From: Pseudomonadota bacterium
GTDB lineage: Bacteria; Pseudomonadota; Alphaproteobacteria; Caulobacterales; Caulobacteraceae
Length of the DNA: 58,792 nt
Direction: 5' to 3'
Assembly: GCA_021816155.1 (NCBI GenBank)
Contig: JAKAZA010000004.1
Coordinates: 1-58,792 of the forward strand
Shown: piece after piece, positions 1 to 58,792 of the stretch
Numbering within the stretch: the stretch's first letter is position 1
Layout: the number at the start of each line of letters is the position of its first letter
Program-made: the position numbers and the translations under genes
Notes under the pieces: generated by a model
The model's database searches: none
What the model was told of the DNA's origin: nothing
The model's input: the letters and a program-made list of their open reading frames with translations, nothing else

Positions 1-1106
1 GGTACGACGAACCCCGGGTCGACGCCGCGGGCGAAGCGGTATTGCGCGTCGGAGATCAGGCCGAGGTCGCGGCCGGTCTGGGCGGTGCGGATCGGGTCGA
101 ACCACGCGCTCTCGATGAACACGTCGGTGGTGGCCTCGGTCGAGCCGGTGGCCTCGCCGCCCATCACGCCGCCGAGCCCGATCGCGCCCGCCCCGTCGGC
201 GATGACGCAGATGTCGGGCGTGGCCGCATAGGTGCGGCCATCGAGCGCCTCCACCGTTTCTCCGTCGCGGCCGAGCCTGGCCTCGACGAAGCCGCCGGTC
301 AGGGTCGCGGCGTCATACACGTGGAGCGGCCGCGCGCGGTCGTAGGTGAGGAAGTTGGTGATGTCGACGAGGGCGTTGATCGGTCGCAGGCCCACGGAGC
401 GCAGGCGATCCTGCAGCCAGGCCGGCGAGGGGCCGTTCTTCAGACCACGGACAATGCGGCCGGCGAAGGCGCGGCAGGCGCCCGAGCCGTCGACGCGGAT
501 CTCGACCGGGCAGGGGAACGCGCCGGGGACGGGCGCGATCGGCGCGGCTTTCAGCGTCCCGAGGCCGGCGGCGGCGAGGTCGCGGGCAATGCCGGCGACG
601 CCCAGCCAGTCGGGCCGGTTCGGCGTCACCTCGAAGTCGATGACGGCCTCCAGACCCAGCGCCGCGGCGGCCGGCGTCCCGACCGGCGTCTCCGGCAGCT
701 CGACGATGCCGTCGGAGTCTTCGGCGGTCTCGAGCTCGCGGGCCGAGCACAGCATGCCGTTGGAGACGACGCCCCGCACCGGGCGCGGCTCGAGCGTGAC
801 CCCGGAGCCCGGGATGAACGTCCCGATCGGCGCATAGACGGTGTAGAGCCCCGCCCGCGCGTTGGGCGCGCCGCAGACGATCTCCTTCACGCCATCCCTC
901 GTCTCCACCTGGCACACGCGCAGGCGGTCGGCGTTCGGGTGCTGCACGGCCTCGGCGATGCGCGCCACCGAGAACGCCGCCAGCTTGGCGCCAGGGTCAT
1001 CGACGTGCTCGACCTCGAGCCCCGCCATGGTCATCGCCGCGGCGACCTCCGCGACGGTCGCCGACGTGTCGAGATGGGTCTTCAGCCAGGACAGGGTGAA
1101 TTTCAT
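1..1106 (-). CDS. pheT: Phenylalanyl-tRNA synthetase beta subunit (3' part outside window)
   Basis: This is the N-terminal ~368 residues of the large subunit of the (alpha-beta)2 phenylalanyl-tRNA synthetase, which charges tRNA-Phe in the cytoplasm. The ATG at 1104-1106 opens with [12 protein letters not shown], the standard PheT start. The tRNA-binding OB-fold follows (residues ~40-150), then the B3/B4 region with GRIVRG and the [14 protein letters not shown] stretch, and the start of B5. The frame runs off the left edge of the window without a stop. Only 3 bases separate it from the pheS stop, so the two are certainly co-transcribed. Family assignment is secure; the rest of the protein (to ~800 aa) is not visible. 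Confidence 0.97.
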
Positions 1107-1109
1107 GGT

Positions 1110-2222
1110 TCAGCTCAGTCCCGAGGCGGGGTTCGGGTCGGCGAAGGCGGAGAAGCCGTAGTGGGCGAGCCAGCGCACGTCGGCCCCGAAGGTGTCGCGC
1201 AGGTCGGGCAGGCCGTACTTCAGCATGGCCAGCCGGTCGATGCCCATGCCGAACGCGAAGCCCTGCCACTCGTCGGGGTCGAGGCCGCAAATGCGGATGA
1301 TGTTCGGGTGGACCATGCCGCCGCCAAGGATCTCGAGCCAATCCGACCCCTCGCCGATCTTCACCGCGCCGCCCGAGCGGTCGCACTGCACGTCCATCTC
1401 AGCCGAGGGCTCGGTGAACGGGAAGTGGTGCGGGCGGAAGCGGGTGACGACGCCGTCCATCTCGAAGAAGCGACGCACGAACGCGTCCAGCGTCCACTTC
1501 AGGTGTCCCATGTGGATGTCCCGGTCGATGACCAGGCCTTCCATCTGGTGGAACATCGGCGTGTGGGTGGCGTCCGAGTCGCAGCGGTAGACGCGACCGG
1601 GCCCGATGATGCGGATCGGAGGCGCCTGGTGGACCGCGAACTGCGGCGCGCCGAGCGCCACGTTGGCCCGGCGCATCACCCGGATCTGGATCGGGCTCGT
1701 GTGGGTGCGCAGCAGGCGCCGCTCGCCGTCGGGGCCGGGCTTCAGGAAGAACGTGTCGTGCATCTCGCGCGCCGGGTGGCGGGGCGGGAAGTTGAGCGCC
1801 GAGAAGTTGTGGAAGTCGTCCTCGATGTCGGGGCCCTCGGCGACGGAGAAGCCCATCTCGGCGAACACCGCGATCATCTCGTCCATCACCTGCATCGTCG
1901 GGTGGACGGCGCCCTTGCGGCGCGGCGGGGCGGGCAGCGACAGGTCGAGCGCGCCGGCGGCGAGTTCGGCTTCGAGCGCGGCGTCCTCGAGTTCGGTCCG
2001 GCGGGCGGCGATCGACGCCGCGACGCGGTCGCGCAGCCCGTTGATCAGCGGTCCCTGGGCGCGCCGCTCGTCCGGGCTCATGCCCCCGAGCGTCTTGAGC
2101 AGAGAGGAGATCGCACCGGTCTTGCCGAGCGCTGCGATGCGCGTCTCATCGAGCGCCGCGAGGTCGCCTGCGGCGGCGATGCGGGCGGAAAGGTCGGCTT
2201 CGAGGTCAGCGAGGTCGGTCAT
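1110..2222 (-). CDS. pheS: Phenylalanyl-tRNA synthetase alpha subunit
   Basis: Catalytic subunit of phenylalanyl-tRNA synthetase, 370 aa, a normal length. It has an N-terminal helical coiled-coil region (residues ~1-90), then the class II catalytic core. Visible marks are the [10 protein letters not shown] and [16 protein letters not shown] region, motif 2 around [17 protein letters not shown], and motif 3 [13 protein letters not shown] near the C-terminus. The ATG at 2220-2222 gives [11 protein letters not shown], a typical PheS start; upstream ribosome-binding sequence is weak. It lies 94 bp after rplT with an intrinsic terminator in between and is followed 3 bases later by pheT. Confidence 0.98.
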
Positions 2223-2257
2223 GGGTGGCGTCGCTCTAGCGTGGATTGGCGGTCAGC

Positions 2258-2292
2258 AAAAAGCCCTCCGGCGGCTCTCGCCGGAGGGCTTT
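2258..2292 (-). terminator. Intrinsic terminator between rplT and pheS
   Basis: A perfect 14-bp stem (2260-2273 with 2279-2292) and 5-base loop, read on the minus strand as GC-rich arms followed directly by TTTTT (2262-2258). It starts about 25 bases after the rplT stop and ends 35 bases before the pheS ATG. Structure and U-tract are textbook intrinsic termination. Because pheS follows so closely, it either splits rplT from pheST with readthrough or acts as a regulated attenuator. No leader peptide with Phe codons is visible between rplT and the stem. Confidence 0.85.
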
Positions 2293-2316
2293 GCGATGGG
2301 TCTTGCCCAATCCCGC

Positions 2317-2673
2317 TCAGGCCAGCGCGGCGCGAACCTTGTCGGCGATGGCCTTGAACGCCACCGGATCGGACCCCGCGATGTCGGCAAGCACCTTGCG
2401 GTCCATCTCGATCCCGGCCCGTTCAAGGCCGTGAATAAATCGGGAGTAGGTGAAGCCTTCGAGCCTGGCCGCCGCATTGATGCGCTGGATCCAGAGCGCC
2501 CGGAACGAGCGCTTGCGCACCTTGCGGTCGCGGTAGGCGTACTGGCCGGCCTTGTCGACCGCGGCCTTGGCCGCCCGGATGGTGTTCTTCCTGCGTCCCC
2601 AGAAGCCCTTGGCCTGCTCGAGGACCTTCTTGTGCCTGGCGTGGGCGACAACGCCCCTCTTCACGCGCGCCAT
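2317..2673 (-). CDS. rplT: 50S ribosomal protein L20
   Basis: 118-aa ribosomal protein L20, which binds 23S rRNA early in large-subunit assembly. It has the characteristic basic N-terminus [18 protein letters not shown], then [25 protein letters not shown] and [13 protein letters not shown]; length is normal. It lies 14 bases after the rpmI stop, so rpmI-rplT form one transcript. In other bacteria L20 represses this operon by binding its leader; whether that happens here is unknown, although hairpins precede rpmI. Confidence 0.99.
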
Positions 2674-2687
2674 CTGTCATCCGCTCC

Positions 2688-2891
2688 TTATGGCAGGCCG
2701 TTGGGGATGTAGGTCTTGATGATCTTGGCGTCCGACGCCGTCATCACCTTGGTCCCGCGGTTCTGGCGGATGTACTTGGCGTTGTGGCTGAGCAGCCGGT
2801 GCCGCTTGCCCGCCACGCCCGCTTTCAATTTTCCGGTCGCGGTGAGCTTGAAGCGCTTCTTGGCGCCTGATTTGGTCTTCAGCTTCGGCAT
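2688..2891 (-). CDS. rpmI: 50S ribosomal protein L35
   Basis: 67-aa ribosomal protein L35, starting [14 protein letters not shown] at the ATG 2889-2891. A longer open frame extends upstream to 3014, but that part lacks L35 similarity and this ATG gives the exact family start. Recognisable elements are [13 protein letters not shown] and [11 protein letters not shown]. It is the first visible gene of the rpmI-rplT unit. The gene upstream is a hydrolase and not infC, so the common infC-rpmI-rplT order is broken here. Confidence 0.98.
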
Positions 2892-2899
2892 TTCCCGTC

Positions 2900-2972
2900 G
2901 GCGCTCGAGGAGCGCCGTCCTCTGGAGGATGGCGTGATGAGCCGCCCTGGCATGCCTTGGGCCAGGCGGCTC
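2900..2972 (-). promoter_or_regulatory. Hairpins in the rpmI-rplT 5' leader
   Basis: Two inverted repeats lie in the 136 bp between the hydrolase stop and rpmI. One is a perfect 7-bp stem with a 3-base loop at 2900-2916, ending 8 bases before the rpmI ATG. The second spans 2939-2972, with an 8-bp outer stem GAGCCGCC/GGCGGCTC and inner pairing beyond a bulge. Neither has a U-tract, so they look more like leader structure (for example an r-protein binding site) than terminators; the outer one could also serve to end the hydrolase transcript. Function is inferred only from position. Confidence 0.4.
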
Positions 2973-3027
2973 GACGAAGCCGGCGCGTTTAGCTGAACGA
3001 GGCGGCGAAGGCAAGGGCGGCGGGGCC

Positions 3028-4983
3028 TCACATCAGGTCGCGGGGGACGTCGCTGACGTGCTCGCGGCGGAATGTCTCGACCTCCCCGCGCCGCGCGACG
3101 AGCTGCTCGCGGACGTGGAAGGCGTCGGCGTCGGCGGTCACCTCGACCTCGGCCTCGACGGCGCAGTCCCAGTCGCCGCGCCTGTAGCGCACGCTCTGCC
3201 ACGCGAGCCAGCGGCAGCTCGACGGATCGCGCGGGTCGAGCTCGCAGCGCACGTTCGCGCCGCTGCGCTCGATCGTAGTTCCGATATCGTCCAGCGTCGC
3301 GCCGCCGAGGAGCGAGATCTCCGCGAAGCGCGCGGCCGTCGGACCCTGCTCCCGCGAGATATCGGGGTCTCCGCGCCCCGAGCCAGGCGCGGGCCGGACC
3401 ATCGGGATCGGGAGATCGGGTTCGTCGGTCGCCGCCTCGCGGACTGGAAGCGTCAGCGCAGCGCCGGCGAGGTCGAGCGTCAGTGCGACCGGCTTGGGCG
3501 AGGGCCAGATGAGCGGCCACAGGCTCTCGCTGAGCGCGAGGCGCAGCCGCGAGCCGGCGCGCAGCGTCCGAGCCGTCAGGTAGAGCGGCAGCTCGACCTC
3601 GCAGACGACGCCAGGCGCGAGCGGCTCGGGCGCGGCGTGGCCAAGGCGGTGGGTGAGGTTGAGGACGCCGTAGCTGACCAGCCACGAGCGCCCGTCGGGC
3701 GTGACCTCGCAAAGCCTGGCGGCCAGCCGCGCGACGGGGCGGTCGGCCGCAAGGCGCAGGCGCAGCGCCGGGCAGCCGAGGATGTCGAGGGGCTCGGCGA
3801 GCGGCGCGGTGTCGAAGATGAGCGAGGCGGCGTCGTCGCGCGACTGCTCCTGCGGATCCTGCGGCGGCGCGAAAGGGACCCACTCGGGCGTCGCCAGGCC
3901 GACGACAGCGTCGCTGCGCAGCTCGGCGACGCCCTGGCCCGGCTCGTCGCCGAGCCGCCCGGGCCTCAGGCGAAGGCGGCGGGCCGCGGTCGCCGGCGGC
4001 CATGTCTCCGCCGAGACCCAGCGGCCAGGCAGGGGCCCCGCGACCTCGGCCGGCGCGGCCTCGGCGAGGAACGCCCAGACGCGCGGCCCGTCCATCGCGC
4101 CGGCCTCCTCGCCGGCCAGCCATCGCCTCCACCAGCGCACCTCCTCGTCGATCCATTCGAGGCCGGGCCCGGGCGCCGCGGGCTGCGGGTATCCGTGCCG
4201 CCAGGGGCCGATCAGCGCCTTCGCAGGGACCTCGAGGCCCGCGAAAAGGCGCGGGATCATCTCGTTGTAGGGGTCGAGCGAGCCGCCGACGAGGTAGGTC
4301 GGGCAGCGGATCGCTCCTGGCGCGAAGCCGACGGAGCCCTGGCGCCAGTAGTCGTCCTCGCGCTGGTGGGAGAGCCAGCGCGCGGCGATCGCAGGGGTCG
4401 CTTGCAGGCGCTCGCGCCACGCCGCCTCCCATCGCTCGCCGAACACCGCCGGGTCGGGCGGGCCGGCCATCACGCACTTGAAGCTGGTCGCCCACTTCAG
4501 CCCGGTCAGCGCGAAGGCGCCGCCGACATAGTGAGCATCGTCCGTGTAGCGTCGGTCGGAGGCGCAGAAGACCATGATCCCCTTCAGCGCCAGGGGCGCG
4601 AGCGCGGCGGTCTGAAGCGTGATGAACCCGCCCCAAGAGACTCCGCGCATGCCGACGGCGCCGTCGCACCAGGGCTGCGCGGCCAGCCAGGCGATCGCGG
4701 CGGCGCAGTCTTCCCGTTCCCGAGGCAGGTACTCGTCGATCAGCAGGCCGTCCGAGTCGCCCGAGCCACGCGCGTCGAGCCGCGCGTAGGCCACGCCGCG
4801 CTCGGCCAGCTTGCGGCCCCAGTAGCGGGCGTAGCCGCGGGTCGAATCGCGCTTGCGGTAGGGGATGGCCTCCAGCACCACCGGCGCCGGCTCGGGCGTC
4901 GCGGGCAGCCACAGCGAGACGGCGAGGCGGGCGCCGTCGGGCGTCACGATCCACTCGTTCTCGATCTCGCGCACCTCGGTCAT
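3028..4983 (-). CDS. CocE/NonD-type alpha/beta hydrolase (peptidase S15 family)
   Basis: 651-aa serine hydrolase of the X-Pro dipeptidyl-peptidase/cocaine esterase family, predicted cytoplasmic (no signal peptide). The nucleophile motif GVSWGG puts Ser at about residue 116. A candidate acid lies in GGSLDPYNE and the general-base His in GPWRHGYP. The second half has the beta-rich C-terminal domain usual in this family. Substrate cannot be read from sequence; esters, amides or glutaryl-type side chains are known for relatives. It is divergent from the aldo/keto reductase operon, 65 bp apart, so joint regulation is plausible. The ATG at 4981-4983 gives [11 protein letters not shown]. Confidence 0.9.
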
Positions 4984-5048
4984 GACACACGCTTCGCGTC
5001 GGGGGCGCGCCGTGCGATGACCGCGCCGGTTGCGGGGAGTCGAGCGGT

Positions 5049-6041
5049 ATGGACTACGTACGGTTCGGGCATACGGGGCTGAAGGTCTCGCGGCTCTGCC
5101 TCGGAACCATGGGCCTCGGGAGCTCGGCCTGGAAGGGGTGGGTGCTCGACGAGGCGGCGTCCAAACCCATCCTGCGCCGCGCGCTCGACCACGGGATCAC
5201 GTTCTTCGACATGGCTGACTGGTACTCGCTGGGCCGAGGCGAAGAGGTCGTCGCGCGCAACCTCATCGCCATGGAGAAGCGCGAGAACCTGGTCCTGGCC
5301 ACCAAGGTCTTCTACCCGATGAGCGACGATCCGAACGATCGCGGGCTCTCGCGAGGCCATATCCTCACCTCCATCGACCGGTCGCTGAAGCGCATGGGAA
5401 CCGACCACGTCGACCTCTACATCGTCCACGCCTTCGACCCCGAGACGCCGATCGCCGAGACGATGGAGGCGCTGCACGACGTCGTGCGGGCGGGCAAGGC
5501 CCGCTACCTCGGGGCGTCGACCATGTACGCGTGGCAGTTCGCCGAGATGAACGCCGTGGCGCGGGCGAACGGCTGGACGCCTTTCGTGAACATGCAGTGC
5601 CAGCTCAGCCTGCTGTACCGCGAGGAGGAGCGCGAGATGATCCCCTACTGCGAGCACGCGGGGACCGCCGTGACGACCTTCAGCCCGCTGGCGCGAGGCT
5701 ATCTCGCCAACGCCGCGCCGAACCTGCGCACCGCGCACGACCCCTACCTGGAGTGGTTCGGCGACGCGATCGACGTCGAGATCGCGCGGCGGGTGAGAGA
5801 CCTGGCGGCGCGCCGCGGCGTCGAACCGTCGCAGATCGCGCAGGCCTGGGTGGCGGGCCATCCGGGCGTCACCACGCCCATCATCGGCGCCGACGCGCCC
5901 GAGCAGGTCGACGCCGCCGTGGCCGCGGCCCAGCTGGTGCTGTCGGACGAGGAGCGCGAGCGCCTCGAGGCGCCGTATCGTCCGCGCGACATGATCAACG
6001 ACTACAATCCGGTGCGGCGCGCCAGGGAGCTGGCGCCTTGA
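5049..6041 (+). CDS. Aldo/keto reductase
   Basis: 330-aa NADPH-dependent aldo/keto reductase with the TIM-barrel fold. The start MDYVRFGHTGLKVSRLCLGT is typical of the AKR11/YajO-like branch. The catalytic tetrad is visible: Asp54 and Tyr59 (FDMADWYSLG), Lys86 (LATKVF), His127 (YIVHAFD). C-terminal cofactor-binding elements appear in TTPIIGADAPEQV. A GGGGAG ribosome-binding site precedes the ATG. First gene of a four-gene operon (gap to next 16 bp) with a Fae homologue, an enolase-superfamily enzyme and a PhyH dioxygenase. Its substrate is probably an aldehyde or ketone intermediate of that unknown pathway. Confidence 0.92.
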   Translation: MDYVRFGHTGLKVSRLCLGTMGLGSSAWKGWVLDEAASKPILRRALDHGITFFDMADWYSLGRGEEVVARNLIAMEKRENLVLATKVFYPMSDDPNDRGLSRGHILTSIDRSLKRMGTDHVDLYIVHAFDPETPIAETMEALHDVVRAGKARYLGASTMYAWQFAEMNAVARANGWTPFVNMQCQLSLLYREEEREMIPYCEHAGTAVTTFSPLARGYLANAAPNLRTAHDPYLEWFGDAIDVEIARRVRDLAARRGVEPSQIAQAWVAGHPGVTTPIIGADAPEQVDAAVAAAQLVLSDEERERLEAPYRPRDMINDYNPVRRARELAP

Positions 6042-6057
6042 GAGAGGAACGGCGGGC

Positions 6058-6564
6058 ATGATCTTCATCGGCGAGGCGTTCGAGGGCCAGGGCGCCGAGG
6101 CGGCGCATATCAACCTGATCCTGGGGCCGAAGGCCGAGCTCGGCGCCGCCTACGCGCTGGCGGCGGCCAGTCCGGGGCCCGGTCACATCCCTTTCCAGGC
6201 CGTTCTGAAGCCGAATGTCCCGGTCAAGCCTGCGACTCTCTTCGTGGGCAAGGCGGTGCTGCGTGGCGAGCGCCACGAGCTGCTGACCTGGGGGCCGGCC
6301 CAGGCCGGCGTCGCGGCGGGGATCACCGAGGCGCTGCTCGAGGGCGACCTGCCGCCGGAGGCCGCGGACGAGTGGGTCGCCATCGCGCTCGTCTGGGTGG
6401 ACTGGAACGCGGAGGGCGCGGAGGCGGTCTACGCCAACAACCGGGCCGCGGCCCGCGCCGCCGCGGTCCGGGCGATGCGAACCGGCTGGCCGAGCCGCGA
6501 TGCGCTCGCCGAGGCGCTCGGGTCGGTCGCCAACCCCTTCTTCACGCCGGCCGCCAGCGCATGA
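6058..6564 (+). CDS. Formaldehyde-activating enzyme (Fae) homologue
   Basis: 168-aa protein that reads along its whole length as a Fae relative. It opens IFIGEAFEGQGAEAAHINLILGPK, matching the Fae start ([21 protein letters not shown] region, from memory), with His17 in the position of the catalytic histidine. It continues with PNVPVKPATLFVGK, WGPAQAGVAAGI, DEWVAIALVWVDWNAE and a C-terminal NPFFTPAA. Fae condenses formaldehyde with tetrahydromethanopterin in methylotrophs and archaea. Homologues without known function occur in other bacteria, and no methanopterin genes are in this window. It is co-transcribed with its neighbours, and its stop overlaps the next ATG by 4 bases. Family call firm; reaction uncertain. 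Confidence 0.85.
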   Translation: MIFIGEAFEGQGAEAAHINLILGPKAELGAAYALAAASPGPGHIPFQAVLKPNVPVKPATLFVGKAVLRGERHELLTWGPAQAGVAAGITEALLEGDLPPEAADEWVAIALVWVDWNAEGAEAVYANNRAAARAAAVRAMRTGWPSRDALAEALGSVANPFFTPAASA

Positions 6565-7676
6565 GCGGGCACAGGATCGCTTCCATCGCGATCACGCATC
6601 ACCGACTGGCGCTCGACCCGCCGTTCCGCGCCAGCTGGGACTCGAGCCCGCGCCGCCAGTTTGACGCCACGCTGGTGCGCGTCGCCACCGACACGGGACT
6701 CGTCGGCTACGGCAGCGGCGACCTCATGCTCGGTTTCGCCGGCCACGAGCACCTGTTCGTCGGGCAGGACCCGCTGGCGATCGAGCGGCACTGGCGCGTG
6801 CTCGCCAATCTCGAGTTCCATTACGGTCGCTGCTGGCCGCTGGACCTGGCCCTGTGGGACCTGGCGGGCAAGATCGCCGGCCAACCTTGCTGGCGCCTGC
6901 TGGGCGGCGCCGGTTCGCGCGTCCGGCTCTACGCCTCGTCCGGCGTGCTCCGCGAGCCGGCGGCGCTCGCCGATGCGGCCGACCGGTTCCTGGCCGAGGG
7001 CTTCGCGGCGATGAAGATCCGCTTTCGCCGCGGCGACTGGCGAGCCGATATCCGGGCGCTGGAAGCGGTGCGGGCTCGAGTCGGCGACCAGCTCGAACTG
7101 ATGGTGGACTGCAACCAGGGCTGGCGGATGCCGTGGGATGTCGAGGCGCCGTGGACCCTGAAGGACGCGCTCGCCGTCGCCCGCGAGCTGGAGCGCCTCG
7201 ACGTCTACTGGATGGAGGAGCCGCTGCACCGCGCCGACCTTGAGGGCATGAAAGCGCTGCGCGCGGCCACGAGCGTGCGTCTCGCCGGCGGCGAGATGAC
7301 GCGCGAGCTCTCCGCCGTGCGAGAGCTTGCATTGCGAGGCTCGCTCGACGTGCTGCAGCCCGACGCGGCGCTGGTCGGCGGGATCACCGGGCTGCGCCGG
7401 ATCGCCTACCTGGCCCAGGAGACCGGCGCGGTGTTCAGTCCGCACACCTGGACCAACGGCATGGGCGTGGCGGCGAATGCGCACCTGGCGGCCGCGCTCG
7501 GAGAGACGCCCTTCCTGGAGTTCCCGTACGATCCACCGGAATGGAGCCTCGAACGGCGCGATTTCCTGATGGCGGCGCCGCTGGTCGCCGCGGCCGGCTG
7601 GCTGGAGCTGGGCGAAGCGCCCGGCATGGGGTATGCGCCGGACGAAGCGCGGCTCGAGGCCACGCGGATCGGATGA
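6561..7676 (+). CDS. Mandelate racemase/muconate lactonizing enzyme family protein
   Basis: 371-aa enolase-superfamily enzyme, likely a sugar-acid dehydratase, racemase or cycloisomerase acting on a carboxylate by alpha-proton abstraction. Metal ligands are visible as Asp183 (MVDCNQGW), Glu219 (WMEEPL) and Glu245 (LAGGEM). Asp268 (LQPDAAL) and His295 (FSPHTW) form the dyad of the mandelate-racemase subgroup. The acid/base motif is K152-x-R154 (MKIRFRRG), not KxK. The ATG overlaps the Fae stop (ATGA), so translation is coupled; an in-frame opening further upstream overlaps Fae and was not chosen. Exact substrate unknown. Confidence 0.9.
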   Translation: MSGHRIASIAITHHRLALDPPFRASWDSSPRRQFDATLVRVATDTGLVGYGSGDLMLGFAGHEHLFVGQDPLAIERHWRVLANLEFHYGRCWPLDLALWDLAGKIAGQPCWRLLGGAGSRVRLYASSGVLREPAALADAADRFLAEGFAAMKIRFRRGDWRADIRALEAVRARVGDQLELMVDCNQGWRMPWDVEAPWTLKDALAVARELERLDVYWMEEPLHRADLEGMKALRAATSVRLAGGEMTRELSAVRELALRGSLDVLQPDAALVGGITGLRRIAYLAQETGAVFSPHTWTNGMGVAANAHLAAALGETPFLEFPYDPPEWSLERRDFLMAAPLVAAAGWLELGEAPGMGYAPDEARLEATRIG

Positions 7677-7695
7677 CTAGCGGAAAGAGGACGAC

Positions 7696-8676
7696 ATGGC
7701 CGTCGTGAAGCTCGTTCAGCAGGCGAACAACGCCGGCGACCCCAAGCTGGCCACGCAGGGGTACGGACGTATCAAGCGCACGCCGACGCCGTCGTTCGAC
7801 CCGCGGCGCGAAGCCGACGCGGCTGTCGCCTACTTCGAGGCGCATGGGTTCGTCGTGCTCTCGAACTGTCTCAGCGCGGAGGAGCTGGCCTGGCTCAACG
7901 CCTTCTGCGAGCGTAGCCAGGCCGAGCGCCCGGACGCCTGGGGCCTCGGAGACCGGCGCAAGCCTCACCATCGCAACCAGGGACTGATCTACTCCCAGCC
8001 GCTGCTCGACTACCCTGAGCTCGATCCGTACACGCGTCACCCGAGCTCCTACCCCATCGTCTGCCGCCTGCTCGGCGGCGAGGAGCATGCGCGCTTCGCC
8101 GAGTTCAACTTCCGTGAGACGCCCGAGGGCGCCGGCGCGGGGGCGATGAACTTCCACCACGACGCAGTGCGCGAGGACCGGCTCGTGCGCGCGCCGTACA
8201 ACCCCGTCGACTGGCTCTGCGCGATCCACTACCTGACCGACACCGGCCCGGGCACGCCGGCGTTCTGCGTCGTGCCCGACTCGAACCGTTACGAGACGTT
8301 GGCCGAGGCGCACCAGGCGCTGGGCGACGCCTATTGCGAGGCGCCGCTCTATGGCCCGGCCGGCACTTGCATCCTGTACGACACGGCCACCCACCACACC
8401 CGCCTCGACGGCGACGGCCAGCAGATGCGGCGCACCTGGCACCAGTATTACGCTCGCGGCGGCTGGCTGCGCTCTTCGCTGCCGCAGACGAGCCGCTACA
8501 TGCGGCCTCCGACGCCCGTGCTCACCGACTGGAACCTGTTCCCCGAGCGCCTCGCGCTGAGTCCAGACCCGAAGGTCAGGCTGTTCTTCTCGCACTGGAA
8601 CACCTCGATGGGCGAGTGGGCGGCCAGCGGCTTCGATCCGGCGGTGCGCGCCGCCATGCCGCGCGGTGAGCAGTAG
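7696..8676 (+). CDS. Phytanoyl-CoA dioxygenase (PhyH) family protein
   Basis: 326-aa non-haem Fe(II)/2-oxoglutarate dioxygenase. The iron-binding HxD is His154-x-Asp156 (NFHHDAV), the distal His lies in DTATHHTRLDG (~233-234), and Arg245/246 in MRRTWHQYY probably binds 2-oxoglutarate. Family members hydroxylate or demethylate small molecules, lipids or natural products. AGAGGA ahead of the ATG is a good ribosome-binding site. Last gene of the operon, 19 bp after the enolase-superfamily gene. A dioxygenase that releases formaldehyde by O- or N-demethylation would explain the Fae homologue in the same operon; that is inference. Confidence 0.87.
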   Translation: MAVVKLVQQANNAGDPKLATQGYGRIKRTPTPSFDPRREADAAVAYFEAHGFVVLSNCLSAEELAWLNAFCERSQAERPDAWGLGDRRKPHHRNQGLIYSQPLLDYPELDPYTRHPSSYPIVCRLLGGEEHARFAEFNFRETPEGAGAGAMNFHHDAVREDRLVRAPYNPVDWLCAIHYLTDTGPGTPAFCVVPDSNRYETLAEAHQALGDAYCEAPLYGPAGTCILYDTATHHTRLDGDGQQMRRTWHQYYARGGWLRSSLPQTSRYMRPPTPVLTDWNLFPERLALSPDPKVRLFFSHWNTSMGEWAASGFDPAVRAAMPRGEQ

Positions 8677-8838
8677 GAGCACGAAGCGTGCGAGGGCTGC
8701 GGCTTTCGCGCCGCACCCGCGGGTGAACCGGTCCGCTGCGGCGTTACGTCCGTCGCCTTGGCCGAATTTCGGCCACCGTGTTCGCCGACCGGCGCGCTAA
8801 GGGGCCGTGTCGCCGCAGCGAACGACTGGAGTCGCCGT

Positions 8839-9642
8839 TTGAAGTCCGCCTCGATCGCCGCCCTGCTTCTCGCCGCCGCCTCGGCCGCCGGCGCCCAGCC
8901 GGCCCAGCCGATGCGACTGGCGTTCGACTACACCGGGTCGCTGAACGCGCTGCACCTCACCGGCGACATAGAGGTGCTGACGCTGCACGTGGACGAGCGG
9001 GCCGGCGCCGGCGGGTTCGCCACGGACGCGGAGATGCACGACTACGGCATCGTGCGCCTGCTCCGCGCCATCGACATCACGACGCACGCGATCGGACCGG
9101 TCGCGGCGGGGCTGCCGCAGCCACACAGCTTCACGTTCGATACGCTCGAGCACCGCAGGCTGAAGCATGTCAGCCTGACCTGGACGAAGACCGGCGTGGT
9201 CGAGTCGCCGCCCCACCACGACGACGGCGACCCGCCGCTCACGCCGGCCGTGGAGCTGACCGCATCCGACCCGGTGACGCTCTTCTCGCGCGCCGTCTAC
9301 GCGCCGTCCGGTCAGGCGCTCTGCGCCCGCAATTGGCGCTTCTTCGACGGCGCCGTCGTCTATGAGCTGCGCTTTCAGGCGGGCGGGCCGACGCCTGTCG
9401 AACCGGCCGACCGCGCGCTGGGCGTGACTGAGGCGGTGCGCTGCGAGGTGCGCTACACCGAAGTCGCCGGGTTCCGCCACAAGCCCGGCGACAAGCGCGA
9501 CGAGGGACTGAAGAGCAACGTGCACGTGACATTCGGCCGGCTCGGCGCCGCCGGTCCGTGGATCTTCGTCTCGATGAAGGCCGACACGATCCTCGGTTAC
9601 GCCAAGGTGCAGCTGACCGGCGTGCGCGTGCAGCGCCTGTAG
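8839..9642 (+). CDS. DUF3108-like exported protein
   Basis: 267-aa protein with a clear signal peptide (KSASIAALLLAAASAAGAQPAQP), so periplasmic or envelope-located. I chose the TTG at 8839-8841 because it puts the signal peptide at the N-terminus and has GGAG 7 bases upstream. The open frame reaches an earlier TTG at 8758, which would bury the signal. The body (FDYTGSLNALHLTGDIEVLTL and similar beta-strand pattern) resembles DUF3108 proteins, common and uncharacterised in alphaproteobacteria. It is separated from the PhyH operon by 162 bp that contain only a 6-bp hairpin (8759-8775). Confidence 0.65.
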   Translation: MKSASIAALLLAAASAAGAQPAQPMRLAFDYTGSLNALHLTGDIEVLTLHVDERAGAGGFATDAEMHDYGIVRLLRAIDITTHAIGPVAAGLPQPHSFTFDTLEHRRLKHVSLTWTKTGVVESPPHHDDGDPPLTPAVELTASDPVTLFSRAVYAPSGQALCARNWRFFDGAVVYELRFQAGGPTPVEPADRALGVTEAVRCEVRYTEVAGFRHKPGDKRDEGLKSNVHVTFGRLGAAGPWIFVSMKADTILGYAKVQLTGVRVQRL

Positions 9643-9676
9643 AGAGGCCGCGCCGGCTACCGCTCGGCCAGGCCGC

Positions 9677-10474
9677 CTACGGGTCGCGGGCGCCAAGACT
9701 GGGGGAGGCGGGTATCGGGATCGTCGCCGGAGATGGCGGGTCGGCAGAATCCGCCATGGCCGCGGCCTCGCGCGCTCTCAGCCAGCGGCGCGCGAGGAAC
9801 GCCGAGCCGACCCAGATCGCCACCGCCGCCGCCAGCACGCCTAGCTCGATCAGGCCGCCGCCGTTGAACGCCGCAGCCACCGTGCCCCCTGCGAGGGCGG
9901 TCAGCAGGATCTTGGGGATGATCCCGATCGCGGTGCCGAGCGCGAATGGCGCGCGGCGCGCGCCGGCGGCGCCGGCGGCCATGTTGACCACGATGAAGGG
10001 CGCGGCGGGCACGAGGCGGATGATCAGGCTGGCCATGAAGCCGTTGCTCTGGACGAGCCTCATGAACCGCTCGACACCCCTGGAGCCGAGATCCCGCACC
10101 AGCCGCCCGCCGAACGCGCGCCCGAGCTCGTAGCCGATCTGGGCCGACACGAACGTGCCGATCCACGAGTACAGGGAGCCCTGCCAGGGCCCGAACACCA
10201 CCGCGGCGGCTGCGATCAGCACCACCTGCGGCGCGCCGAGGAACGCAAGCGCGGCGAACGCCGCCACAGCCACCGGCAGCGCCCACGGCCCGTGCGCGGC
10301 CGTCAGCCAGCGCTCGACGCCCGCCGTGCCGGTCAGGCCCAGCATTGGCGCGCCGAGCAGGAACACGCACCCGACCCCGCCGAACAGCACGAACGAGACG
10401 GCCAGCGTGCGCCATGCCTTGGCGTCCATGTTGGTGAGGAATTGAGTCAGCCGGCGCATGGGCGGCCGGCTCAT
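9677..10474 (-). CDS. TVP38/TMEM64 (SNARE-associated/DedA-like) membrane protein
   Basis: 265-aa integral membrane protein with about six hydrophobic segments. The central VTT-type region is recognisable (FLGAPQVVLIAAAAVVFGP, then SAQIGYELGRAFGG and FIVVNMAAG). Relatives are lipid-scramblase/undecaprenyl-phosphate-flippase-like DedA superfamily members; a precise role is not known. The frame is open to 10636, but the upstream part is arginine-rich and implausible. The ATG at 10472-10474 (MSRPPMRRL) or the one at 10459 is the likely start. Convergent with the DUF3108 gene and divergent from the aminotransferase. Confidence 0.85.
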   Translation of the reverse strand: MSRPPMRRLTQFLTNMDAKAWRTLAVSFVLFGGVGCVFLLGAPMLGLTGTAGVERWLTAAHGPWALPVAVAAFAALAFLGAPQVVLIAAAAVVFGPWQGSLYSWIGTFVSAQIGYELGRAFGGRLVRDLGSRGVERFMRLVQSNGFMASLIIRLVPAAPFIVVNMAAGAAGARRAPFALGTAIGIIPKILLTALAGGTVAAAFNGGGLIELGVLAAAVAIWVGSAFLARRWLRAREAAAMADSADPPSPATIPIPASPSLGARDP

Positions 10475-10543
10475 AGCCGTGCGCGCCGCCCGCGCCAACC
10501 CGGCGGTTCGGTCCGGCGTCGGCCGCTCTTCGCCTGGCCGATG

Positions 10544-11817
<1,274 letters not shown>

Positions 11818-11847
11818 CCCGCAGCGGCCGGGCGGCGTTCCGGTGCG

Positions 11848-11880
11848 GTGGTGTGATCCGGCCCGGCCCGATCACACCAC
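11848..11880. terminator. Hairpin between convergent aminotransferase and response-regulator genes
   Basis: A perfect 11-bp inverted repeat, GTGGTGTGATC (11848-11858) and its complement (11870-11880), with an 11-base GC loop. It follows the aminotransferase stop by 30 bases and covers the last codons of the response regulator on the other strand. There is no U-tract, so it is weaker than a canonical terminator, but the position suggests bidirectional transcript ending or 3'-end protection. Confidence 0.55.
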
Positions 11881-12342
11881 GCCCTGCGCAGACACGCGTT
11901 TCGCGCTCCCGCGGCGGCTCTGCCGACGTTGCGCAAGGGCCGCCGCGATCGCCTGCGCCAGTCGGGCTCGCTCCACCGGCTTGGGCACCACGTCCGTCAT
12001 GCCGCAGGCGAGGTAGCGCAAGACCTCGCCGGGAGCCGCGGCCGTGGTCACGGCCACGATCGGTGTCCGAGCGATCCGCCCTGGCAGCGCGCGGATGATG
12101 CGCGTCGCCTCCATCCCGTCCATGCGCGGCATCAGGATGTCCATCAGGATGAGGTCGAACCGCCCGGACCGGGCAGCTTCGACCGCCTCGCGTCCGTTCT
12201 CCGCCGGTTCGTGCACGAGCCCCATCTCGTCGCAGTAGAGGCCGAGCAGCAGTCGGTTCTGCGCGACGTCGTCCACCACCAGGATGCGCGCGCCCGCTGG
12301 TGGGGAAGGAGTTTCGCTACCGATCTCGACCATCTTGGGCAT
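11872..12342 (-). CDS. Single-domain response regulator
   Basis: 156-aa stand-alone receiver (REC) domain with no output domain. Acidic pocket ILVVDDVAQN, phospho-acceptor Asp in LILMDILMPRMDG, conserved Thr in VAVTTAAA and Lys in DVVPKPV. This sequence style matches the receiver domains of hybrid-kinase pathways. I chose the ATG at 12340-12342 (MPKMVEIGS); the frame is open to an ATG at 12447 that would overlap the upstream gene by 47 bases. No kinase is adjacent, so its partner is encoded elsewhere. Confidence 0.82.
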   Translation of the reverse strand: MPKMVEIGSETPSPPAGARILVVDDVAQNRLLLGLYCDEMGLVHEPAENGREAVEAARSGRFDLILMDILMPRMDGMEATRIIRALPGRIARTPIVAVTTAAAPGEVLRYLACGMTDVVPKPVERARLAQAIAAALAQRRQSRRGSAKRVSAQGVV

Positions 12343-12400
12343 CTCATCCGCCGCCGGTGCAGGTATTTGTCCGGTCGAACACTGTATTGCGGCTGAGGGT

Positions 12401-13192
12401 TTAGAAACCTTTTCGCTGCGCGCGAGGAGTGGGCTCGGCATTCGCATCGTCCCATGCTTGCATTCTACGGTCGACCGCAGCGCCCGCTTCGACCGGCTGG
12501 CTGGCTAGGACCCGAGCGGCCGCCTCGCGCGCCTGCGCTGCGCGGCCTGGGGCCATGGCGTCCATCTGCCGGCGGACCCGGGCGAGAATCTCCGGCGGCG
12601 CGAGCTCAGGCCGACCGCTCTCGAAAGGCGGGGCGGGCGCGTACTCGATACCGAGCTGGATCGCCTGCGCGATCTCCGCCCCAGCCAGCTCGGCCGCGAC
12701 CGTCAGCGCCAAGTCCAGCCCCGCGGTGACGCCGCCGCCGGTGATCAGATTTCCGTCGCGGGCCACGCGGGCCGGATCCGGGACCACGCCGAACAGCTCC
12801 AGGAGGTCGCGCCACGCCCAGTGGCATGCCGCGCGGCGGCCCTTGATCAGCCCGGTGGCGGCCAGGATCAGCGATCCGGTGCAGACCGAGGTGAGGTAGC
12901 GCGCCTGGCCGGCCAGTCGTATCGCCTGGGTCATGAAGGCGGGGTCGTTCATCACCGCCGTGGCGACGAGCCCGCCAGGCACGAAGAGGAGGTCGCAGCG
13001 CTCGACGTTCGCCATCGGCGCCGTGCCCGCGAACGTGAGGCCGCCGTCCGAGGCGACCGGGCCGCCGGCGGCGGATGCGACGATCACCTCGCAGTCGGGC
13101 ATGCGGGTGAACACCGTGTGAGGGGCGGTGAAGTCGAGCTGGGTCATGCCGTCGAAGACGGCTTCCACGATGCGGAATGGCGGCTTGGTCAT
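12401..13192 (-). CDS. DJ-1/PfpI family protein (isonitrile-hydratase-like)
   Basis: 263-aa class I glutamine-amidotransferase-like protein. The nucleophile elbow is SVCTGSLILAATGLIKGRRAACHW with the conserved Cys, and the N-terminal MTQLDFTAPHTVF replaces the usual LDxxGP. The closest described type is isonitrile hydratase and the sensor domains of GlxA regulators, but no AraC domain is attached. An Ala/Arg-rich C-terminal tail of ~60 residues follows the domain. Predicted cytoplasmic; the substrate may be a small reactive molecule. Divergent from the RHH_4 gene. Confidence 0.83.
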   Translation of the reverse strand: MTKPPFRIVEAVFDGMTQLDFTAPHTVFTRMPDCEVIVASAAGGPVASDGGLTFAGTAPMANVERCDLLFVPGGLVATAVMNDPAFMTQAIRLAGQARYLTSVCTGSLILAATGLIKGRRAACHWAWRDLLELFGVVPDPARVARDGNLITGGGVTAGLDLALTVAAELAGAEIAQAIQLGIEYAPAPPFESGRPELAPPEILARVRRQMDAMAPGRAAQAREAAARVLASQPVEAGAAVDRRMQAWDDANAEPTPRAQRKGF

Positions 13193-13307
13193 GGCGCGGG
13201 TCTCCCTGACCCGGATTCATGAGGCGCCAGGGCGGGCGACGACACGACAAATCCGCATCGTTTCGCGCCGCGCTCGTCATGACGCGGCGGGCGGATATGC
13301 TGTGGCC

Positions 13308-13529
13308 ATGCTGAGGAAGCGATCGATCGCGCTGATCGGGCACGCCACGTCGGTGGCGCTCGAAGCCGAGTTCTGGACGGTGCTGGAGGCCGCCGCCGCC
13401 GCCCGCCGGATCAGCCTCGCGGCGCTCGTGGCCGAGATCGACGCGGCCCGCGGGGAGCGCTCGCTGGCGTCGGCGTGCCGGCTGGCCGCCCTGCGCCATG
13501 CTCAGGATGGGCGCGCCGCCGGTCAGTAG
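13308..13529 (+). CDS. Ribbon-helix-helix (RHH_4) protein
   Basis: 73-aa protein matching the alphaproteobacterial RHH_4 family: RSIALIGHATSVALEAEFW (beta-strand and first helix), then ISLAALVAEIDAARG (second helix). Such proteins are putative DNA-binding factors of unknown targets. The ATG at 13308-13310 matches the family start; the upstream open frame reads through the divergent intergenic region. It overlaps the end of the convergent small membrane-protein gene by 7 bases. Confidence 0.8.
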   Translation: MLRKRSIALIGHATSVALEAEFWTVLEAAAAARRISLAALVAEIDAARGERSLASACRLAALRHAQDGRAAGQ

Positions 13530-13744
13530 CCTCCGCGAAGCGGCTTCGCCGAGGCCGGGACCGACGAAACGTGCGACATGGGGTCGGACGGCCTCGCCGC
13601 CCGCATCCATCCGACAAACGCGATGATCAGCATCAGGCCGGCGGCGCCCCACACCCAGGGCATCACCGTCGCCTCGCGTTGCGCCTCGGCCTCGCGGCCA
13701 TCGCCTCGGAGGGCGAAGGCGTCGATATCGTCCCCTTCGATCAT
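13523..13744 (-). CDS. Small single-span membrane protein
   Basis: 73-aa protein with one hydrophobic segment (WVWGAAGLMLIIAFVGWM, residues ~30-47) between a charged N-terminus and a short Ser/Pro tail. The ATG (13742-13744) has GGGAG 7 bases upstream, which supports translation. It lies downstream of another small membrane protein in the same direction (68-bp gap). I recognise no family. Confidence 0.5.
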   Translation of the reverse strand: MIEGDDIDAFALRGDGREAEAQREATVMPWVWGAAGLMLIIAFVGWMRAARPSDPMSHVSSVPASAKPLRGGY

Positions 13745-13812
13745 GCGTCGGCTCCCGTCGCAGCGGCGGCAAGCTCGCTTACCGATGGGACTCTACACAA
13801 CTACGCCAGGAA

Positions 13813-13986
13813 TCAACCCCGGTGCGCGCGTGAAGCGGCCGCTGACAAGTGAGATGGCGACCCGTCGAGCGGGTGTGTGAGGCCGCCCCCGATATGCACG
13901 ATGATCAGGGTCGCCAACGCCAGCAGGATAGCCATGCCGAGCGTGGCCGCGCCGCGTCCCATCCCCCCGTTTCGCACGGGTTCCAT
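13813..13986 (-). CDS. Small single-span membrane protein (57 aa)
   Basis: 57-aa open frame starting MEPVRNGGMGRGAATLG, with one membrane segment (MAILLALATLIIVHIGGG, residues ~18-35) and a Ser/Ala/His-rich tail. The ATG at 13984-13986 has CGGAG 6 bases upstream. It is followed in the same direction by the 73-aa membrane protein, so the two may form an operon of small envelope proteins. No family recognised; real expression is unproven. Confidence 0.4.
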   Translation of the reverse strand: MEPVRNGGMGRGAATLGMAILLALATLIIVHIGGGLTHPLDGSPSHLSAAASRAHRG

Positions 13987-14119
13987 CAGTGACTCCGCTC
14001 CGGTTGCGACAGCGCCCCGCTCGGAAGGGAACGGCGGGCGATCGGATGGGTTCCGTTGCGGCGGTTACCGTGCGGAAATGTTTGACCCGCGACTCGGCCT
14101 TTAATCTAAGCGCCTTCCC

Positions 14120-14551
14120 ATGCAGTTTCCGGCCCGCATGCATCGATCGATCCGTCCCGCCCCGCTCCTGGCCGCGGCTTTCCTGGCCGCCGGCTTTGTC
14201 GTCGCTGTCAACGGGCCGGCGCGTGCGCAGACGGCTGGCCAGGAGGCGCGCGACCAGTACCAGTCCGACCTCGCCCAGCAGTGCCCGGAGAAGCAGCTTC
14301 AGATGCTGTCCGAGAGGCAGCTGCGCGACGGGCTCGACGATTACAAAGGCGGTGTTGCGCAGCAGCTGCATGACAGCATGCAGCAGGCCGAGATGGCGCA
14401 GTGCGCGTCAATGGCGGCGGGTGTCGATTGCGTGAATACGGCGGACATGGAGGCCGCCGGACAGGCAGGCCAGATGGCCAGTCTGGCCTCCTCCATCTGC
14501 AGCGATTTCCTCCGCTGCACCGATCAGGGGCAGTGCGATTACGCTCGCTGA
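14120..14551 (+). CDS. Exported six-cysteine protein of unknown function
   Basis: 143-aa protein with a signal peptide ending near PARAQT, leaving about 107 mature residues, Gln/Asp/Ala-rich and mostly helical. Six cysteines (in QQCPEK, AQCASM, VDCVNT, SICSDF, LRCTDQ, GQCDYAR) could form three disulfides in the periplasm. Start is 14120 or the in-frame ATG at 14138, which gives a cleaner signal peptide. A weak promoter-like pair TTGACC (14082) / TCTAAG (14105) with 17 bp between lies upstream. I recognise no family. Confidence 0.6.
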   Translation: MQFPARMHRSIRPAPLLAAAFLAAGFVVAVNGPARAQTAGQEARDQYQSDLAQQCPEKQLQMLSERQLRDGLDDYKGGVAQQLHDSMQQAEMAQCASMAAGVDCVNTADMEAAGQAGQMASLASSICSDFLRCTDQGQCDYAR

Positions 14552-14599
14552 ACCTCGCCGGTCCAGGTCTCGCCCCAAGCGCGAGACGGGAGCCAATCC

Positions 14600-15346
14600 G
14601 TGCCTGCGCTGACCCAGCTGGCCGTGACGTTTCCGGCGCTGACCGCGATTATAGCCGTGCGCTACATGGCGGTCGCGGGGTTGGCGTACTGGCTCGTCTG
14701 GGGACCGGGGGACCGTCGGGCGCGGGGCCGCCAGCTGAACCGCGATCGTCCGAAGCGCGCGGTGATTGTCCACGAACTGACGTTGTCGGTCTTCTCGTCC
14801 TGGATCTATGCGGCACCCGCCGCCTGCGCGTTCATCGTCTGGAGGCAGGGCGGCACGCGCATCTACACCGACGTATCGCGCTATGGACTCGTCTGGCTGT
14901 TCGTCTCGGGGGCGGCGTACCTCGTGATCCAGGACGCCTATTACTATTGGCTGCATCGCGTGATGCACCACCAGGCGCTGTTCCGCTGGGTTCACGCCGG
15001 TCATCACCGCTCGCGCGAACCGACGCCGTTCGCTTCCTTCTCGTTCGACTGGGCCGAGGCGGCGCTGAACGCGTGGCTCCTGCCCGCGCTGACCTTCCTG
15101 ATCCCGGTGCATCCTGCCGTGATCCTGATGCTGCTGACGCTCGCGACGATCGCCGCCGTGCTCAACCACGCCGGCGCCGAGGTGCTGCCGAACTGGTGGT
15201 TGAGGGGGCCGCTCGGGCGCTGGCTGATCTCGGCCAGCCACCACAGCCTCCACCACAGCCATTACGGCCGCAACTTCGGCCTCTATTTCCGGTTCTGGGA
15301 CCTCCTGATGGGAACCGACATGGTGCCGCGGCTCGAGGCCCCTTGA
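14600..15346 (+). CDS. Sterol desaturase/fatty acid hydroxylase superfamily protein
   Basis: 248-aa integral membrane di-iron enzyme of the fatty-acid-hydroxylase superfamily. Histidine clusters are HRVMHH, HAGHHRS and ASHHSLHHSHYG, plus NHAGAE, interspersed with four to five membrane segments. Such enzymes hydroxylate or desaturate lipids, sterol-like molecules or carotenoids at the inner membrane. The GTG at 14600 is the start, with GGGAG 7 bases upstream. Substrate cannot be inferred from neighbours. Confidence 0.9.
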   Translation: MPALTQLAVTFPALTAIIAVRYMAVAGLAYWLVWGPGDRRARGRQLNRDRPKRAVIVHELTLSVFSSWIYAAPAACAFIVWRQGGTRIYTDVSRYGLVWLFVSGAAYLVIQDAYYYWLHRVMHHQALFRWVHAGHHRSREPTPFASFSFDWAEAALNAWLLPALTFLIPVHPAVILMLLTLATIAAVLNHAGAEVLPNWWLRGPLGRWLISASHHSLHHSHYGRNFGLYFRFWDLLMGTDMVPRLEAP

Positions 15347-15416
15347 GCCGGACGCGCGCGCTTCAGTCGACGCCGCGGCGTGCTACACGTGTTCCGTTGA
15401 ATCGACGCCGACACCC

Positions 15417-17720
15417 TTGTCCGACCAGCCCCGCATCTCCGACCTCGCCCGTGCTCAGCCGCCGGACTACCTGTCCGGGCTGAACCCGGAGCAGCGCGAG
15501 GCGGTGGAGGCGGTCGAAGGGCCGGTGCTGGTGCTGGCCGGCGCGGGCACCGGCAAGACGCGCGTGCTGACCACGCGCCTCGCCCACATCCTCGCCACCG
15601 GCCGCGCGCGGCCGTGGGAGCTGCTGGCGGTCACCTTCACCAACAAGGCGGCCCGCGAGATGCGCGAGCGGATCGCGGCGATCGTCGGCCCGGCGTCCGA
15701 GGGGCTGCGCTGGGTGGGCACGTTCCACGCGGTGGCGGCGCAGATCCTGCGCCGGCACGCCGAGCTGGTCGGGCTGAAGCCCAGCTACACGATCATCGAC
15801 GTCGACGACCAGGAGCGGCTGATCAAGCAGCTACTGGAGGCCGAGAACATCGACTCCAAGCGCTGGACGGCGCGCCACTTCGCCGGCCTCGTCGACCATT
15901 GGAAGAACCGTGGCTGGGCCCCGGACAAGCTGCCGAAGGCCGAGGGCGCGCATTTCGCGAACAACCGGGGGCAGAAGCTCTACGCGATGTACCAGGAGCG
16001 CCTCCGGGTGCTGAACGCCTGCGACTTCGGCGACCTGCTGCTGCACAACATCACGATCCTCTCGTCCCACCCGGACGTGCTGGCCGATTACCACCAACGC
16101 TTCCGCTACATCCTGGTCGACGAGTACCAGGACTCCAACGTCGCCCAGTACCTGTGGCTTCGGCTGCTGGCCCAGGGCCGCCAGAACCTCTGCTGTGTCG
16201 GCGACGACGACCAGTCGATCTACGGCTGGCGCGGCGCCGAAGTGGACAACATCCTGCGCTTCGAGCGCGATTTCCCGGGCGCCAAGGTGATCCGGCTCGA
16301 GCGCAACTACCGCTCGACCGCCCACATCCTGGCAGCCGCCTCCGGCCTCATCGCGGCCAACAGGGATCGGCTCGGCAAGACGCTGTGGACCGAGGCCGAG
16401 GGCGGGGCGAAGGTGAAGGTGCGCGGCGTCTGGGACGGCGAGGCCGAGAGCCGCCTGGTCGCCGACGAGATCGAGCGCTGGATCAAGGGCAAGCGCCGCT
16501 ATCGCGAGTGCGCCATCCTGGTGCGCGCATCATTCCAGATGCGCGCGTTCGAGGAGCGCTTCGTGATGCTGCAGATCCCCTACCAGGTGATCGGCGGCCC
16601 GCGGTTCTTCGAGCGCGCCGAGATCCGCGACGCCCACGCCTACCTGCGGCTCGTGCAGTCCGAGGACGACGATCTCGCCTTCGAGCGCATCGTCAACGTC
16701 CCCAAGCGCGGGATCGGCGAGACGAGCGTGCAGAAGCTGCTCGGCCTGGCGCGCGCCGGCGGCGTCTCGGCCAGCGTTGCGGCCCGGGAGCTGGTGCTCA
16801 CCGACGAGCTGGCCCCACGCACCCGCACAGCGCTTTCGGCGTTCCTTCGCGACATGGATCGGTGGCGCGCGATGAGCGCCGCGACGCCCCATCCGCGCCT
16901 GCTCGAGACCATCCTCGAGGAAAGCGGCTACACCGACGCGCTGCGTCTCGACAAAGGCCCGACCAGCCAGACCCGACTCGACAACCTGAAGGAGCTTGTC
17001 CAGTCGATGGGCGCGTTCGACAGCCTCCAAGCCTACCTCGAGCACGTCTCCCTGGTGATGGATCTCGACCGCGCGAGCGGCGAGGACTCGGTGCAGATCA
17101 TGACGCTGCACTCGGCCAAGGGCCTGGAGTTCCCGCTCGTCTTCCTGCCCGGCTGGGAGGAAGGCGTCTTCCCCAGCCAGCGCAGCATGGACGAGAAAGG
17201 CGAGAAGGGGCTCGAGGAGGAGCGCCGCCTCGCCTACGTCGGCATCACCCGGGCGCGGGAAGAGGCGCGCATCTCGTTCGCCGCCAACCGCCAGGTGTAC
17301 GGACGCTGGACCAGCCAGTTGCCGAGCCGCTTCGTCGACGAGTTGCCGGCGGCCAACGTCGAGGCGGCGTCGGAGACCGGCTACTACGGCGGCGGGCCAG
17401 GAATGCGCGAGGCCAACTCGCGCTGGGACGACGCGAACTCGACCTTCGGCGCCGGGTACGCCTCGCCGGGCTGGCGGCGCGCGCAGGAGCGCAACTACCG
17501 CGGGGGCCCGGCGGGCGTGAGCCAGGTGATCGAGGGCGAGGGGCGGCTCGTCGCGGTCTCGGAGCCCTCGGCGTCAGGGGCCTTCACGCCGGGCGAGCGT
17601 GTCTTCCACGTCAAGTTCGGCTACGGCCGGATCACTCAGATCGAAGGCAACAAGCTGACGGTCGCCTTCGACAAGGCGGGCGTGAAGAAGGTCATCGACT
17701 CGTTCGTCGAGAAGGCGTGA
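15417..17720 (+). CDS. uvrD: UvrD/PcrA-type superfamily I DNA helicase
   Basis: 767-aa 3'-5' DNA helicase acting in nucleotide-excision and mismatch repair and replication-fork maintenance. Motif I AGAGTGKT (residues 41-48), Walker B LVDEYQDSN, motif III GDDDQSIYGWRGA, motif IV ERNYRST, motif V LHSAKGLEFPLVFLPGWEEG, motif VI LAYVGITRAREE. The C-terminal HVKFGYGRITQIEGNKLTV is the Tudor-like RNA-polymerase-interacting domain of PcrA/UvrD. Start is TTG at 15417, as no in-frame ATG precedes the helicase core. No clear ribosome-binding site is seen. Convergent with hsp20. Confidence 0.95.
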   Translation: MSDQPRISDLARAQPPDYLSGLNPEQREAVEAVEGPVLVLAGAGTGKTRVLTTRLAHILATGRARPWELLAVTFTNKAAREMRERIAAIVGPASEGLRWVGTFHAVAAQILRRHAELVGLKPSYTIIDVDDQERLIKQLLEAENIDSKRWTARHFAGLVDHWKNRGWAPDKLPKAEGAHFANNRGQKLYAMYQERLRVLNACDFGDLLLHNITILSSHPDVLADYHQRFRYILVDEYQDSNVAQYLWLRLLAQGRQNLCCVGDDDQSIYGWRGAEVDNILRFERDFPGAKVIRLERNYRSTAHILAAASGLIAANRDRLGKTLWTEAEGGAKVKVRGVWDGEAESRLVADEIERWIKGKRRYRECAILVRASFQMRAFEERFVMLQIPYQVIGGPRFFERAEIRDAHAYLRLVQSEDDDLAFERIVNVPKRGIGETSVQKLLGLARAGGVSASVAARELVLTDELAPRTRTALSAFLRDMDRWRAMSAATPHPRLLETILEESGYTDALRLDKGPTSQTRLDNLKELVQSMGAFDSLQAYLEHVSLVMDLDRASGEDSVQIMTLHSAKGLEFPLVFLPGWEEGVFPSQRSMDEKGEKGLEEERRLAYVGITRAREEARISFAANRQVYGRWTSQLPSRFVDELPAANVEAASETGYYGGGPGMREANSRWDDANSTFGAGYASPGWRRAQERNYRGGPAGVSQVIEGEGRLVAVSEPSASGAFTPGERVFHVKFGYGRITQIEGNKLTVAFDKAGVKKVIDSFVEKA

Positions 17721-17733
17721 CGGCGCCGATCCG

Positions 17734-18426
17734 CTAGCCTCTGATCTCGATCCTGGATCTCGGCTGAGTCAGCGCCGCGTTCTTCGGCATGGTCACCTTC
17801 AGCACGCCGTCCCTGAACTGCGCCCCGATCTTCGTCGGATCGACGTCGGGCGGCAGCGGGAACGCCCGTTCGAAGCGGCCGAAACGCCGTTCGCTGACCC
17901 GGTAGGTCGCCGAGGCGCCTTCGGTCTCCTCGACCTTGTGGCCACACACCACCAGCGTTTCGCCCTCGAGCGAAAGGTCCACGTCATCGCGGGTCAGGCC
18001 GGGAAGCTCGACCGAGAGGACGTGCGCGGCCTCCGTCTCCTTCAGGTCGGCCGGAGGCATGCCGAACACGCTCGCCGCGGAAAGATGGCTCATCGGCCGG
18101 AACGCCCGCGTGGCTGGCGCTCCGTGGAAGCCGAGGGTGCGCCGCAGCACCTCGTCCATCCACTGGCTGACATCGTACTGCATGGCCAGAAGCGGATCGA
18201 AAGCTTGGCGCCATGCGGTCATCGCCTGACGGCCGGCGCCGCGCGTGGACTCGGCCGCCGCCTGGGCGCTGCGCGCCACGATGTCCGGCGCCTGGGCGCC
18301 CCTTGCCGTCCCGGACTGCCGCCGGGGCTCGGTCTCCTGGAACGATCGCGGCTCGGTCGCCGTGGTCGGCGGCGTCGCATTGCCTTTGGTCCGGCTTTCC
18401 TCGACCGGTGTCTGGGGTTCGGCCAT
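17734..18426 (-). CDS. Hsp20/alpha-crystallin small heat-shock protein
   Basis: 230-aa ATP-independent chaperone. The alpha-crystallin domain is in the C-terminal half (DLKETEAAHVLSVELPGL, DVDLSLEGETLVVCGHK, YRVSERRFGRFERAFPLP, GVLKVTMPKN). A Phe/Met amphipathic stretch (FDPLLAMQYDVSQWMDEVL) precedes it, then a ~75-residue polar Pro/Thr/Ala N-terminal extension absent from typical members. Start is the ATG at 18424-18426, with AGGGAGGA upstream. The frame is open further upstream but without a good start. No heat-shock promoter recognised. Confidence 0.92.
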   Translation of the reverse strand: MAEPQTPVEESRTKGNATPPTTATEPRSFQETEPRRQSGTARGAQAPDIVARSAQAAAESTRGAGRQAMTAWRQAFDPLLAMQYDVSQWMDEVLRRTLGFHGAPATRAFRPMSHLSAASVFGMPPADLKETEAAHVLSVELPGLTRDDVDLSLEGETLVVCGHKVEETEGASATYRVSERRFGRFERAFPLPPDVDPTKIGAQFRDGVLKVTMPKNAALTQPRSRIEIRG

Positions 18427-18567
18427 GGTGGAATCCTCCCTGATGCGCGAGACCTCCCCCACGGCACAACCAACAGCGGGCGGCGGACGCCGGTTCCGGA
18501 GGCGGTCGTTCACGTTTTCCTTCCCGGCGCTCGCACCTTCGTGGCTTGACCGCTAAGAGCGCCGCTG

Positions 18568-19434
18568 ATGACCGGCCAGAGCCTGCAGATCACCGCCCGC
18601 GGCCCGCGCGCCGCCGCCGAAGCGGCCGCCGCCGCGATCGACGCCGATCCGGCGCTGGAAGCGAGCGCCTATTCGATTCTGGAGGAGGACGAGGCGCGCG
18701 CCGTCTGGCGCATCGATGCGTACCCGACGACGGACGCCGAGGCCGACGCGCTCCTCACGCTGCTCGCCGGACGCCCGGCGTTGCGGGTGGCGTCGGCGCC
18801 GCTGGCCGACGCTGACTGGCTGGCGCTAGCGCTCTCCGGCCTGCCGCCGGTGCGGGCCGGGCGGTTCTTCCTCTACGGCGCGCACGACCGGGGTCGCGTG
18901 CCGGCCAGCGCCCTGGGCCTGCGCATCGAAGCGGGCGCGGCGTTCGGCACTGGCCATCACGGCACGACGCTGGGGTGCCTCGTCGCCTTCGACGCGCTCC
19001 TCAAGGCTCGGCGCTTCGACCGCGTGCTCGACGTCGGGACGGGCACCGGCGTGCTCGCGATCGCTGCGGCGCGGACCGGCGCCCGGCGCGTCGTCGGGAC
19101 CGACATCGACGCCGTGTCGGTCCGCATCGCCCGCGAGAACGGGGCCTTGAACCGCGCCCGCGCCGGCTTCGTCCGCGCCGACGGGCTCGCCCATCGGCGC
19201 GTCGCCGCGGCGGCGCCCTACGATCTCGTGTTCGCCAACATCCTCGCCCGCCCGCTCGTGCGCCTCGCGCCCGACATCCGCCGGGCCCTCGCGCCGGGGG
19301 GTCTCGCCATCCTGTCCGGCCTGCTGCGCAGCCAGGAGCGGCAGGTGCGCGCGGCCTACCTGGCGCGCGGATTCCGCCTCGTCCGCCGATACCATCGCGA
19401 CGCGTGGGCCACGCTGGTGCTCGCGCGGCGCTGA
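18568..19434 (+). CDS. prmA: Ribosomal protein L11 methyltransferase
   Basis: 288-aa SAM-dependent methyltransferase that trimethylates ribosomal protein L11. SAM-binding motif I is [20 protein letters not shown]. Before it lies the PrmA signature [18 protein letters not shown], and after it [13 protein letters not shown] (the NxxA catalytic-type motif). The N-terminal substrate-recognition domain covers residues ~1-110 and is divergent. Followed by an Xaa-Pro aminopeptidase gene 48 bp downstream in the same direction. Confidence 0.94.
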
Positions 19435-19482
19435 TCCGCAGCCCCTTTGCCTCCGATCCGGCGAGGGCCTAAATCGGCGGTC

Positions 19483-21297
19483 ATGCGCCAGACATTCAAC
19501 GAGACCACCGACCCCTCGTTCGGGCCCCGCCACGCCCCGTTGATCCGCGCCGCGATGGCCGCCCAGGGGCTCGACGGGTTCATCATCCCGCACGAGGACG
19601 AGCACCAGAACGAATACCTGCCGGCGGCGAACGACCGGCTGGCCTGGGCGACCGGCTTCACCGGCTCGGCCGGCGCGGCGGTGCTGCTGAGGGACAAGGC
19701 CGCCATCTTCGTCGACGGCCGCTACACGCTGCAGGTGCGCGATCAGGTCGACACCGACCTCTTCGAGGTGCGCGACCTGGTGGAAGGCGGGGCGCCGGCG
19801 TACATCGCCGAGCAGGCCAAACCCGGCTGGACGATCGGCTACGATCCGAAGCTGCACAGTCCCGACGCGCTGGAGCGGCTGAAGGCCGCCGCGGTCAAAG
19901 CGGGCGCGGCGCTGAAGGCGGTCGAGCCCAACCCGCTGGACGCCGCGTGGGGGTCCGCGCGCCCGGCGCAGCCCCAGGCTCCCGTGTCGCCGCACCCGCT
20001 GAGGTTCTCCGGCGAAGAGTCGCAGGACAAGCGCGAGCGTGTCGGCAGGAGCCTGGCCGAACTTGGCGCGGACGCGGCGCTGATCACGGCGCCGGCCTCC
20101 AACGCTTGGCTGTTCAACATCCGCGGCGGCGACGTGATCCGCTCGCCCCTGCCGCTTTCGCAATCGATCCTCGCGGCTGACGGCTCGGCGACGCTGTTCC
20201 TCGACCCCGCGAAGGTGACCCCCGAGCTGCCGTCGTGGCTCGGTAACTCGGTGACGCTGGCGCCGCCCGCGGCGCTGGCCGACGCGCTGCAGGGGCTCGC
20301 GGGACGGCGCGTCCTGGTCGATCCGGCCGCGTCGTCGGCCTGGTGCTTCGAGGCGCTGGAGCGCGCGGGTGCGACCGTCATGCGCGGCGCCGATCCCACC
20401 GCGCTGCCCCGGGCCTGCAAGAACGCGGTCGAGATCGAGGGCGCACGGGCCGCTCATGTCCGCGACGGCGGCGCGCTCGCCCGCTTCCTCCGCTGGGTTG
20501 CGGTCGAGGGCTCGCGAGAGCTGCCAAGCGAACTCGAGGTGGTCCGCCGCCTCGAGGGCTTCCGCGAGGCCACCGGCGCGCTGAAGGACCTGTCGTTCGA
20601 CACGATCGCCGGCGCCGGGCCCAACGGGGCGATCGTGCACTACCGTCCGACGGAGCGGCTCGCGCGCCGGCTGCAGGCCGGGTCGCTGCTGCTGGTCGAC
20701 AGCGGCGCGCAATACCTGGACGGCACCACCGACGTGACGCGGACGATCGCGATCGGAACGCCCACGGCCGAGATGCGCCAGCGCTTCACGCTGGTGCTCA
20801 AGGGCCACCTGGCGCTCGCGCGCGTCCGCTTCCCCGTCGGCACGACCGGCTCGGCGCTCGACGCGCTGGCGAGGGTTCCGCTCTGGGCCGCGGGGCTAGA
20901 CTTCGACCACGGCACGGGCCACGGCGTGGGCTCCTACCTCGGCGTGCACGAAGGGCCGCAGCGCATCTCGAAGCTGCCGAACGCGGTGGCCCTGCGCCCT
21001 GGCATGATCGTCTCGAACGAGCCGGGCTACTACCGGGAAGGCGGCTACGGCATTCGCATCGAGAACCTGCAGGTGGTGACCCAGCCGGCCGAGATCGCGG
21101 GCGGCGAGCGGCTGATGCTGGGCTTCGAGACGCTCACGCTCGCCCCGATCGACCGCGCCCTGATCGACACCGCCCTGCTCACGCTCGAGGAGCGCGCGCA
21201 AGTGGACGCCTATCACGCCCGTGTGCTGTCGGTGATCGGCCCGGGCGTCGAGGCGGACGTGCGCGCCTGGCTCGAGGAAGCCTGCGCGCCGCTCTGA
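19483..21297 (+). CDS. Xaa-Pro aminopeptidase (M24B family)
   Basis: 604-aa metallopeptidase that removes N-terminal residues before proline. It has the three-domain architecture of the long aminopeptidase P type: creatinase-N domain (~20-150), a second creatinase-N-like domain, and the catalytic pita-bread domain. Metal-site motifs are VDSGAQYLDGTTDVTRT (two Asp), HGTGHGVGSYLGVHEGP (His), VSNEPGYY (Glu) and GIRIENL (Glu). The C-terminal tail FETLTLAPID is typical. The ATG at 19483 (MRQTFNETTDPSFGP) is preferred over the more upstream opening, which lies in the intergenic space after prmA. Confidence 0.94.
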   Translation: MRQTFNETTDPSFGPRHAPLIRAAMAAQGLDGFIIPHEDEHQNEYLPAANDRLAWATGFTGSAGAAVLLRDKAAIFVDGRYTLQVRDQVDTDLFEVRDLVEGGAPAYIAEQAKPGWTIGYDPKLHSPDALERLKAAAVKAGAALKAVEPNPLDAAWGSARPAQPQAPVSPHPLRFSGEESQDKRERVGRSLAELGADAALITAPASNAWLFNIRGGDVIRSPLPLSQSILAADGSATLFLDPAKVTPELPSWLGNSVTLAPPAALADALQGLAGRRVLVDPAASSAWCFEALERAGATVMRGADPTALPRACKNAVEIEGARAAHVRDGGALARFLRWVAVEGSRELPSELEVVRRLEGFREATGALKDLSFDTIAGAGPNGAIVHYRPTERLARRLQAGSLLLVDSGAQYLDGTTDVTRTIAIGTPTAEMRQRFTLVLKGHLALARVRFPVGTTGSALDALARVPLWAAGLDFDHGTGHGVGSYLGVHEGPQRISKLPNAVALRPGMIVSNEPGYYREGGYGIRIENLQVVTQPAEIAGGERLMLGFETLTLAPIDRALIDTALLTLEERAQVDAYHARVLSVIGPGVEADVRAWLEEACAPL

Positions 21298-21379
21298 GCG
21301 GCGGGCGCGAGCGCGGTCTGGACGGAGGCAGGGCGGCGCGCATACGCTCGCGGCCCCGGGCAACAGACGGAGCCGCGCC

Positions 21380-22273
21380 ATGCCGCTCGCCCCCGAAATC
21401 CGCCAAGCCGCGCTTGGGTCCGCCGCGATGACCGCGATCCCGCAGGCCTTGCCGGACGACGGCGCGCGCGGCGTCGCCGCCACCTTCGCCCAGGTGCAGG
21501 GCGTGATGTTGCACCAGCACTGGGCTGGCGCCTACGCCGAGACGCTGACGCTCGAGCGCATCGCCCAGACCCAGCTTCGGCCCAACGCCGCCCTGATCGA
21601 CTGGCTCGGGGCCACTGGCGCCGGCCCGCTGGCCCCGAGACCCGCGGGCGAGCGCATCGTCGGCGTCTGCCGGCACTTCTCGACGCTGGCCGTGGGGCTG
21701 CTGCGCAGGCAAGGCGTGCCGGCCCGCGCCCGCTGCGGCTTCGCCCTCTATTTCGACGGAACGCCGGTGGATCACTGGGTGGTCGAGTACTGGGACGAGG
21801 CCGCGGACGCATGGAAGCTTGGCGACGCGCAGCTGGACGAGACGCAGCGCCGCGCCATCGGCGCTCGCTTCGACCCGCTCGACACGCCGCGCGATGCGTT
21901 CCTGGTGGCGGGCGAGGGCTGGCGCCGCTGCCGCGCCGGCGAGGACGATCCGCAGCGTTACGGCATCATGGATCTGCGCGGCCTGTGGTTCGTCGCCGGC
22001 AACGTGGTGCGCGACCTCGCCGCGCTTAACGACGCGCCCATGCTGCCCTGGGACGTGTGGGGCGCCGCGATGTTCGAGTCCGGCCAGACCCCGACCGTCG
22101 GGACGCTCGCCCGCCTCGACCGCATCGCGGCGCTGACCCTCGATCCCGACGCGAACTGGGGCGAGTTGCGCGCGCTGTACCAGAGCGACGCGGATCTGCG
22201 GGTTCCGGCTGAGGTGCTCAACGCTCTGACCCAGCGGATGGAGCCGGCGCTCGGAGAGGCGCTTACGGCCTGA
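21380..22273 (+). CDS. Transglutaminase-like cysteine protein
   Basis: 297-aa protein with a transglutaminase-like core. Cys in GVCRHFSTLAVGLLRRQGVPAR, His in DHWVVEYWD and Asp in WKLGDAQLD form the triad in order. Bacterial members are mostly proteases or amidases with unknown substrates. No signal peptide, so cytoplasmic. ACGGAG 8 bases before the ATG supports the start. Convergent with the DUF4037 gene, 9 bp apart. Confidence 0.85.
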   Translation: MPLAPEIRQAALGSAAMTAIPQALPDDGARGVAATFAQVQGVMLHQHWAGAYAETLTLERIAQTQLRPNAALIDWLGATGAGPLAPRPAGERIVGVCRHFSTLAVGLLRRQGVPARARCGFALYFDGTPVDHWVVEYWDEAADAWKLGDAQLDETQRRAIGARFDPLDTPRDAFLVAGEGWRRCRAGEDDPQRYGIMDLRGLWFVAGNVVRDLAALNDAPMLPWDVWGAAMFESGQTPTVGTLARLDRIAALTLDPDANWGELRALYQSDADLRVPAEVLNALTQRMEPALGEALTA

Positions 22274-22282
22274 CGACGCCAG

Positions 22283-23431
22283 TCAGCCGCGCGGCGGCTG
22301 CGTCCGTTCCTCGCGATCGACGCTGACGGCGGCGGCCGCGGCCAACGTCAGGCGTGGCCGTTCGAGGAGGTCGGTGGAGTCGCTGAACTGGTCGACGGCT
22401 CCCACCGGCGCGAGCGTGCGAATCTCGGGGTCGGCGATCTCGGCGCGGACCGCCGCGGCGAGCGCTTCGGCGTTGATCACGGTGAAGTCGCGATCGGGGG
22501 CCACGCCGTTCGACCAGTACGGCGCCCCGGGCGGTCGCACTTTCTCCGAGAAGGTGGAAAGGCGCGGCGCCAGCGCGCCCGGATGTCCGAGCCGCAGGTG
22601 GCGCTCGGCCAGGCGCAGCGCGGCCGTGGCGAGAGCCGTCTCGCGTTGGCGCCGTTCGCCGGCCTCGAGGGCGGCCGTCAGCAGCGCCCCGATCTCGGCG
22701 GCGCACCCGAGCCGCGCGAACGCCGAGCCGAACCATTTGGGATACGGCGCGTACTGGCGTTCGACGAGGAACGAGAGGCGCATCACGTCGCGGGCCAGCC
22801 GCGCGGCGATGATGCGCGAGCCGAGCTCGTCGCCAAGGTCGCCCGTGCGCCCGACGAACGCCTGCTCCTGGCCGATCCGCTCCCACTGGCAGGCGAGCTT
22901 GTAGAGCCAGACGTCGCGGGGGAAGTAGGCGAGGCGGGCGCGCAAGGCCCCCAGCTCGCCGAGATCGTCGCGGAACACGGCGCCGGCCGTCGCCTCGATC
23001 AGCCCCTGTTCGGGGACGCCCAGCCACTCGCGCCAGGTCGGATCGCGTCCGGCGTCGAGCCCCAGCCAGCCGCGCACCCAGTCGGCGAGCGCGTGCGACT
23101 CGACGCGGAGCGCCGGCGGCAGGCCGCTCTGCGCCATCTCGATGCGCGTTGGCCAGCCGAGGAAGGTTCGCGGAACGCCGGCCTCAAGCGCTGCGCGCAT
23201 CGCCTCGCCATGCGCCGCGAGGTCCGCGAGCGAAGCGAACAGCAGCACGCGCGGACCCCAGTTGTGGTCTGTGGACATGGGCGTGTCGAAGCCCTGCACC
23301 TCCGAGCCGTACCCGATCAGCGCCGCGCCGTAGCGCAAGGAGGGCAGGGCCGCCCCGATCACCGGCTCGACCACCTCTTGGAAATACCGGCGCGAGAGCT
23401 CGAGCCCCGGGATGAACTGCGGCGCTTCCAT
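22283..23431 (-). CDS. DUF4037 nucleotidyltransferase-like protein
   Basis: 382-aa protein with the DUF4037 signature: [26 protein letters not shown] near residue 40-65, which resembles a nucleotidyltransferase active site (GS...D.D) followed by a helical domain with [26 protein letters not shown]. No biochemical role is established for the family. The ATG at 23429-23431 starts [13 protein letters not shown]. It is divergent from radC and convergent with the transglutaminase-like gene. Confidence 0.85.
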
Positions 23432-23512
23432 TCCACCATGCGGAACCAGGGCGGGCGGCTACGGTCAAGAAGTCGCTTGCGCGCTCGGAACATATACGGA
23501 ACATTGCGGGGC

Positions 23513-24259
23513 ATGCCCCGCGTTGATCCTGCTGTCGAAGAAGCGCCGATGAACGCGGATGCGTGGTGGGCCGCGTCGTCTGCGGCGGCGCCGCCGCATC
23601 ATCTCGGCCACCGCGAACGGCTGCGGCGGCGGGCGCAGCAGGGGATCGCGGCGCTGCCGGACTACGAGCTGCTGGAGCTGTTCCTGTTCCGCAGCCTGCC
23701 GCAGGGCGACGTCAAGCCGCTGGCCAAGGCGTTGATCGAGCGGTTCGAGGGGCTGGCGGGCGTGCTCTGCGCGGCGCCCGAGGCCCTGAGGCAGGTCAAG
23801 GGCGTCGGGCCCTCGGTGGCGCTCGACATCAAGCTCCTGCACGAGGCCACCTTGCGCATCAGCCGCGCGGCGGTGGCCAGGCGGCCAGTGATCTCGTCAT
23901 GGAGCGCGCTGCTCGCCTACGTGAAGACGGCGCTGGCCCACGAGCCGCGCGAGCAGTTCCGCGTGCTGTTCCTCGACAAGAAAAACCAGCTGATCGCCGA
24001 CGAGACCATGAACGAAGGCACCGTCGACCACGCGCCGGTCTATCCGCGCGAGGTGGCGCGCCGGGCGCTGGAGCTTTCGGCCAGCGCCGTGATCCTGGTG
24101 CACAACCATCCCTCGGGCGACCCTACGCCCAGCTCGGCCGACATCGACATGACCCGGCAGGTGGTCGAGGCCGGCCGCGTGCTGCGCATCGCCGTCCACG
24201 ACCACCTCGTCGTCGGCCGCGAAGGGGTCGCCAGCTTCAAGGCGCTCGGGTTGATGTGA
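23513..24259 (+). CDS. radC: RadC family protein (JAB/MPN domain)
   Basis: 248-aa RadC homologue: N-terminal helix-hairpin-helix region ([20 protein letters not shown] ... [13 protein letters not shown]) and a C-terminal JAMM metalloprotease-like domain with [14 protein letters not shown]. The family was once linked to DNA repair; its real role is unsettled. The start is ATG 23513 ([12 protein letters not shown]) or the in-frame ATG 23549 (MNADAWW). The open frame continues much further upstream through the antisense of the DUF4037 gene, but that is not coding. Confidence 0.92.
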
Positions 24260-24291
24260 GCGGCCTGGGCGCCGCGACCGGCTGGCGACGG

Positions 24292-25554
24292 TCAGCCGGG
24301 GGCGGAGCCTCCGCGTCCCTGGCCGCCCGCGGGCGCCGCGATCCGTTGCCATTGCGGGCGCGCCAGATAGGCGCGCGACTGGGCGCCCACCACGTCCAGC
24401 AGGTTGCCCATGGTCAGGTTGGCGTCGATCAGGTGCAGGCCCCAGTTCGGCTGCAGCTTGCCGTCGACCACGACGTCGCCGGGGATGTCGTTGGCGCGTC
24501 GCCCGCCGGGCGTCGGATGGAGCGTGACGGCCAGGTAGTCGCCGTGTGCGTTCGAGACGCACTCGGCCGACAGAAGGCCCGGCAGCTCGACGAACGGCGT
24601 GTCGATCGGTTCCGGTGGGTTGGTCCAGGCTGGCTGGGCGGCGGCGCCCGCGATCAGCGCGCCGTGCGCCGCCATGAACGCCTTCAGCGGAGCCGAGCCG
24701 CCGGCCGGCGCCGCTGGGTTCACGCAGGCGGCGACGGTTCCCGCGCCCCTGCGGCCCTGACCGAAGAAGCTGTCCGGCGGTGGCGGCGACGTGGCGCGGA
24801 AGCTGGCGAACGCGATCACGCAGCCGACCTGCCGGGCGGAGCGGCAGAGCGGGATGTGCTTGAAATCGCCGCCGACGTCCCCGCCGGGCGGGACCTGGAG
24901 GCTGGTTCCCATCAGGATCGCCGAGACCAGCCGCTTCTGGATCGGCTTGCCGTCGATCTCCTGGGCGATCAGCCGGGTCAGGATGCCCGATCCCTGGCTG
25001 TGCCCGACCAGAACCACACCGCGGCCGTGATTGTCGTGGGCCAGGTACTCGTTCCACGCGTCGAGGACGTCGTCGTAGGCCATCGCGCGGCTGCCGGCCT
25101 CGGCCATCGGGTGGCCGCTCATGTCCGCCACCAGCGCGGTCAGCGTATGCTGCCGGTACATTGGCGCGAAGAGGCGGCACCTCGCCGCGAAGCGCGCGAA
25201 CTGCTGGCGCACCACGCGCCGTTCCGCCGGCTCGATCGCCATCGTGGAGTTGGGGCCGGGATCCAGCGACACCGTCGGATAGACGTAGAAGCAGTCGATC
25301 GGCGCTTTCGGGTCGGGCCGGAACCGGTCGATGCTGGTCGATCCGTCGGCGCGGATCACGGTCGCATCCAGGTCGACCGTGCAGGCGTCCTTGCGGCCCG
25401 GCCGGCAGAGCCAGCTCGCCGGGTTCGTGTAGTCGATACGGGCGTGCGCGGCGGGGATCGCGGTCGGCGTCGCGGCGGGCGTCTGCGCCACAGCGGCGGC
25501 CGCGACGCCCACGCCCGCCGTCAGCGCCAGGGCTGCGGCGATCTTCTGGAACAT
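24292..25554 (-). CDS. Exported DUF3089 lipase-like protein
   Basis: 420-aa alpha/beta-hydrolase-like protein of the DUF3089 family with a signal peptide (FQKIAAALALTAGVGVAAAAVAQT), hence periplasmic or secreted. Nucleophile motif GHSQGS lies in GVVLVGHSQGSGILTRL. DCFYVYPTVSLDPGPNS and GDYLAVTLHP are family marks. Six to seven cysteines suggest disulfides. The start ATG at 25552-25554 has a strong GGGAGGGGAG site upstream; a longer open frame upstream covers the opposite-strand membrane-protein gene and is rejected. Substrate unknown (ester or lipid). Confidence 0.88.
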   Translation of the reverse strand: MFQKIAAALALTAGVGVAAAAVAQTPAATPTAIPAAHARIDYTNPASWLCRPGRKDACTVDLDATVIRADGSTSIDRFRPDPKAPIDCFYVYPTVSLDPGPNSTMAIEPAERRVVRQQFARFAARCRLFAPMYRQHTLTALVADMSGHPMAEAGSRAMAYDDVLDAWNEYLAHDNHGRGVVLVGHSQGSGILTRLIAQEIDGKPIQKRLVSAILMGTSLQVPPGGDVGGDFKHIPLCRSARQVGCVIAFASFRATSPPPPDSFFGQGRRGAGTVAACVNPAAPAGGSAPLKAFMAAHGALIAGAAAQPAWTNPPEPIDTPFVELPGLLSAECVSNAHGDYLAVTLHPTPGGRRANDIPGDVVVDGKLQPNWGLHLIDANLTMGNLLDVVGAQSRAYLARPQWQRIAAPAGGQGRGGSAPG

Positions 25555-25701
25555 GGTCTCCCCTCCCTCTCGGACCCCGGAACGACGTTCGCGCCGCCCA
25601 TACCATGGAACGACCTGTGCCGGCGGGAGTCCATGAAAATGCCGCCGCTGGCGGTCACGATGCGAGCGACGTATCGGCGCGTTTGCTGTAGGGCTCGCCG
25701 G

Positions 25702-27030
25702 ATGTCGGGAACCGATCGAAAGAGCGGGCGGCAGGGGCCTTGGCGCCTTGCCCCATATGCCGGCGCGGCGGCGGCGGTGGCGACAGGCGCGGCGCTGCGG
25801 CTCGTCTACCATGGCGTCATCGAGTGGAAGGGCGACGAGAAGTGGTCCTTCTTCCATGCCCAGGCGATGGCCGCGTCGGGCGTCTGGCCGCCGATCGGAA
25901 TGCCGAGCAGCATCGGCCCGCCGAACCCAGGCCTCAGCCTCTGGGTGTTCACGGGGCTCATGAAGCTGTTCCACGCAAGGACGCCGCCGGAACTGGCGGG
26001 CGCCGTGCAGCTGATGAACGTCGCCGCGCTGGCGGCCTTCGCGGTCTTCGTGTTTGCGGCGATCCCCCGGGCGCGGCGCGAGCCATGGCTGTGGGCGCTC
26101 GGGCTCTGGGCGGTGAACCCGGTGACGGTGATCCTGGAGCGCAAGATCTGGCCGCCCAGCACGCTGCCGCTGCCGATGGTGGGCTTCATCGTCGCCTGGT
26201 GGTTCCGCAGGAACCCGTTCGCGGCGTTCGTCTGGGGGCTTCTCGGCGCGCTGATGACCCAGGTGCACATGGGTGTGGCGTTCCTCGCGTTCGCCTTCGT
26301 CGCCTGGACCCTCGTCCACGACAGGCGCGCGTTCCCGTGGCTGCCCTGGCTGATCGGCAGCGCGCTGGGAGCGCTGCCCGCGATCCCGTGGATGCTCGAC
26401 ATCCTGGGCCACGGATCGCACGCGCACACCCGGCTGACGGCGCCTTCGGCCAGCTTCTACATGCGCTGGTTTGCCCAGTTCTTCGGCTACTCGGCGCAAT
26501 ACACGCTGGGCAAACGCGAGTTCGCCACCTATCTCGCCGGGCCGCGCCTCGGCCACGCGCCAACCTACGTCATGGGCGCGCTGCAGGTGGTGCTGGTGGT
26601 CGTCGCGCTGGTGGTGCTGGTGCGCGGCGTGCGCGCGGCGCTAGGCACGCCGGTCCGGCTCGGCGCGCTGCTGTTCGGCGACAGTCCGGAGACGACGCTG
26701 ATCGCCGCGAGCTTCTTCGGCTACGGCGGCTTCCTGACCCTGATCACGTTCGTCGGCGCGGCGTCGGAGCGGCACTACATGATCGTGATCTTCCCGATCA
26801 TGGCGCTATGGGCCGCGATGACCGTGTTCTGGGCCGATCGCGGGGCTAAGCGGCCGCGCGCGCGCCAGATCCTCGCGGCGCTTTGCGTGCTGCAGGCGGC
26901 GATGACCTTCGGCCTGCTCTCCTACATCCACCAGAAGGGCGTCATCGCCGGAGAGTTCGGCGCGAGCTGGCAGGCGCAGCAGGCGGGCGCGACTCCGGTC
27001 GGCCCGCCGCCGCGGTTCAAGCGCGATTAA
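25702..27030 (+). CDS. GT-C-like polytopic membrane protein
   Basis: 442-aa integral membrane protein with about nine to ten hydrophobic segments. The first extracytoplasmic loop carries WKGDEKWSF, an acidic pair of the kind used by GT-C glycosyltransferases that take polyprenyl-phosphate sugars as donors. Hence a likely glycosyltransferase of the dolichyl-phosphate-mannose type acting in the inner membrane. The ATG at 25702 (MSGTDRKSG) is preferred; a huge upstream open frame fused to it is not coding. Its stop overlaps the stop of the convergent secreted-protein gene by two bases. Confidence 0.7.
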   Translation: MSGTDRKSGRQGPWRLAPYAGAAAAVATGAALRLVYHGVIEWKGDEKWSFFHAQAMAASGVWPPIGMPSSIGPPNPGLSLWVFTGLMKLFHARTPPELAGAVQLMNVAALAAFAVFVFAAIPRARREPWLWALGLWAVNPVTVILERKIWPPSTLPLPMVGFIVAWWFRRNPFAAFVWGLLGALMTQVHMGVAFLAFAFVAWTLVHDRRAFPWLPWLIGSALGALPAIPWMLDILGHGSHAHTRLTAPSASFYMRWFAQFFGYSAQYTLGKREFATYLAGPRLGHAPTYVMGALQVVLVVVALVVLVRGVRAALGTPVRLGALLFGDSPETTLIAASFFGYGGFLTLITFVGAASERHYMIVIFPIMALWAAMTVFWADRGAKRPRARQILAALCVLQAAMTFGLLSYIHQKGVIAGEFGASWQAQQAGATPVGPPPRFKRD

Positions 27031-27842
27031 TACACGACCCCGCCGACGCCCCCGTCGAGCGTCAGGGCGCCCGCCGAGCTCTGGCTGGTCTCGCGGTAGG
27101 CGGTGTAGCGCTCGGTGATCATCAGGGTCATCACCTTGATGCCGGCGCCGAAGCGGCGCAGCAGCGAGCGCTCGTTGCAGTCGCGGGCCGGGATTTGCGT
27201 CCGGCACGCCAGCCGTCCGCCCCCGTGGCCGGGATAGTGGTAGAGCGCCTGGCCCTTGGCGCAGGTCAGCGTCTGGCCGCCGGCGAACGATATCGGCTGG
27301 GCCCACTTGGCGATGGTGACCTGCATGTGCGTGCCGGCGATGCAGCGATAGACCTCGCCGTCGTACATCTCGTCGATGTCTCGGCCGGGCGAGACCTGCG
27401 AGGCCGGGTGCGGCACGTCCTTGTCGTCGAAGCAGAACGCCTGGATCACCACCTTCTGCAGGAGGGTGCGGGTGGCCTGGTAGGCCTGACGCTGGCTGCC
27501 GCCCGTATTGAGGTTGACCGAGCTGACCGGGCCGGGGCCGACCATCGAGCCGCCGCCGCCGCCGCCGACATAGGCGAGGCCCTGCGACTGGGCGCCGACC
27601 ACGGCGTTCGCCGAGGTCTGGGCGTTGACGTTAACGTTGACGCTCGGCGCGACGTAGACGTTCACGCCCGGCACCACGATATTCTGGGTGGGAGAGCAGC
27701 AGGGGGAAGGTGTCGGCGGCGGCGGCGGCGTGGGCGGCCTGCAGTTGCAGCCGCCGGCCAGGGCGGTGGCGGGCGCGATCAGCGCCATCAGCCAGACGCC
27801 GACGCCGACGATCAGCGCCCGCAAGGTCGTTTCGTTGGCCAT
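27027..27842 (-). CDS. Exported Cys/Pro/Asn-Val-rich protein of unknown function
   Basis: 271-aa protein with a signal peptide (LRALIVGVGVWLMALIAPATALAGG). The signal is followed by CNCRPPTPPPPPTPSPCCSPTQ, a Cys/Pro hinge, then an alternating VNVYVAPSVNVNVNAQT beta-repeat stretch and a Gly6 linker, and a C-terminal domain (~residues 120-250) with paired cysteines (FCFDDKD, RCIAGTH, TCAKGQ, ACRTQ, DCNERS). It looks like a surface or periplasmic protein with a mature disulfide-bonded domain. GGGGAG precedes the ATG at 27840-27842. No family recognised. Confidence 0.65.
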   Translation of the reverse strand: MANETTLRALIVGVGVWLMALIAPATALAGGCNCRPPTPPPPPTPSPCCSPTQNIVVPGVNVYVAPSVNVNVNAQTSANAVVGAQSQGLAYVGGGGGGSMVGPGPVSSVNLNTGGSQRQAYQATRTLLQKVVIQAFCFDDKDVPHPASQVSPGRDIDEMYDGEVYRCIAGTHMQVTIAKWAQPISFAGGQTLTCAKGQALYHYPGHGGGRLACRTQIPARDCNERSLLRRFGAGIKVMTLMITERYTAYRETSQSSAGALTLDGGVGGVVY

Positions 27843-27979
27843 CCGACTGGCTCCCCTCGCACTTCTCAAGTCCGTCGGCGGCCTGGGACTGTCCCATTCT
27901 GAACCGCGCGCCGACTGGTCCGGCGCCGCCCTGCAACCCCCGTGCGGTCTGCGCCGCCGGGGGTGGAAAGGCGACTCTG

Positions 27980-28507
27980 TTGTCCCATTCGAGCACGGAA
28001 CTATTGATAGACTATTGGCGAGACCGCCGGGCTGGCGGGCTGACGCCGGCCCGCGCCGACATCGATCCCGCCGGATTCGTGCACCTCGTCCCCCGAGTTT
28101 TCATCGCGGCGCGTGACTTCGCCGACGTCCGGTTCCGGCTCGCTGGCGAGGCGATGATCGAGCTCTTCGGCCGCGAGGCGGCCCCGGAGAGCGCGCTCGC
28201 GCTGTGGCGCAGCGAGCACCGCGGCAGGGTCGCCGCCCTGCTCGACGCTTCGCTGATCGCCGGAGAGCCCATCGTGCTGGAGGCGCGAGGCGATTCGAGC
28301 GAGGGGGCTTCGCTCGCCCTGGAGATGCTGTTTGCGCCGCTGATTGGCCCGCGCGGCGTCGCCGACCGCTTCCTCGGCCTCTGCCAGCCGTTGTCCGGCG
28401 TCGCGTACGGCCCGCTCTCGCCGCTGGTCCTCGTCGCCGTCAACGGCCGCCCGGCCGAGCGGGCGCACCTGCGCCTCGCCGCCGTCGGCGGTCGGCGCAT
28501 CGCCTGA
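27980..28507 (+). CDS. PAS_5 domain protein
   Basis: 175-aa single-domain PAS protein of the alphaproteobacterial PAS_5 family: IDYWRDRRAGGLTPARADIDP at the N-terminus, PRVFIAARDFADVRFRLAGEAM, FGREAAPESALALW, then LEMLFAPLIGPRGVADRFLGLCQPL. Roles are unknown; likely a sensory or regulatory adaptor in the cytoplasm. Start is TTG at 27980, with GGAAAGG about 8 bases upstream; no ATG precedes the domain. It is divergent from the secreted-protein gene and followed by proS 58 bp later. Confidence 0.75.
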   Translation: MSHSSTELLIDYWRDRRAGGLTPARADIDPAGFVHLVPRVFIAARDFADVRFRLAGEAMIELFGREAAPESALALWRSEHRGRVAALLDASLIAGEPIVLEARGDSSEGASLALEMLFAPLIGPRGVADRFLGLCQPLSGVAYGPLSPLVLVAVNGRPAERAHLRLAAVGGRRIA

Positions 28508-28542
28508 GGGTGGCGCCCGCCACGCCGTCGCTTTAGAGAGCC

Positions 28543-28558
28543 GCCTCCTGAAGGAGGC
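28543..28558 (+). promoter_or_regulatory. Hairpin sequestering the proS ribosome-binding site
   Basis: GCCTCC (28543-28548), loop TGAA, GGAGGC (28553-28558): a perfect 6-bp stem whose 3' arm contains the GGAGG ribosome-binding site 8 bases before the proS ATG. If it forms in the mRNA it would lower initiation. The stem may equally be chance, since a strong ribosome-binding site pairs easily in GC-rich DNA. Confidence 0.4.
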
Positions 28559-28565
28559 TCCTGGA

Positions 28566-30125
28566 ATGCCGAACGCGCTCAGCGTCAGCCGGATGACCGG
28601 CAACCGCTCGACATTTCCGCAGTGGTACCAGGCGATCAACCGCGAGGCCGACCTCTCGGAAGTCTCGCCGGTGCGCGGCTGCATGATCATCAAGCCATGG
28701 GGCTACGGCGTCTGGGAGGAGATGCAGCGCGATCTTGACCGCCGCATCAAGGACACGGGGCACGTCAATGCGTACTTTCCGCTGTTCATCCCGTTGAGCT
28801 TCTTCGCCAAGGAAGCAGAGCACGTCGAGGGGTTCGCCAAGGAGATGGCGGTGGTGACCCACCACCGGCTGAAGACGGTCGACGGCAAGCTGGAAGTTGA
28901 CCCCGAGGCCAGGCTCGAGGAGCCGCTGATCGTGCGGCCCACCTCCGAGACGATCATCGGCGACGCCTTCCAGCGCTGGATCCAGAGCCACCGGGACCTG
29001 CCGCTGCTGATCAACCAGTGGGCCAACGTGGTGCGTTGGGAGATGCGCACGCGGCTCTTCCTGCGCACCTCCGAGTTCCTCTGGCAGGAAGGCCACACGG
29101 CCCACGCGACGGCCGACGACGCCCGCGCCGAGACGATGAAGATGCTGGAGGTCTATCGCGCCTTCTCGGAGGAGACGCTGGCGATGCCGGTGATCGCCGG
29201 CGAGAAGCCGGAGAACGAGCGCTTTCCGGGCGCCGTCGCCACCTATTCGATCGAGGCGATGATGCAGGACGGCAAGGCCCTGCAGGCGGGCACGTCGCAC
29301 TACCTGGGCCAGAACTTCGCCAGAGCCCAGAACATCCGCTTCCAGAGCGCCGCGGGCGAGCTCGAGTACTGCCACACGACCAGCTGGGGCGTGTCCACGC
29401 GGCTGATCGGCGGGGTCGTCATGACCCACGGCGACGACGACGGCCTGCGCCTGCCGCCCGCTATCGCCCCGCGCCAGATCGTGATCGTGCCCATGCTGCG
29501 CGACAAACCGGAGGACGCCGAGGTGCTCGCGTTCGGAGAGGCGCTGTCCAAGCAGCTCTCCGCCACCACCACGCTCGGCGAGCGGACGCGCGCGCTCCTC
29601 GACACGCGAGCCCAGCGCTCCGCCGACAAGCGCTGGGAGTGGATCCGGCGCGGCGCACCCATCCTGGTCGAGCTTGGCCCGCGCGACGCCGCGGCCGGCC
29701 AGGTGACGTTCATGCGCCGCGACGCCCTGCGCAACGGCGACAAGATCGTCTCACAGGCGATGCCGCTGGCCGAGTTCGTGGCCAGGGCGCCGGCGCTGCT
29801 GGCCGAAATCCAGGCCAGCCTGTTCGCAGAGGCCAAGGCGCGCCTCGACGCCAACATCCGCACCGACATAGCGAGCTTCGACGCGCTGGCCGAATACTTC
29901 GGCGCCGCCAGCGAGGACGACGAGGAGGGCGAGGCGTTCAAAGGCTGGGTCCGCGCGCCGTGGTCGCGACCGACCGGCGCGGCGCTGGAGACGGTCGAGG
30001 AGCGGCTCAAGTCGCTCAAGCTCACCTTGCGCAACATCCCGCTCGCTCAGACCGGCGCGGGTGGCTCATGTCTCTTCACCGGCGCGCCGGCGGTGGAGGA
30101 GGTGCTGATCGCGCGGGCCTACTAG
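28566..30125 (+). CDS. proS: Prolyl-tRNA synthetase, archaeal/eukaryotic type
   Basis: 519-aa class II prolyl-tRNA synthetase of the archaeal/eukaryotic-like family. Marks: PVRGCMIIKPWGYGVWEEMQ, FPLFIPLSFF, RPTSETIIGDAFQRWIQSHRDLP, QWANVVRWE, FLRTSEFLWQEGHTAHA, GTSHYLGQNF and the conserved C-terminal tyrosine (IARAY). The bacterial-type editing insertion is absent. Most alphaproteobacteria carry the bacterial-type ProRS of about 440 aa, so this form is unexpected and may be a horizontally acquired replacement or second copy. GGAGG lies 8 bases before the ATG, within a small hairpin. Confidence 0.95.
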   Translation: MPNALSVSRMTGNRSTFPQWYQAINREADLSEVSPVRGCMIIKPWGYGVWEEMQRDLDRRIKDTGHVNAYFPLFIPLSFFAKEAEHVEGFAKEMAVVTHHRLKTVDGKLEVDPEARLEEPLIVRPTSETIIGDAFQRWIQSHRDLPLLINQWANVVRWEMRTRLFLRTSEFLWQEGHTAHATADDARAETMKMLEVYRAFSEETLAMPVIAGEKPENERFPGAVATYSIEAMMQDGKALQAGTSHYLGQNFARAQNIRFQSAAGELEYCHTTSWGVSTRLIGGVVMTHGDDDGLRLPPAIAPRQIVIVPMLRDKPEDAEVLAFGEALSKQLSATTTLGERTRALLDTRAQRSADKRWEWIRRGAPILVELGPRDAAAGQVTFMRRDALRNGDKIVSQAMPLAEFVARAPALLAEIQASLFAEAKARLDANIRTDIASFDALAEYFGAASEDDEEGEAFKGWVRAPWSRPTGAALETVEERLKSLKLTLRNIPLAQTGAGGSCLFTGAPAVEEVLIARAY

Positions 30126-30133
30126 GGCTTTGG

Positions 30134-30481
30134 TCAGATCGCCCCTGCGCGGCGCTTGCCGAGCAGCAGGACCCTCATGTCGCCCCTGGCGCTGAAACTG
30201 GCCGCGAGCAGGTAGGCCGACAGGAACGGCGATCCTCCGAAGACGCCCAAGAGGCCGAGACCAAGCCCCAAAGCGCTGAAGTCGTGCCGCCAGGCCAGCC
30301 AGAGACCGGACATCAGCAGGAACATGAGGAAGTCGAGGTTGAACTGGCCGGGCCATCCCAGCTTCGCGATGTCGCCGAAGAACACTGCGAACAGGTCCAA
30401 TCCATGCAGGCTGACCGTGATCGATGTGTAGACGGCTACCGTCAGGAACACGGCCGCCAGAAACACGCGGAAGGTGATCAT
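30134..30481 (-). CDS. Four-span membrane protein, second gene of TetR-controlled pair
   Basis: 115-aa membrane protein with about three to four hydrophobic segments (FRVFLAAVFLTVAVYTSIT, DFLMFLLMSGLWLAW, LGLGLGLLGVFGG, LSAYLLAAS). GWPGQFNLDF and AWRHDFS look conserved in type, but I do not recognise the family. Its ATG (30479-30481) overlaps the TGA of the upstream gene, so the two are translationally coupled. Convergent with proS (8-bp gap). Confidence 0.7.
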   Translation of the reverse strand: MITFRVFLAAVFLTVAVYTSITVSLHGLDLFAVFFGDIAKLGWPGQFNLDFLMFLLMSGLWLAWRHDFSALGLGLGLLGVFGGSPFLSAYLLAASFSARGDMRVLLLGKRRAGAI

Positions 30482-30915
30482 GCCCTGACGCTCCGCATGC
30501 CCGGCGCGGCCGCTGCGTTGGCGGCGCGCATCTCGAGGAACATGCAGCGCGCCAACATCGCCATGAGACCGATGCAGCCTGTGCAGGCGATGATTACGAA
30601 CCATGGAACAAGCCGCATGCCGGCCGCTCTGGCGCGCGGGGCGAGCAGGACGAACGCACAGCCCACAGCCAGGAGCAGGTCGAACCAGATCTGGTTGCCC
30701 CAGGCGTTGCGGGTGTGTTCGGCCCAGACGCCCGCTAGGCCCTGTCCTGCGAGCGTGAACGCCGACCACGCCAGGAACATGGCGGCAAGGCCGGCGGGCA
30801 GCATCCAAGCGCTTGGGGCCGTCCCGGCCGAGGGCCGCAGGCAAACGAGAAACCCTGCCGCAACGAAGCCGGCGAGGGCGATTACGGGCAGAGTCTGGTA
30901 AAGCGAGGGTTCCAT
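30478..30915 (-). CDS. Membrane protein, first gene of TetR-controlled pair
   Basis: 145-aa protein with four hydrophobic segments (LPVIALAGFVAAGFLVC, WMLPAGLAAMFLAWSAF, WFDLLLAVGCAFVLLA, LVPWFVIIACTGCIGLMAM). HTRNAWGNQIWFDLL between spans 2 and 3 is the most distinctive stretch. The ATG has GGAGG 5 bases upstream. The gene starts 11 bp from a perfect palindromic operator shared with the divergent tetR, so it is almost certainly under TetR control. Function unknown; an envelope or export role in response to a small ligand is the simplest guess. Confidence 0.72.
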   Translation of the reverse strand: MEPSLYQTLPVIALAGFVAAGFLVCLRPSAGTAPSAWMLPAGLAAMFLAWSAFTLAGQGLAGVWAEHTRNAWGNQIWFDLLLAVGCAFVLLAPRARAAGMRLVPWFVIIACTGCIGLMAMLARCMFLEMRAANAAAAPGMRSVRA

Positions 30916-30944
30916 TGCAGCCTCCGTGTAGCGATCGCTACACT
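30915..30944 (+). promoter_or_regulatory. Candidate tetR promoter
   Basis: TTGCAG (30915-30920) and TACACT (30939-30944) with an 18-base spacer. Operator 1 fills most of the spacer and the -10 edge, and the predicted start point falls at the beginning of operator 2, so bound TetR would block it. Inferred from sequence only. Confidence 0.5.
30926..30943. promoter_or_regulatory. Operator 1 (perfect 18-bp palindrome)
   Basis: GTGTAGCGATCGCTACAC, a perfect 18-bp palindrome in the tetR/membrane-gene divergent region, sharing its 16-bp core with operator 2. Centre-to-centre distance is 25 bp. Size, symmetry and location are typical of TetR-family binding sites. Confidence 0.85.
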
Positions 30945-30968
30945 ACGCGCATGTAGCGATCGCTACAA
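30940..30968 (-). promoter_or_regulatory. Candidate promoter of the two-gene membrane operon
   Basis: On the minus strand, TTGTAG (30968-30963) and TAGTGT (30945-30940) with a 17-base spacer. The -35 lies in operator 2 and the -10 abuts operator 1, and it faces the tetR promoter with overlapping -10 boxes. This arrangement gives simultaneous repression of both directions. Confidence 0.5.
30952..30967. promoter_or_regulatory. Operator 2 (perfect 16-bp palindrome)
   Basis: TGTAGCGATCGCTACA, a perfect palindrome identical to the core of operator 1, ending at the tetR ribosome-binding site (AAGGAG, 30967-30972). Binding here would block both tetR transcription and the -35 of the opposite promoter. 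Confidence 0.85.
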
Positions 30969-30976
30969 GGAGCTTG

Positions 30977-31555
30977 ATGATCTCTCGCGACGAACAGCGC
31001 GCCATCGCCGTCGATCATCTGGCGGACCATCTGCTCCGGCACGGCCTGGCGAAGGCGAGCCTGCGCCAGCTGGCGGCTGCCGCTGGCGTGAGCGACCGGA
31101 TGTTGCTCTACTACTTCGACGACAAGTCCGACGCATTGACCGCGGCGATGGAACGCATCGCCACGCAGCTCGCCGTCCAGCTCGCCATGGCGATCCCGGA
31201 GGGAACCACCATGCCCGCGGCCAGGCTCGTCGCGGTCGCGGCCAAGCTCACGACGCAGACGCACCTGCGTCCCTACATGCGGTTGTGGATCGAGGTTGTG
31301 GCCGCCGCCGCCCGCGGCGAGGATCCTTTCGTGACGGTCGCACAGTCGATGGCGTCGGGCTTCACGCAGTGGATCGAGACGCGCCTCGAGGCCGGTGACG
31401 GCGCCGATCTGCAAGACAGGCGCGCGCTCGCTGCGGCGGTGCTGGCCGTCGTCGACGGACTCGCCCTGCTTGATGTCTGCGCGGGGGAAGCCCTGACCAG
31501 GAGCGCCGCGCGGAGCATCGGCGAAGTGCTCACCGAGCCAGACGCCCCCGCCTGA
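30977..31555 (+). CDS. TetR family transcriptional regulator
   Basis: 192-aa TetR repressor with an N-terminal helix-turn-helix (LAKASLRQLAAAAGVSDRMLLYYFDDKSDAL, residues ~25-55) and a C-terminal helical ligand-binding and dimer domain containing QTHLRPYMRLWIEVVAAA. It is divergent from the two-gene membrane operon. Two palindromes cover the intergenic region, one touching its own ribosome-binding site, so it should repress both itself and the operon until a ligand binds. Start ATG 30977, with an in-frame TTG just before it. Confidence 0.93.
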   Translation: MISRDEQRAIAVDHLADHLLRHGLAKASLRQLAAAAGVSDRMLLYYFDDKSDALTAAMERIATQLAVQLAMAIPEGTTMPAARLVAVAAKLTTQTHLRPYMRLWIEVVAAAARGEDPFVTVAQSMASGFTQWIETRLEAGDGADLQDRRALAAAVLAVVDGLALLDVCAGEALTRSAARSIGEVLTEPDAPA

Positions 31556-31610
31556 GGCGCGGTTCGGCAACGATTGGCCGCATCGCCAGAATCCGCCATA
31601 GCTCGCCGCG

Positions 31611-32390
31611 ATGACAGCAGAGCCCTTCTTCCGGCGCGACGGCGCCCTCTATCAGCCCACCCAGTTCAGCCGCGGACCCTGGAGCCCGACGTCGCTGCAC
31701 GGCCGCGTCGTGGCCGGGCTTCTGGCGCACGTGATCGAGGCCCGTCACGGCGATCCGGATATGATCCCGGCGCGATTCACCATCGACATGTACCGCCTGC
31801 CGGACCTCTCGGCCGCCGAGGTCACCGTGACGCCGATCCGCGAAGGCCACCGGATCAAGGTCATCGACGCCGAGTACATCGTCGGCGGCGTCAGTCACGC
31901 CCGCGCCACCTGCCAGTTCCTGCGCAAGAGCGAGAACCCGGAAGGCAACGTCTGGAGTCCGCCGAACTGGCAGGTTCCGAAGCCCGCCGACATCCCGCCT
32001 CCCGACGATCGCGGCCCGATGGGCGGCATGTGGGCGACACGTCGCATCGAGGGGGATTTCGGCACGTTCGGCCCCGACAAGCGGCTTTGGATGAGCGACT
32101 TCCGCGAACTGGTCGAAGGCGAGGCGCTGAGCCCGTTCGGGCGCGTGGCCCTGGCCGCCGACTTCGCCAGCCCCTTCGCGAACTCGGGCGACAAGGGGCT
32201 CGGCTGGATCAACAGCGACATCACCGTCTACCTGGCCCGCCTGCCCGTGACCGAGTGGGTCGGCTTCGAGGTGAGGAACCACCAGCACGACGCCGGCGTC
32301 TCCGTCGCCGAATGCTGGCTCTACGACGAGCAGGGGCCGATCGGCTCGTCGAGCTGCGCGGCGCTGGCCCAGCGCCGTCGGCCGCAGTGA
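31611..32390 (+). CDS. Acyl-CoA thioesterase family protein (double hotdog)
   Basis: 259-aa protein with a tandem hotdog pattern: N-terminal LHGRVVAGLLAHVIEARHG and FTIDMYRLPDLSAAEVTVTPIREGHRIKVIDAEYIVGG, then a C-terminal half with LAADFASPFANSG and WINSDITVYLARLPVTEWVGFE. This is the thioesterase/acyl-CoA-binding (4HBT_3/TesB-like) family, hydrolysing acyl-CoA thioesters. Its TGA overlaps the GTG start of the following SDR gene, and a TauD-type dioxygenase follows, so the three are likely one catabolic or lipid-modifying unit. Confidence 0.82.
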   Translation: MTAEPFFRRDGALYQPTQFSRGPWSPTSLHGRVVAGLLAHVIEARHGDPDMIPARFTIDMYRLPDLSAAEVTVTPIREGHRIKVIDAEYIVGGVSHARATCQFLRKSENPEGNVWSPPNWQVPKPADIPPPDDRGPMGGMWATRRIEGDFGTFGPDKRLWMSDFRELVEGEALSPFGRVALAADFASPFANSGDKGLGWINSDITVYLARLPVTEWVGFEVRNHQHDAGVSVAECWLYDEQGPIGSSSCAALAQRRRPQ

Positions 32391-33148
32391 GCGCGTTCGA
32401 CCTTTCCGGCCGCGTCGCCCTGGTCACCGGCGGCAACGGCGGGATCGGGCTCGGCATGGCGCGGGGCCTGGCCAAGGCCGGCGCGAGTCTGGTCGTCGCC
32501 GCCCGCGACGCGCGCAAGAGCGCCGCGGCGAAGGCGGAGCTGGAGGCGCTTGGCGCGCCCTGCGAGATCCTCGATGTCGACGTCGCCGACGAGGTGGCGT
32601 GCCGGGCGATGCCGGAGCTGGCGAGGGCCAAGTTCGGGCGCCTCGACGTGCTGGTGAACAACGCCGGCGTGGCGCGCGGCGGGCGCCCGCAGTCACTCTC
32701 GATGGCCGACTGGAACCTGGTGCTGCAGACCAACCTCACGGCGGCGATGGTGGCGAGCCAGGCCGCCTACCCGATCTTCAAGGGCCAGGGCGGCGGCAAG
32801 ATCATCAACATCGGCTCGATGTACGCGATCTTCGGCGCGCCATTCGTTCCGGCCTATGCGGCGAGCAAGGGCGGCGTCATCCAGCTGACCAAGTCGCTCG
32901 CGGCCGCCTGGGCGGTCGACAACATCCAGGTCAACGCCATCCTTCCCGGCTGGATCACCACCGAGATGACCGCCGGCGCCAAGGGCTCGGAGACGTTCAA
33001 CGCCGCCATCGTGGAGCGTACGCCGGCCGGGCGCTGGGGCGAGCCGGAGGACTTCGAGGGCCCGGCGGTGTTCCTCTCGAGCGCGGCCTCGGACTTCGTC
33101 ACTGGCCATTCGCTCGCGGTCGACGGCGGCTTCTCGATCCAGGGCTGA
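32387..33148 (+). CDS. Short-chain dehydrogenase/reductase
   Basis: 253-aa NAD(P)-dependent SDR. TGGNGGIGLGMARGL is the cofactor-binding glycine motif, NNAGVA follows, and Ser (NIGSMYAIFG) with Tyr/Lys in YAASKGG make the catalytic set. C-terminal VTGHSLAVDGGFSIQG is typical. The sequence style is closest to gluconate-5-dehydrogenase-like members, but the substrate is unknown. The start is the GTG at 32387, overlapping the thioesterase stop (GTGA), so the two are translationally coupled; TauD follows 38 bp later. Confidence 0.92.
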   Translation: MSAFDLSGRVALVTGGNGGIGLGMARGLAKAGASLVVAARDARKSAAAKAELEALGAPCEILDVDVADEVACRAMPELARAKFGRLDVLVNNAGVARGGRPQSLSMADWNLVLQTNLTAAMVASQAAYPIFKGQGGGKIINIGSMYAIFGAPFVPAYAASKGGVIQLTKSLAAAWAVDNIQVNAILPGWITTEMTAGAKGSETFNAAIVERTPAGRWGEPEDFEGPAVFLSSAASDFVTGHSLAVDGGFSIQG

Positions 33149-33186
33149 GGCTTTTCGCGGCCGGATTTTGGGCGCAACCTCCGCCC

Positions 33187-34050
33187 ATGAGCCTCGCCGA
33201 CGTCGACCAGACCCTGCACATCGCGCCCAACCCCGGCGGCTTCGGCGCGGAGCTCACCGGGCTCGACCTCTCGCGCCCGCTGCCGCCGGAGACCCTGGCG
33301 CGGGTCAAGGCCGCGTTCCTGGCCCACGGCGTGTTGTGGTTCCCCGACCAGCCGCTGACGCACGACCAGCTGGAGGCGTTCACGCTGCAGCTCGGCCCCT
33401 TCGGCTGGGACCCATACGTCGCGCCGCTCGCGGATCGGCCGCACATCCTCGAGGTCCGCCGCGACCCGGGCGAGACGGCGGCGCCATTCGGCGGCGGCTG
33501 GCACTCCGACTGGAGCTTCCAGGAAACGCCGCCGTCGGCGACCATCCTCCACGCAAAGGTGGTCCCGCCCACGGGCGGCGACACGCTCTACGGCGACGCC
33601 GTCGCCGCCTACGAGGCGCTCTCTCCGGCTTTCCGCGAGATGATCGCGCCGCTGAAGGTTGTGCACTCGGCGGCGCGACCCTATGGGCCGCAGGGCTCCT
33701 TCGCCCGCGAGGAGGCGACCCGGAGTATGAAGATCCTCTCGAGCCCCGAGGCCGAGAAGAGATTCACCCACCCGCTGGTGCGCACGCTGCTCGACGGCCG
33801 CAAGGCGCTGTTCTGCAACCCGGTCTACACGCTCGCCGTCGAAGGCTTCGCGCCGGACGAGAGCGCCGCCCTGCTGAGCTTCCTCTTCAAGCACATGACC
33901 GACGAGCGCTTCGTCTACCGGCACAGGTGGTCGGAAGGCATGCTGACCATGTGGGACAACCGCAGGGCCATCCACCACGCCACAGGCGGCTACGATGGCC
34001 ACCTGCGCGTGATGCACCGCACGACGGTGGCGGGCGACAGGCCCGTCTAG
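33187..34050 (+). CDS. TauD/TfdA family Fe(II)/2-oxoglutarate dioxygenase
   Basis: 287-aa TauD/TfdA dioxygenase. The HxD motif is in GGGWHSDWSF and the distal His in WDNRRAIHHATGGYDG. 2-oxoglutarate-binding Arg is in RVMHRTTVAGDRP. N-terminal PNPGGFGAELTGLDLSRPL is typical. Known members cleave taurine, 2,4-D, sulfonates or sulfate esters, or hydroxylate carnitine precursors; here sulfur scavenging is possible but not shown. Third gene of the thioesterase-SDR-TauD unit and convergent with phoH (12 bp). Confidence 0.9.
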   Translation: MSLADVDQTLHIAPNPGGFGAELTGLDLSRPLPPETLARVKAAFLAHGVLWFPDQPLTHDQLEAFTLQLGPFGWDPYVAPLADRPHILEVRRDPGETAAPFGGGWHSDWSFQETPPSATILHAKVVPPTGGDTLYGDAVAAYEALSPAFREMIAPLKVVHSAARPYGPQGSFAREEATRSMKILSSPEAEKRFTHPLVRTLLDGRKALFCNPVYTLAVEGFAPDESAALLSFLFKHMTDERFVYRHRWSEGMLTMWDNRRAIHHATGGYDGHLRVMHRTTVAGDRPV

Positions 34051-34062
34051 CGCGATCGGCCG

Positions 34063-34824
34063 CTAAAGCACCGCCAGCATCTCCCCCACCAGCGGATGGC
34101 GCACGATGTCGACGTCGGCGAGACGCACGACGGAGATGTTCGCCACCGCCTCGAGTCTGCGCGCCACCTCGGAGAGGCCGGAGAGTTCGGGCAGCAAGTC
34201 GGACTGGGCGGGGTCGCCGGTCATCACCATGGTGGAGGACCAGCCGAGCCGCGTCAGCAGCATCTTCAGCTGCGTGTAGGTGCAGTTCTGGGCCTCGTCG
34301 ATCACCACGAAGGCGTTGTTCAGCGTGCGGCCGCGCATGAAGCCGACCGGGGCGATCTCGATCGCGCCCTCGGCCATCAGGGCGCGGACCCGCTTCATCG
34401 AGAGCCGGTCGGAGAGGGCGTCGTAGAGCGGGCGAAGATAGGGCGCGAGCTTGTCCTCGAGCTCGCCGGGCAGGAAGCCGATCGATTCGCCGGCTTCGAC
34501 GGCCGGGCGGGAGAGCACGATCCGCGCCACGCGGCCGCTCTCCAGCGCCTCCACGGCCTTGGCGATGGCGAGATAGGTCTTGCCCGTGCCGGCCGGCCCC
34601 AGCGCCAGCACGAGCGCCTTGGCGTCGATCGCCTCGAGAAGCCGCGCCTGGCCGACCGACTTCGGCTTGACGGTCTTGAGGTAGGCCTGTTCGCGCCCGG
34701 CCTCCACCGCGACGGGCGACCAGCCGCGGGCGAGCGGCAGGCGGCGCACCTTGCCGTCGTCCTCGTAGAGGGCGGCGTCGATAGCGCCGTCGCGGGTCAT
34801 GCGCTTGAGGGCGCGCTTGGTCAT
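34063..34824 (-). CDS. PhoH-like ATPase
   Basis: 253-aa PhoH-family NTPase. Walker A GPAGTGKTYLAIAKA, RPAVEAGESIGFLPGELEDK, Walker B FVVIDEAQNCTYTQLKMLLTRLG, and MTGDPAQSDL. This is the short PhoH-domain type lacking a PIN domain, and the usual ybeY and corC neighbours are absent. GGAG lies 7 bases before the ATG at 34822-34824. The frame stays open far upstream, but there it passes through an intrinsic terminator and noncoding DNA. Role probably RNA-related; the phosphate-starvation name is historical. Confidence 0.9.
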   Translation of the reverse strand: MTKRALKRMTRDGAIDAALYEDDGKVRRLPLARGWSPVAVEAGREQAYLKTVKPKSVGQARLLEAIDAKALVLALGPAGTGKTYLAIAKAVEALESGRVARIVLSRPAVEAGESIGFLPGELEDKLAPYLRPLYDALSDRLSMKRVRALMAEGAIEIAPVGFMRGRTLNNAFVVIDEAQNCTYTQLKMLLTRLGWSSTMVMTGDPAQSDLLPELSGLSEVARRLEAVANISVVRLADVDIVRHPLVGEMLAVL

Positions 34825-34847
34825 GCGGCATCTCCGAGACAGGACGG

Positions 34848-34877
34848 AAAAAAGGGCGAGACCGATGCGGCTCGCCC
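34848..34877 (-). terminator. Intrinsic terminator in the phoH leader
   Basis: On the minus strand: stem GGGCGAG (34877-34871) with CTCGCCC (34860-34854), a 10-base loop, then TTTTTT (34853-34848). It sits 24 bases upstream of the phoH ATG, so a transcript from the intergenic region would stop just before phoH unless termination is relieved. Either an attenuator for phoH or the end of a separate small RNA. Confidence 0.8.
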
Positions 34878-35140
34878 TGGGTTCGACGGATGACGATGAA
34901 AGAGCGGAAGGCGCCGCCGGGAAGGCGGTCTCGTGAGATCTGTCGGGGGCGGGACAATGGCCCGCCCGAACCCCGAAAGCGTCACTCGGCTCTCCGCTCG
35001 AAAGAGCTGGCCGCGAGCCCCCTCGCGGCGGGACGCACTCAGGACGGCTTCCACCGCCCCGAATCGCCGAACTAGAATGATTGAATGTGCTTTCTGACCC
35101 GTTAAGCAAGCTGTGAATTTCAAGCATAGGACGTATGCGG
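34878..35140. other. Noncoding region between phoH and the gamma-carbonic-anhydrase gene
   Basis: About 260 bp with no plausible gene. Its right part (35070-35130) is noticeably less GC-rich than the rest of the window and probably holds promoters in both directions. On the plus strand TTGAAT (35081-35086) and TAAGCA (35103-35108), 16-base spacer, could serve the carbonic-anhydrase-family gene. A minus-strand transcript from here would end at the terminator 34848-34877 after roughly 200 bases, a size fitting a small RNA or a regulated leader. I see no leader peptide (no ATG on the minus strand between 34878 and 34980). Confidence 0.5.
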
Positions 35141-35668
35141 ATGACTGCGTATAGGCTGGGCGATCGGACCCCAACCCTCCCCCCGGAAGACGAATACTGG
35201 ATAGCGCCAAACGCGATCGTCGCTGGCCATGTAATCTTGAAGAAGAACGCCAGCGTCTGGTTCGGCGCGGTGCTGAGGGGCGACAACGAGCCGATCACGA
35301 TCGGCGAGAACTCGAACGTGCAGGACAATTCCGTGCTGCACACCGACATGGGATCGCCCCTCACCATCGGCGCCAACGTGACGGTCGGCCACATGGTGAT
35401 GCTGCACGGGTGCTCGATCGGGGACGGCGCGCTGATCGGCATCGGCTCGATCGTGCTCAACGGCGCAAGGATCGGGAAGAACTGCCTGGTCGGCGCCAAC
35501 GCCCTGATCACCGAGGGCAAGGAGTTCCCCGACAACACGATGATCCTGGGCTCGCCGGCCAAGGTCGTGCGCGAGCTCTCGCCCGAGCAGGCGCAGCGCA
35601 TGGCGACGGGCGCGATGGGCTACGTGCGCAACTGGCGGCGCTTCAAGGCGGAGCTGGCGGCGCTCTAG
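35141..35668 (+). CDS. Gamma-carbonic-anhydrase family protein (left-handed beta-helix)
   Basis: 175-aa hexapeptide-repeat protein of the gamma-carbonic-anhydrase/YrdA family. The repeat turns run from ~15 to 140 with the family marks [45 protein letters not shown] and [10 protein letters not shown]. Metal-binding histidines are in VLHTD and GHMVMLHG. Many members show no carbonic anhydrase activity. I prefer the ATG at 35141 ([11 protein letters not shown]), 9 bases after AGGA; the ATG at 35135 would be only 3 bases from it. Confidence 0.9.
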
Positions 35669-35725
35669 GGATACTCGTGGCCGGCGGCGCGCGCCGCAAC
35701 GGGGTCCCTCGAACCACGGGCGGTC

Positions 35726-36370
35726 TTAGCCCGCGCCGGTCGGCCCCGGGTCGGCCAGCGCGCCCTTCTCCCACTCGAGAAACTCCGGGGCGGCGAGAAG
35801 CCGCGCGGCGTAGGCGGCGCAGGGGCCCTGGTCGCCGTAGTCGGAGAGCCTGAGGCCATAGCTGCGCAGACGACTCGCCACCGGGGTGAAGAACGCATCG
35901 GCGATCGACCAGTCCCCGACCAGCCACTGGCCGCCGAAGCGGCCGAGGAGCGCGCTCCACAGCTCGACCAGCCGGCGCAGGTCCTGGTGGGTGAGTTCCG
36001 AGACCGAGATCTCGCGACGCAGGTCGAGGTCCATCGGGCACTCGCCGCGCAGGGAGTGGAAGCCCGCGTGCATCTCGGCGGCGGCCGCGCGTCCCAGCGC
36101 CCGCGCCGCCTGATCCGTCGGCCAGGCGCGGCCGGGATGGCGCTCGGCGACGTATTCGCAGATCGCGAGCGAATCGTGGATCGCGAGCGCGCCGTCCTTG
36201 AGCACGGGCACCTGGCCATTGGGCGAGCCGGCGGCGCGGGCGTCCGCGTTGGTCCTTTCGCTGCGCAGCCGGATCAGCCTCTCGTCGAAAGGCTCGCCCA
36301 CGTGCTTGAGGACGAGCCACGGTCGCATCGACCAGCTCGACCACTTCTTGTCGCCGATCAGCAGTTCCAT
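35726..36370 (-). CDS. Glutathione S-transferase family protein
   Basis: 214-aa cytosolic GST-fold protein. N-terminal thioredoxin-like domain MELLIGDKKWSSWSMRPWLVLKHVG with Ser residues in the catalytic position, the cis-Pro loop NGQVPVLKDGALAIHDSLAICEYV, and a C-terminal helical domain with WLVGDWSIADAFFTPV (the N-capping box). The SxWSxRPW type is a common proteobacterial GST of unknown substrate. AAGGAGG precedes the ATG. Divergent from the MFS transporter. Confidence 0.9.
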   Translation of the reverse strand: MELLIGDKKWSSWSMRPWLVLKHVGEPFDERLIRLRSERTNADARAAGSPNGQVPVLKDGALAIHDSLAICEYVAERHPGRAWPTDQAARALGRAAAAEMHAGFHSLRGECPMDLDLRREISVSELTHQDLRRLVELWSALLGRFGGQWLVGDWSIADAFFTPVASRLRSYGLRLSDYGDQGPCAAYAARLLAAPEFLEWEKGALADPGPTGAG

Positions 36371-36478
36371 GGCGGCCGACGCCTCCTTTGAGTTCGCGCG
36401 AGCGTCCGTCTAGTGTCTCGCCGCGATTAGACAAGCGGGCGCTAAGGGACGCCAGCTCTTCGGGGGGAGATGAAGCGT

Positions 36479-38050
36479 ATGGCCGAGGCCGCCGCGCCGA
36501 CCGACGTTGCGAGCGCGCGCGCCGCGCCGACGCCCGGAACAGCGAAGCCCCTGTTCTCCGAGGCCTACAGGCGCGGCGTCCTCTTCACTCTGACCGCCTG
36601 CTACACGCTCAACTTCATCGATCGCACCATCATCGGCATCATCGGCCAGCCGATGAAGGAGAGCCTCGGCATCACCGACGCCGAGCTGGGCCTGCTGGGC
36701 GGCCTCGCGTTCGCGGCGCTCTACACGATCCTCGGGGTGCCGCTCGCCCGGCTGGCCGAGCGGATCAGCCGCGTCAACATAATGGCGGTCTGCATCACGC
36801 TCTGGTCGGCGTTCACGGCCCTGTCGGGCGTCGCGCCCAACTTCGGCGTGCTCCTTGCCGCACGCATCGGCGTCGGAATCGGGGAGGCTGGCTGCTCGCC
36901 GCCGGCGCAGTCGCTGATCTCCGACTATTTCGAGCCCGAGCGGCGCGCCTCGGCCCTGGGCGTCTACGCGTTCGGCATTCCGCTGGGTGCGATGCTGGGC
37001 GCGATCTTCGGCGGCCTCATCGCCCAGTTCTTCTCGTGGCGGGCTGCGTTCCTGGTCGTCGGGCTGCCCGGCGTGCTGGTGGCCATCGCCCTGAAGCTGA
37101 TGGTCAAGGAGCCGCCGCGCGGCCATTCCGAGACCGTGGCGCAGCCGGCCCTCGCGGAGGCGCTGGCGCCCGCCGAGGAGCCGGCGCACGCGCCCCGCGG
37201 ACTCGTCGGCGAGATCCGCTTCGAGATTGCGGAGCTGGCGGCCGTCGGCAAGCGAATCTTCGGCACCTGGTCGTTCCTCAACATGACGCTGGGCGTGACC
37301 CTCGCCTCGTTCGCGGGCTACGGCGCCGGCCAGTTCTCCTCGCCCTATTTCATCCGTGCGTTCGGGCTCGGCATTGCGGTCGTGGGCGTGGTGTTCGGGC
37401 TGATCGGCGGCGTCTCGGCGGGCGCGGGGACGCTGGTCGGCGGCTTCTTCACCGACTGGCTCAGCCGGCGCAGCCGCGCCTGGTACGCGCTGGTCCCGGG
37501 CTTCGGCCTCGCCATCGCGACGCCGATCTACATCCTCGCCTTCACGCGCTCGGACTGGCGGGTGGCCGCGGCCACCCTGCTGCTGCCCGGACTGTTCCAG
37601 TACACGTATCTCGCGCCGACGTTCGGGGTCATCCAGAACGCGGTCGACAATCGCCGGCGCGCCACCGCCACGGCGCTGCTGTACCTCTTCCTCAATTTCA
37701 TCGCGCTCGGCGGCGGGCCGCCTTTCACCGGCTGGCTGATCGACCAGTTCGCCCAGTTCAACTTCACGCATCCCGGCCCGCATCGCATCTGGGAATCGCT
37801 TGTGCAGATCTTCGTCCACGGCGGGGCGGCCGGCGGCGACCTCGCCGCGGCGTGCCCAGGCGGCGTGCCGAAGAAGGGACTCGCCGCTGCGCTCACCGCC
37901 GGCTGCCGGCCCGCGGTGATCGAGGCGACGCGGGAAGGGGAGATCGTGACCTTCTTCTTCTACGCCTGGGGCGCGCTGCACTACTTCCTGGCCGCGCTCA
38001 CCCTGTCGCGCGATCTGCGCCGGGCCGCGCAGGAGCGCGGCGTGGCCTAG
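36479..38050 (+). CDS. MFS transporter (spinster-like)
   Basis: 523-aa major facilitator superfamily transporter with 12 predicted membrane segments. LTACYTLNFIDRTIIGIIGQPMKESLGITDAELGLLGGLAFAALYTILGVPLARLAER is the Spns-like N-terminal signature (loop 2-3 motif). A cytoplasmic linker rich in Ala/Pro/Glu separates the halves (~residues 205-245). Start chosen at the second ATG (36479), 9 bases after GGGGGGAG; the first ATG (36470) touches that site. The cargo is unknown: an organic acid, lipid-like molecule or drug. Confidence 0.88.
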   Translation: MAEAAAPTDVASARAAPTPGTAKPLFSEAYRRGVLFTLTACYTLNFIDRTIIGIIGQPMKESLGITDAELGLLGGLAFAALYTILGVPLARLAERISRVNIMAVCITLWSAFTALSGVAPNFGVLLAARIGVGIGEAGCSPPAQSLISDYFEPERRASALGVYAFGIPLGAMLGAIFGGLIAQFFSWRAAFLVVGLPGVLVAIALKLMVKEPPRGHSETVAQPALAEALAPAEEPAHAPRGLVGEIRFEIAELAAVGKRIFGTWSFLNMTLGVTLASFAGYGAGQFSSPYFIRAFGLGIAVVGVVFGLIGGVSAGAGTLVGGFFTDWLSRRSRAWYALVPGFGLAIATPIYILAFTRSDWRVAAATLLLPGLFQYTYLAPTFGVIQNAVDNRRRATATALLYLFLNFIALGGGPPFTGWLIDQFAQFNFTHPGPHRIWESLVQIFVHGGAAGGDLAAACPGGVPKKGLAAALTAGCRPAVIEATREGEIVTFFFYAWGALHYFLAALTLSRDLRRAAQERGVA

Positions 38051-38136
38051 CCGCTCGCGGCTCAACGCGGGCGCTGCGCCGCCAGGCGTGTCCCGGCGAG
38101 CTTTCCTCGTCGTGCGCCGGGGACTATCTAGCCGTC

Positions 38137-39471
<1,335 letters not shown>

Positions 39472-39491
39472 GCGCGCGGGCGGGCCTGGCG

Positions 39492-39596
39492 ATGACCGCG
39501 ATCGGAGCCCTCGTGGCCGGCGCCGTGACGGCCGGGGTGGTCCTCGTCGCGACGGGCGCCGTCGTGGTCCTGGCCGTCGCGCGCCGCCGCGGCTGA
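39492..39596 (+). CDS. Possible 34-aa single-span membrane peptide
   Basis: Tiny open frame just after purB: MTAIGALVAGAVTAG, a continuous Val/Ala/Gly membrane segment, then AVARRRG with a positive cytoplasmic-type end. Composition is unusually pure for a transmembrane helix and it ends in Arg residues, but there is no clear ribosome-binding site and GC-rich DNA easily produces Ala/Val-rich frames. Treat as a candidate only. Confidence 0.3.
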   Translation: MTAIGALVAGAVTAGVVLVATGAVVVLAVARRRG

Positions 39597-39603
39597 ACCG
39601 CCA

Positions 39604-39620
39604 GGCGCGGTCCCCGCGCC
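39604..39620. terminator. GC hairpin between convergent purB and cysNC
   Basis: GGCGCGG (39604-39610), loop TCC, CCGCGCC (39614-39620): a perfect 7-bp stem lying between the ends of purB and cysNC. No U-tract on either strand, so termination is inferred from placement only. Confidence 0.35.
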
Positions 39621-39624
39621 AGCA

Positions 39625-41535
39625 TCAGATGCTGTAGTCGCCCCCGCGGCCGTCCAGCCCCGCCACCACCAGCTCCGCCGCCTCGGCCGGCGTCAGCCGG
39701 GTCGTGTCGACGTAGATCTCCGGGCGTTCGGGCGCCTCGTAGGGGCTGTCGATGCCGGTGAAGTTCTTCAGTTCGCCCGCCCGCGCCTTTCTGTAGAGGC
39801 CCTTCACGTCGCGGGCCTCGGCGACCGCCAGCGGCGTGTCGACGAACACCTCAAGGAACTCGCCCTCGGGCATCAGGTCGCGCGCCAGCCGCCGCTCGGC
39901 GCGGAACGGGCTGATGAACGAGACGAGCACGATCAGGCCAGCATCCGCCATCAGCCTGGCCACCTCGGCCACGCGGCGGATGTTCTCCACCCGGTCCGCG
40001 TCGGTGAAGCCCAGGTCGCGGTTGAGCCCGTGGCGCACGTTGTCGCCGTCGAGGATGTAGGTGTGGCGGCCCATCGCCTGCAGCTTCTTCTCGACGAGGT
40101 TGGCGATGGTCGACTTGCCCGAGCCCGAGAGGCCGGTGAACCACAGCACCGCCGGTCTCTGGTTCTTGGCGGCCGCGCGCGTCTCACGGGTGACGTCCAG
40201 CGCCTGCCAGTGGATGTTCTGCGCCCGGCGCAAGGCGAAACGGATCATTCCGGCGCCGACCGTGCCGTTGCCGATCCGGTCGATCAGGATGAACCCACCG
40301 GTGTCGTGGTTCCGCGCGTAGGGGTCGAAGGCGACGGGCTGGTCGAGGCTGACGTTGCAGACCGCGATCTCGTTCAAGTCGAGCTGCTTGGCGGCCAGAT
40401 GCTCGAGCGTGTTGACGTTGATCTTGTATTTGATCTCCGTGACGGTGGCCGAGACCGTCTTGGTCCCCGCCTTCAGCCAGTAGGGCCGGCCGGGCAGGAG
40501 ATGCTCGTCGGCCATCCAGACGATCGTGGTCTCGAACTGGTCGGCGACCTCGGGCGGCGCGTCGGCGGCGGCGATGACGTCGCCGCGCGAGCAATCGACT
40601 TCGTCGGCGAGCGTGAGGGTCACCGACTGGCCGGCGACGGCCAGAGGAAGATCGCCGTCCCTTGTGACGATGCGGGCGATGCGGCTTTCGCGCCCGGATG
40701 GGAGGATACGCACCCGGTCGCCGGGGCGAGCGGCGCCGGAGGCGATCTCGCCGGCGAAGCCGCGGAAGTCGAGATTGGGCCGGTTCACCCATTGCACCGG
40801 CATGCGCAAGGGGCCCGCCTGCAGCCGCGTCTCATCGATCCCGACGTTCTCGAGATGCTGGATGAGCGTCGGACCGGCGTACCAGGGCGTCTCCAGGCTT
40901 TTCGTCGTGATGTTGTCGCCCTTCAGGCCGGACATCGGTATGGCGACGATGTCGGCCAGACCGATCCCGGAGGCGAAGGCTGCGTAGTCCGCGGCGATCT
41001 TGCGGAAGACGGCCTCGTCGTAACCGACCAGATCCATCTTGTTCACCGCCAGGACGACGTGGCGGATGCCGATGAGGCTCACCAGAAACGAGTGGCGGCG
41101 GGTCTGGGTCAGCACGCCTTTGCGCGCGTCGATCAGGATCACCGCGAGATCGGCGGTCGAGGCCCCGGTCACCATGTTGCGCGTGTACTGCTCGTGGCCG
41201 GGGGTGTCGGCGACGATGAACTTGCGCTTGTCGGTGGAGAAGAAGCGGTAGGCCACGTCGATGGTGATGCCCTGCTCGCGCTCGGCGGCGAGGCCGTCGA
41301 CCAGGAGGGCGAAGTCGATCTCGCCCCCTTGCGTCCCGACTTTCTTCGAATCGGCCTCCAGCGCGGCGAGCTGGTCCTCGAAGATCAGCTTGGAATCGTA
41401 GAGCAGCCGCCCGATCAGCGTCGACTTGCCATCGTCGACCGATCCGCAGGTGATGAAGCGCAGCAGCGACTTGCGCTGGTGCTGCTCCAGGTAGGCGTCG
41501 ATGTCGCTGGCGATGAGTTCTGAAGCGTGGGTCAC
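39625..41535 (-). CDS. cysNC: Bifunctional sulfate adenylyltransferase subunit 1/adenylylsulfate kinase
   Basis: 636-aa fusion for sulfate activation. The N-terminal CysN GTPase (elongation-factor-like) has [31 protein letters not shown] and NKMDLVGYD, driving ATP sulfurylase in complex with CysD. The C-terminal APS kinase (CysC) has [36 protein letters not shown] and [26 protein letters not shown], making PAPS. Start taken as the GTG at 41535, one base after the cysD stop, giving [20 protein letters not shown]; the frame opens 57 bases earlier inside cysD. Co-transcribed with cysD. Confidence 0.95.
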
Positions 41536-41536
41536 C

Positions 41537-42499
41537 TTAGAAGTACCCCTCGCGCTTCTTCTTTTCCATCGAGGCGGTCTGGTCGTGGTCAATCACGCGG
41601 CCCTGGCGCTCGGAGGTCGTCGCCAGCAGCATTTCCTGGATGATCTCCGGCAGCGTCTGCGCGTTGCTCTCGACGGCCCCGGTCAGCGGATAGCAGCCCT
41701 GGGTGCGGAAGCGGATGCTCCTCATCTGCGGGACCTCGCCCGGCAGCAGCCGCATTCGCTCGTCGTCGACCATGATCAGCTGGCCGTTCCGCTCCACCAC
41801 CGGCCGTTCTGCGGCGAAGTAGAGCGGCACGATCGGGATGTTCTCCAGGTGGATGTATTGCCAGATGTCGAGTTCGGTCCAATTGGAGATCGGGAAGACG
41901 CGGAAGCTCTCCCCGGGCCGCTTCCGGGTGTTGTAGAGCCTCCAGAGCTCCGGCCGCTGGTTCTTCGGGTCCCAGACATGCTGGGCGGTGCGGTGGGACA
42001 GGATGCGCTCCTTGGCCCGGGACTTCTCCTCGTCGCGGCGCGCGCCGCCGAAAGCCGCGTCGAATCCGTACTTGTCGAGAGCCTGCTTCAGACCCTGCGT
42101 CTTCCACATGTCGGTGTGGAGGGGGCCGTGGTCGAACGGATTGATGCCGCGGGCCAGCGCCTCGGGGTTCTGGTGTACGAGCAGGTCGAAGCCGTATTCG
42201 CGCGGCGCCCGCTCGCGCATCTCGTACATGGCCCGGAATTTCCAGGTGGTGTCGACGTGCAGCAGCGGAAACGGGGGGCGCGCCGGGTGGAACGCCTTCG
42301 CTGCGAGGTGCAGCATCACCGACGAGTCCTTTCCGATCGAGTAGAGCATGACCGGCTTCTCGCACTCGGCGACCACCTCGCGCATGATGTGGATCGCCTC
42401 GGCTTCGAGGCGCTGCAAGTGGGTCAGCGAGACCGGCGACGGGAGGGCCTCGGCCGCGCCCAGGGGCGAGGGTGCGGACGGCGCAAGGGTGGATGACAT
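41537..42499 (-). CDS. cysD: Sulfate adenylyltransferase subunit 2
   Basis: 320-aa catalytic subunit of ATP sulfurylase, PP-loop family: [23 protein letters not shown] (PP-loop), [38 protein letters not shown] and C-terminal [11 protein letters not shown], all typical. The ATG at 42497-42499 gives [13 protein letters not shown], a slightly long N-terminus before [18 protein letters not shown]. First gene of the cysD-cysNC unit, divergent from tipN with 258 bp between. A much longer open frame upstream is antisense to tipN and not coding. Confidence 0.96.
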
Positions 42500-42757
42500 C
42501 GGAGCTGTTCCGGCCTTTGCTTTGATGCGCCGCCGCCGCGCCTCGACGGTCGCGATCGGCTGGCCGGCCCTTCGGCGCGATGAGTTAGGGGACCGGTGGC
42601 GGCTGCGCAAGGCAATCCACAACATCGCCGCTAGCGCGCGAGGTGAACCGCCTTTGCCCGGACGAGGCTTCGGGGTTATTGAAAAGATGGCGCAAACTGG
42701 GGCGACAGGCGTCGGGATGGGAAGTGCGAGGCCCCCGAAGGTTCGATCGGCAAGTCC

Positions 42758-45430
42758 ATGGCCCCTGCGAAGCCCAGGCCCTTGAGTTTCACTTCGATCC
42801 GGACAGAGCAGCTGCCGCCGCCGGGCGAAGATGGTCCGACGACGGTCGCGACCGATGCGCCGGAGCACGCCTCGCCGTCCGAGACGTCTGGCGCCGCCCC
42901 GCCCGGGACACCGGAGGCGGGGCCGCTCCTCGAAGAGGCCTCCGCTCAGGTCGGCGAACTCGTAGCGCCGCCGAAAGGGACCGAGCGGACGCGTCCGACA
43001 GCCGCGGCGTCCGCCGCCCCGCCGGCGGCTGCGCCGATCACCGAGCGCGTTCTGGTGGGCCTGGCCGAGCCCAAAGTCCCCGTCGGCGGAATCTACGCCG
43101 TCGCGCTGGTGGGGAGCCTGCTCTGGGCGGGTGCGCTCGCGGCGTTCATGGTCGGGTATGCGAGCCGGCCGGGCGCCTTGCAGCTGACCCCGGTGGTGAT
43201 GGCGTTCGCGGCGCTGCTCGCGCTTGCGCCGATGAGCCTCATCTGGGCCGGCGCCTACGTGGTGGCCCAGGCCCGCACCCTGGCCCTCGAGGCGCGGCGC
43301 GCCAAGCGGCTCACCGACGAGCTGATCGGCCCGACGGCGCTGGCCGCCGCTCAGGCGGGCAACGTGGTCGAGGCCCTGCGCGGGCAGGTGGCGACCGCGG
43401 TCGAGGTGGCCAACCAGGCGCGCGAGCATCTGGGCGCGTTGCGCGAGGCGCTGGCGCTCGAGACTGAGAACCTCGCTCACGCGACGGCTCACGCCTCCCG
43501 CACAGCCGTCAACCTCGTCGAAACGCTCAGCCGCGAGCGCACCGAACTCAACACGCTGGCGCTGACGCTCGATGCGCGCGCCGCCGCCGTGACCGACGCG
43601 ATCAACCGCCAGGTCGACATGGTGACGCAGGCCGCGGACCTCGCCGAGGCCAACCTGCGGGAGGCCGAGGCGGCGCTGGCCGCACGCGCGGCCGATCTGG
43701 CCGCCGCGGCCGGCGAGGCGGTGGACGCCTCGCGCGTCGCCAGCGAGGATCTCGGCCGCCAGATCACGCGGCTGGAAACCGCCAGCGGCGGCGTCGGCGA
43801 CCAGATGCGGGCGCTGGAGGACGGGCTGACCCAGCAGCGCGCGGCGCTCGTCACCGTGGCTCACGCCCTGCGCGCCGATCAGGAGGATTTCGCGACCCTC
43901 ACCGAGAGCCGTACGGCTCAGCTCGCCGAGTTCGTCGCCGGCGCCCAGGCCGACGTCGCCAGCCTCAACGAGGCCACGTCCCAGGGCGCCAGGTCGCTCA
44001 GCGAGCTGATAGGCGAGGCCGGGTCGAAGTTCCGCCAGCTGGCCGACGCGGCCGGCTCCGAGCGCGACGCGTTCGCCAGGTCGGCCGAGGCGACGCTGAA
44101 GGGCCTCTCGGAGGCTGGCGCGCGCGAACGCCAGCATCTCGAGGCGGCGATGCGTTCGACCATCGAGGCGTTGTCGGCCGCCGCCGCGGAGGCGCGCGAG
44201 GCGGCCGACGTCCACGCCGAGGCCGCTCGGGCGCGGGTCGACCTGCTCAACGAAGCCGCGTTCACCGCCGGGCAGAAGGCGGATCAGGTGTTCGAGTCGC
44301 GGCTCGGCCAGGCGCGCGGGCTCATCGAGCAGTCGGCCAGGCTGGTGGAGGATGCGGGCACGGAGGTCTCGCGGCGGCTGGAGACACAGGTCGCCTCGGC
44401 GCGCGAGTCGCTCGAGGGCCTGAACGCCATGATGGACGAGGTCACGGCCCGGGCGGCCCGGCTGCCTCAGGAAACCGGCGCCAAGGCGGCGGAGATCCGG
44501 GATGCGGTGCAGCAGGGGCTCGACGACCTGCTGGCCTCGGCCCGCAAGGCCGCCGAGGAGACGCAGGCGATCGACGCGGCGTTCCAGGAGCGGGTCAAGC
44601 GCAACTACGAAATGCTGAGCGAGGCCGTCCAGCTGATGGGTGTGGTCGCGCAGGGAGGCCAGGGCGCGGCGGCGCTGCAACGGCCGTCGCCGGCCGAGCG
44701 CGCGAGGAGCCGCCTCGCCGCCGCGCAGCCGACCCGCGATCTGCCCGCGCCGGTTCCGCCCGCCGCGGTTGGGCCGGCCCCCGCGGCCGGCGAACCCGCA
44801 CCCGAGGCTCCGCCGGCGCAAGGCCCATTCCCGGGCGGCCCGGCGGGCCTGCGCAGTCGGCTCCGGCTGACGCCCACGGCGACAGACGATGAATTCAAGG
44901 CCGCCTTCGACGCAGCCTCGGGCGGCCAGCCGTCGCCCGCTCAAGCGGCGGCCGACGACTCCGGCTGGACCTGGAAGGAGCTGCTCACCACCCTCGACAG
45001 CGGCGGCCAGGACGTCGGTCCAGGCGGCGAGCGCCCGCTCTCCGAGGCGCCGCGCGGGGCGCCGGGGCGCGACGATTCGCGGCTCGGGGACGACCTGTTC
45101 CGGGAGATCGAGTCGATGGGCATCGACCCTGGCGCGCTGCTGCCCAGAGGCCGCATCGATGAGATCGCCGCGGCGATCCAGACCGGCGACGGGTCCGGCG
45201 CCCGCGAAGTGGTGCGGACGCTAGCTCCGGCGGCGATCCGCCGGATCGCACGGCGCCTGCTCTCCGATGCCGGTTTCCGCGCCGGCGCGCAGGCCCTCAT
45301 CGGCCGTTACGCCGACGTGATCGCCGACGCCGCGCGCCGCGACAGGCAAGGGTTCCAGGCCGCGGCGCTGCTGGCCACCAACGCGGGCCGCGCCTACCTG
45401 CTGCTCGACGCCGCGGGCCAGCCGGCCTAG
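42758..45430 (+). CDS. tipN: Polar-localisation protein, TipN-like
   Basis: 890-aa membrane-anchored coiled-coil protein. A Pro/Ala-rich cytoplasmic N-terminus (1-105) precedes two close membrane segments (~112-133 and ~144-170). A very long Ala/Glu/Arg coiled coil (~175-640) follows, then a Pro-rich linker and a conserved-looking C-terminal helical region ([22 protein letters not shown]). Length and layout match Caulobacter TipN (888 aa), the birth-scar polarity landmark at the new pole. As I recall, tipN also lies near the sulfate-activation genes in Caulobacter. The opening [11 protein letters not shown] fits. The 258-bp upstream region shows no clear ribosome-binding site. Its stop overlaps the convergent P450 stop. 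Confidence 0.8.
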
Positions 45431-46626
45431 AGCGCGCGATAGCGGATCGGCATCGTCTTCGGACCGGAAATGAAGTTCGAGGGCAGCCATTCCGGCTCGC
45501 CCGCCAGTTCGAAACCGTCCATCCGGATCAGCACCTCGCGCAGCATCGCGTCGATCTCGACCTTGGCGATGTGCTGGCCGAGGCATACGTGCGGGCCGGC
45601 GCCGAACGCAAGGTGACCGTCAGGCATCTCGCGGGACAGATCGAGCTCCTCGGGCCGCTCGAAGCGGTCGGGATCGCGGTTGGCCGAGCCGAAGTACATC
45701 ACCACCTTGTCGCCTGCCGCGATCTTCTTGCCGGCGAGCTCGGTGTCCCGCCTCGCCGTGCGGCGCATGTAGATGACCGGGCTCGTCCAGCGCAGCAGCT
45801 CGTCGCGAGCACCGGGGAGGCGGGCGTCGAGATCGCTCTTGAGCCAAGCCAGTTGGTCAGGACTTTCCATCAGCGCAAGCAGGCCGCCGGCGAGCAGGTT
45901 GCGCGTCGTGTCGCCGCCCGCGTCGATCAGGAGCAGGAAGAAAAGCAGGAACTCTGGGTCCTCGAGCCGGCGGCCGTCGACCTCCGCCGCCAGCAGCTTC
46001 GAGGCCAGGTCGTCGGCGGGCCTCGCCCGCTTCTCGGCGACCACGCCCATGCCGTACGCGAACATCTTGCCCACGGCCTCCGCGCTCGCGCCGGGCGGCA
46101 GCGCCTCGGGCGCCGTGTGGATGACCTCGGTCAGCTTGTAGAGCTCACGCCCATCGTCCAGCGGCAGGCCGAGCAACTCGGCGATCACGTAGCTCGGCAT
46201 CTCGCCGGCCACCTCCGCCACGAAGTCGCACTCGCCCTTCTTCGCCACCTTGTCCACGATCTGCCTGGCCAGCTCGGCGATCCGCTCGGCGCGCAGGCGC
46301 GCGGCGGGCGCCGTGAACTCGTTGCGGATCAGCTTGCGGAAGCCCGCGTGCTCAGGCGGGTCCATCATCAGCATCATCTTGTATGGGCCGAGCCCGCCGT
46401 TCTCCTGGCCGGACGGCGGGTCGGCGATCATGATCGTCGGCTCGCTCGAGAAGGTCTGGAAGTCGCGGTCGACCGTCCAGATGTCGGCATAGCGGGTCAC
46501 CGCCCAGTAGCCGCGCCCGCCCGGCTCCTCCTGCCAATGCACGGGGTCGCGCTCGCGCAGCCAGCGGAACTGGTCGTGCGGCTGGCCGTGGGCGAAGCTT
46601 GTGGGCGAGAAGAGATCGATGTGCAT
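45427..46626 (-). CDS. Cytochrome P450
   Basis: 399-aa soluble bacterial P450. I-helix oxygen-binding AGGDTTRNLL, K-helix ExxR in RDELLRW, and haem-ligand Cys in FGAGPHVCLGQHIAK. The MMLMMDPPEHAGFRKLI region is typical of class I bacterial enzymes. No ferredoxin or reductase is adjacent, so redox partners come from elsewhere. ATG at 46624-46626 (MHIDLFSP) has AAGGGAG upstream and is preferred to a more upstream ATG at 46662 that lacks one. Likely substrate: terpenoid, steroid or fatty acid (unproven). Confidence 0.93.
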   Translation of the reverse strand: MHIDLFSPTSFAHGQPHDQFRWLRERDPVHWQEEPGGRGYWAVTRYADIWTVDRDFQTFSSEPTIMIADPPSGQENGGLGPYKMMLMMDPPEHAGFRKLIRNEFTAPAARLRAERIAELARQIVDKVAKKGECDFVAEVAGEMPSYVIAELLGLPLDDGRELYKLTEVIHTAPEALPPGASAEAVGKMFAYGMGVVAEKRARPADDLASKLLAAEVDGRRLEDPEFLLFFLLLIDAGGDTTRNLLAGGLLALMESPDQLAWLKSDLDARLPGARDELLRWTSPVIYMRRTARRDTELAGKKIAAGDKVVMYFGSANRDPDRFERPEELDLSREMPDGHLAFGAGPHVCLGQHIAKVEIDAMLREVLIRMDGFELAGEPEWLPSNFISGPKTMPIRYRAL

Positions 46627-46719
46627 GGCGCTGGCTCCCTTCGTCACATCGTATCCAGGCAAGGCCGCGCCCCGCCAGCATCACCCTGCGTCAAGATCGC
46701 GAGCCTCCGCTGTCGACGC

Positions 46720-47661
46720 TCAGATCCCAGCCGCGGCGTCGCTCAGAACATCGCGCATCCACGCCATTGGTCGCTCGGCGAGCCTGTCCTTGCGGTAGAG
46801 CAGCGTCACGTCAACCGGCCGAGTCTCGTAGGGCGGCTCAATCAGCGCGAGCCGTCCGCTCTGCGCCGAGAGCAGCGCGAAGCGGCGTGGGATCAGCGCG
46901 GCCATCTCGGAGCGTGCGACGATGGTCATGGCGGAGAACGTGTCGGGCGCCACGACGCCCACCCGCCGCCTGAGGCCGCGCTTGGCCAGCTCGCCCTCGA
47001 AGGCGCCGAGGTCCTCCCAGCTGGACCGCACAGTGATCGCCGGGTTGCCGACCGCCTCGCGGCGCCCAGCCACCACGACGTGCGGGACGCTGACGAGCCG
47101 CTCGAGCGTCGCGGGGGCCTCCGTCAGCGGGTGTCCCGCGCGCACCACCCAGGCTAGCCCTTCGCGCATCAGCCGGTCGCGCGCGAAGCGGTCAGGCGCC
47201 GAGTCGAAGAGCGACATCACGAAGTCCACGCGGCCCGAGTCGAGCTGCTCGAGCAGGTCGGGCGGCGTCTCCGTGATCTCCAGGATCACCCCTGGCGCAC
47301 GGGCCTGCAGCTCCGCCACGACGGCGGGCATCATCACCGCGCAGGCGTAAGAGCCCGTCACGATGTTGAAGCGCCGATCGCTGGTCGCCGGGTCGAATTC
47401 GCTGGGCGTCAGCGCGCTCTGCAGCTGAAGCAGCGCGGCGTGGAGGCTCGGGCCGATCTCCATCGCCCGCCGGGTCGGCTGCATGCCCTGGCCGTCGCGC
47501 TGGAAGAGTTCGTCGCCGAGGTGGTAGCGCAGTCGGGACAGCGCGTGGCTGACGGCCGAGGGCGTCAGTCCCAGGCGCGTCCCGGCCCGTGTCACGCTGC
47601 GTTCCTCGAGCAGGACGTCGAACACACGCAGCAGGTTCAGGTCGAGGCTGGAGAGGTGCAT
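46720..47661 (-). CDS. LysR family transcriptional regulator
   Basis: 313-aa LysR-type regulator. N-terminal winged helix-turn-helix (LDLNLLRVFDVLLEERSVTRAGTRLGLTPSAVSHALSRLR) and a periplasmic-binding-protein-like effector domain. The ATG at 47659-47661 gives MHLSSLDLN; a TTG three codons earlier is possible. It is divergent from the EmrA-EmrB-NodT efflux operon across about 150 bp, the standard arrangement for a regulator of that operon. The intergenic region has an AT-rich patch (around 47680-47700) suitable for promoter and LysR binding. Confidence 0.92.
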   Translation of the reverse strand: MHLSSLDLNLLRVFDVLLEERSVTRAGTRLGLTPSAVSHALSRLRYHLGDELFQRDGQGMQPTRRAMEIGPSLHAALLQLQSALTPSEFDPATSDRRFNIVTGSYACAVMMPAVVAELQARAPGVILEITETPPDLLEQLDSGRVDFVMSLFDSAPDRFARDRLMREGLAWVVRAGHPLTEAPATLERLVSVPHVVVAGRREAVGNPAITVRSSWEDLGAFEGELAKRGLRRRVGVVAPDTFSAMTIVARSEMAALIPRRFALLSAQSGRLALIEPPYETRPVDVTLLYRKDRLAERPMAWMRDVLSDAAAGI

Positions 47662-47808
47662 GAAATTCAACTCGGCGGTGACAACATATCATTTGGATCA
47701 TGCGCGCTTAGCGCTTACCTGCAAGCAGCGACGCGGTAGGATGCCGCGCGGGACGATTCCGCGCGCCGTTCACGCTTGTTTGGGCGTCGGGATGCACTGC
47801 GAAGGATC

Positions 47809-48909
47809 GTGACAAGCGTGGCGCGCGACGAAGCGAGCACAGCGAACAGGGTGGCGGGCGAGGTCACTGTGGAGACCGCGCCGCGCCGCGGCCTCATCGA
47901 CTCGATGCGCGCTTGGCGTTGGCCGCTGATGATCGGCGGGCCGCTGCTGCTGCTCGCGGTCGCCGGCTATTTCATCGCCACGTCCGGCAACAGCGAGTCG
48001 ACGGACGACTCATACGTGCAAGCCGCGCGGGTGCCGATCAGCGCCAGCGTCGGCGGCCGCGTCATCGAGGTGGACGTCAAAGACAACCAGATCGTGAAGC
48101 AGGGCCAGGTCCTGTTCAGGCTCGACACGCGTGACCTCGCCACCGCGGTGGCGCAGGCCAAGGCGCACCTGGCCTCGGCGCAGCTGCAGGTGCAGGCGCT
48201 GCGCGCCGCCTACCTCGGCGCCCAGAGCGCGGTGAAGACCGCGCAGGACACGGCGGCCTTCGAGGATCGCGAGGTCGCGCGCCAGCAGGCGCTGATGAAC
48301 GCCGGCGTCGTTTCGCGCGACCAGTACGAGAGAGCCGTGCACAGCGCCGAGGTCGCCCGGCAGGAGGTCGCGACGGCCCAGCAGCAGGCGGCGAAAGCGC
48401 TGGCCGACCTCGGCGGCGCCGAGGTCGGAGTTCAGAGCCAGCCCGCGGTGCAGCAGGCCCAGGCCGCGCTCAACCGGGCGGAGCTGAACTATTCCTACGG
48501 TGCGATCGTCGCCCCTCAGGACGGCGTCGTGACCAAGGTCGATCAGTTGCAGGTCGGGTCGTACATCAATCCGGCGCAGACGCTGTTCTGGCTGGTCGCG
48601 GGCGAGCCGTGGGTCGAGGCGAACTTCAAGGAAAGCCAGTTGGCCAAGATGCGCGTCGGCCAACCCGCGACGATCCACGTCGACGCCTGCCCGGGCAAGG
48701 ACTATCCCGGCCACGTCGCGACGTTCAGCCCGGGCGCCGGCCAGGCGTTCTCGCCGCTGCCGGCGCAGAACGCCACCGGCAACTGGGTCAAGGTGGTGCA
48801 GCGCCTGCCCGTGGAAATCGCGTTCAACCAGCCGCCGCCGGCGGTCTGCGGCGCCGCCGGCCTCAGCGCCAACGTGACCGTCGACGTCCGCTCGGGCGCT
48901 CAGCACTGA
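47809..48909 (+). CDS. emrA: HlyD/EmrA-type membrane fusion protein
   Basis: 366-aa periplasmic adaptor of a tripartite MFS efflux pump. One N-terminal membrane anchor (WPLMIGGPLLLLAVAGYFIA), then the biotinyl-lipoyl-like half STDDSYVQAARVPISASVGGRVIEV, a long alpha-helical hairpin (~residues 120-230) and the second half AIVAPQDGVVTKVDQLQVGSYI. Start is uncertain: GTG 47809 or GTG 47818, with GAAGGA just upstream; a TTG at 47776 is also in frame. Precedes the EmrB gene by 16 bp. Confidence 0.9.
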   Translation: MTSVARDEASTANRVAGEVTVETAPRRGLIDSMRAWRWPLMIGGPLLLLAVAGYFIATSGNSESTDDSYVQAARVPISASVGGRVIEVDVKDNQIVKQGQVLFRLDTRDLATAVAQAKAHLASAQLQVQALRAAYLGAQSAVKTAQDTAAFEDREVARQQALMNAGVVSRDQYERAVHSAEVARQEVATAQQQAAKALADLGGAEVGVQSQPAVQQAQAALNRAELNYSYGAIVAPQDGVVTKVDQLQVGSYINPAQTLFWLVAGEPWVEANFKESQLAKMRVGQPATIHVDACPGKDYPGHVATFSPGAGQAFSPLPAQNATGNWVKVVQRLPVEIAFNQPPPAVCGAAGLSANVTVDVRSGAQH

Positions 48910-48925
48910 CCTGATCCGTTCTCCG

Positions 48926-50449
48926 ATGGCTTCCGCCAAGGACGTCGCGAACCGCGTTCCGATCACCATCGGCATGATGCTGGCGACAGTGATGAACTCG
49001 CTCGACACCACGATCGCCAACGTGGCGCTGCCGCAGATGCGCGGCAGCCTCTCGGCCTCGCCGGACCAGATCACCTGGGTGCTGACCTCCTACATCATCG
49101 CTGCGGCGATCATGACCCCGATGTCCGGATGGCTTTCGGTCCGCGTCGGCCGCAAGCTGACGTTCCTCGTCTCGATCGCAGGGTTCACCATCGCCTCGAT
49201 GCTGTGCGGCGTGGCCACCAGCCTCAGCGAGATCGTGGCCTTTCGCCTGTTGCAGGGCCTGTGCGGCGCGGCGCTGATCCCGCTCTCGCAGGCCGTTCTG
49301 CTCGACATCTATCCGCCGAGCCAGGTCGGCCAGATGATGGCGGTGTGGGGCGCCGGCGCGCTGCTCGGCCCGATCTTCGGGCCGCTGCTCGGCGGCTGGC
49401 TCACCGACAACTTCTCCTGGAACTGGGTCTTTTTCATCAATCTTCCGGTCGGCATCCTCGCCTTCCTGGCGATATCGATCTTCATGTCGCACGACCGGAG
49501 CGGCGAGGCGCGACCGTTCGACTTCCTCGGCTTCGGCGCGCTCGTCGTGTTCATTGGCGGTCTGCAGCTGGTGCTGGACCGCGGCCCGTCGGTCGACTGG
49601 TTCTCGTCGCCCGAGATCTGGACCGAGGCGCTTTGCTCCGTGGCTGGGCTGTACGTCTTTCTGGTGCAGACGCTCACCGCCAAGCACCCGTTCTTCGATC
49701 GGCGGCTCGCGCTCGACCGCAACTTCGTCACCTCCAACCTCTTCGGCTTCTTCATCGGACTCCTGCTGTTCTCGACCATGGCGCTGCTGCCGCCGGTGAT
49801 GCAGGGGGTGATGGGGTATTCGGTGTTCGAGGCCGGGCTCGTGATGATGCCGCGGGGCCTCGGTTCGTTCGCCGCGATGTTCGTGGTGGGGCGCCTGATC
49901 GGACGGATCGATACGCGGCTGATCCTGGGCGCCGGTCTCGGCATCGTGGGCTTCGCGCTTCTCGGCATGAGCCACTTCGATCTGGCCATGGACTCGACGC
50001 CCTTCGTGACCACCGGCATCGTCCAGGGGCTGGGTATCGGCCTGCTGTTCGTCCCGCTCTCGGTGACGGCGTTCGCCACGCTGGAGCCGACTTTGAGGGC
50101 CGAGGGCACCGCGGTCTACACGCTCATCCGCAACATGGGTTCGAGCGTCGGCATCTCGATGATGGAGGCGATCGACACGCATGAGACGTCGGTCGCCCAC
50201 GCAGACATGGCCGCGCACGTCCAGCCCAGCAATCCGGTCTTCGCCGCCGGCGTCCCCTCAGCCATGAGCCCCGGGACCTCCAGCGGGCTCGCGACGCTCA
50301 ACGCCGATATCACCCGCCACGCCTCGATGGTCGCGCTCATAGACGTCTTCCATCTGATGCTGCTGATGATCTTCGTCATCGCTCCGTTGTTGCTCCTCAT
50401 GCGCAAACCGAAGGCCGCGACACCCACCGCGGAGATGGTCGTTGAATAG
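48926..50449 (+). CDS. emrB: EmrB/QacA (DHA2) MFS drug transporter
   Basis: 507-aa inner-membrane proton/drug antiporter with 14 predicted segments. Motifs: ATVMNSLDTTIANVALPQM (motif D1), WVLTSYIIAAAIMTPMSGWLS, RLLQGLCGAALIPLSQAVLLD and the GAGALLGPIFGPLLGGWLTD antiporter motif C. It works with the EmrA adaptor before it and the NodT outer-membrane lipoprotein after it, whose TTG start overlaps its end by 8 bases. Substrates are probably hydrophobic toxicants or uncouplers. Confidence 0.94.
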   Translation: MASAKDVANRVPITIGMMLATVMNSLDTTIANVALPQMRGSLSASPDQITWVLTSYIIAAAIMTPMSGWLSVRVGRKLTFLVSIAGFTIASMLCGVATSLSEIVAFRLLQGLCGAALIPLSQAVLLDIYPPSQVGQMMAVWGAGALLGPIFGPLLGGWLTDNFSWNWVFFINLPVGILAFLAISIFMSHDRSGEARPFDFLGFGALVVFIGGLQLVLDRGPSVDWFSSPEIWTEALCSVAGLYVFLVQTLTAKHPFFDRRLALDRNFVTSNLFGFFIGLLLFSTMALLPPVMQGVMGYSVFEAGLVMMPRGLGSFAAMFVVGRLIGRIDTRLILGAGLGIVGFALLGMSHFDLAMDSTPFVTTGIVQGLGIGLLFVPLSVTAFATLEPTLRAEGTAVYTLIRNMGSSVGISMMEAIDTHETSVAHADMAAHVQPSNPVFAAGVPSAMSPGTSSGLATLNADITRHASMVALIDVFHLMLLMIFVIAPLLLLMRKPKAATPTAEMVVE

Positions 50450-51884
50450 AGCTCGTCCCCTCGCCGCCGTGCTCGTCGCGGCCACCGCGCTCGCCGGCTG
50501 CAAAACCGTTGGCCCGAACTTCGCCCCGCCGGCGCCGCCGACCGTACCGGGCTACCTGATGATAGGGGACACGCCGCCGGCCGCGGCCGAGGTCAGCCTC
50601 GCGCCCGGGGCGCATCCGGCCGGCGCGTGGTGGAAATCGTTCGGTTCGGCGGACCTCGACCGGGTGATGGACCAAGCGCTCTCGGGAAACCAGACCATCG
50701 CGGCGGCCAATGCGTCGCTTGAGCGCGCGCGCCAGCTCGCGATCGCCGCCTACGGCGCGCAATTGCCCCAGGTGGGCGTCAACGCGGGCGCCGAGGCCGA
50801 GCGGATCAACATCGCCTCGCTCGGCTTCTCCGGATTTCCCAACCCGACGATCGGGCTCTACCAGATCGGCGCGACCGTAAGTTACGACGCGGATCTGTTC
50901 GGGGGCCTGCGGCGCGCGACCGAGGCGGCGCGCGCGCGGCTGGCCGGCGAGGCCCGCGAGGCGGACGCCGCCTATCTGACCCTCTCGGGCCAGACCACGC
51001 TCGAGGCGTTGCGGATCGCGACCTTGCGCGCCCAGATCGACGCGGTGAACCAGAGCCTCGCCGACGACCGTCAGGTCATCGACATGGTGCGCGCCGCCGA
51101 GGCGGCTGGCGGCGAGCCGTCGTCGGCCACGGACAGCGGCGAGGCGCAGCTGGCGGCCGACGAGGCGCTGCTGCCGACGCTGCGGCTGGAGCTCGCCGAA
51201 GCGCGCCACGCGCTGGCCGCGCTGGTCGGCCAGGCCCCCGCCAACTGGACCGCGCCCGACTTCGATCTCGCCGGGTTCGCCGAGCCTGGCCCGGTGCCGG
51301 TCAGTCTGCCATCGACGCTGGTGCGCCGCAGGCCGGACATCCTCGCCGCCGAGGCTGGCCTGCACGTCGCGACCGCGGAGGTCGGCGTGGCCACAGCCGC
51401 GCTCTATCCGGACATCGCGCTCTCGGCCAACATCGCGCAGACGGCGATCCCGCCGGCCAACCTCCTGACCTACGGCGCCAGCGGCTGGACGCTCGCCACC
51501 AACTTCACCTATCCGATCTTCAACGGCGGCCGTCTGCGCGCCCAGCAGCGTGCGGCCCAGGCGGCAGCCAATGCGGCGCTCGCCAAGTATCGCACCGCCG
51601 TCCTGACGGCGTTCACTCAAGTCGCCGACGTCATGGAGGCCATCGCGCAGGACGATTCGGAAATCGCCGCGCTGCGCCGCTCCGAGAGCACTGCCGCCAA
51701 AGCGGTCCATGACGACGAAGCGGCCTATCGGCTCGGCGGCGGCCCGTTGCTGCCGGTCCTGGACGACCAGCGGCGGCTCTCCTTCGCGCGCCGCCAGCTC
51801 GCCATGCTCCAGGGCAAGCGCCTGGCCGACATCGCGCAGCTTTACGTAGCGACCGCCGCCGACTGGCGACAGTCGCGCTCCTGA
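50442..51884 (+). CDS. NodT-type outer-membrane efflux lipoprotein (Emr partner)
   Basis: 480-aa TolC-superfamily channel with lipobox LAAVLVAATALAGC (Cys20 approx.) followed by KTVGPNFAPPAPPTVPGY, the RND/MFS-type NodT lead-in. Two outer-membrane-efflux repeats follow (WWKSFGSADLDRVMDQAL and SLPSTLVRRRPDILAAEAGLHVATAEVGVATAALYPDIAL). The TTG at 50442 is the start, with GGAG 7 bases upstream, and it overlaps the emrB stop. It forms the outer-membrane duct for EmrAB. Convergent with another NodT gene 17 bp away. Confidence 0.92.
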   Translation: MNRARPLAAVLVAATALAGCKTVGPNFAPPAPPTVPGYLMIGDTPPAAAEVSLAPGAHPAGAWWKSFGSADLDRVMDQALSGNQTIAAANASLERARQLAIAAYGAQLPQVGVNAGAEAERINIASLGFSGFPNPTIGLYQIGATVSYDADLFGGLRRATEAARARLAGEAREADAAYLTLSGQTTLEALRIATLRAQIDAVNQSLADDRQVIDMVRAAEAAGGEPSSATDSGEAQLAADEALLPTLRLELAEARHALAALVGQAPANWTAPDFDLAGFAEPGPVPVSLPSTLVRRRPDILAAEAGLHVATAEVGVATAALYPDIALSANIAQTAIPPANLLTYGASGWTLATNFTYPIFNGGRLRAQQRAAQAAANAALAKYRTAVLTAFTQVADVMEAIAQDDSEIAALRRSESTAAKAVHDDEAAYRLGGGPLLPVLDDQRRLSFARRQLAMLQGKRLADIAQLYVATAADWRQSRS

Positions 51885-51901
51885 GCGCGCGCGAGGGCGG
51901 C

Positions 51902-53353
51902 TCACCTCCCCTTGAGATTGGCCTCGTTCCAGCCGCCGCCGAGCGCGACAATCAGATCGACGGTCGTGGTCAGGCGGCTGGCTTCCAGTTGCAGCTCGGC
52001 GTTGTGGGCGGCCAGGGCCGTGGCCTGGGCGACGACGACGCTCGTGTAGTCCACCGTGCCGGCGTTGTATTCGTTGAGCGTGACACGCACTGCGTCGTCG
52101 GCCGACCTCACCGAAGCCTGAAGGTCGGGCTGCTCGGCCGCCAGCACGCGCTGGGCCGCCAGGTTGTCCTCTACCTGGCCGAAGGCGGTCAGGGCGGTCT
52201 GGCGATAATTGGCGACCGCCTCGTTGTAGAACGCGCGCGCGGCCCTGACCTGGGCGACGGTGAGGCCGGCGTTGAAGACCGTCTCGACCGCGCTCGCGCC
52301 GGCGTTCCAGAAGAACGTCTGCGGGTTGAACAGGTGGGAGATCGCCTGCGTTTCCGTTCCGCCCGCGCCCGTCAGCGTCACGCTCGGGAAGAACCCGGCG
52401 GTGGCGACGCCGATCTCCGCGCTGGCGGCGGCGGCCTGCCGCTCCGCGGCGGCGACGTCGGGGCGACGCTGCAGCAAGGTCGAAGGCAGGCCCGGCGGCA
52501 CGTCGACCGGCTTCAGCGTCCACGGCGCGGGCGGGATCGAGAGGTCGGCCGGCCGGCCGATCAGAACGGCGATGGCGTCCTCCATCTGGGCGCGCTGCTG
52601 GCCGAGCGCAGTGGCGGCCGCGCGCTCGCTGGTGAGCTGGGTTTCCGCCTGGTCGACGTCGGACTGCGCCGCGTTGCCGGCGAGGAACTTGTTCCGGGTG
52701 ATCGTGAGCGACGTCTCGTAGGCCTTCACCGTGGCGTCGTCGATGCGCTTCTCCTCGTCGAGCTGCCGCAGCGCGATGTAGTCCGCCGCGAGCTCCATCT
52801 GAGCCGACAGCCGCGCGTTGTTGAGGAGCGCCAGGTTCGCCTGGGCGTTGGCGCGGGCGTTCTCGATCAGCCTGCGCACCCTGCCCCAGAGGTCAGGCTC
52901 CCAGGTGGCGCCGAGCTCCATCGTGTAGATCGGGATCGGTCTGGCGGCGCCGGCGCTGCCAAGCACCACGCCGGACGCGCCGACGGTTCGGCCGCCGCTG
53001 CTGAAGGTGACCCTCGAGTCGCCGGTGCCGCTCAGCGTCGGCCAGAGCGCCGCCTCCTGCTCAGACAGGATGGCGCGGGCCTGCTGGTAGGCGGCGAGGT
53101 CGGCGGCCAGGGTCTGGTTGTTGACCACGACCCTCTGCTCGAGGTCGTTCAGCACGGGGTCGTCGAACAGAGTCCACCAGTCGGTCTTCACCACCGCGTC
53201 GGCGTTGGGATCGGCAGGGGTCCAGCCCTGGATCTCCCGGTACTGGTTGGACGCAGGCGTCGGCGCCGAGGGACGCTTGTAGTTGGGTCCGACCTCGCAA
53301 CCGGTGAGGACGGTGGCGGAGACGAGAAGGGCGGTCAGGAGGGGTCTGGGCAT
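51902..53353 (-). CDS. NodT-type outer-membrane efflux lipoprotein (RND partner)
   Basis: 483-aa TolC-superfamily lipoprotein with lipobox LLVSATVLTGC and EVGPNYKRPSAP. Repeats appear at WWTLFDDPVLNDLEQRVVVNNQTL and PSTLLQRRPDVAAAERQAAAASAEIGVATAGFFPSVTL. Third visible gene of the RND operon, 12 bases after the MdtC-like gene. Only distantly similar in detail to the convergent NodT protein, so the two look like separate paralogues serving different pumps and not a recent duplication. Confidence 0.92.
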   Translation of the reverse strand: MPRPLLTALLVSATVLTGCEVGPNYKRPSAPTPASNQYREIQGWTPADPNADAVVKTDWWTLFDDPVLNDLEQRVVVNNQTLAADLAAYQQARAILSEQEAALWPTLSGTGDSRVTFSSGGRTVGASGVVLGSAGAARPIPIYTMELGATWEPDLWGRVRRLIENARANAQANLALLNNARLSAQMELAADYIALRQLDEEKRIDDATVKAYETSLTITRNKFLAGNAAQSDVDQAETQLTSERAAATALGQQRAQMEDAIAVLIGRPADLSIPPAPWTLKPVDVPPGLPSTLLQRRPDVAAAERQAAAASAEIGVATAGFFPSVTLTGAGGTETQAISHLFNPQTFFWNAGASAVETVFNAGLTVAQVRAARAFYNEAVANYRQTALTAFGQVEDNLAAQRVLAAEQPDLQASVRSADDAVRVTLNEYNAGTVDYTSVVVAQATALAAHNAELQLEASRLTTTVDLIVALGGGWNEANLKGR

Positions 53354-53365
53354 GGGTCGTGACTT

Positions 53366-56300
53366 TCACGCCGCGGGGGCGGAGGCGGGAGGAGCAGCAA
53401 GGTTGCGGCGGAAGACGTCGTCGGGACGACGGAAGCGATCCAGATAGAGGTAGACGACCGGGGTCGTCAAAAGCGTGATCACCTGGCTGACGAGGAGGCC
53501 GCCGATGATGGCGACCCCGAGGGGCTGGCGGAGTTCCGAGCCCTCGCCCCAGCCGACCGCGAGCGGCACGGCGCCGAGGATCGCGGCGAAGGTTGTCATC
53601 ATGATCGGCCGGAAGCGGGTCAGCGCGGCCTGGCGGATGGCGTCGCGGGCGCTCAACCCCTGTGTGCGCTCCGCCACGAGGGCGAAGTCGATCATCATGA
53701 TCGCGTTCTTCTTCACGATGCCGATCAGGAGAATGATCCCAATGAACGCGATCAGCGTGAACTGAATCTTGAAGATGATCAGCGCGACGAACGCCCCCAC
53801 CCCCGCCGAGGGCAGCGTGGAAAGCACGGTCAGCGGGTGGATGTAGCTCTCGTAGAGCACGCCGAGCACCAGGTAGATCACTACGATCGCCGCCGCGATC
53901 AGCGGCCCCAGGCTGCCCAGCAACTGCTGGAAGGCGAGCGCGTTGCCGGCGTAGCGGCCGTGAACGGCGGCGGGCATGCCGATCGAAGCCTGCGCTCGTG
54001 CGATCGCGGCGGTGGCGTCGCTCAGCGAGTAACCCTCGGCCAGGTTGAACGAGATGGTGGTCGCCGGCTGGGTGTCCTGGTGGTTCACGGCGGTCGGCGC
54101 CGAGGAGTCGGCCCAGACGGCGAAGGCCGAGAGCGGCGCCTCCGCCGCGCTGGCGCCGGATACGGCGACGCCGGTCGCGGCTGCGAGGACCGGCGGCCCG
54201 CCGGGGCCCGTGACCGGCGTCGCCTGCCCGGTGGCCACGCTCGCCGCCGCGCCGGTTCCCCCGGTTCCGGCCGCGTAGGCCGCGGTCAGCGGCGTGGCGT
54301 TGGCGAGCGGCGCCTTGACAAGGCCGCCGGTCTCGCTCGCCAGGGCCGCCGACAGGGGCGTGACGTTCGCCAAGGCGCTGCTGACGCCGATCGGCGTCGC
54401 CCCTCGAGCGGCCGCCGACCCCGGCGAGGCCGGGGCGGCGGCGCCTGTGGAGACGTAGACGTCCTTCAGCACGGTGGGGTCGGTGCTGTACTGGGGCGCG
54501 ACCTCCATCACCACGTGGTACTGGTTGACGTCTTCGTAGATCGTCGAGGCGTCGCGCTGCCCGAAGGCGTCGTAGAGCGTGTTGTCGATCTGGGTGTTGT
54601 TGAGGCCGAGCGCGGTCGCCTTGTCGCGGTTCACCGTGATGAAGCTCTGCAGGCCGTGGTCCTGCTGGTCGCTGTTCACGTCCTCGAGCTCCCATTGCGA
54701 GTTCATCGCCGTGGTCAGCCGCCTCGCCCATGTGCGCAGGTCCGTCAGGTGGTCGGCCTCGAGCGTGTACTGGTAGGTCGCGTTCGACTGCCGCCCGCCG
54801 ATGCGCAGGTCCTGCACCGGCGCCAGGAACAGGCTCGCGCCGGTCACCCTGGCCAGCTGCGGACGCAGCCGGGTGATCACGTCGTCGGTCGACCCTTTGC
54901 GCACACCTTTGGGCGCGAGCGAGGTGATCATGAACGCGCTCGCCGCGCCGCGCCCCCCGCCGAGGTAGGCGACCACGGTTGAGATGTCCTTGTCCCGGCC
55001 GATGATGCCGACGAACTGCAGCAGCCGCTTCTCGGTGATCTGGAACGAGCTCGACTGGTCGGCCTGCAGACCGCCGATCATCAGCCCGGTGTCTTCCTCC
55101 GGGAAGAATCCCTTCTGGACGATGCTGAACAGATAGAAGTTGAGCGCGATGGTGGCGACGAGGATGACGATGATCACCGGGCCGGAATCGAGCGCCGCGT
55201 CCAGCGCGCGCTCGTAGAGCCCGCGCATCCAGTTCACAGAGCCCTCGGATAGGCGCCGGAGCCAGCCTCTGCGCTCGCCGGGCCGCGGCCGGCCCACGAG
55301 ATAGGCGGCCATCATCGGCGTGGTGGTGAGCGACACGACCAGCGAGATCACCACGGCCACCGACAGAGTCACGGCGAACTCGCGGAAGATGCGGCCGTAG
55401 ATACCACCCATCAGCAGGATTGGGATGAAGACGGCGATCAGCGAGACGCTGATCGAGATCACGGTGAAGCCGACCTCCTGCGCGCCCCGGATCGCGGCGG
55501 CGAAGCGGTCCATTCCGCCCTCGACGTGGCGGGTGATGTTCTCCAGCACCACGATTGCGTCGTCGACCACGAACCCGGTCGAGATCGTCAGCGCCATCAG
55601 CGAGAGGTTGTCGAGCGAAAAGCCAAGCAGGAACATCACGCCGAGCGTGCCGAGGAGCGACACGGTGACCGCCACGCTCGGAATGAGCACTGCGCGCCCG
55701 TTCATCAGGAACACGGCCACCACGCCCACGACCAGCAAGGTGGCGACCAGCACCGTGCGCTCGACGTCCGAGAGCGCGGCGCGGATCGTCGTGGTCCGGT
55801 CCACTGCGACCGACATCTGGATATCCTGCGGCAGCGCGGCGGCGACCGCGGGCAGGCGGGCCTTCACCGCGTCGACCGTCGAGATGATGTTGGCGCCCGG
55901 CTGGCGGCTGATGGTCACGATCACCGCCGGCGAGGTCACCAGCTTGCCGTTCGCCTTGTGGACGAAGACGCCGTGGTTGTGCACGTCCTCGACGCCGTCG
56001 ATCACCTGGGCGACGTCCGAGAGGCGCACGGCGGAGCCCGCGCGGTAGGCGATCACCAGCGGCGCATAGTCGGCGGCGGTCCTGCCCGCATCGTTCGTGT
56101 AGATCTGGAGCCGCAGGCCGCCGTCGGCGATGACGCCCTTGGGCCGGTCGGCGTTGGCCGACTGCAGCGCCGCGCGGACGTCCTCGAGGCCGATGCCATA
56201 GTGGGCGAGTTGCATCGGGTTGAGTTCGACCCGCACCGCCGGCAGGGACGCGCCGTTGACGTCGACGCTGCCCACGCCGTTCACCTGGCTCAGCTGCTGC

Positions 56301-56788
56301 TGAACAATGTTGGAGGCTGCGTCGTAGATCTGCCCCGGGGTTCGCGTCGCCGAGGTGAGCGCCAGCACCAGGATCGGCGAGTCGGCCGGGTTGATCTTGC
56401 GATAGGTGGGGTTGGTCCTGAGCGTGACCGGCAGGTCGACGCGGGAAGCGTTGATCGCCGCCTGCACGTCCCGCGCGGCGCCGTCGATGTCGCGGTCGAG
56501 TCCGAACTGCAGCGTGATGTTGGTCAGGCCGACGCGGCTCGACGAGGTCATCTCGGTGACGTCGGAGATCAGGCCGAGGCGCCGCTCGAGCGGGGTGGCG
56601 ACGCTCGTGGCCATGGTCTCCGGGCTAGCCCCGGGCAATTGCGCCTGCACCGAGATGGTCGGGAAGTCGACCTGCGGCAGCGGCGAGACGGGCAGGTTGA
56701 AGAAGGCGCCTACTCCGGCCAGCGCCATGCCGATGGTCAGGAGGATGGCGCCAATCGGTCGGCGGACGAAGGGCGCCGAGAGGTTCAT
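53366..56788 (-). CDS. mdtC: RND multidrug efflux transporter, MdtC-like
   Basis: 1140-aa inner-membrane RND pump of the MdtB/MdtC (HAE1-like) type. N-terminal [51 protein letters not shown], and the proton-relay [18 protein letters not shown] (Asp409, Asp410). [14 protein letters not shown] and [20 protein letters not shown] are C-terminal family marks. It is about 115 residues longer than the E. coli protein because of a low-complexity insertion at ~781-884. ATG overlaps the upstream MdtB-like stop (ATGA). Likely works as a heteromultimer with it. Confidence 0.95.
54137..54448 (-). repeat. Ala/Gly/Thr-rich degenerate-repeat insertion in the MdtC-like pump
   Basis: Codons ~781-884 of the MdtC-like gene encode a stretch made almost only of Ala, Gly, Thr, Ser, Pro and Val. 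It contains repeated units of the form (A/V)TP(L/I/V)(S/T)[43 protein letters not shown]. It lies between VYVSTG and [10 protein letters not shown], where relatives have a short loop in the second large periplasmic domain. The unit resembles the conserved VPLSAFA motif at its end, suggesting growth by slipped copying of that site. Confidence 0.7.
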
Positions 56789-58792
56789 TCGGCGGCGCCG
56801 CCCTGCGGCGCGGCCTCGTCGAGCCGAACATCCGACTCGCCCTTGCGCAGGCTGACGCTGAGACCGAAGCGGCGGCCGAGCCGGTCGAACCAGAGGTAGA
56901 TCACCGGCGTCGTGAAGAGGGTCAGCATCTGGCTGACGATCAGGCCGCCGAAGATGCTGACGCCCAGCGGCCGCCGCAGCTCCGAGCCCTCGCCCCAGCC
57001 CAGCATCAGTGGCAGCGCCGCGAAGAGCGCGGCCAGCGTCGTCATGATGATCGGGCGGAAGCGTAGGATGGCCGCCTGCCGGATCGCCTCTTGCGGACTC
57101 TTGCCCTCCACGCGTTCGGCGTCGAGGGCGAAGTCGATCATCATGATCGCGTTCTTCTTCACGATCCCGATGAGGAGGATGATGCCGATGACGCCGATCA
57201 CGCCGAGGTCGGAGCCCGACAACATCAGCGCCACCAGCGCGCCGACGCCGGCCGAGGGCAGCGTGGAGAGGATCGTGACTGGGTGGATGTAACTTTCGTA
57301 GAGCACGCCCAGCACGATGTAGACGCAGACGATCGCCGCCAGGATCAGCCACAGCTCGTTGGTGAGCGAGGCCTGGTAGGCGTTCGCCGCGCCTAGGAAG
57401 GTCGTCGTCACCACCCCCGGCGCGTGGAGCTTGGCTTCATCGTCGCGGATCGCGTTGACGGCCTCTCCGAGCGAGACGTTCGGCGCGGTGTCGAACGAGA
57501 TGTTGGCGGCCGGGAACTGGGCCACGTGGTCGATCTGCAGAGGCCCGGTTCTGGTCTCGACGCGGCTGAAGGCGCCGAGCGGCGTCGGCGCCCCGCTGCC
57601 AGCGCTCATGTAGAGCGTCGAGAGCCCGGCCGGTGTGTTGATCTGCGCCGGATCCGCCTCGAGGATCACGCGGTACTGGTTCGAATCCGTGAAGATGGTC
57701 GAGATGATGCGCTGACCGAAGGCGTCGTAGAGCGCGTCGTCCACCGTGGAAGGCGTGATCGCCAGGCGCGCGGCGGTGTCGCGGTCGATGTCGACGTAGG
57801 CGGTGAGCCCGTGGTCCTGAACATCGGCGCCGACGTCGCGCAGGCGCGGGTCCTTCGACAACGCGCCCACGATATTGGCCGCCCAGGTGTCCACGGTGGC
57901 CTGGTCGGGCCCCTCCAGCGAGAACGCGTACTGGGTGCGGCCGATGTTGGCGTCGATGGTCAGGTCCTGGACCGGCTGGAGGTAGAGCGTCATGCCGGGC
58001 ACGCTCGCCGCTCGCTGGCGCAGCCGCTCGAGGATCGCGTTCTGCGCCGATGTGCGCTTGTCGAGCGGCGTGAGGTTGATCAGGTAGCGGCCGGTGTTCA
58101 GCGTCGTGTTGGAGCCGTCGACCCCGACGTAGCTCGTGAGGCTTGAAACGTCGGGGTCCTTGAGCAGCTGCGCGGCCACCTGCTGCTGCAGCTCGCTCAT
58201 CCGGCTGAAGGAGACCGACTGACCGGCCACCGTCACGCCCTGGACGAGGCCAGTGTCCTGCGTCGGAAAGAGACCCTTAGGGATCAGGAAATAGAGCACC
58301 ACCGTCAGCGCAAGCGTGGCCAGCGCCACCATAAGGGTCGCGGTCTGGCGCCGAAGCACCCAGTCGAGCCAGACGCCGTAGCGCTCGATCACCTGATCGA
58401 TGAAGGCCGCGACGCGCTTGCCGAACGCGGACTCGTTGCGCTCGCCATGTGGCCGCAGCCATAGCGCCGACAGGGTCGGCGTCAGCGTCAGCGAGACGAA
58501 AGCGGAGATCACGATGGTCGCCGCCAGCGTCACCGCGAACTCGCGGAACAGGCGTCCCACCACGTCGCCCATGAACAGGAGCGGGATCAGCACCGCGATC
58601 AGCGAGACGGTCAGCGAGATGATCGTGAAGCCGATCTGCTCGGAGCCCTTCAGCGCCGCCATCAGCGGCGTCTCGCCCGCTTCGATGTAGCGCGAGATGT
58701 TCTCGATCATGACGATGGCGTCGTCGACCACGAAGCCGGTGGCGATGGTCAGCGCCATCAGCGTCAGGTTGTTGAGCGAGTAGCCCAGCAGG
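56785..58792 (-). CDS. mdtB: RND multidrug efflux transporter, MdtB-like (5' part outside window)
   Basis: C-terminal ~669 residues of an MdtB-like RND pump. Visible: proton-relay [44 protein letters not shown], the second periplasmic domain with [26 protein letters not shown], and [21 protein letters not shown] near the end. The frame has no start inside the window; the true 5' end lies beyond the right edge. Its TGA overlaps the MdtC-like ATG. An MdtA-type adaptor is expected just upstream, outside the window. Confidence 0.95.

Follow-up and report, generated by a model that had tools for sequence, protein, structure and literature searches.

Paired TGTAGC-N4-GCTACA sites accompany a TetR-family regulator, small membrane proteins and, in relatives, a limonene-epoxide-hydrolase-family gene

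We observed that two copies of a palindromic element, TGTAGC-N4-GCTACA, lie between a tetR gene and two small membrane protein genes in a 58,792-nucleotide stretch of Caulobacteraceae DNA (hereafter the window), and that this pair of sites accompanies the same TetR clade in related genomes. Judged from sequence, the locus very probably encodes an autoregulated TetR repressor of the membrane operon that a ligand would release; in relatives, a gene of the limonene epoxide hydrolase (LEH) family would also be under its control.

Layout of the locus and its paired sites

The features of the locus are as follows.

30977..31555, + strand: tetR (P0003), a TetR-family regulator of 192 aa, Pfam TetR_N and TetR_C_6 above cut-offs
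30478..30915, − strand: first membrane gene (P0002), 145 aa, distantly DUF2834-like (below cut-off), kept in relatives
30134..30481, − strand: second membrane gene (P0001), 115 aa, no Pfam or NCBIfam family, with relatives under the same operator pair
30926..30943, no strand: candidate operator 1, an 18-bp palindrome, GTGTAGCGATCGCTACAC, with the conserved element at 30927-30942
30952..30967, no strand: candidate operator 2, a 16-bp palindrome, TGTAGCGATCGCTACA, from reading the sequence
30967..30972, + strand: AAGGAG, putative ribosome-binding sequence for tetR, touching operator 2
30921..30925 (written 30925-30921), − strand: GGAGG, putative ribosome-binding sequence for the first membrane gene, abutting operator 1

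The intergenic gap (30916-30976, 61 bp) runs between the ATG of tetR (30977, + strand) and that of P0002 (30915, − strand), and 34 of its 61 bp are palindrome sequence. The tetR start agrees with that of an aligned homologue in G417. The ATG of P0001 overlaps the P0002 stop (ATGA), so both membrane genes are probably read from one transcript. The coordinates in an earlier note on this DNA span tetR and P0002 and do not reach P0001 (30134-30481). Its description of two perfect palindromes, of 18 and 16 bp, with a shared 16-bp core and centres 25 bp apart is borne out by direct reading of the sequence. Downstream of tetR on the + strand (31611-34050) are acyl-CoA thioesterase-like, short-chain dehydrogenase and TauD-family genes, named by Pfam. 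By eye, no such row immediately follows tetR in the gene lists of relatives, and in one relative (L003) a thioesterase-looking gene lies some 2 kb off on the other side. Also by eye, 47818-58791 looks like two efflux systems: a membrane fusion protein, an MFS pump and an outer-membrane factor, followed on the opposite strand by a further outer-membrane factor with two RND pumps.

We then compared the sites with those of relatives. In 27 aligned divergent loci, chosen with at most one mismatch per site, a pair occupies the position equivalent to operators 1 and 2 with a spacing of 25-29 bp, and GTAG and GCTAC are invariant in all 54 sites. The conserved form is thus a paired TGTAGC-N4-GCTACA, mostly 25-29 bp apart, with extremes of 20 bp (L109) and 31-32 bp (L022, L098 and L099). 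This variation, which reaches 4 bp among the aligned loci and is larger elsewhere, would argue against an obligatory contact between dimers on one helix face. The core of the site is purine-N-N-pyrimidine and is palindromic in 8 of the 54 aligned sites. The earlier note had called the two palindromes identical, which is true in the window, where both have GATC cores; but neither identity nor perfection is required in relatives, and since palindromic cores are so rare there, the identity of the two window palindromes is incidental.

The element is rare in its own genome (3.6 Mb in 188 contigs, 94% complete). A palindrome scan allowing three mismatches returned these two palindromes as the sole places in the window, whereas two or more sites arose in none of 100 dinucleotide shuffles of the window (mean 0.11). 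Genome-wide, TGTAGCN4GCTACA with at most one mismatch has 2 sites, both in the gap, compared to 29 for the reversed-pattern control. The search for further copies of the 16-mer that the earlier note had proposed gave, with up to two mismatches, 2 sites against 2 for the backwards control.

P0003 itself has the N-terminal helix-turn-helix of the TetR family (PF00440 TetR_N, 28.8 bits; cut-off 24) and a BetI-type C-terminal domain (27.2 bits; cut-off 27), and, as is characteristic of the family, a palindromic operator-like site lies at its own gene, upstream of tetR in the 27 aligned loci. All 26 aligned TetR homologues share the stretch SDRMLLYYF of the recognition region without change, which is consistent with the unvarying half-site. 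In a tree of 26 rows, homologues partnered with P0001, P0002 or LEH form one supported group of 12 (98/94). A more distant TetR outside this tree (G952) is nevertheless paired with a P0002-like gene, so there has probably been more than one exchange of partners.

Co-occurrence of the pair with the TetR clade and the genes it serves

To follow the pair across the family, we searched 390 genomes for two exact sites with a gap of 7-18 bases and for TetR homologues at E ≤1e-25. The pair was present in 28 genomes and the TetR homologue in 30, with both in 27 (Fisher p 3e-37, counting genomes as independent despite shared ancestry), while a backwards-pattern control was found in 0 of 390. The single genome with a pair and no TetR match (G703) has an assembly that is 85% complete, and its pair precedes a P0002-like gene. 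Three family genomes have the TetR homologue without an exact pair. One of them (G603) has one mismatch in each site; in another (G682) the P0002-like and tetR matches abut, so that the assembly lacks the gap and with it the pair. In the third (G387), as in G121 and G225, a TetR homologue is present and no site was found. The distribution of the locus is patchy: within the window's genus, TetR occurs in 4 of 16 genomes and the pair in 3, and a search of 60 relatives turned up P0002 in 2.

In a class-wide spread of 385 genomes, TetR was found in 5 and the pair (gap 7-16) in 2, both among those 5. Here the backwards control, with 7 places in 5 of the 385 genomes, was commoner than the pair, and the pattern alone is therefore no proof. 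TetR homologues were also found in Novosphingobium, Acetobacteraceae and Rhodospirillales assemblies; there, as in the 30 family genomes, we inspected the region upstream of tetR. In all, 42 homologues were examined closely (30 from the family, four from the class, four from named assemblies and four from the phylum), and in 36 of them a pair lies no more than about 2 kb from tetR when one mismatch per site is allowed. The six without a nearby pair are G387, G682, G121 and G225, together with G772, whose pair is on another contig, and G123, where one site is exact and the other carries two mismatches. Seven weak TetR matches from the contig search (L007-L013) had no site.

As an independent test of this association, a profile built from the TetR alignment was run against 339 phylum genomes at E ≤1e-28. 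It returned the window and four others, all in the same class, and each of these four has an operator pair adjoining a gene from one of the same families of membrane proteins, which is DUF5367-like in G429, unnamed four-TM in G1032 and G1060, and P0002-like in G952. Three of the pairs are exact in the GTAGC-N4-GCTAC core, and the pair in G1032 has one site with one mismatch.

Each of the 30 exact pairs in the 28 pair-bearing family genomes has, at a distance of 3-39 bp by projected starts, a gene of one of six kinds, namely P0002-like (15), P0001-like (7), DUF5367-like (4), unnamed four-TM (2), LEH (1) and ABM-domain (1), the last two assigned by Pfam, and tetR is on the opposite side of the pair in 22 of the 30. 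An LEH gene is under the pair in 11 of the 28 genomes, after a membrane gene in ten and alone in G681. There (L080, 3624-4083) a second exact pair precedes the lone LEH gene, while the tetR locus carries membrane genes. G702 likewise holds a second pair, here in front of a P0002-like gene. In G702 (L081) and G734 (L083), a pair with P0001-like and LEH genes lies about 1.1-1.5 kb from tetR, and in G772 (L093) the pair precedes P0001-like and LEH genes with tetR on a different contig; tetR in these three genomes may have lost its own operators. Pairs away from tetR (G681, G702 and G772), or in a genome without it (G703), still serve the same genes, and the link thus outlasts rearrangement.

Two further loci were seen along the way. 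In G091, which belongs to a different family of the class, a second pair has a MAPEG gene on one side and, on the other, a four-TM gene followed by a cytochrome P450 (L084, 6836-8240), and no tetR homologue was matched within the surrounding 13.5 kb. In G779 (L033), the P0001-like gene behind the pair matches in part, at 30%, and may be frame-shifted or mis-assembled.

Membrane proteins and the LEH link

The earlier note had assigned the two membrane proteins to no recognised family. This holds for P0001, which matches nothing in Pfam or NCBIfam, but not entirely for P0002, a protein with four hydropathy windows that has a sub-threshold match to DUF2834 (PF11196; 16.7 bits, cut-off 22.9). Its relative in G702 reaches 21.6 bits, and both align over most of the model while remaining under the cut-off; in the P0002 family as a whole, 2 of 12 members match DUF2834 at E ≤0.1 (best 0.00026). 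A network-based guess, in the accessible text of one report, gives DUF2834 a role in glycosyl compound metabolism (PMC6155114). A further membrane protein of relatives matches PF17329 (DUF5367) in 2 of 7 members (best E 4.1e-05). This gives partial support to DUF5367-like as a working name for this family.

Profile comparison of six pairs of membrane families, with shallow alignments, gave no significant homology, and a stretch near W-x-x-Q in which P0001 and P0002 look alike was insignificant by the same method. It is therefore from common control that we infer a common function. No transporter-family match was obtained for the membrane proteins scanned. AlphaFold models were weak (pLDDT 64.9 for P0002 from 3 sequences and 55.8 for P0001 from 2), and Foldseek with the P0002 model returned nothing below E 0.4. 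A solved-structure search with the P0002 family had chlorophyll-binding proteins as its best match (E 0.03), which we discarded. Single relatives of P0001 gave weak Pfam matches to GT87 (E 0.0045) and PsaL (E 0.23).

Two LEH members scanned from relatives match PF07858 with 179.1 and 118.6 bits (cut-off 24; E 4.9e-53 and 2.6e-34). Among solved structures the best match is 5aih, in an alignment where the R-x-D and RDYFD stretches line up and are kept; these stretches presumably hold the catalytic residues. The relatives thus carry members of the limonene-1,2-epoxide hydrolase family (PF07858; 5aih, 1nww, 2bng) under the pair, whereas the window locus has none. The single LEH match in the window genome (G000:C125:37685-38035; L095, and L101 4674-5042) has no such site nearby and, by eye, sits directly after an acyl-CoA synthetase-like gene.

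That LEH genes share this operator pair speaks for lipophilic or electrophilic compounds, and it slightly narrows what the earlier note had called an undefined envelope function. Our best guess at the inducer, taken from this link, would be a lipophilic epoxide or a related compound. We tentatively suggest, as a possibility that we hold with some doubt, that the TetR clade, across several families of one class, represents a so far unrecognised way of responding to a lipophilic electrophile: membrane families without detectable homology to one another (DUF2834-like, DUF5367-like and two unnamed) would be interchangeable under one operator, with or without LEH. If this is true, the operator is a handle for assigning function to these membrane families.

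Proposed mechanism, alternatives and known systems

In the proposed mechanism, a TetR dimer would sit on each of the two TGTAGC-N4-GCTACA operators, one where the membrane operon begins and one where tetR begins, and both directions would thus be shut together. Because the operators touch both ribosome-binding-like sequences, bound TetR could block initiation or elongation on either side. A small molecule, probably lipophilic, would release TetR, and the two small membrane proteins would be made until the compound was gone. The output would probably be tolerance to, or removal of, a membrane-partitioning and perhaps epoxide-bearing compound, a reading suggested by the LEH enzyme or other small membrane proteins that follow the same pair in relatives. 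Binding, repression, induction and promoter positions are each things we infer; the biochemical role of the membrane proteins and the ligand class are guesses.

The promoters that the earlier note had drawn in each direction (N18 and N17 spacers) found no support, as a sigma-70 consensus scan of 30800-31100 returned no promoter. With so much of the gap palindromic and each palindrome abutting a ribosome-binding-like sequence, any promoter inside it would overlap an operator. In the 27 aligned loci the spacer shows a weakly conserved TA, which is no more than a hint of one in relatives. The switch over divergent membrane genes proposed in that note is supported as to its TetR-family regulator and its paired operator-like sites, the pair tracking this TetR clade across many genomes, and not as to its promoters.

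We considered whether the palindromes could act as RNA, forming leader hairpins that steer translation or decay, and find this highly improbable. At each site a stem of six pairs closed by a four-base loop can form right before a start codon, and as RNA the window's gap can fold into one long hairpin through pairing of its two identical palindromes (−35 kcal/mol, z −7.0). However, the arms show no covariation across 82 sites from 41 loci, a set whose selection at one arm mismatch or fewer favours unchanged arms: columns 2-5 are invariant, and changes in the outer pair are one-sided in 11 sites and two-sided in a single site. Watson-Crick pairing of the innermost core columns is seen in just 21 of the 82 sites, the core that allows full site-site pairing in the window differs in most relatives, and a TetR homologue accompanies the pair in 27 of 28 genomes. 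This last count also bears on the idea that a different regulator binds the pair and TetR is a passenger, or that TetR is an activator, which we regard as quite unlikely. TetR genes often adjoin genes outside their control, and some pairs lie apart from tetR (1.1-1.5 kb away in G702 and G734, on another contig in G772) or occur as second pairs elsewhere (G681 and G702). Against this, the clade and the pair coincide in 27 of 30 genomes counted from TetR, the invariant recognition region is matched by an invariant half-site, and all four homologues found by profile alone have the pair.

Drug efflux is the main rival to the lipophilic-epoxide reading. Small multidrug transporters are small four-TM proteins and have a known layout under TetR control that the present locus resembles, and the sequence relatives of P0003 that have structures include MtrR, NalD, TtgR and AcrR; the membrane proteins would then be transporter-like, the inducer a drug or dye, and LEH incidental. 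But the membrane proteins scanned match no transporter family, and these four regulators match the N-terminal half only, with unnamed TetR proteins matching better. We consider efflux unlikely, and retain a TetR repressor released by a lipophilic compound as the preferred reading.

Autorepressing TetR switches are common, and the mechanism proposed here is ordinary; the conserved operator and its regulon are apparently undescribed. In a literature search with few subscription journals in its scope, we found no description of the operator, no link of DUF2834 or DUF5367 to TetR, no mention of DUF5367, and no paper with limonene epoxide hydrolase and the TetR family together; among the matches listed for the half-site letters with TetR, none was relevant by title. 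What is new is the conserved operator with its regulon, by which membrane families of uncharacterised function, some of them weakly resembling DUF2834 or DUF5367, are linked to a single signal. So specific an operator can serve as a label, marking one locus in the window genome and several membrane families plus LEH in relatives, and the function of these families thereby becomes testable through one inducer screen.

The locus shares with TetR/TetA a TetR gene divergent from membrane genes and two palindromic operators in a short common gap. Its operator is different, however, its membrane proteins are not known transporters, and the operators of relatives also serve an LEH gene and several membrane families. 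With BetI, the choline-responsive TetR repressor, P0003 shares the BetI-type C-terminal domain and an NCBIfam match over residues 15-181, but it scores 50 bits where the TIGR03384 equivalog cut-off is 201.3, and by eye no bet genes adjoin it. According to the accessible text of its report, EdcR of Caenibius tardaugens is a TetR-family repressor with a steroid inducer that controls estrogen degradation genes; its palindromic operator overlaps promoters and negative autoregulation is proposed, while the operator itself, TnnCnnTACnAnTnGTAnnGnnA, is unlike the TGTAGC-N4-GCTACA of the window (PMC8700777).
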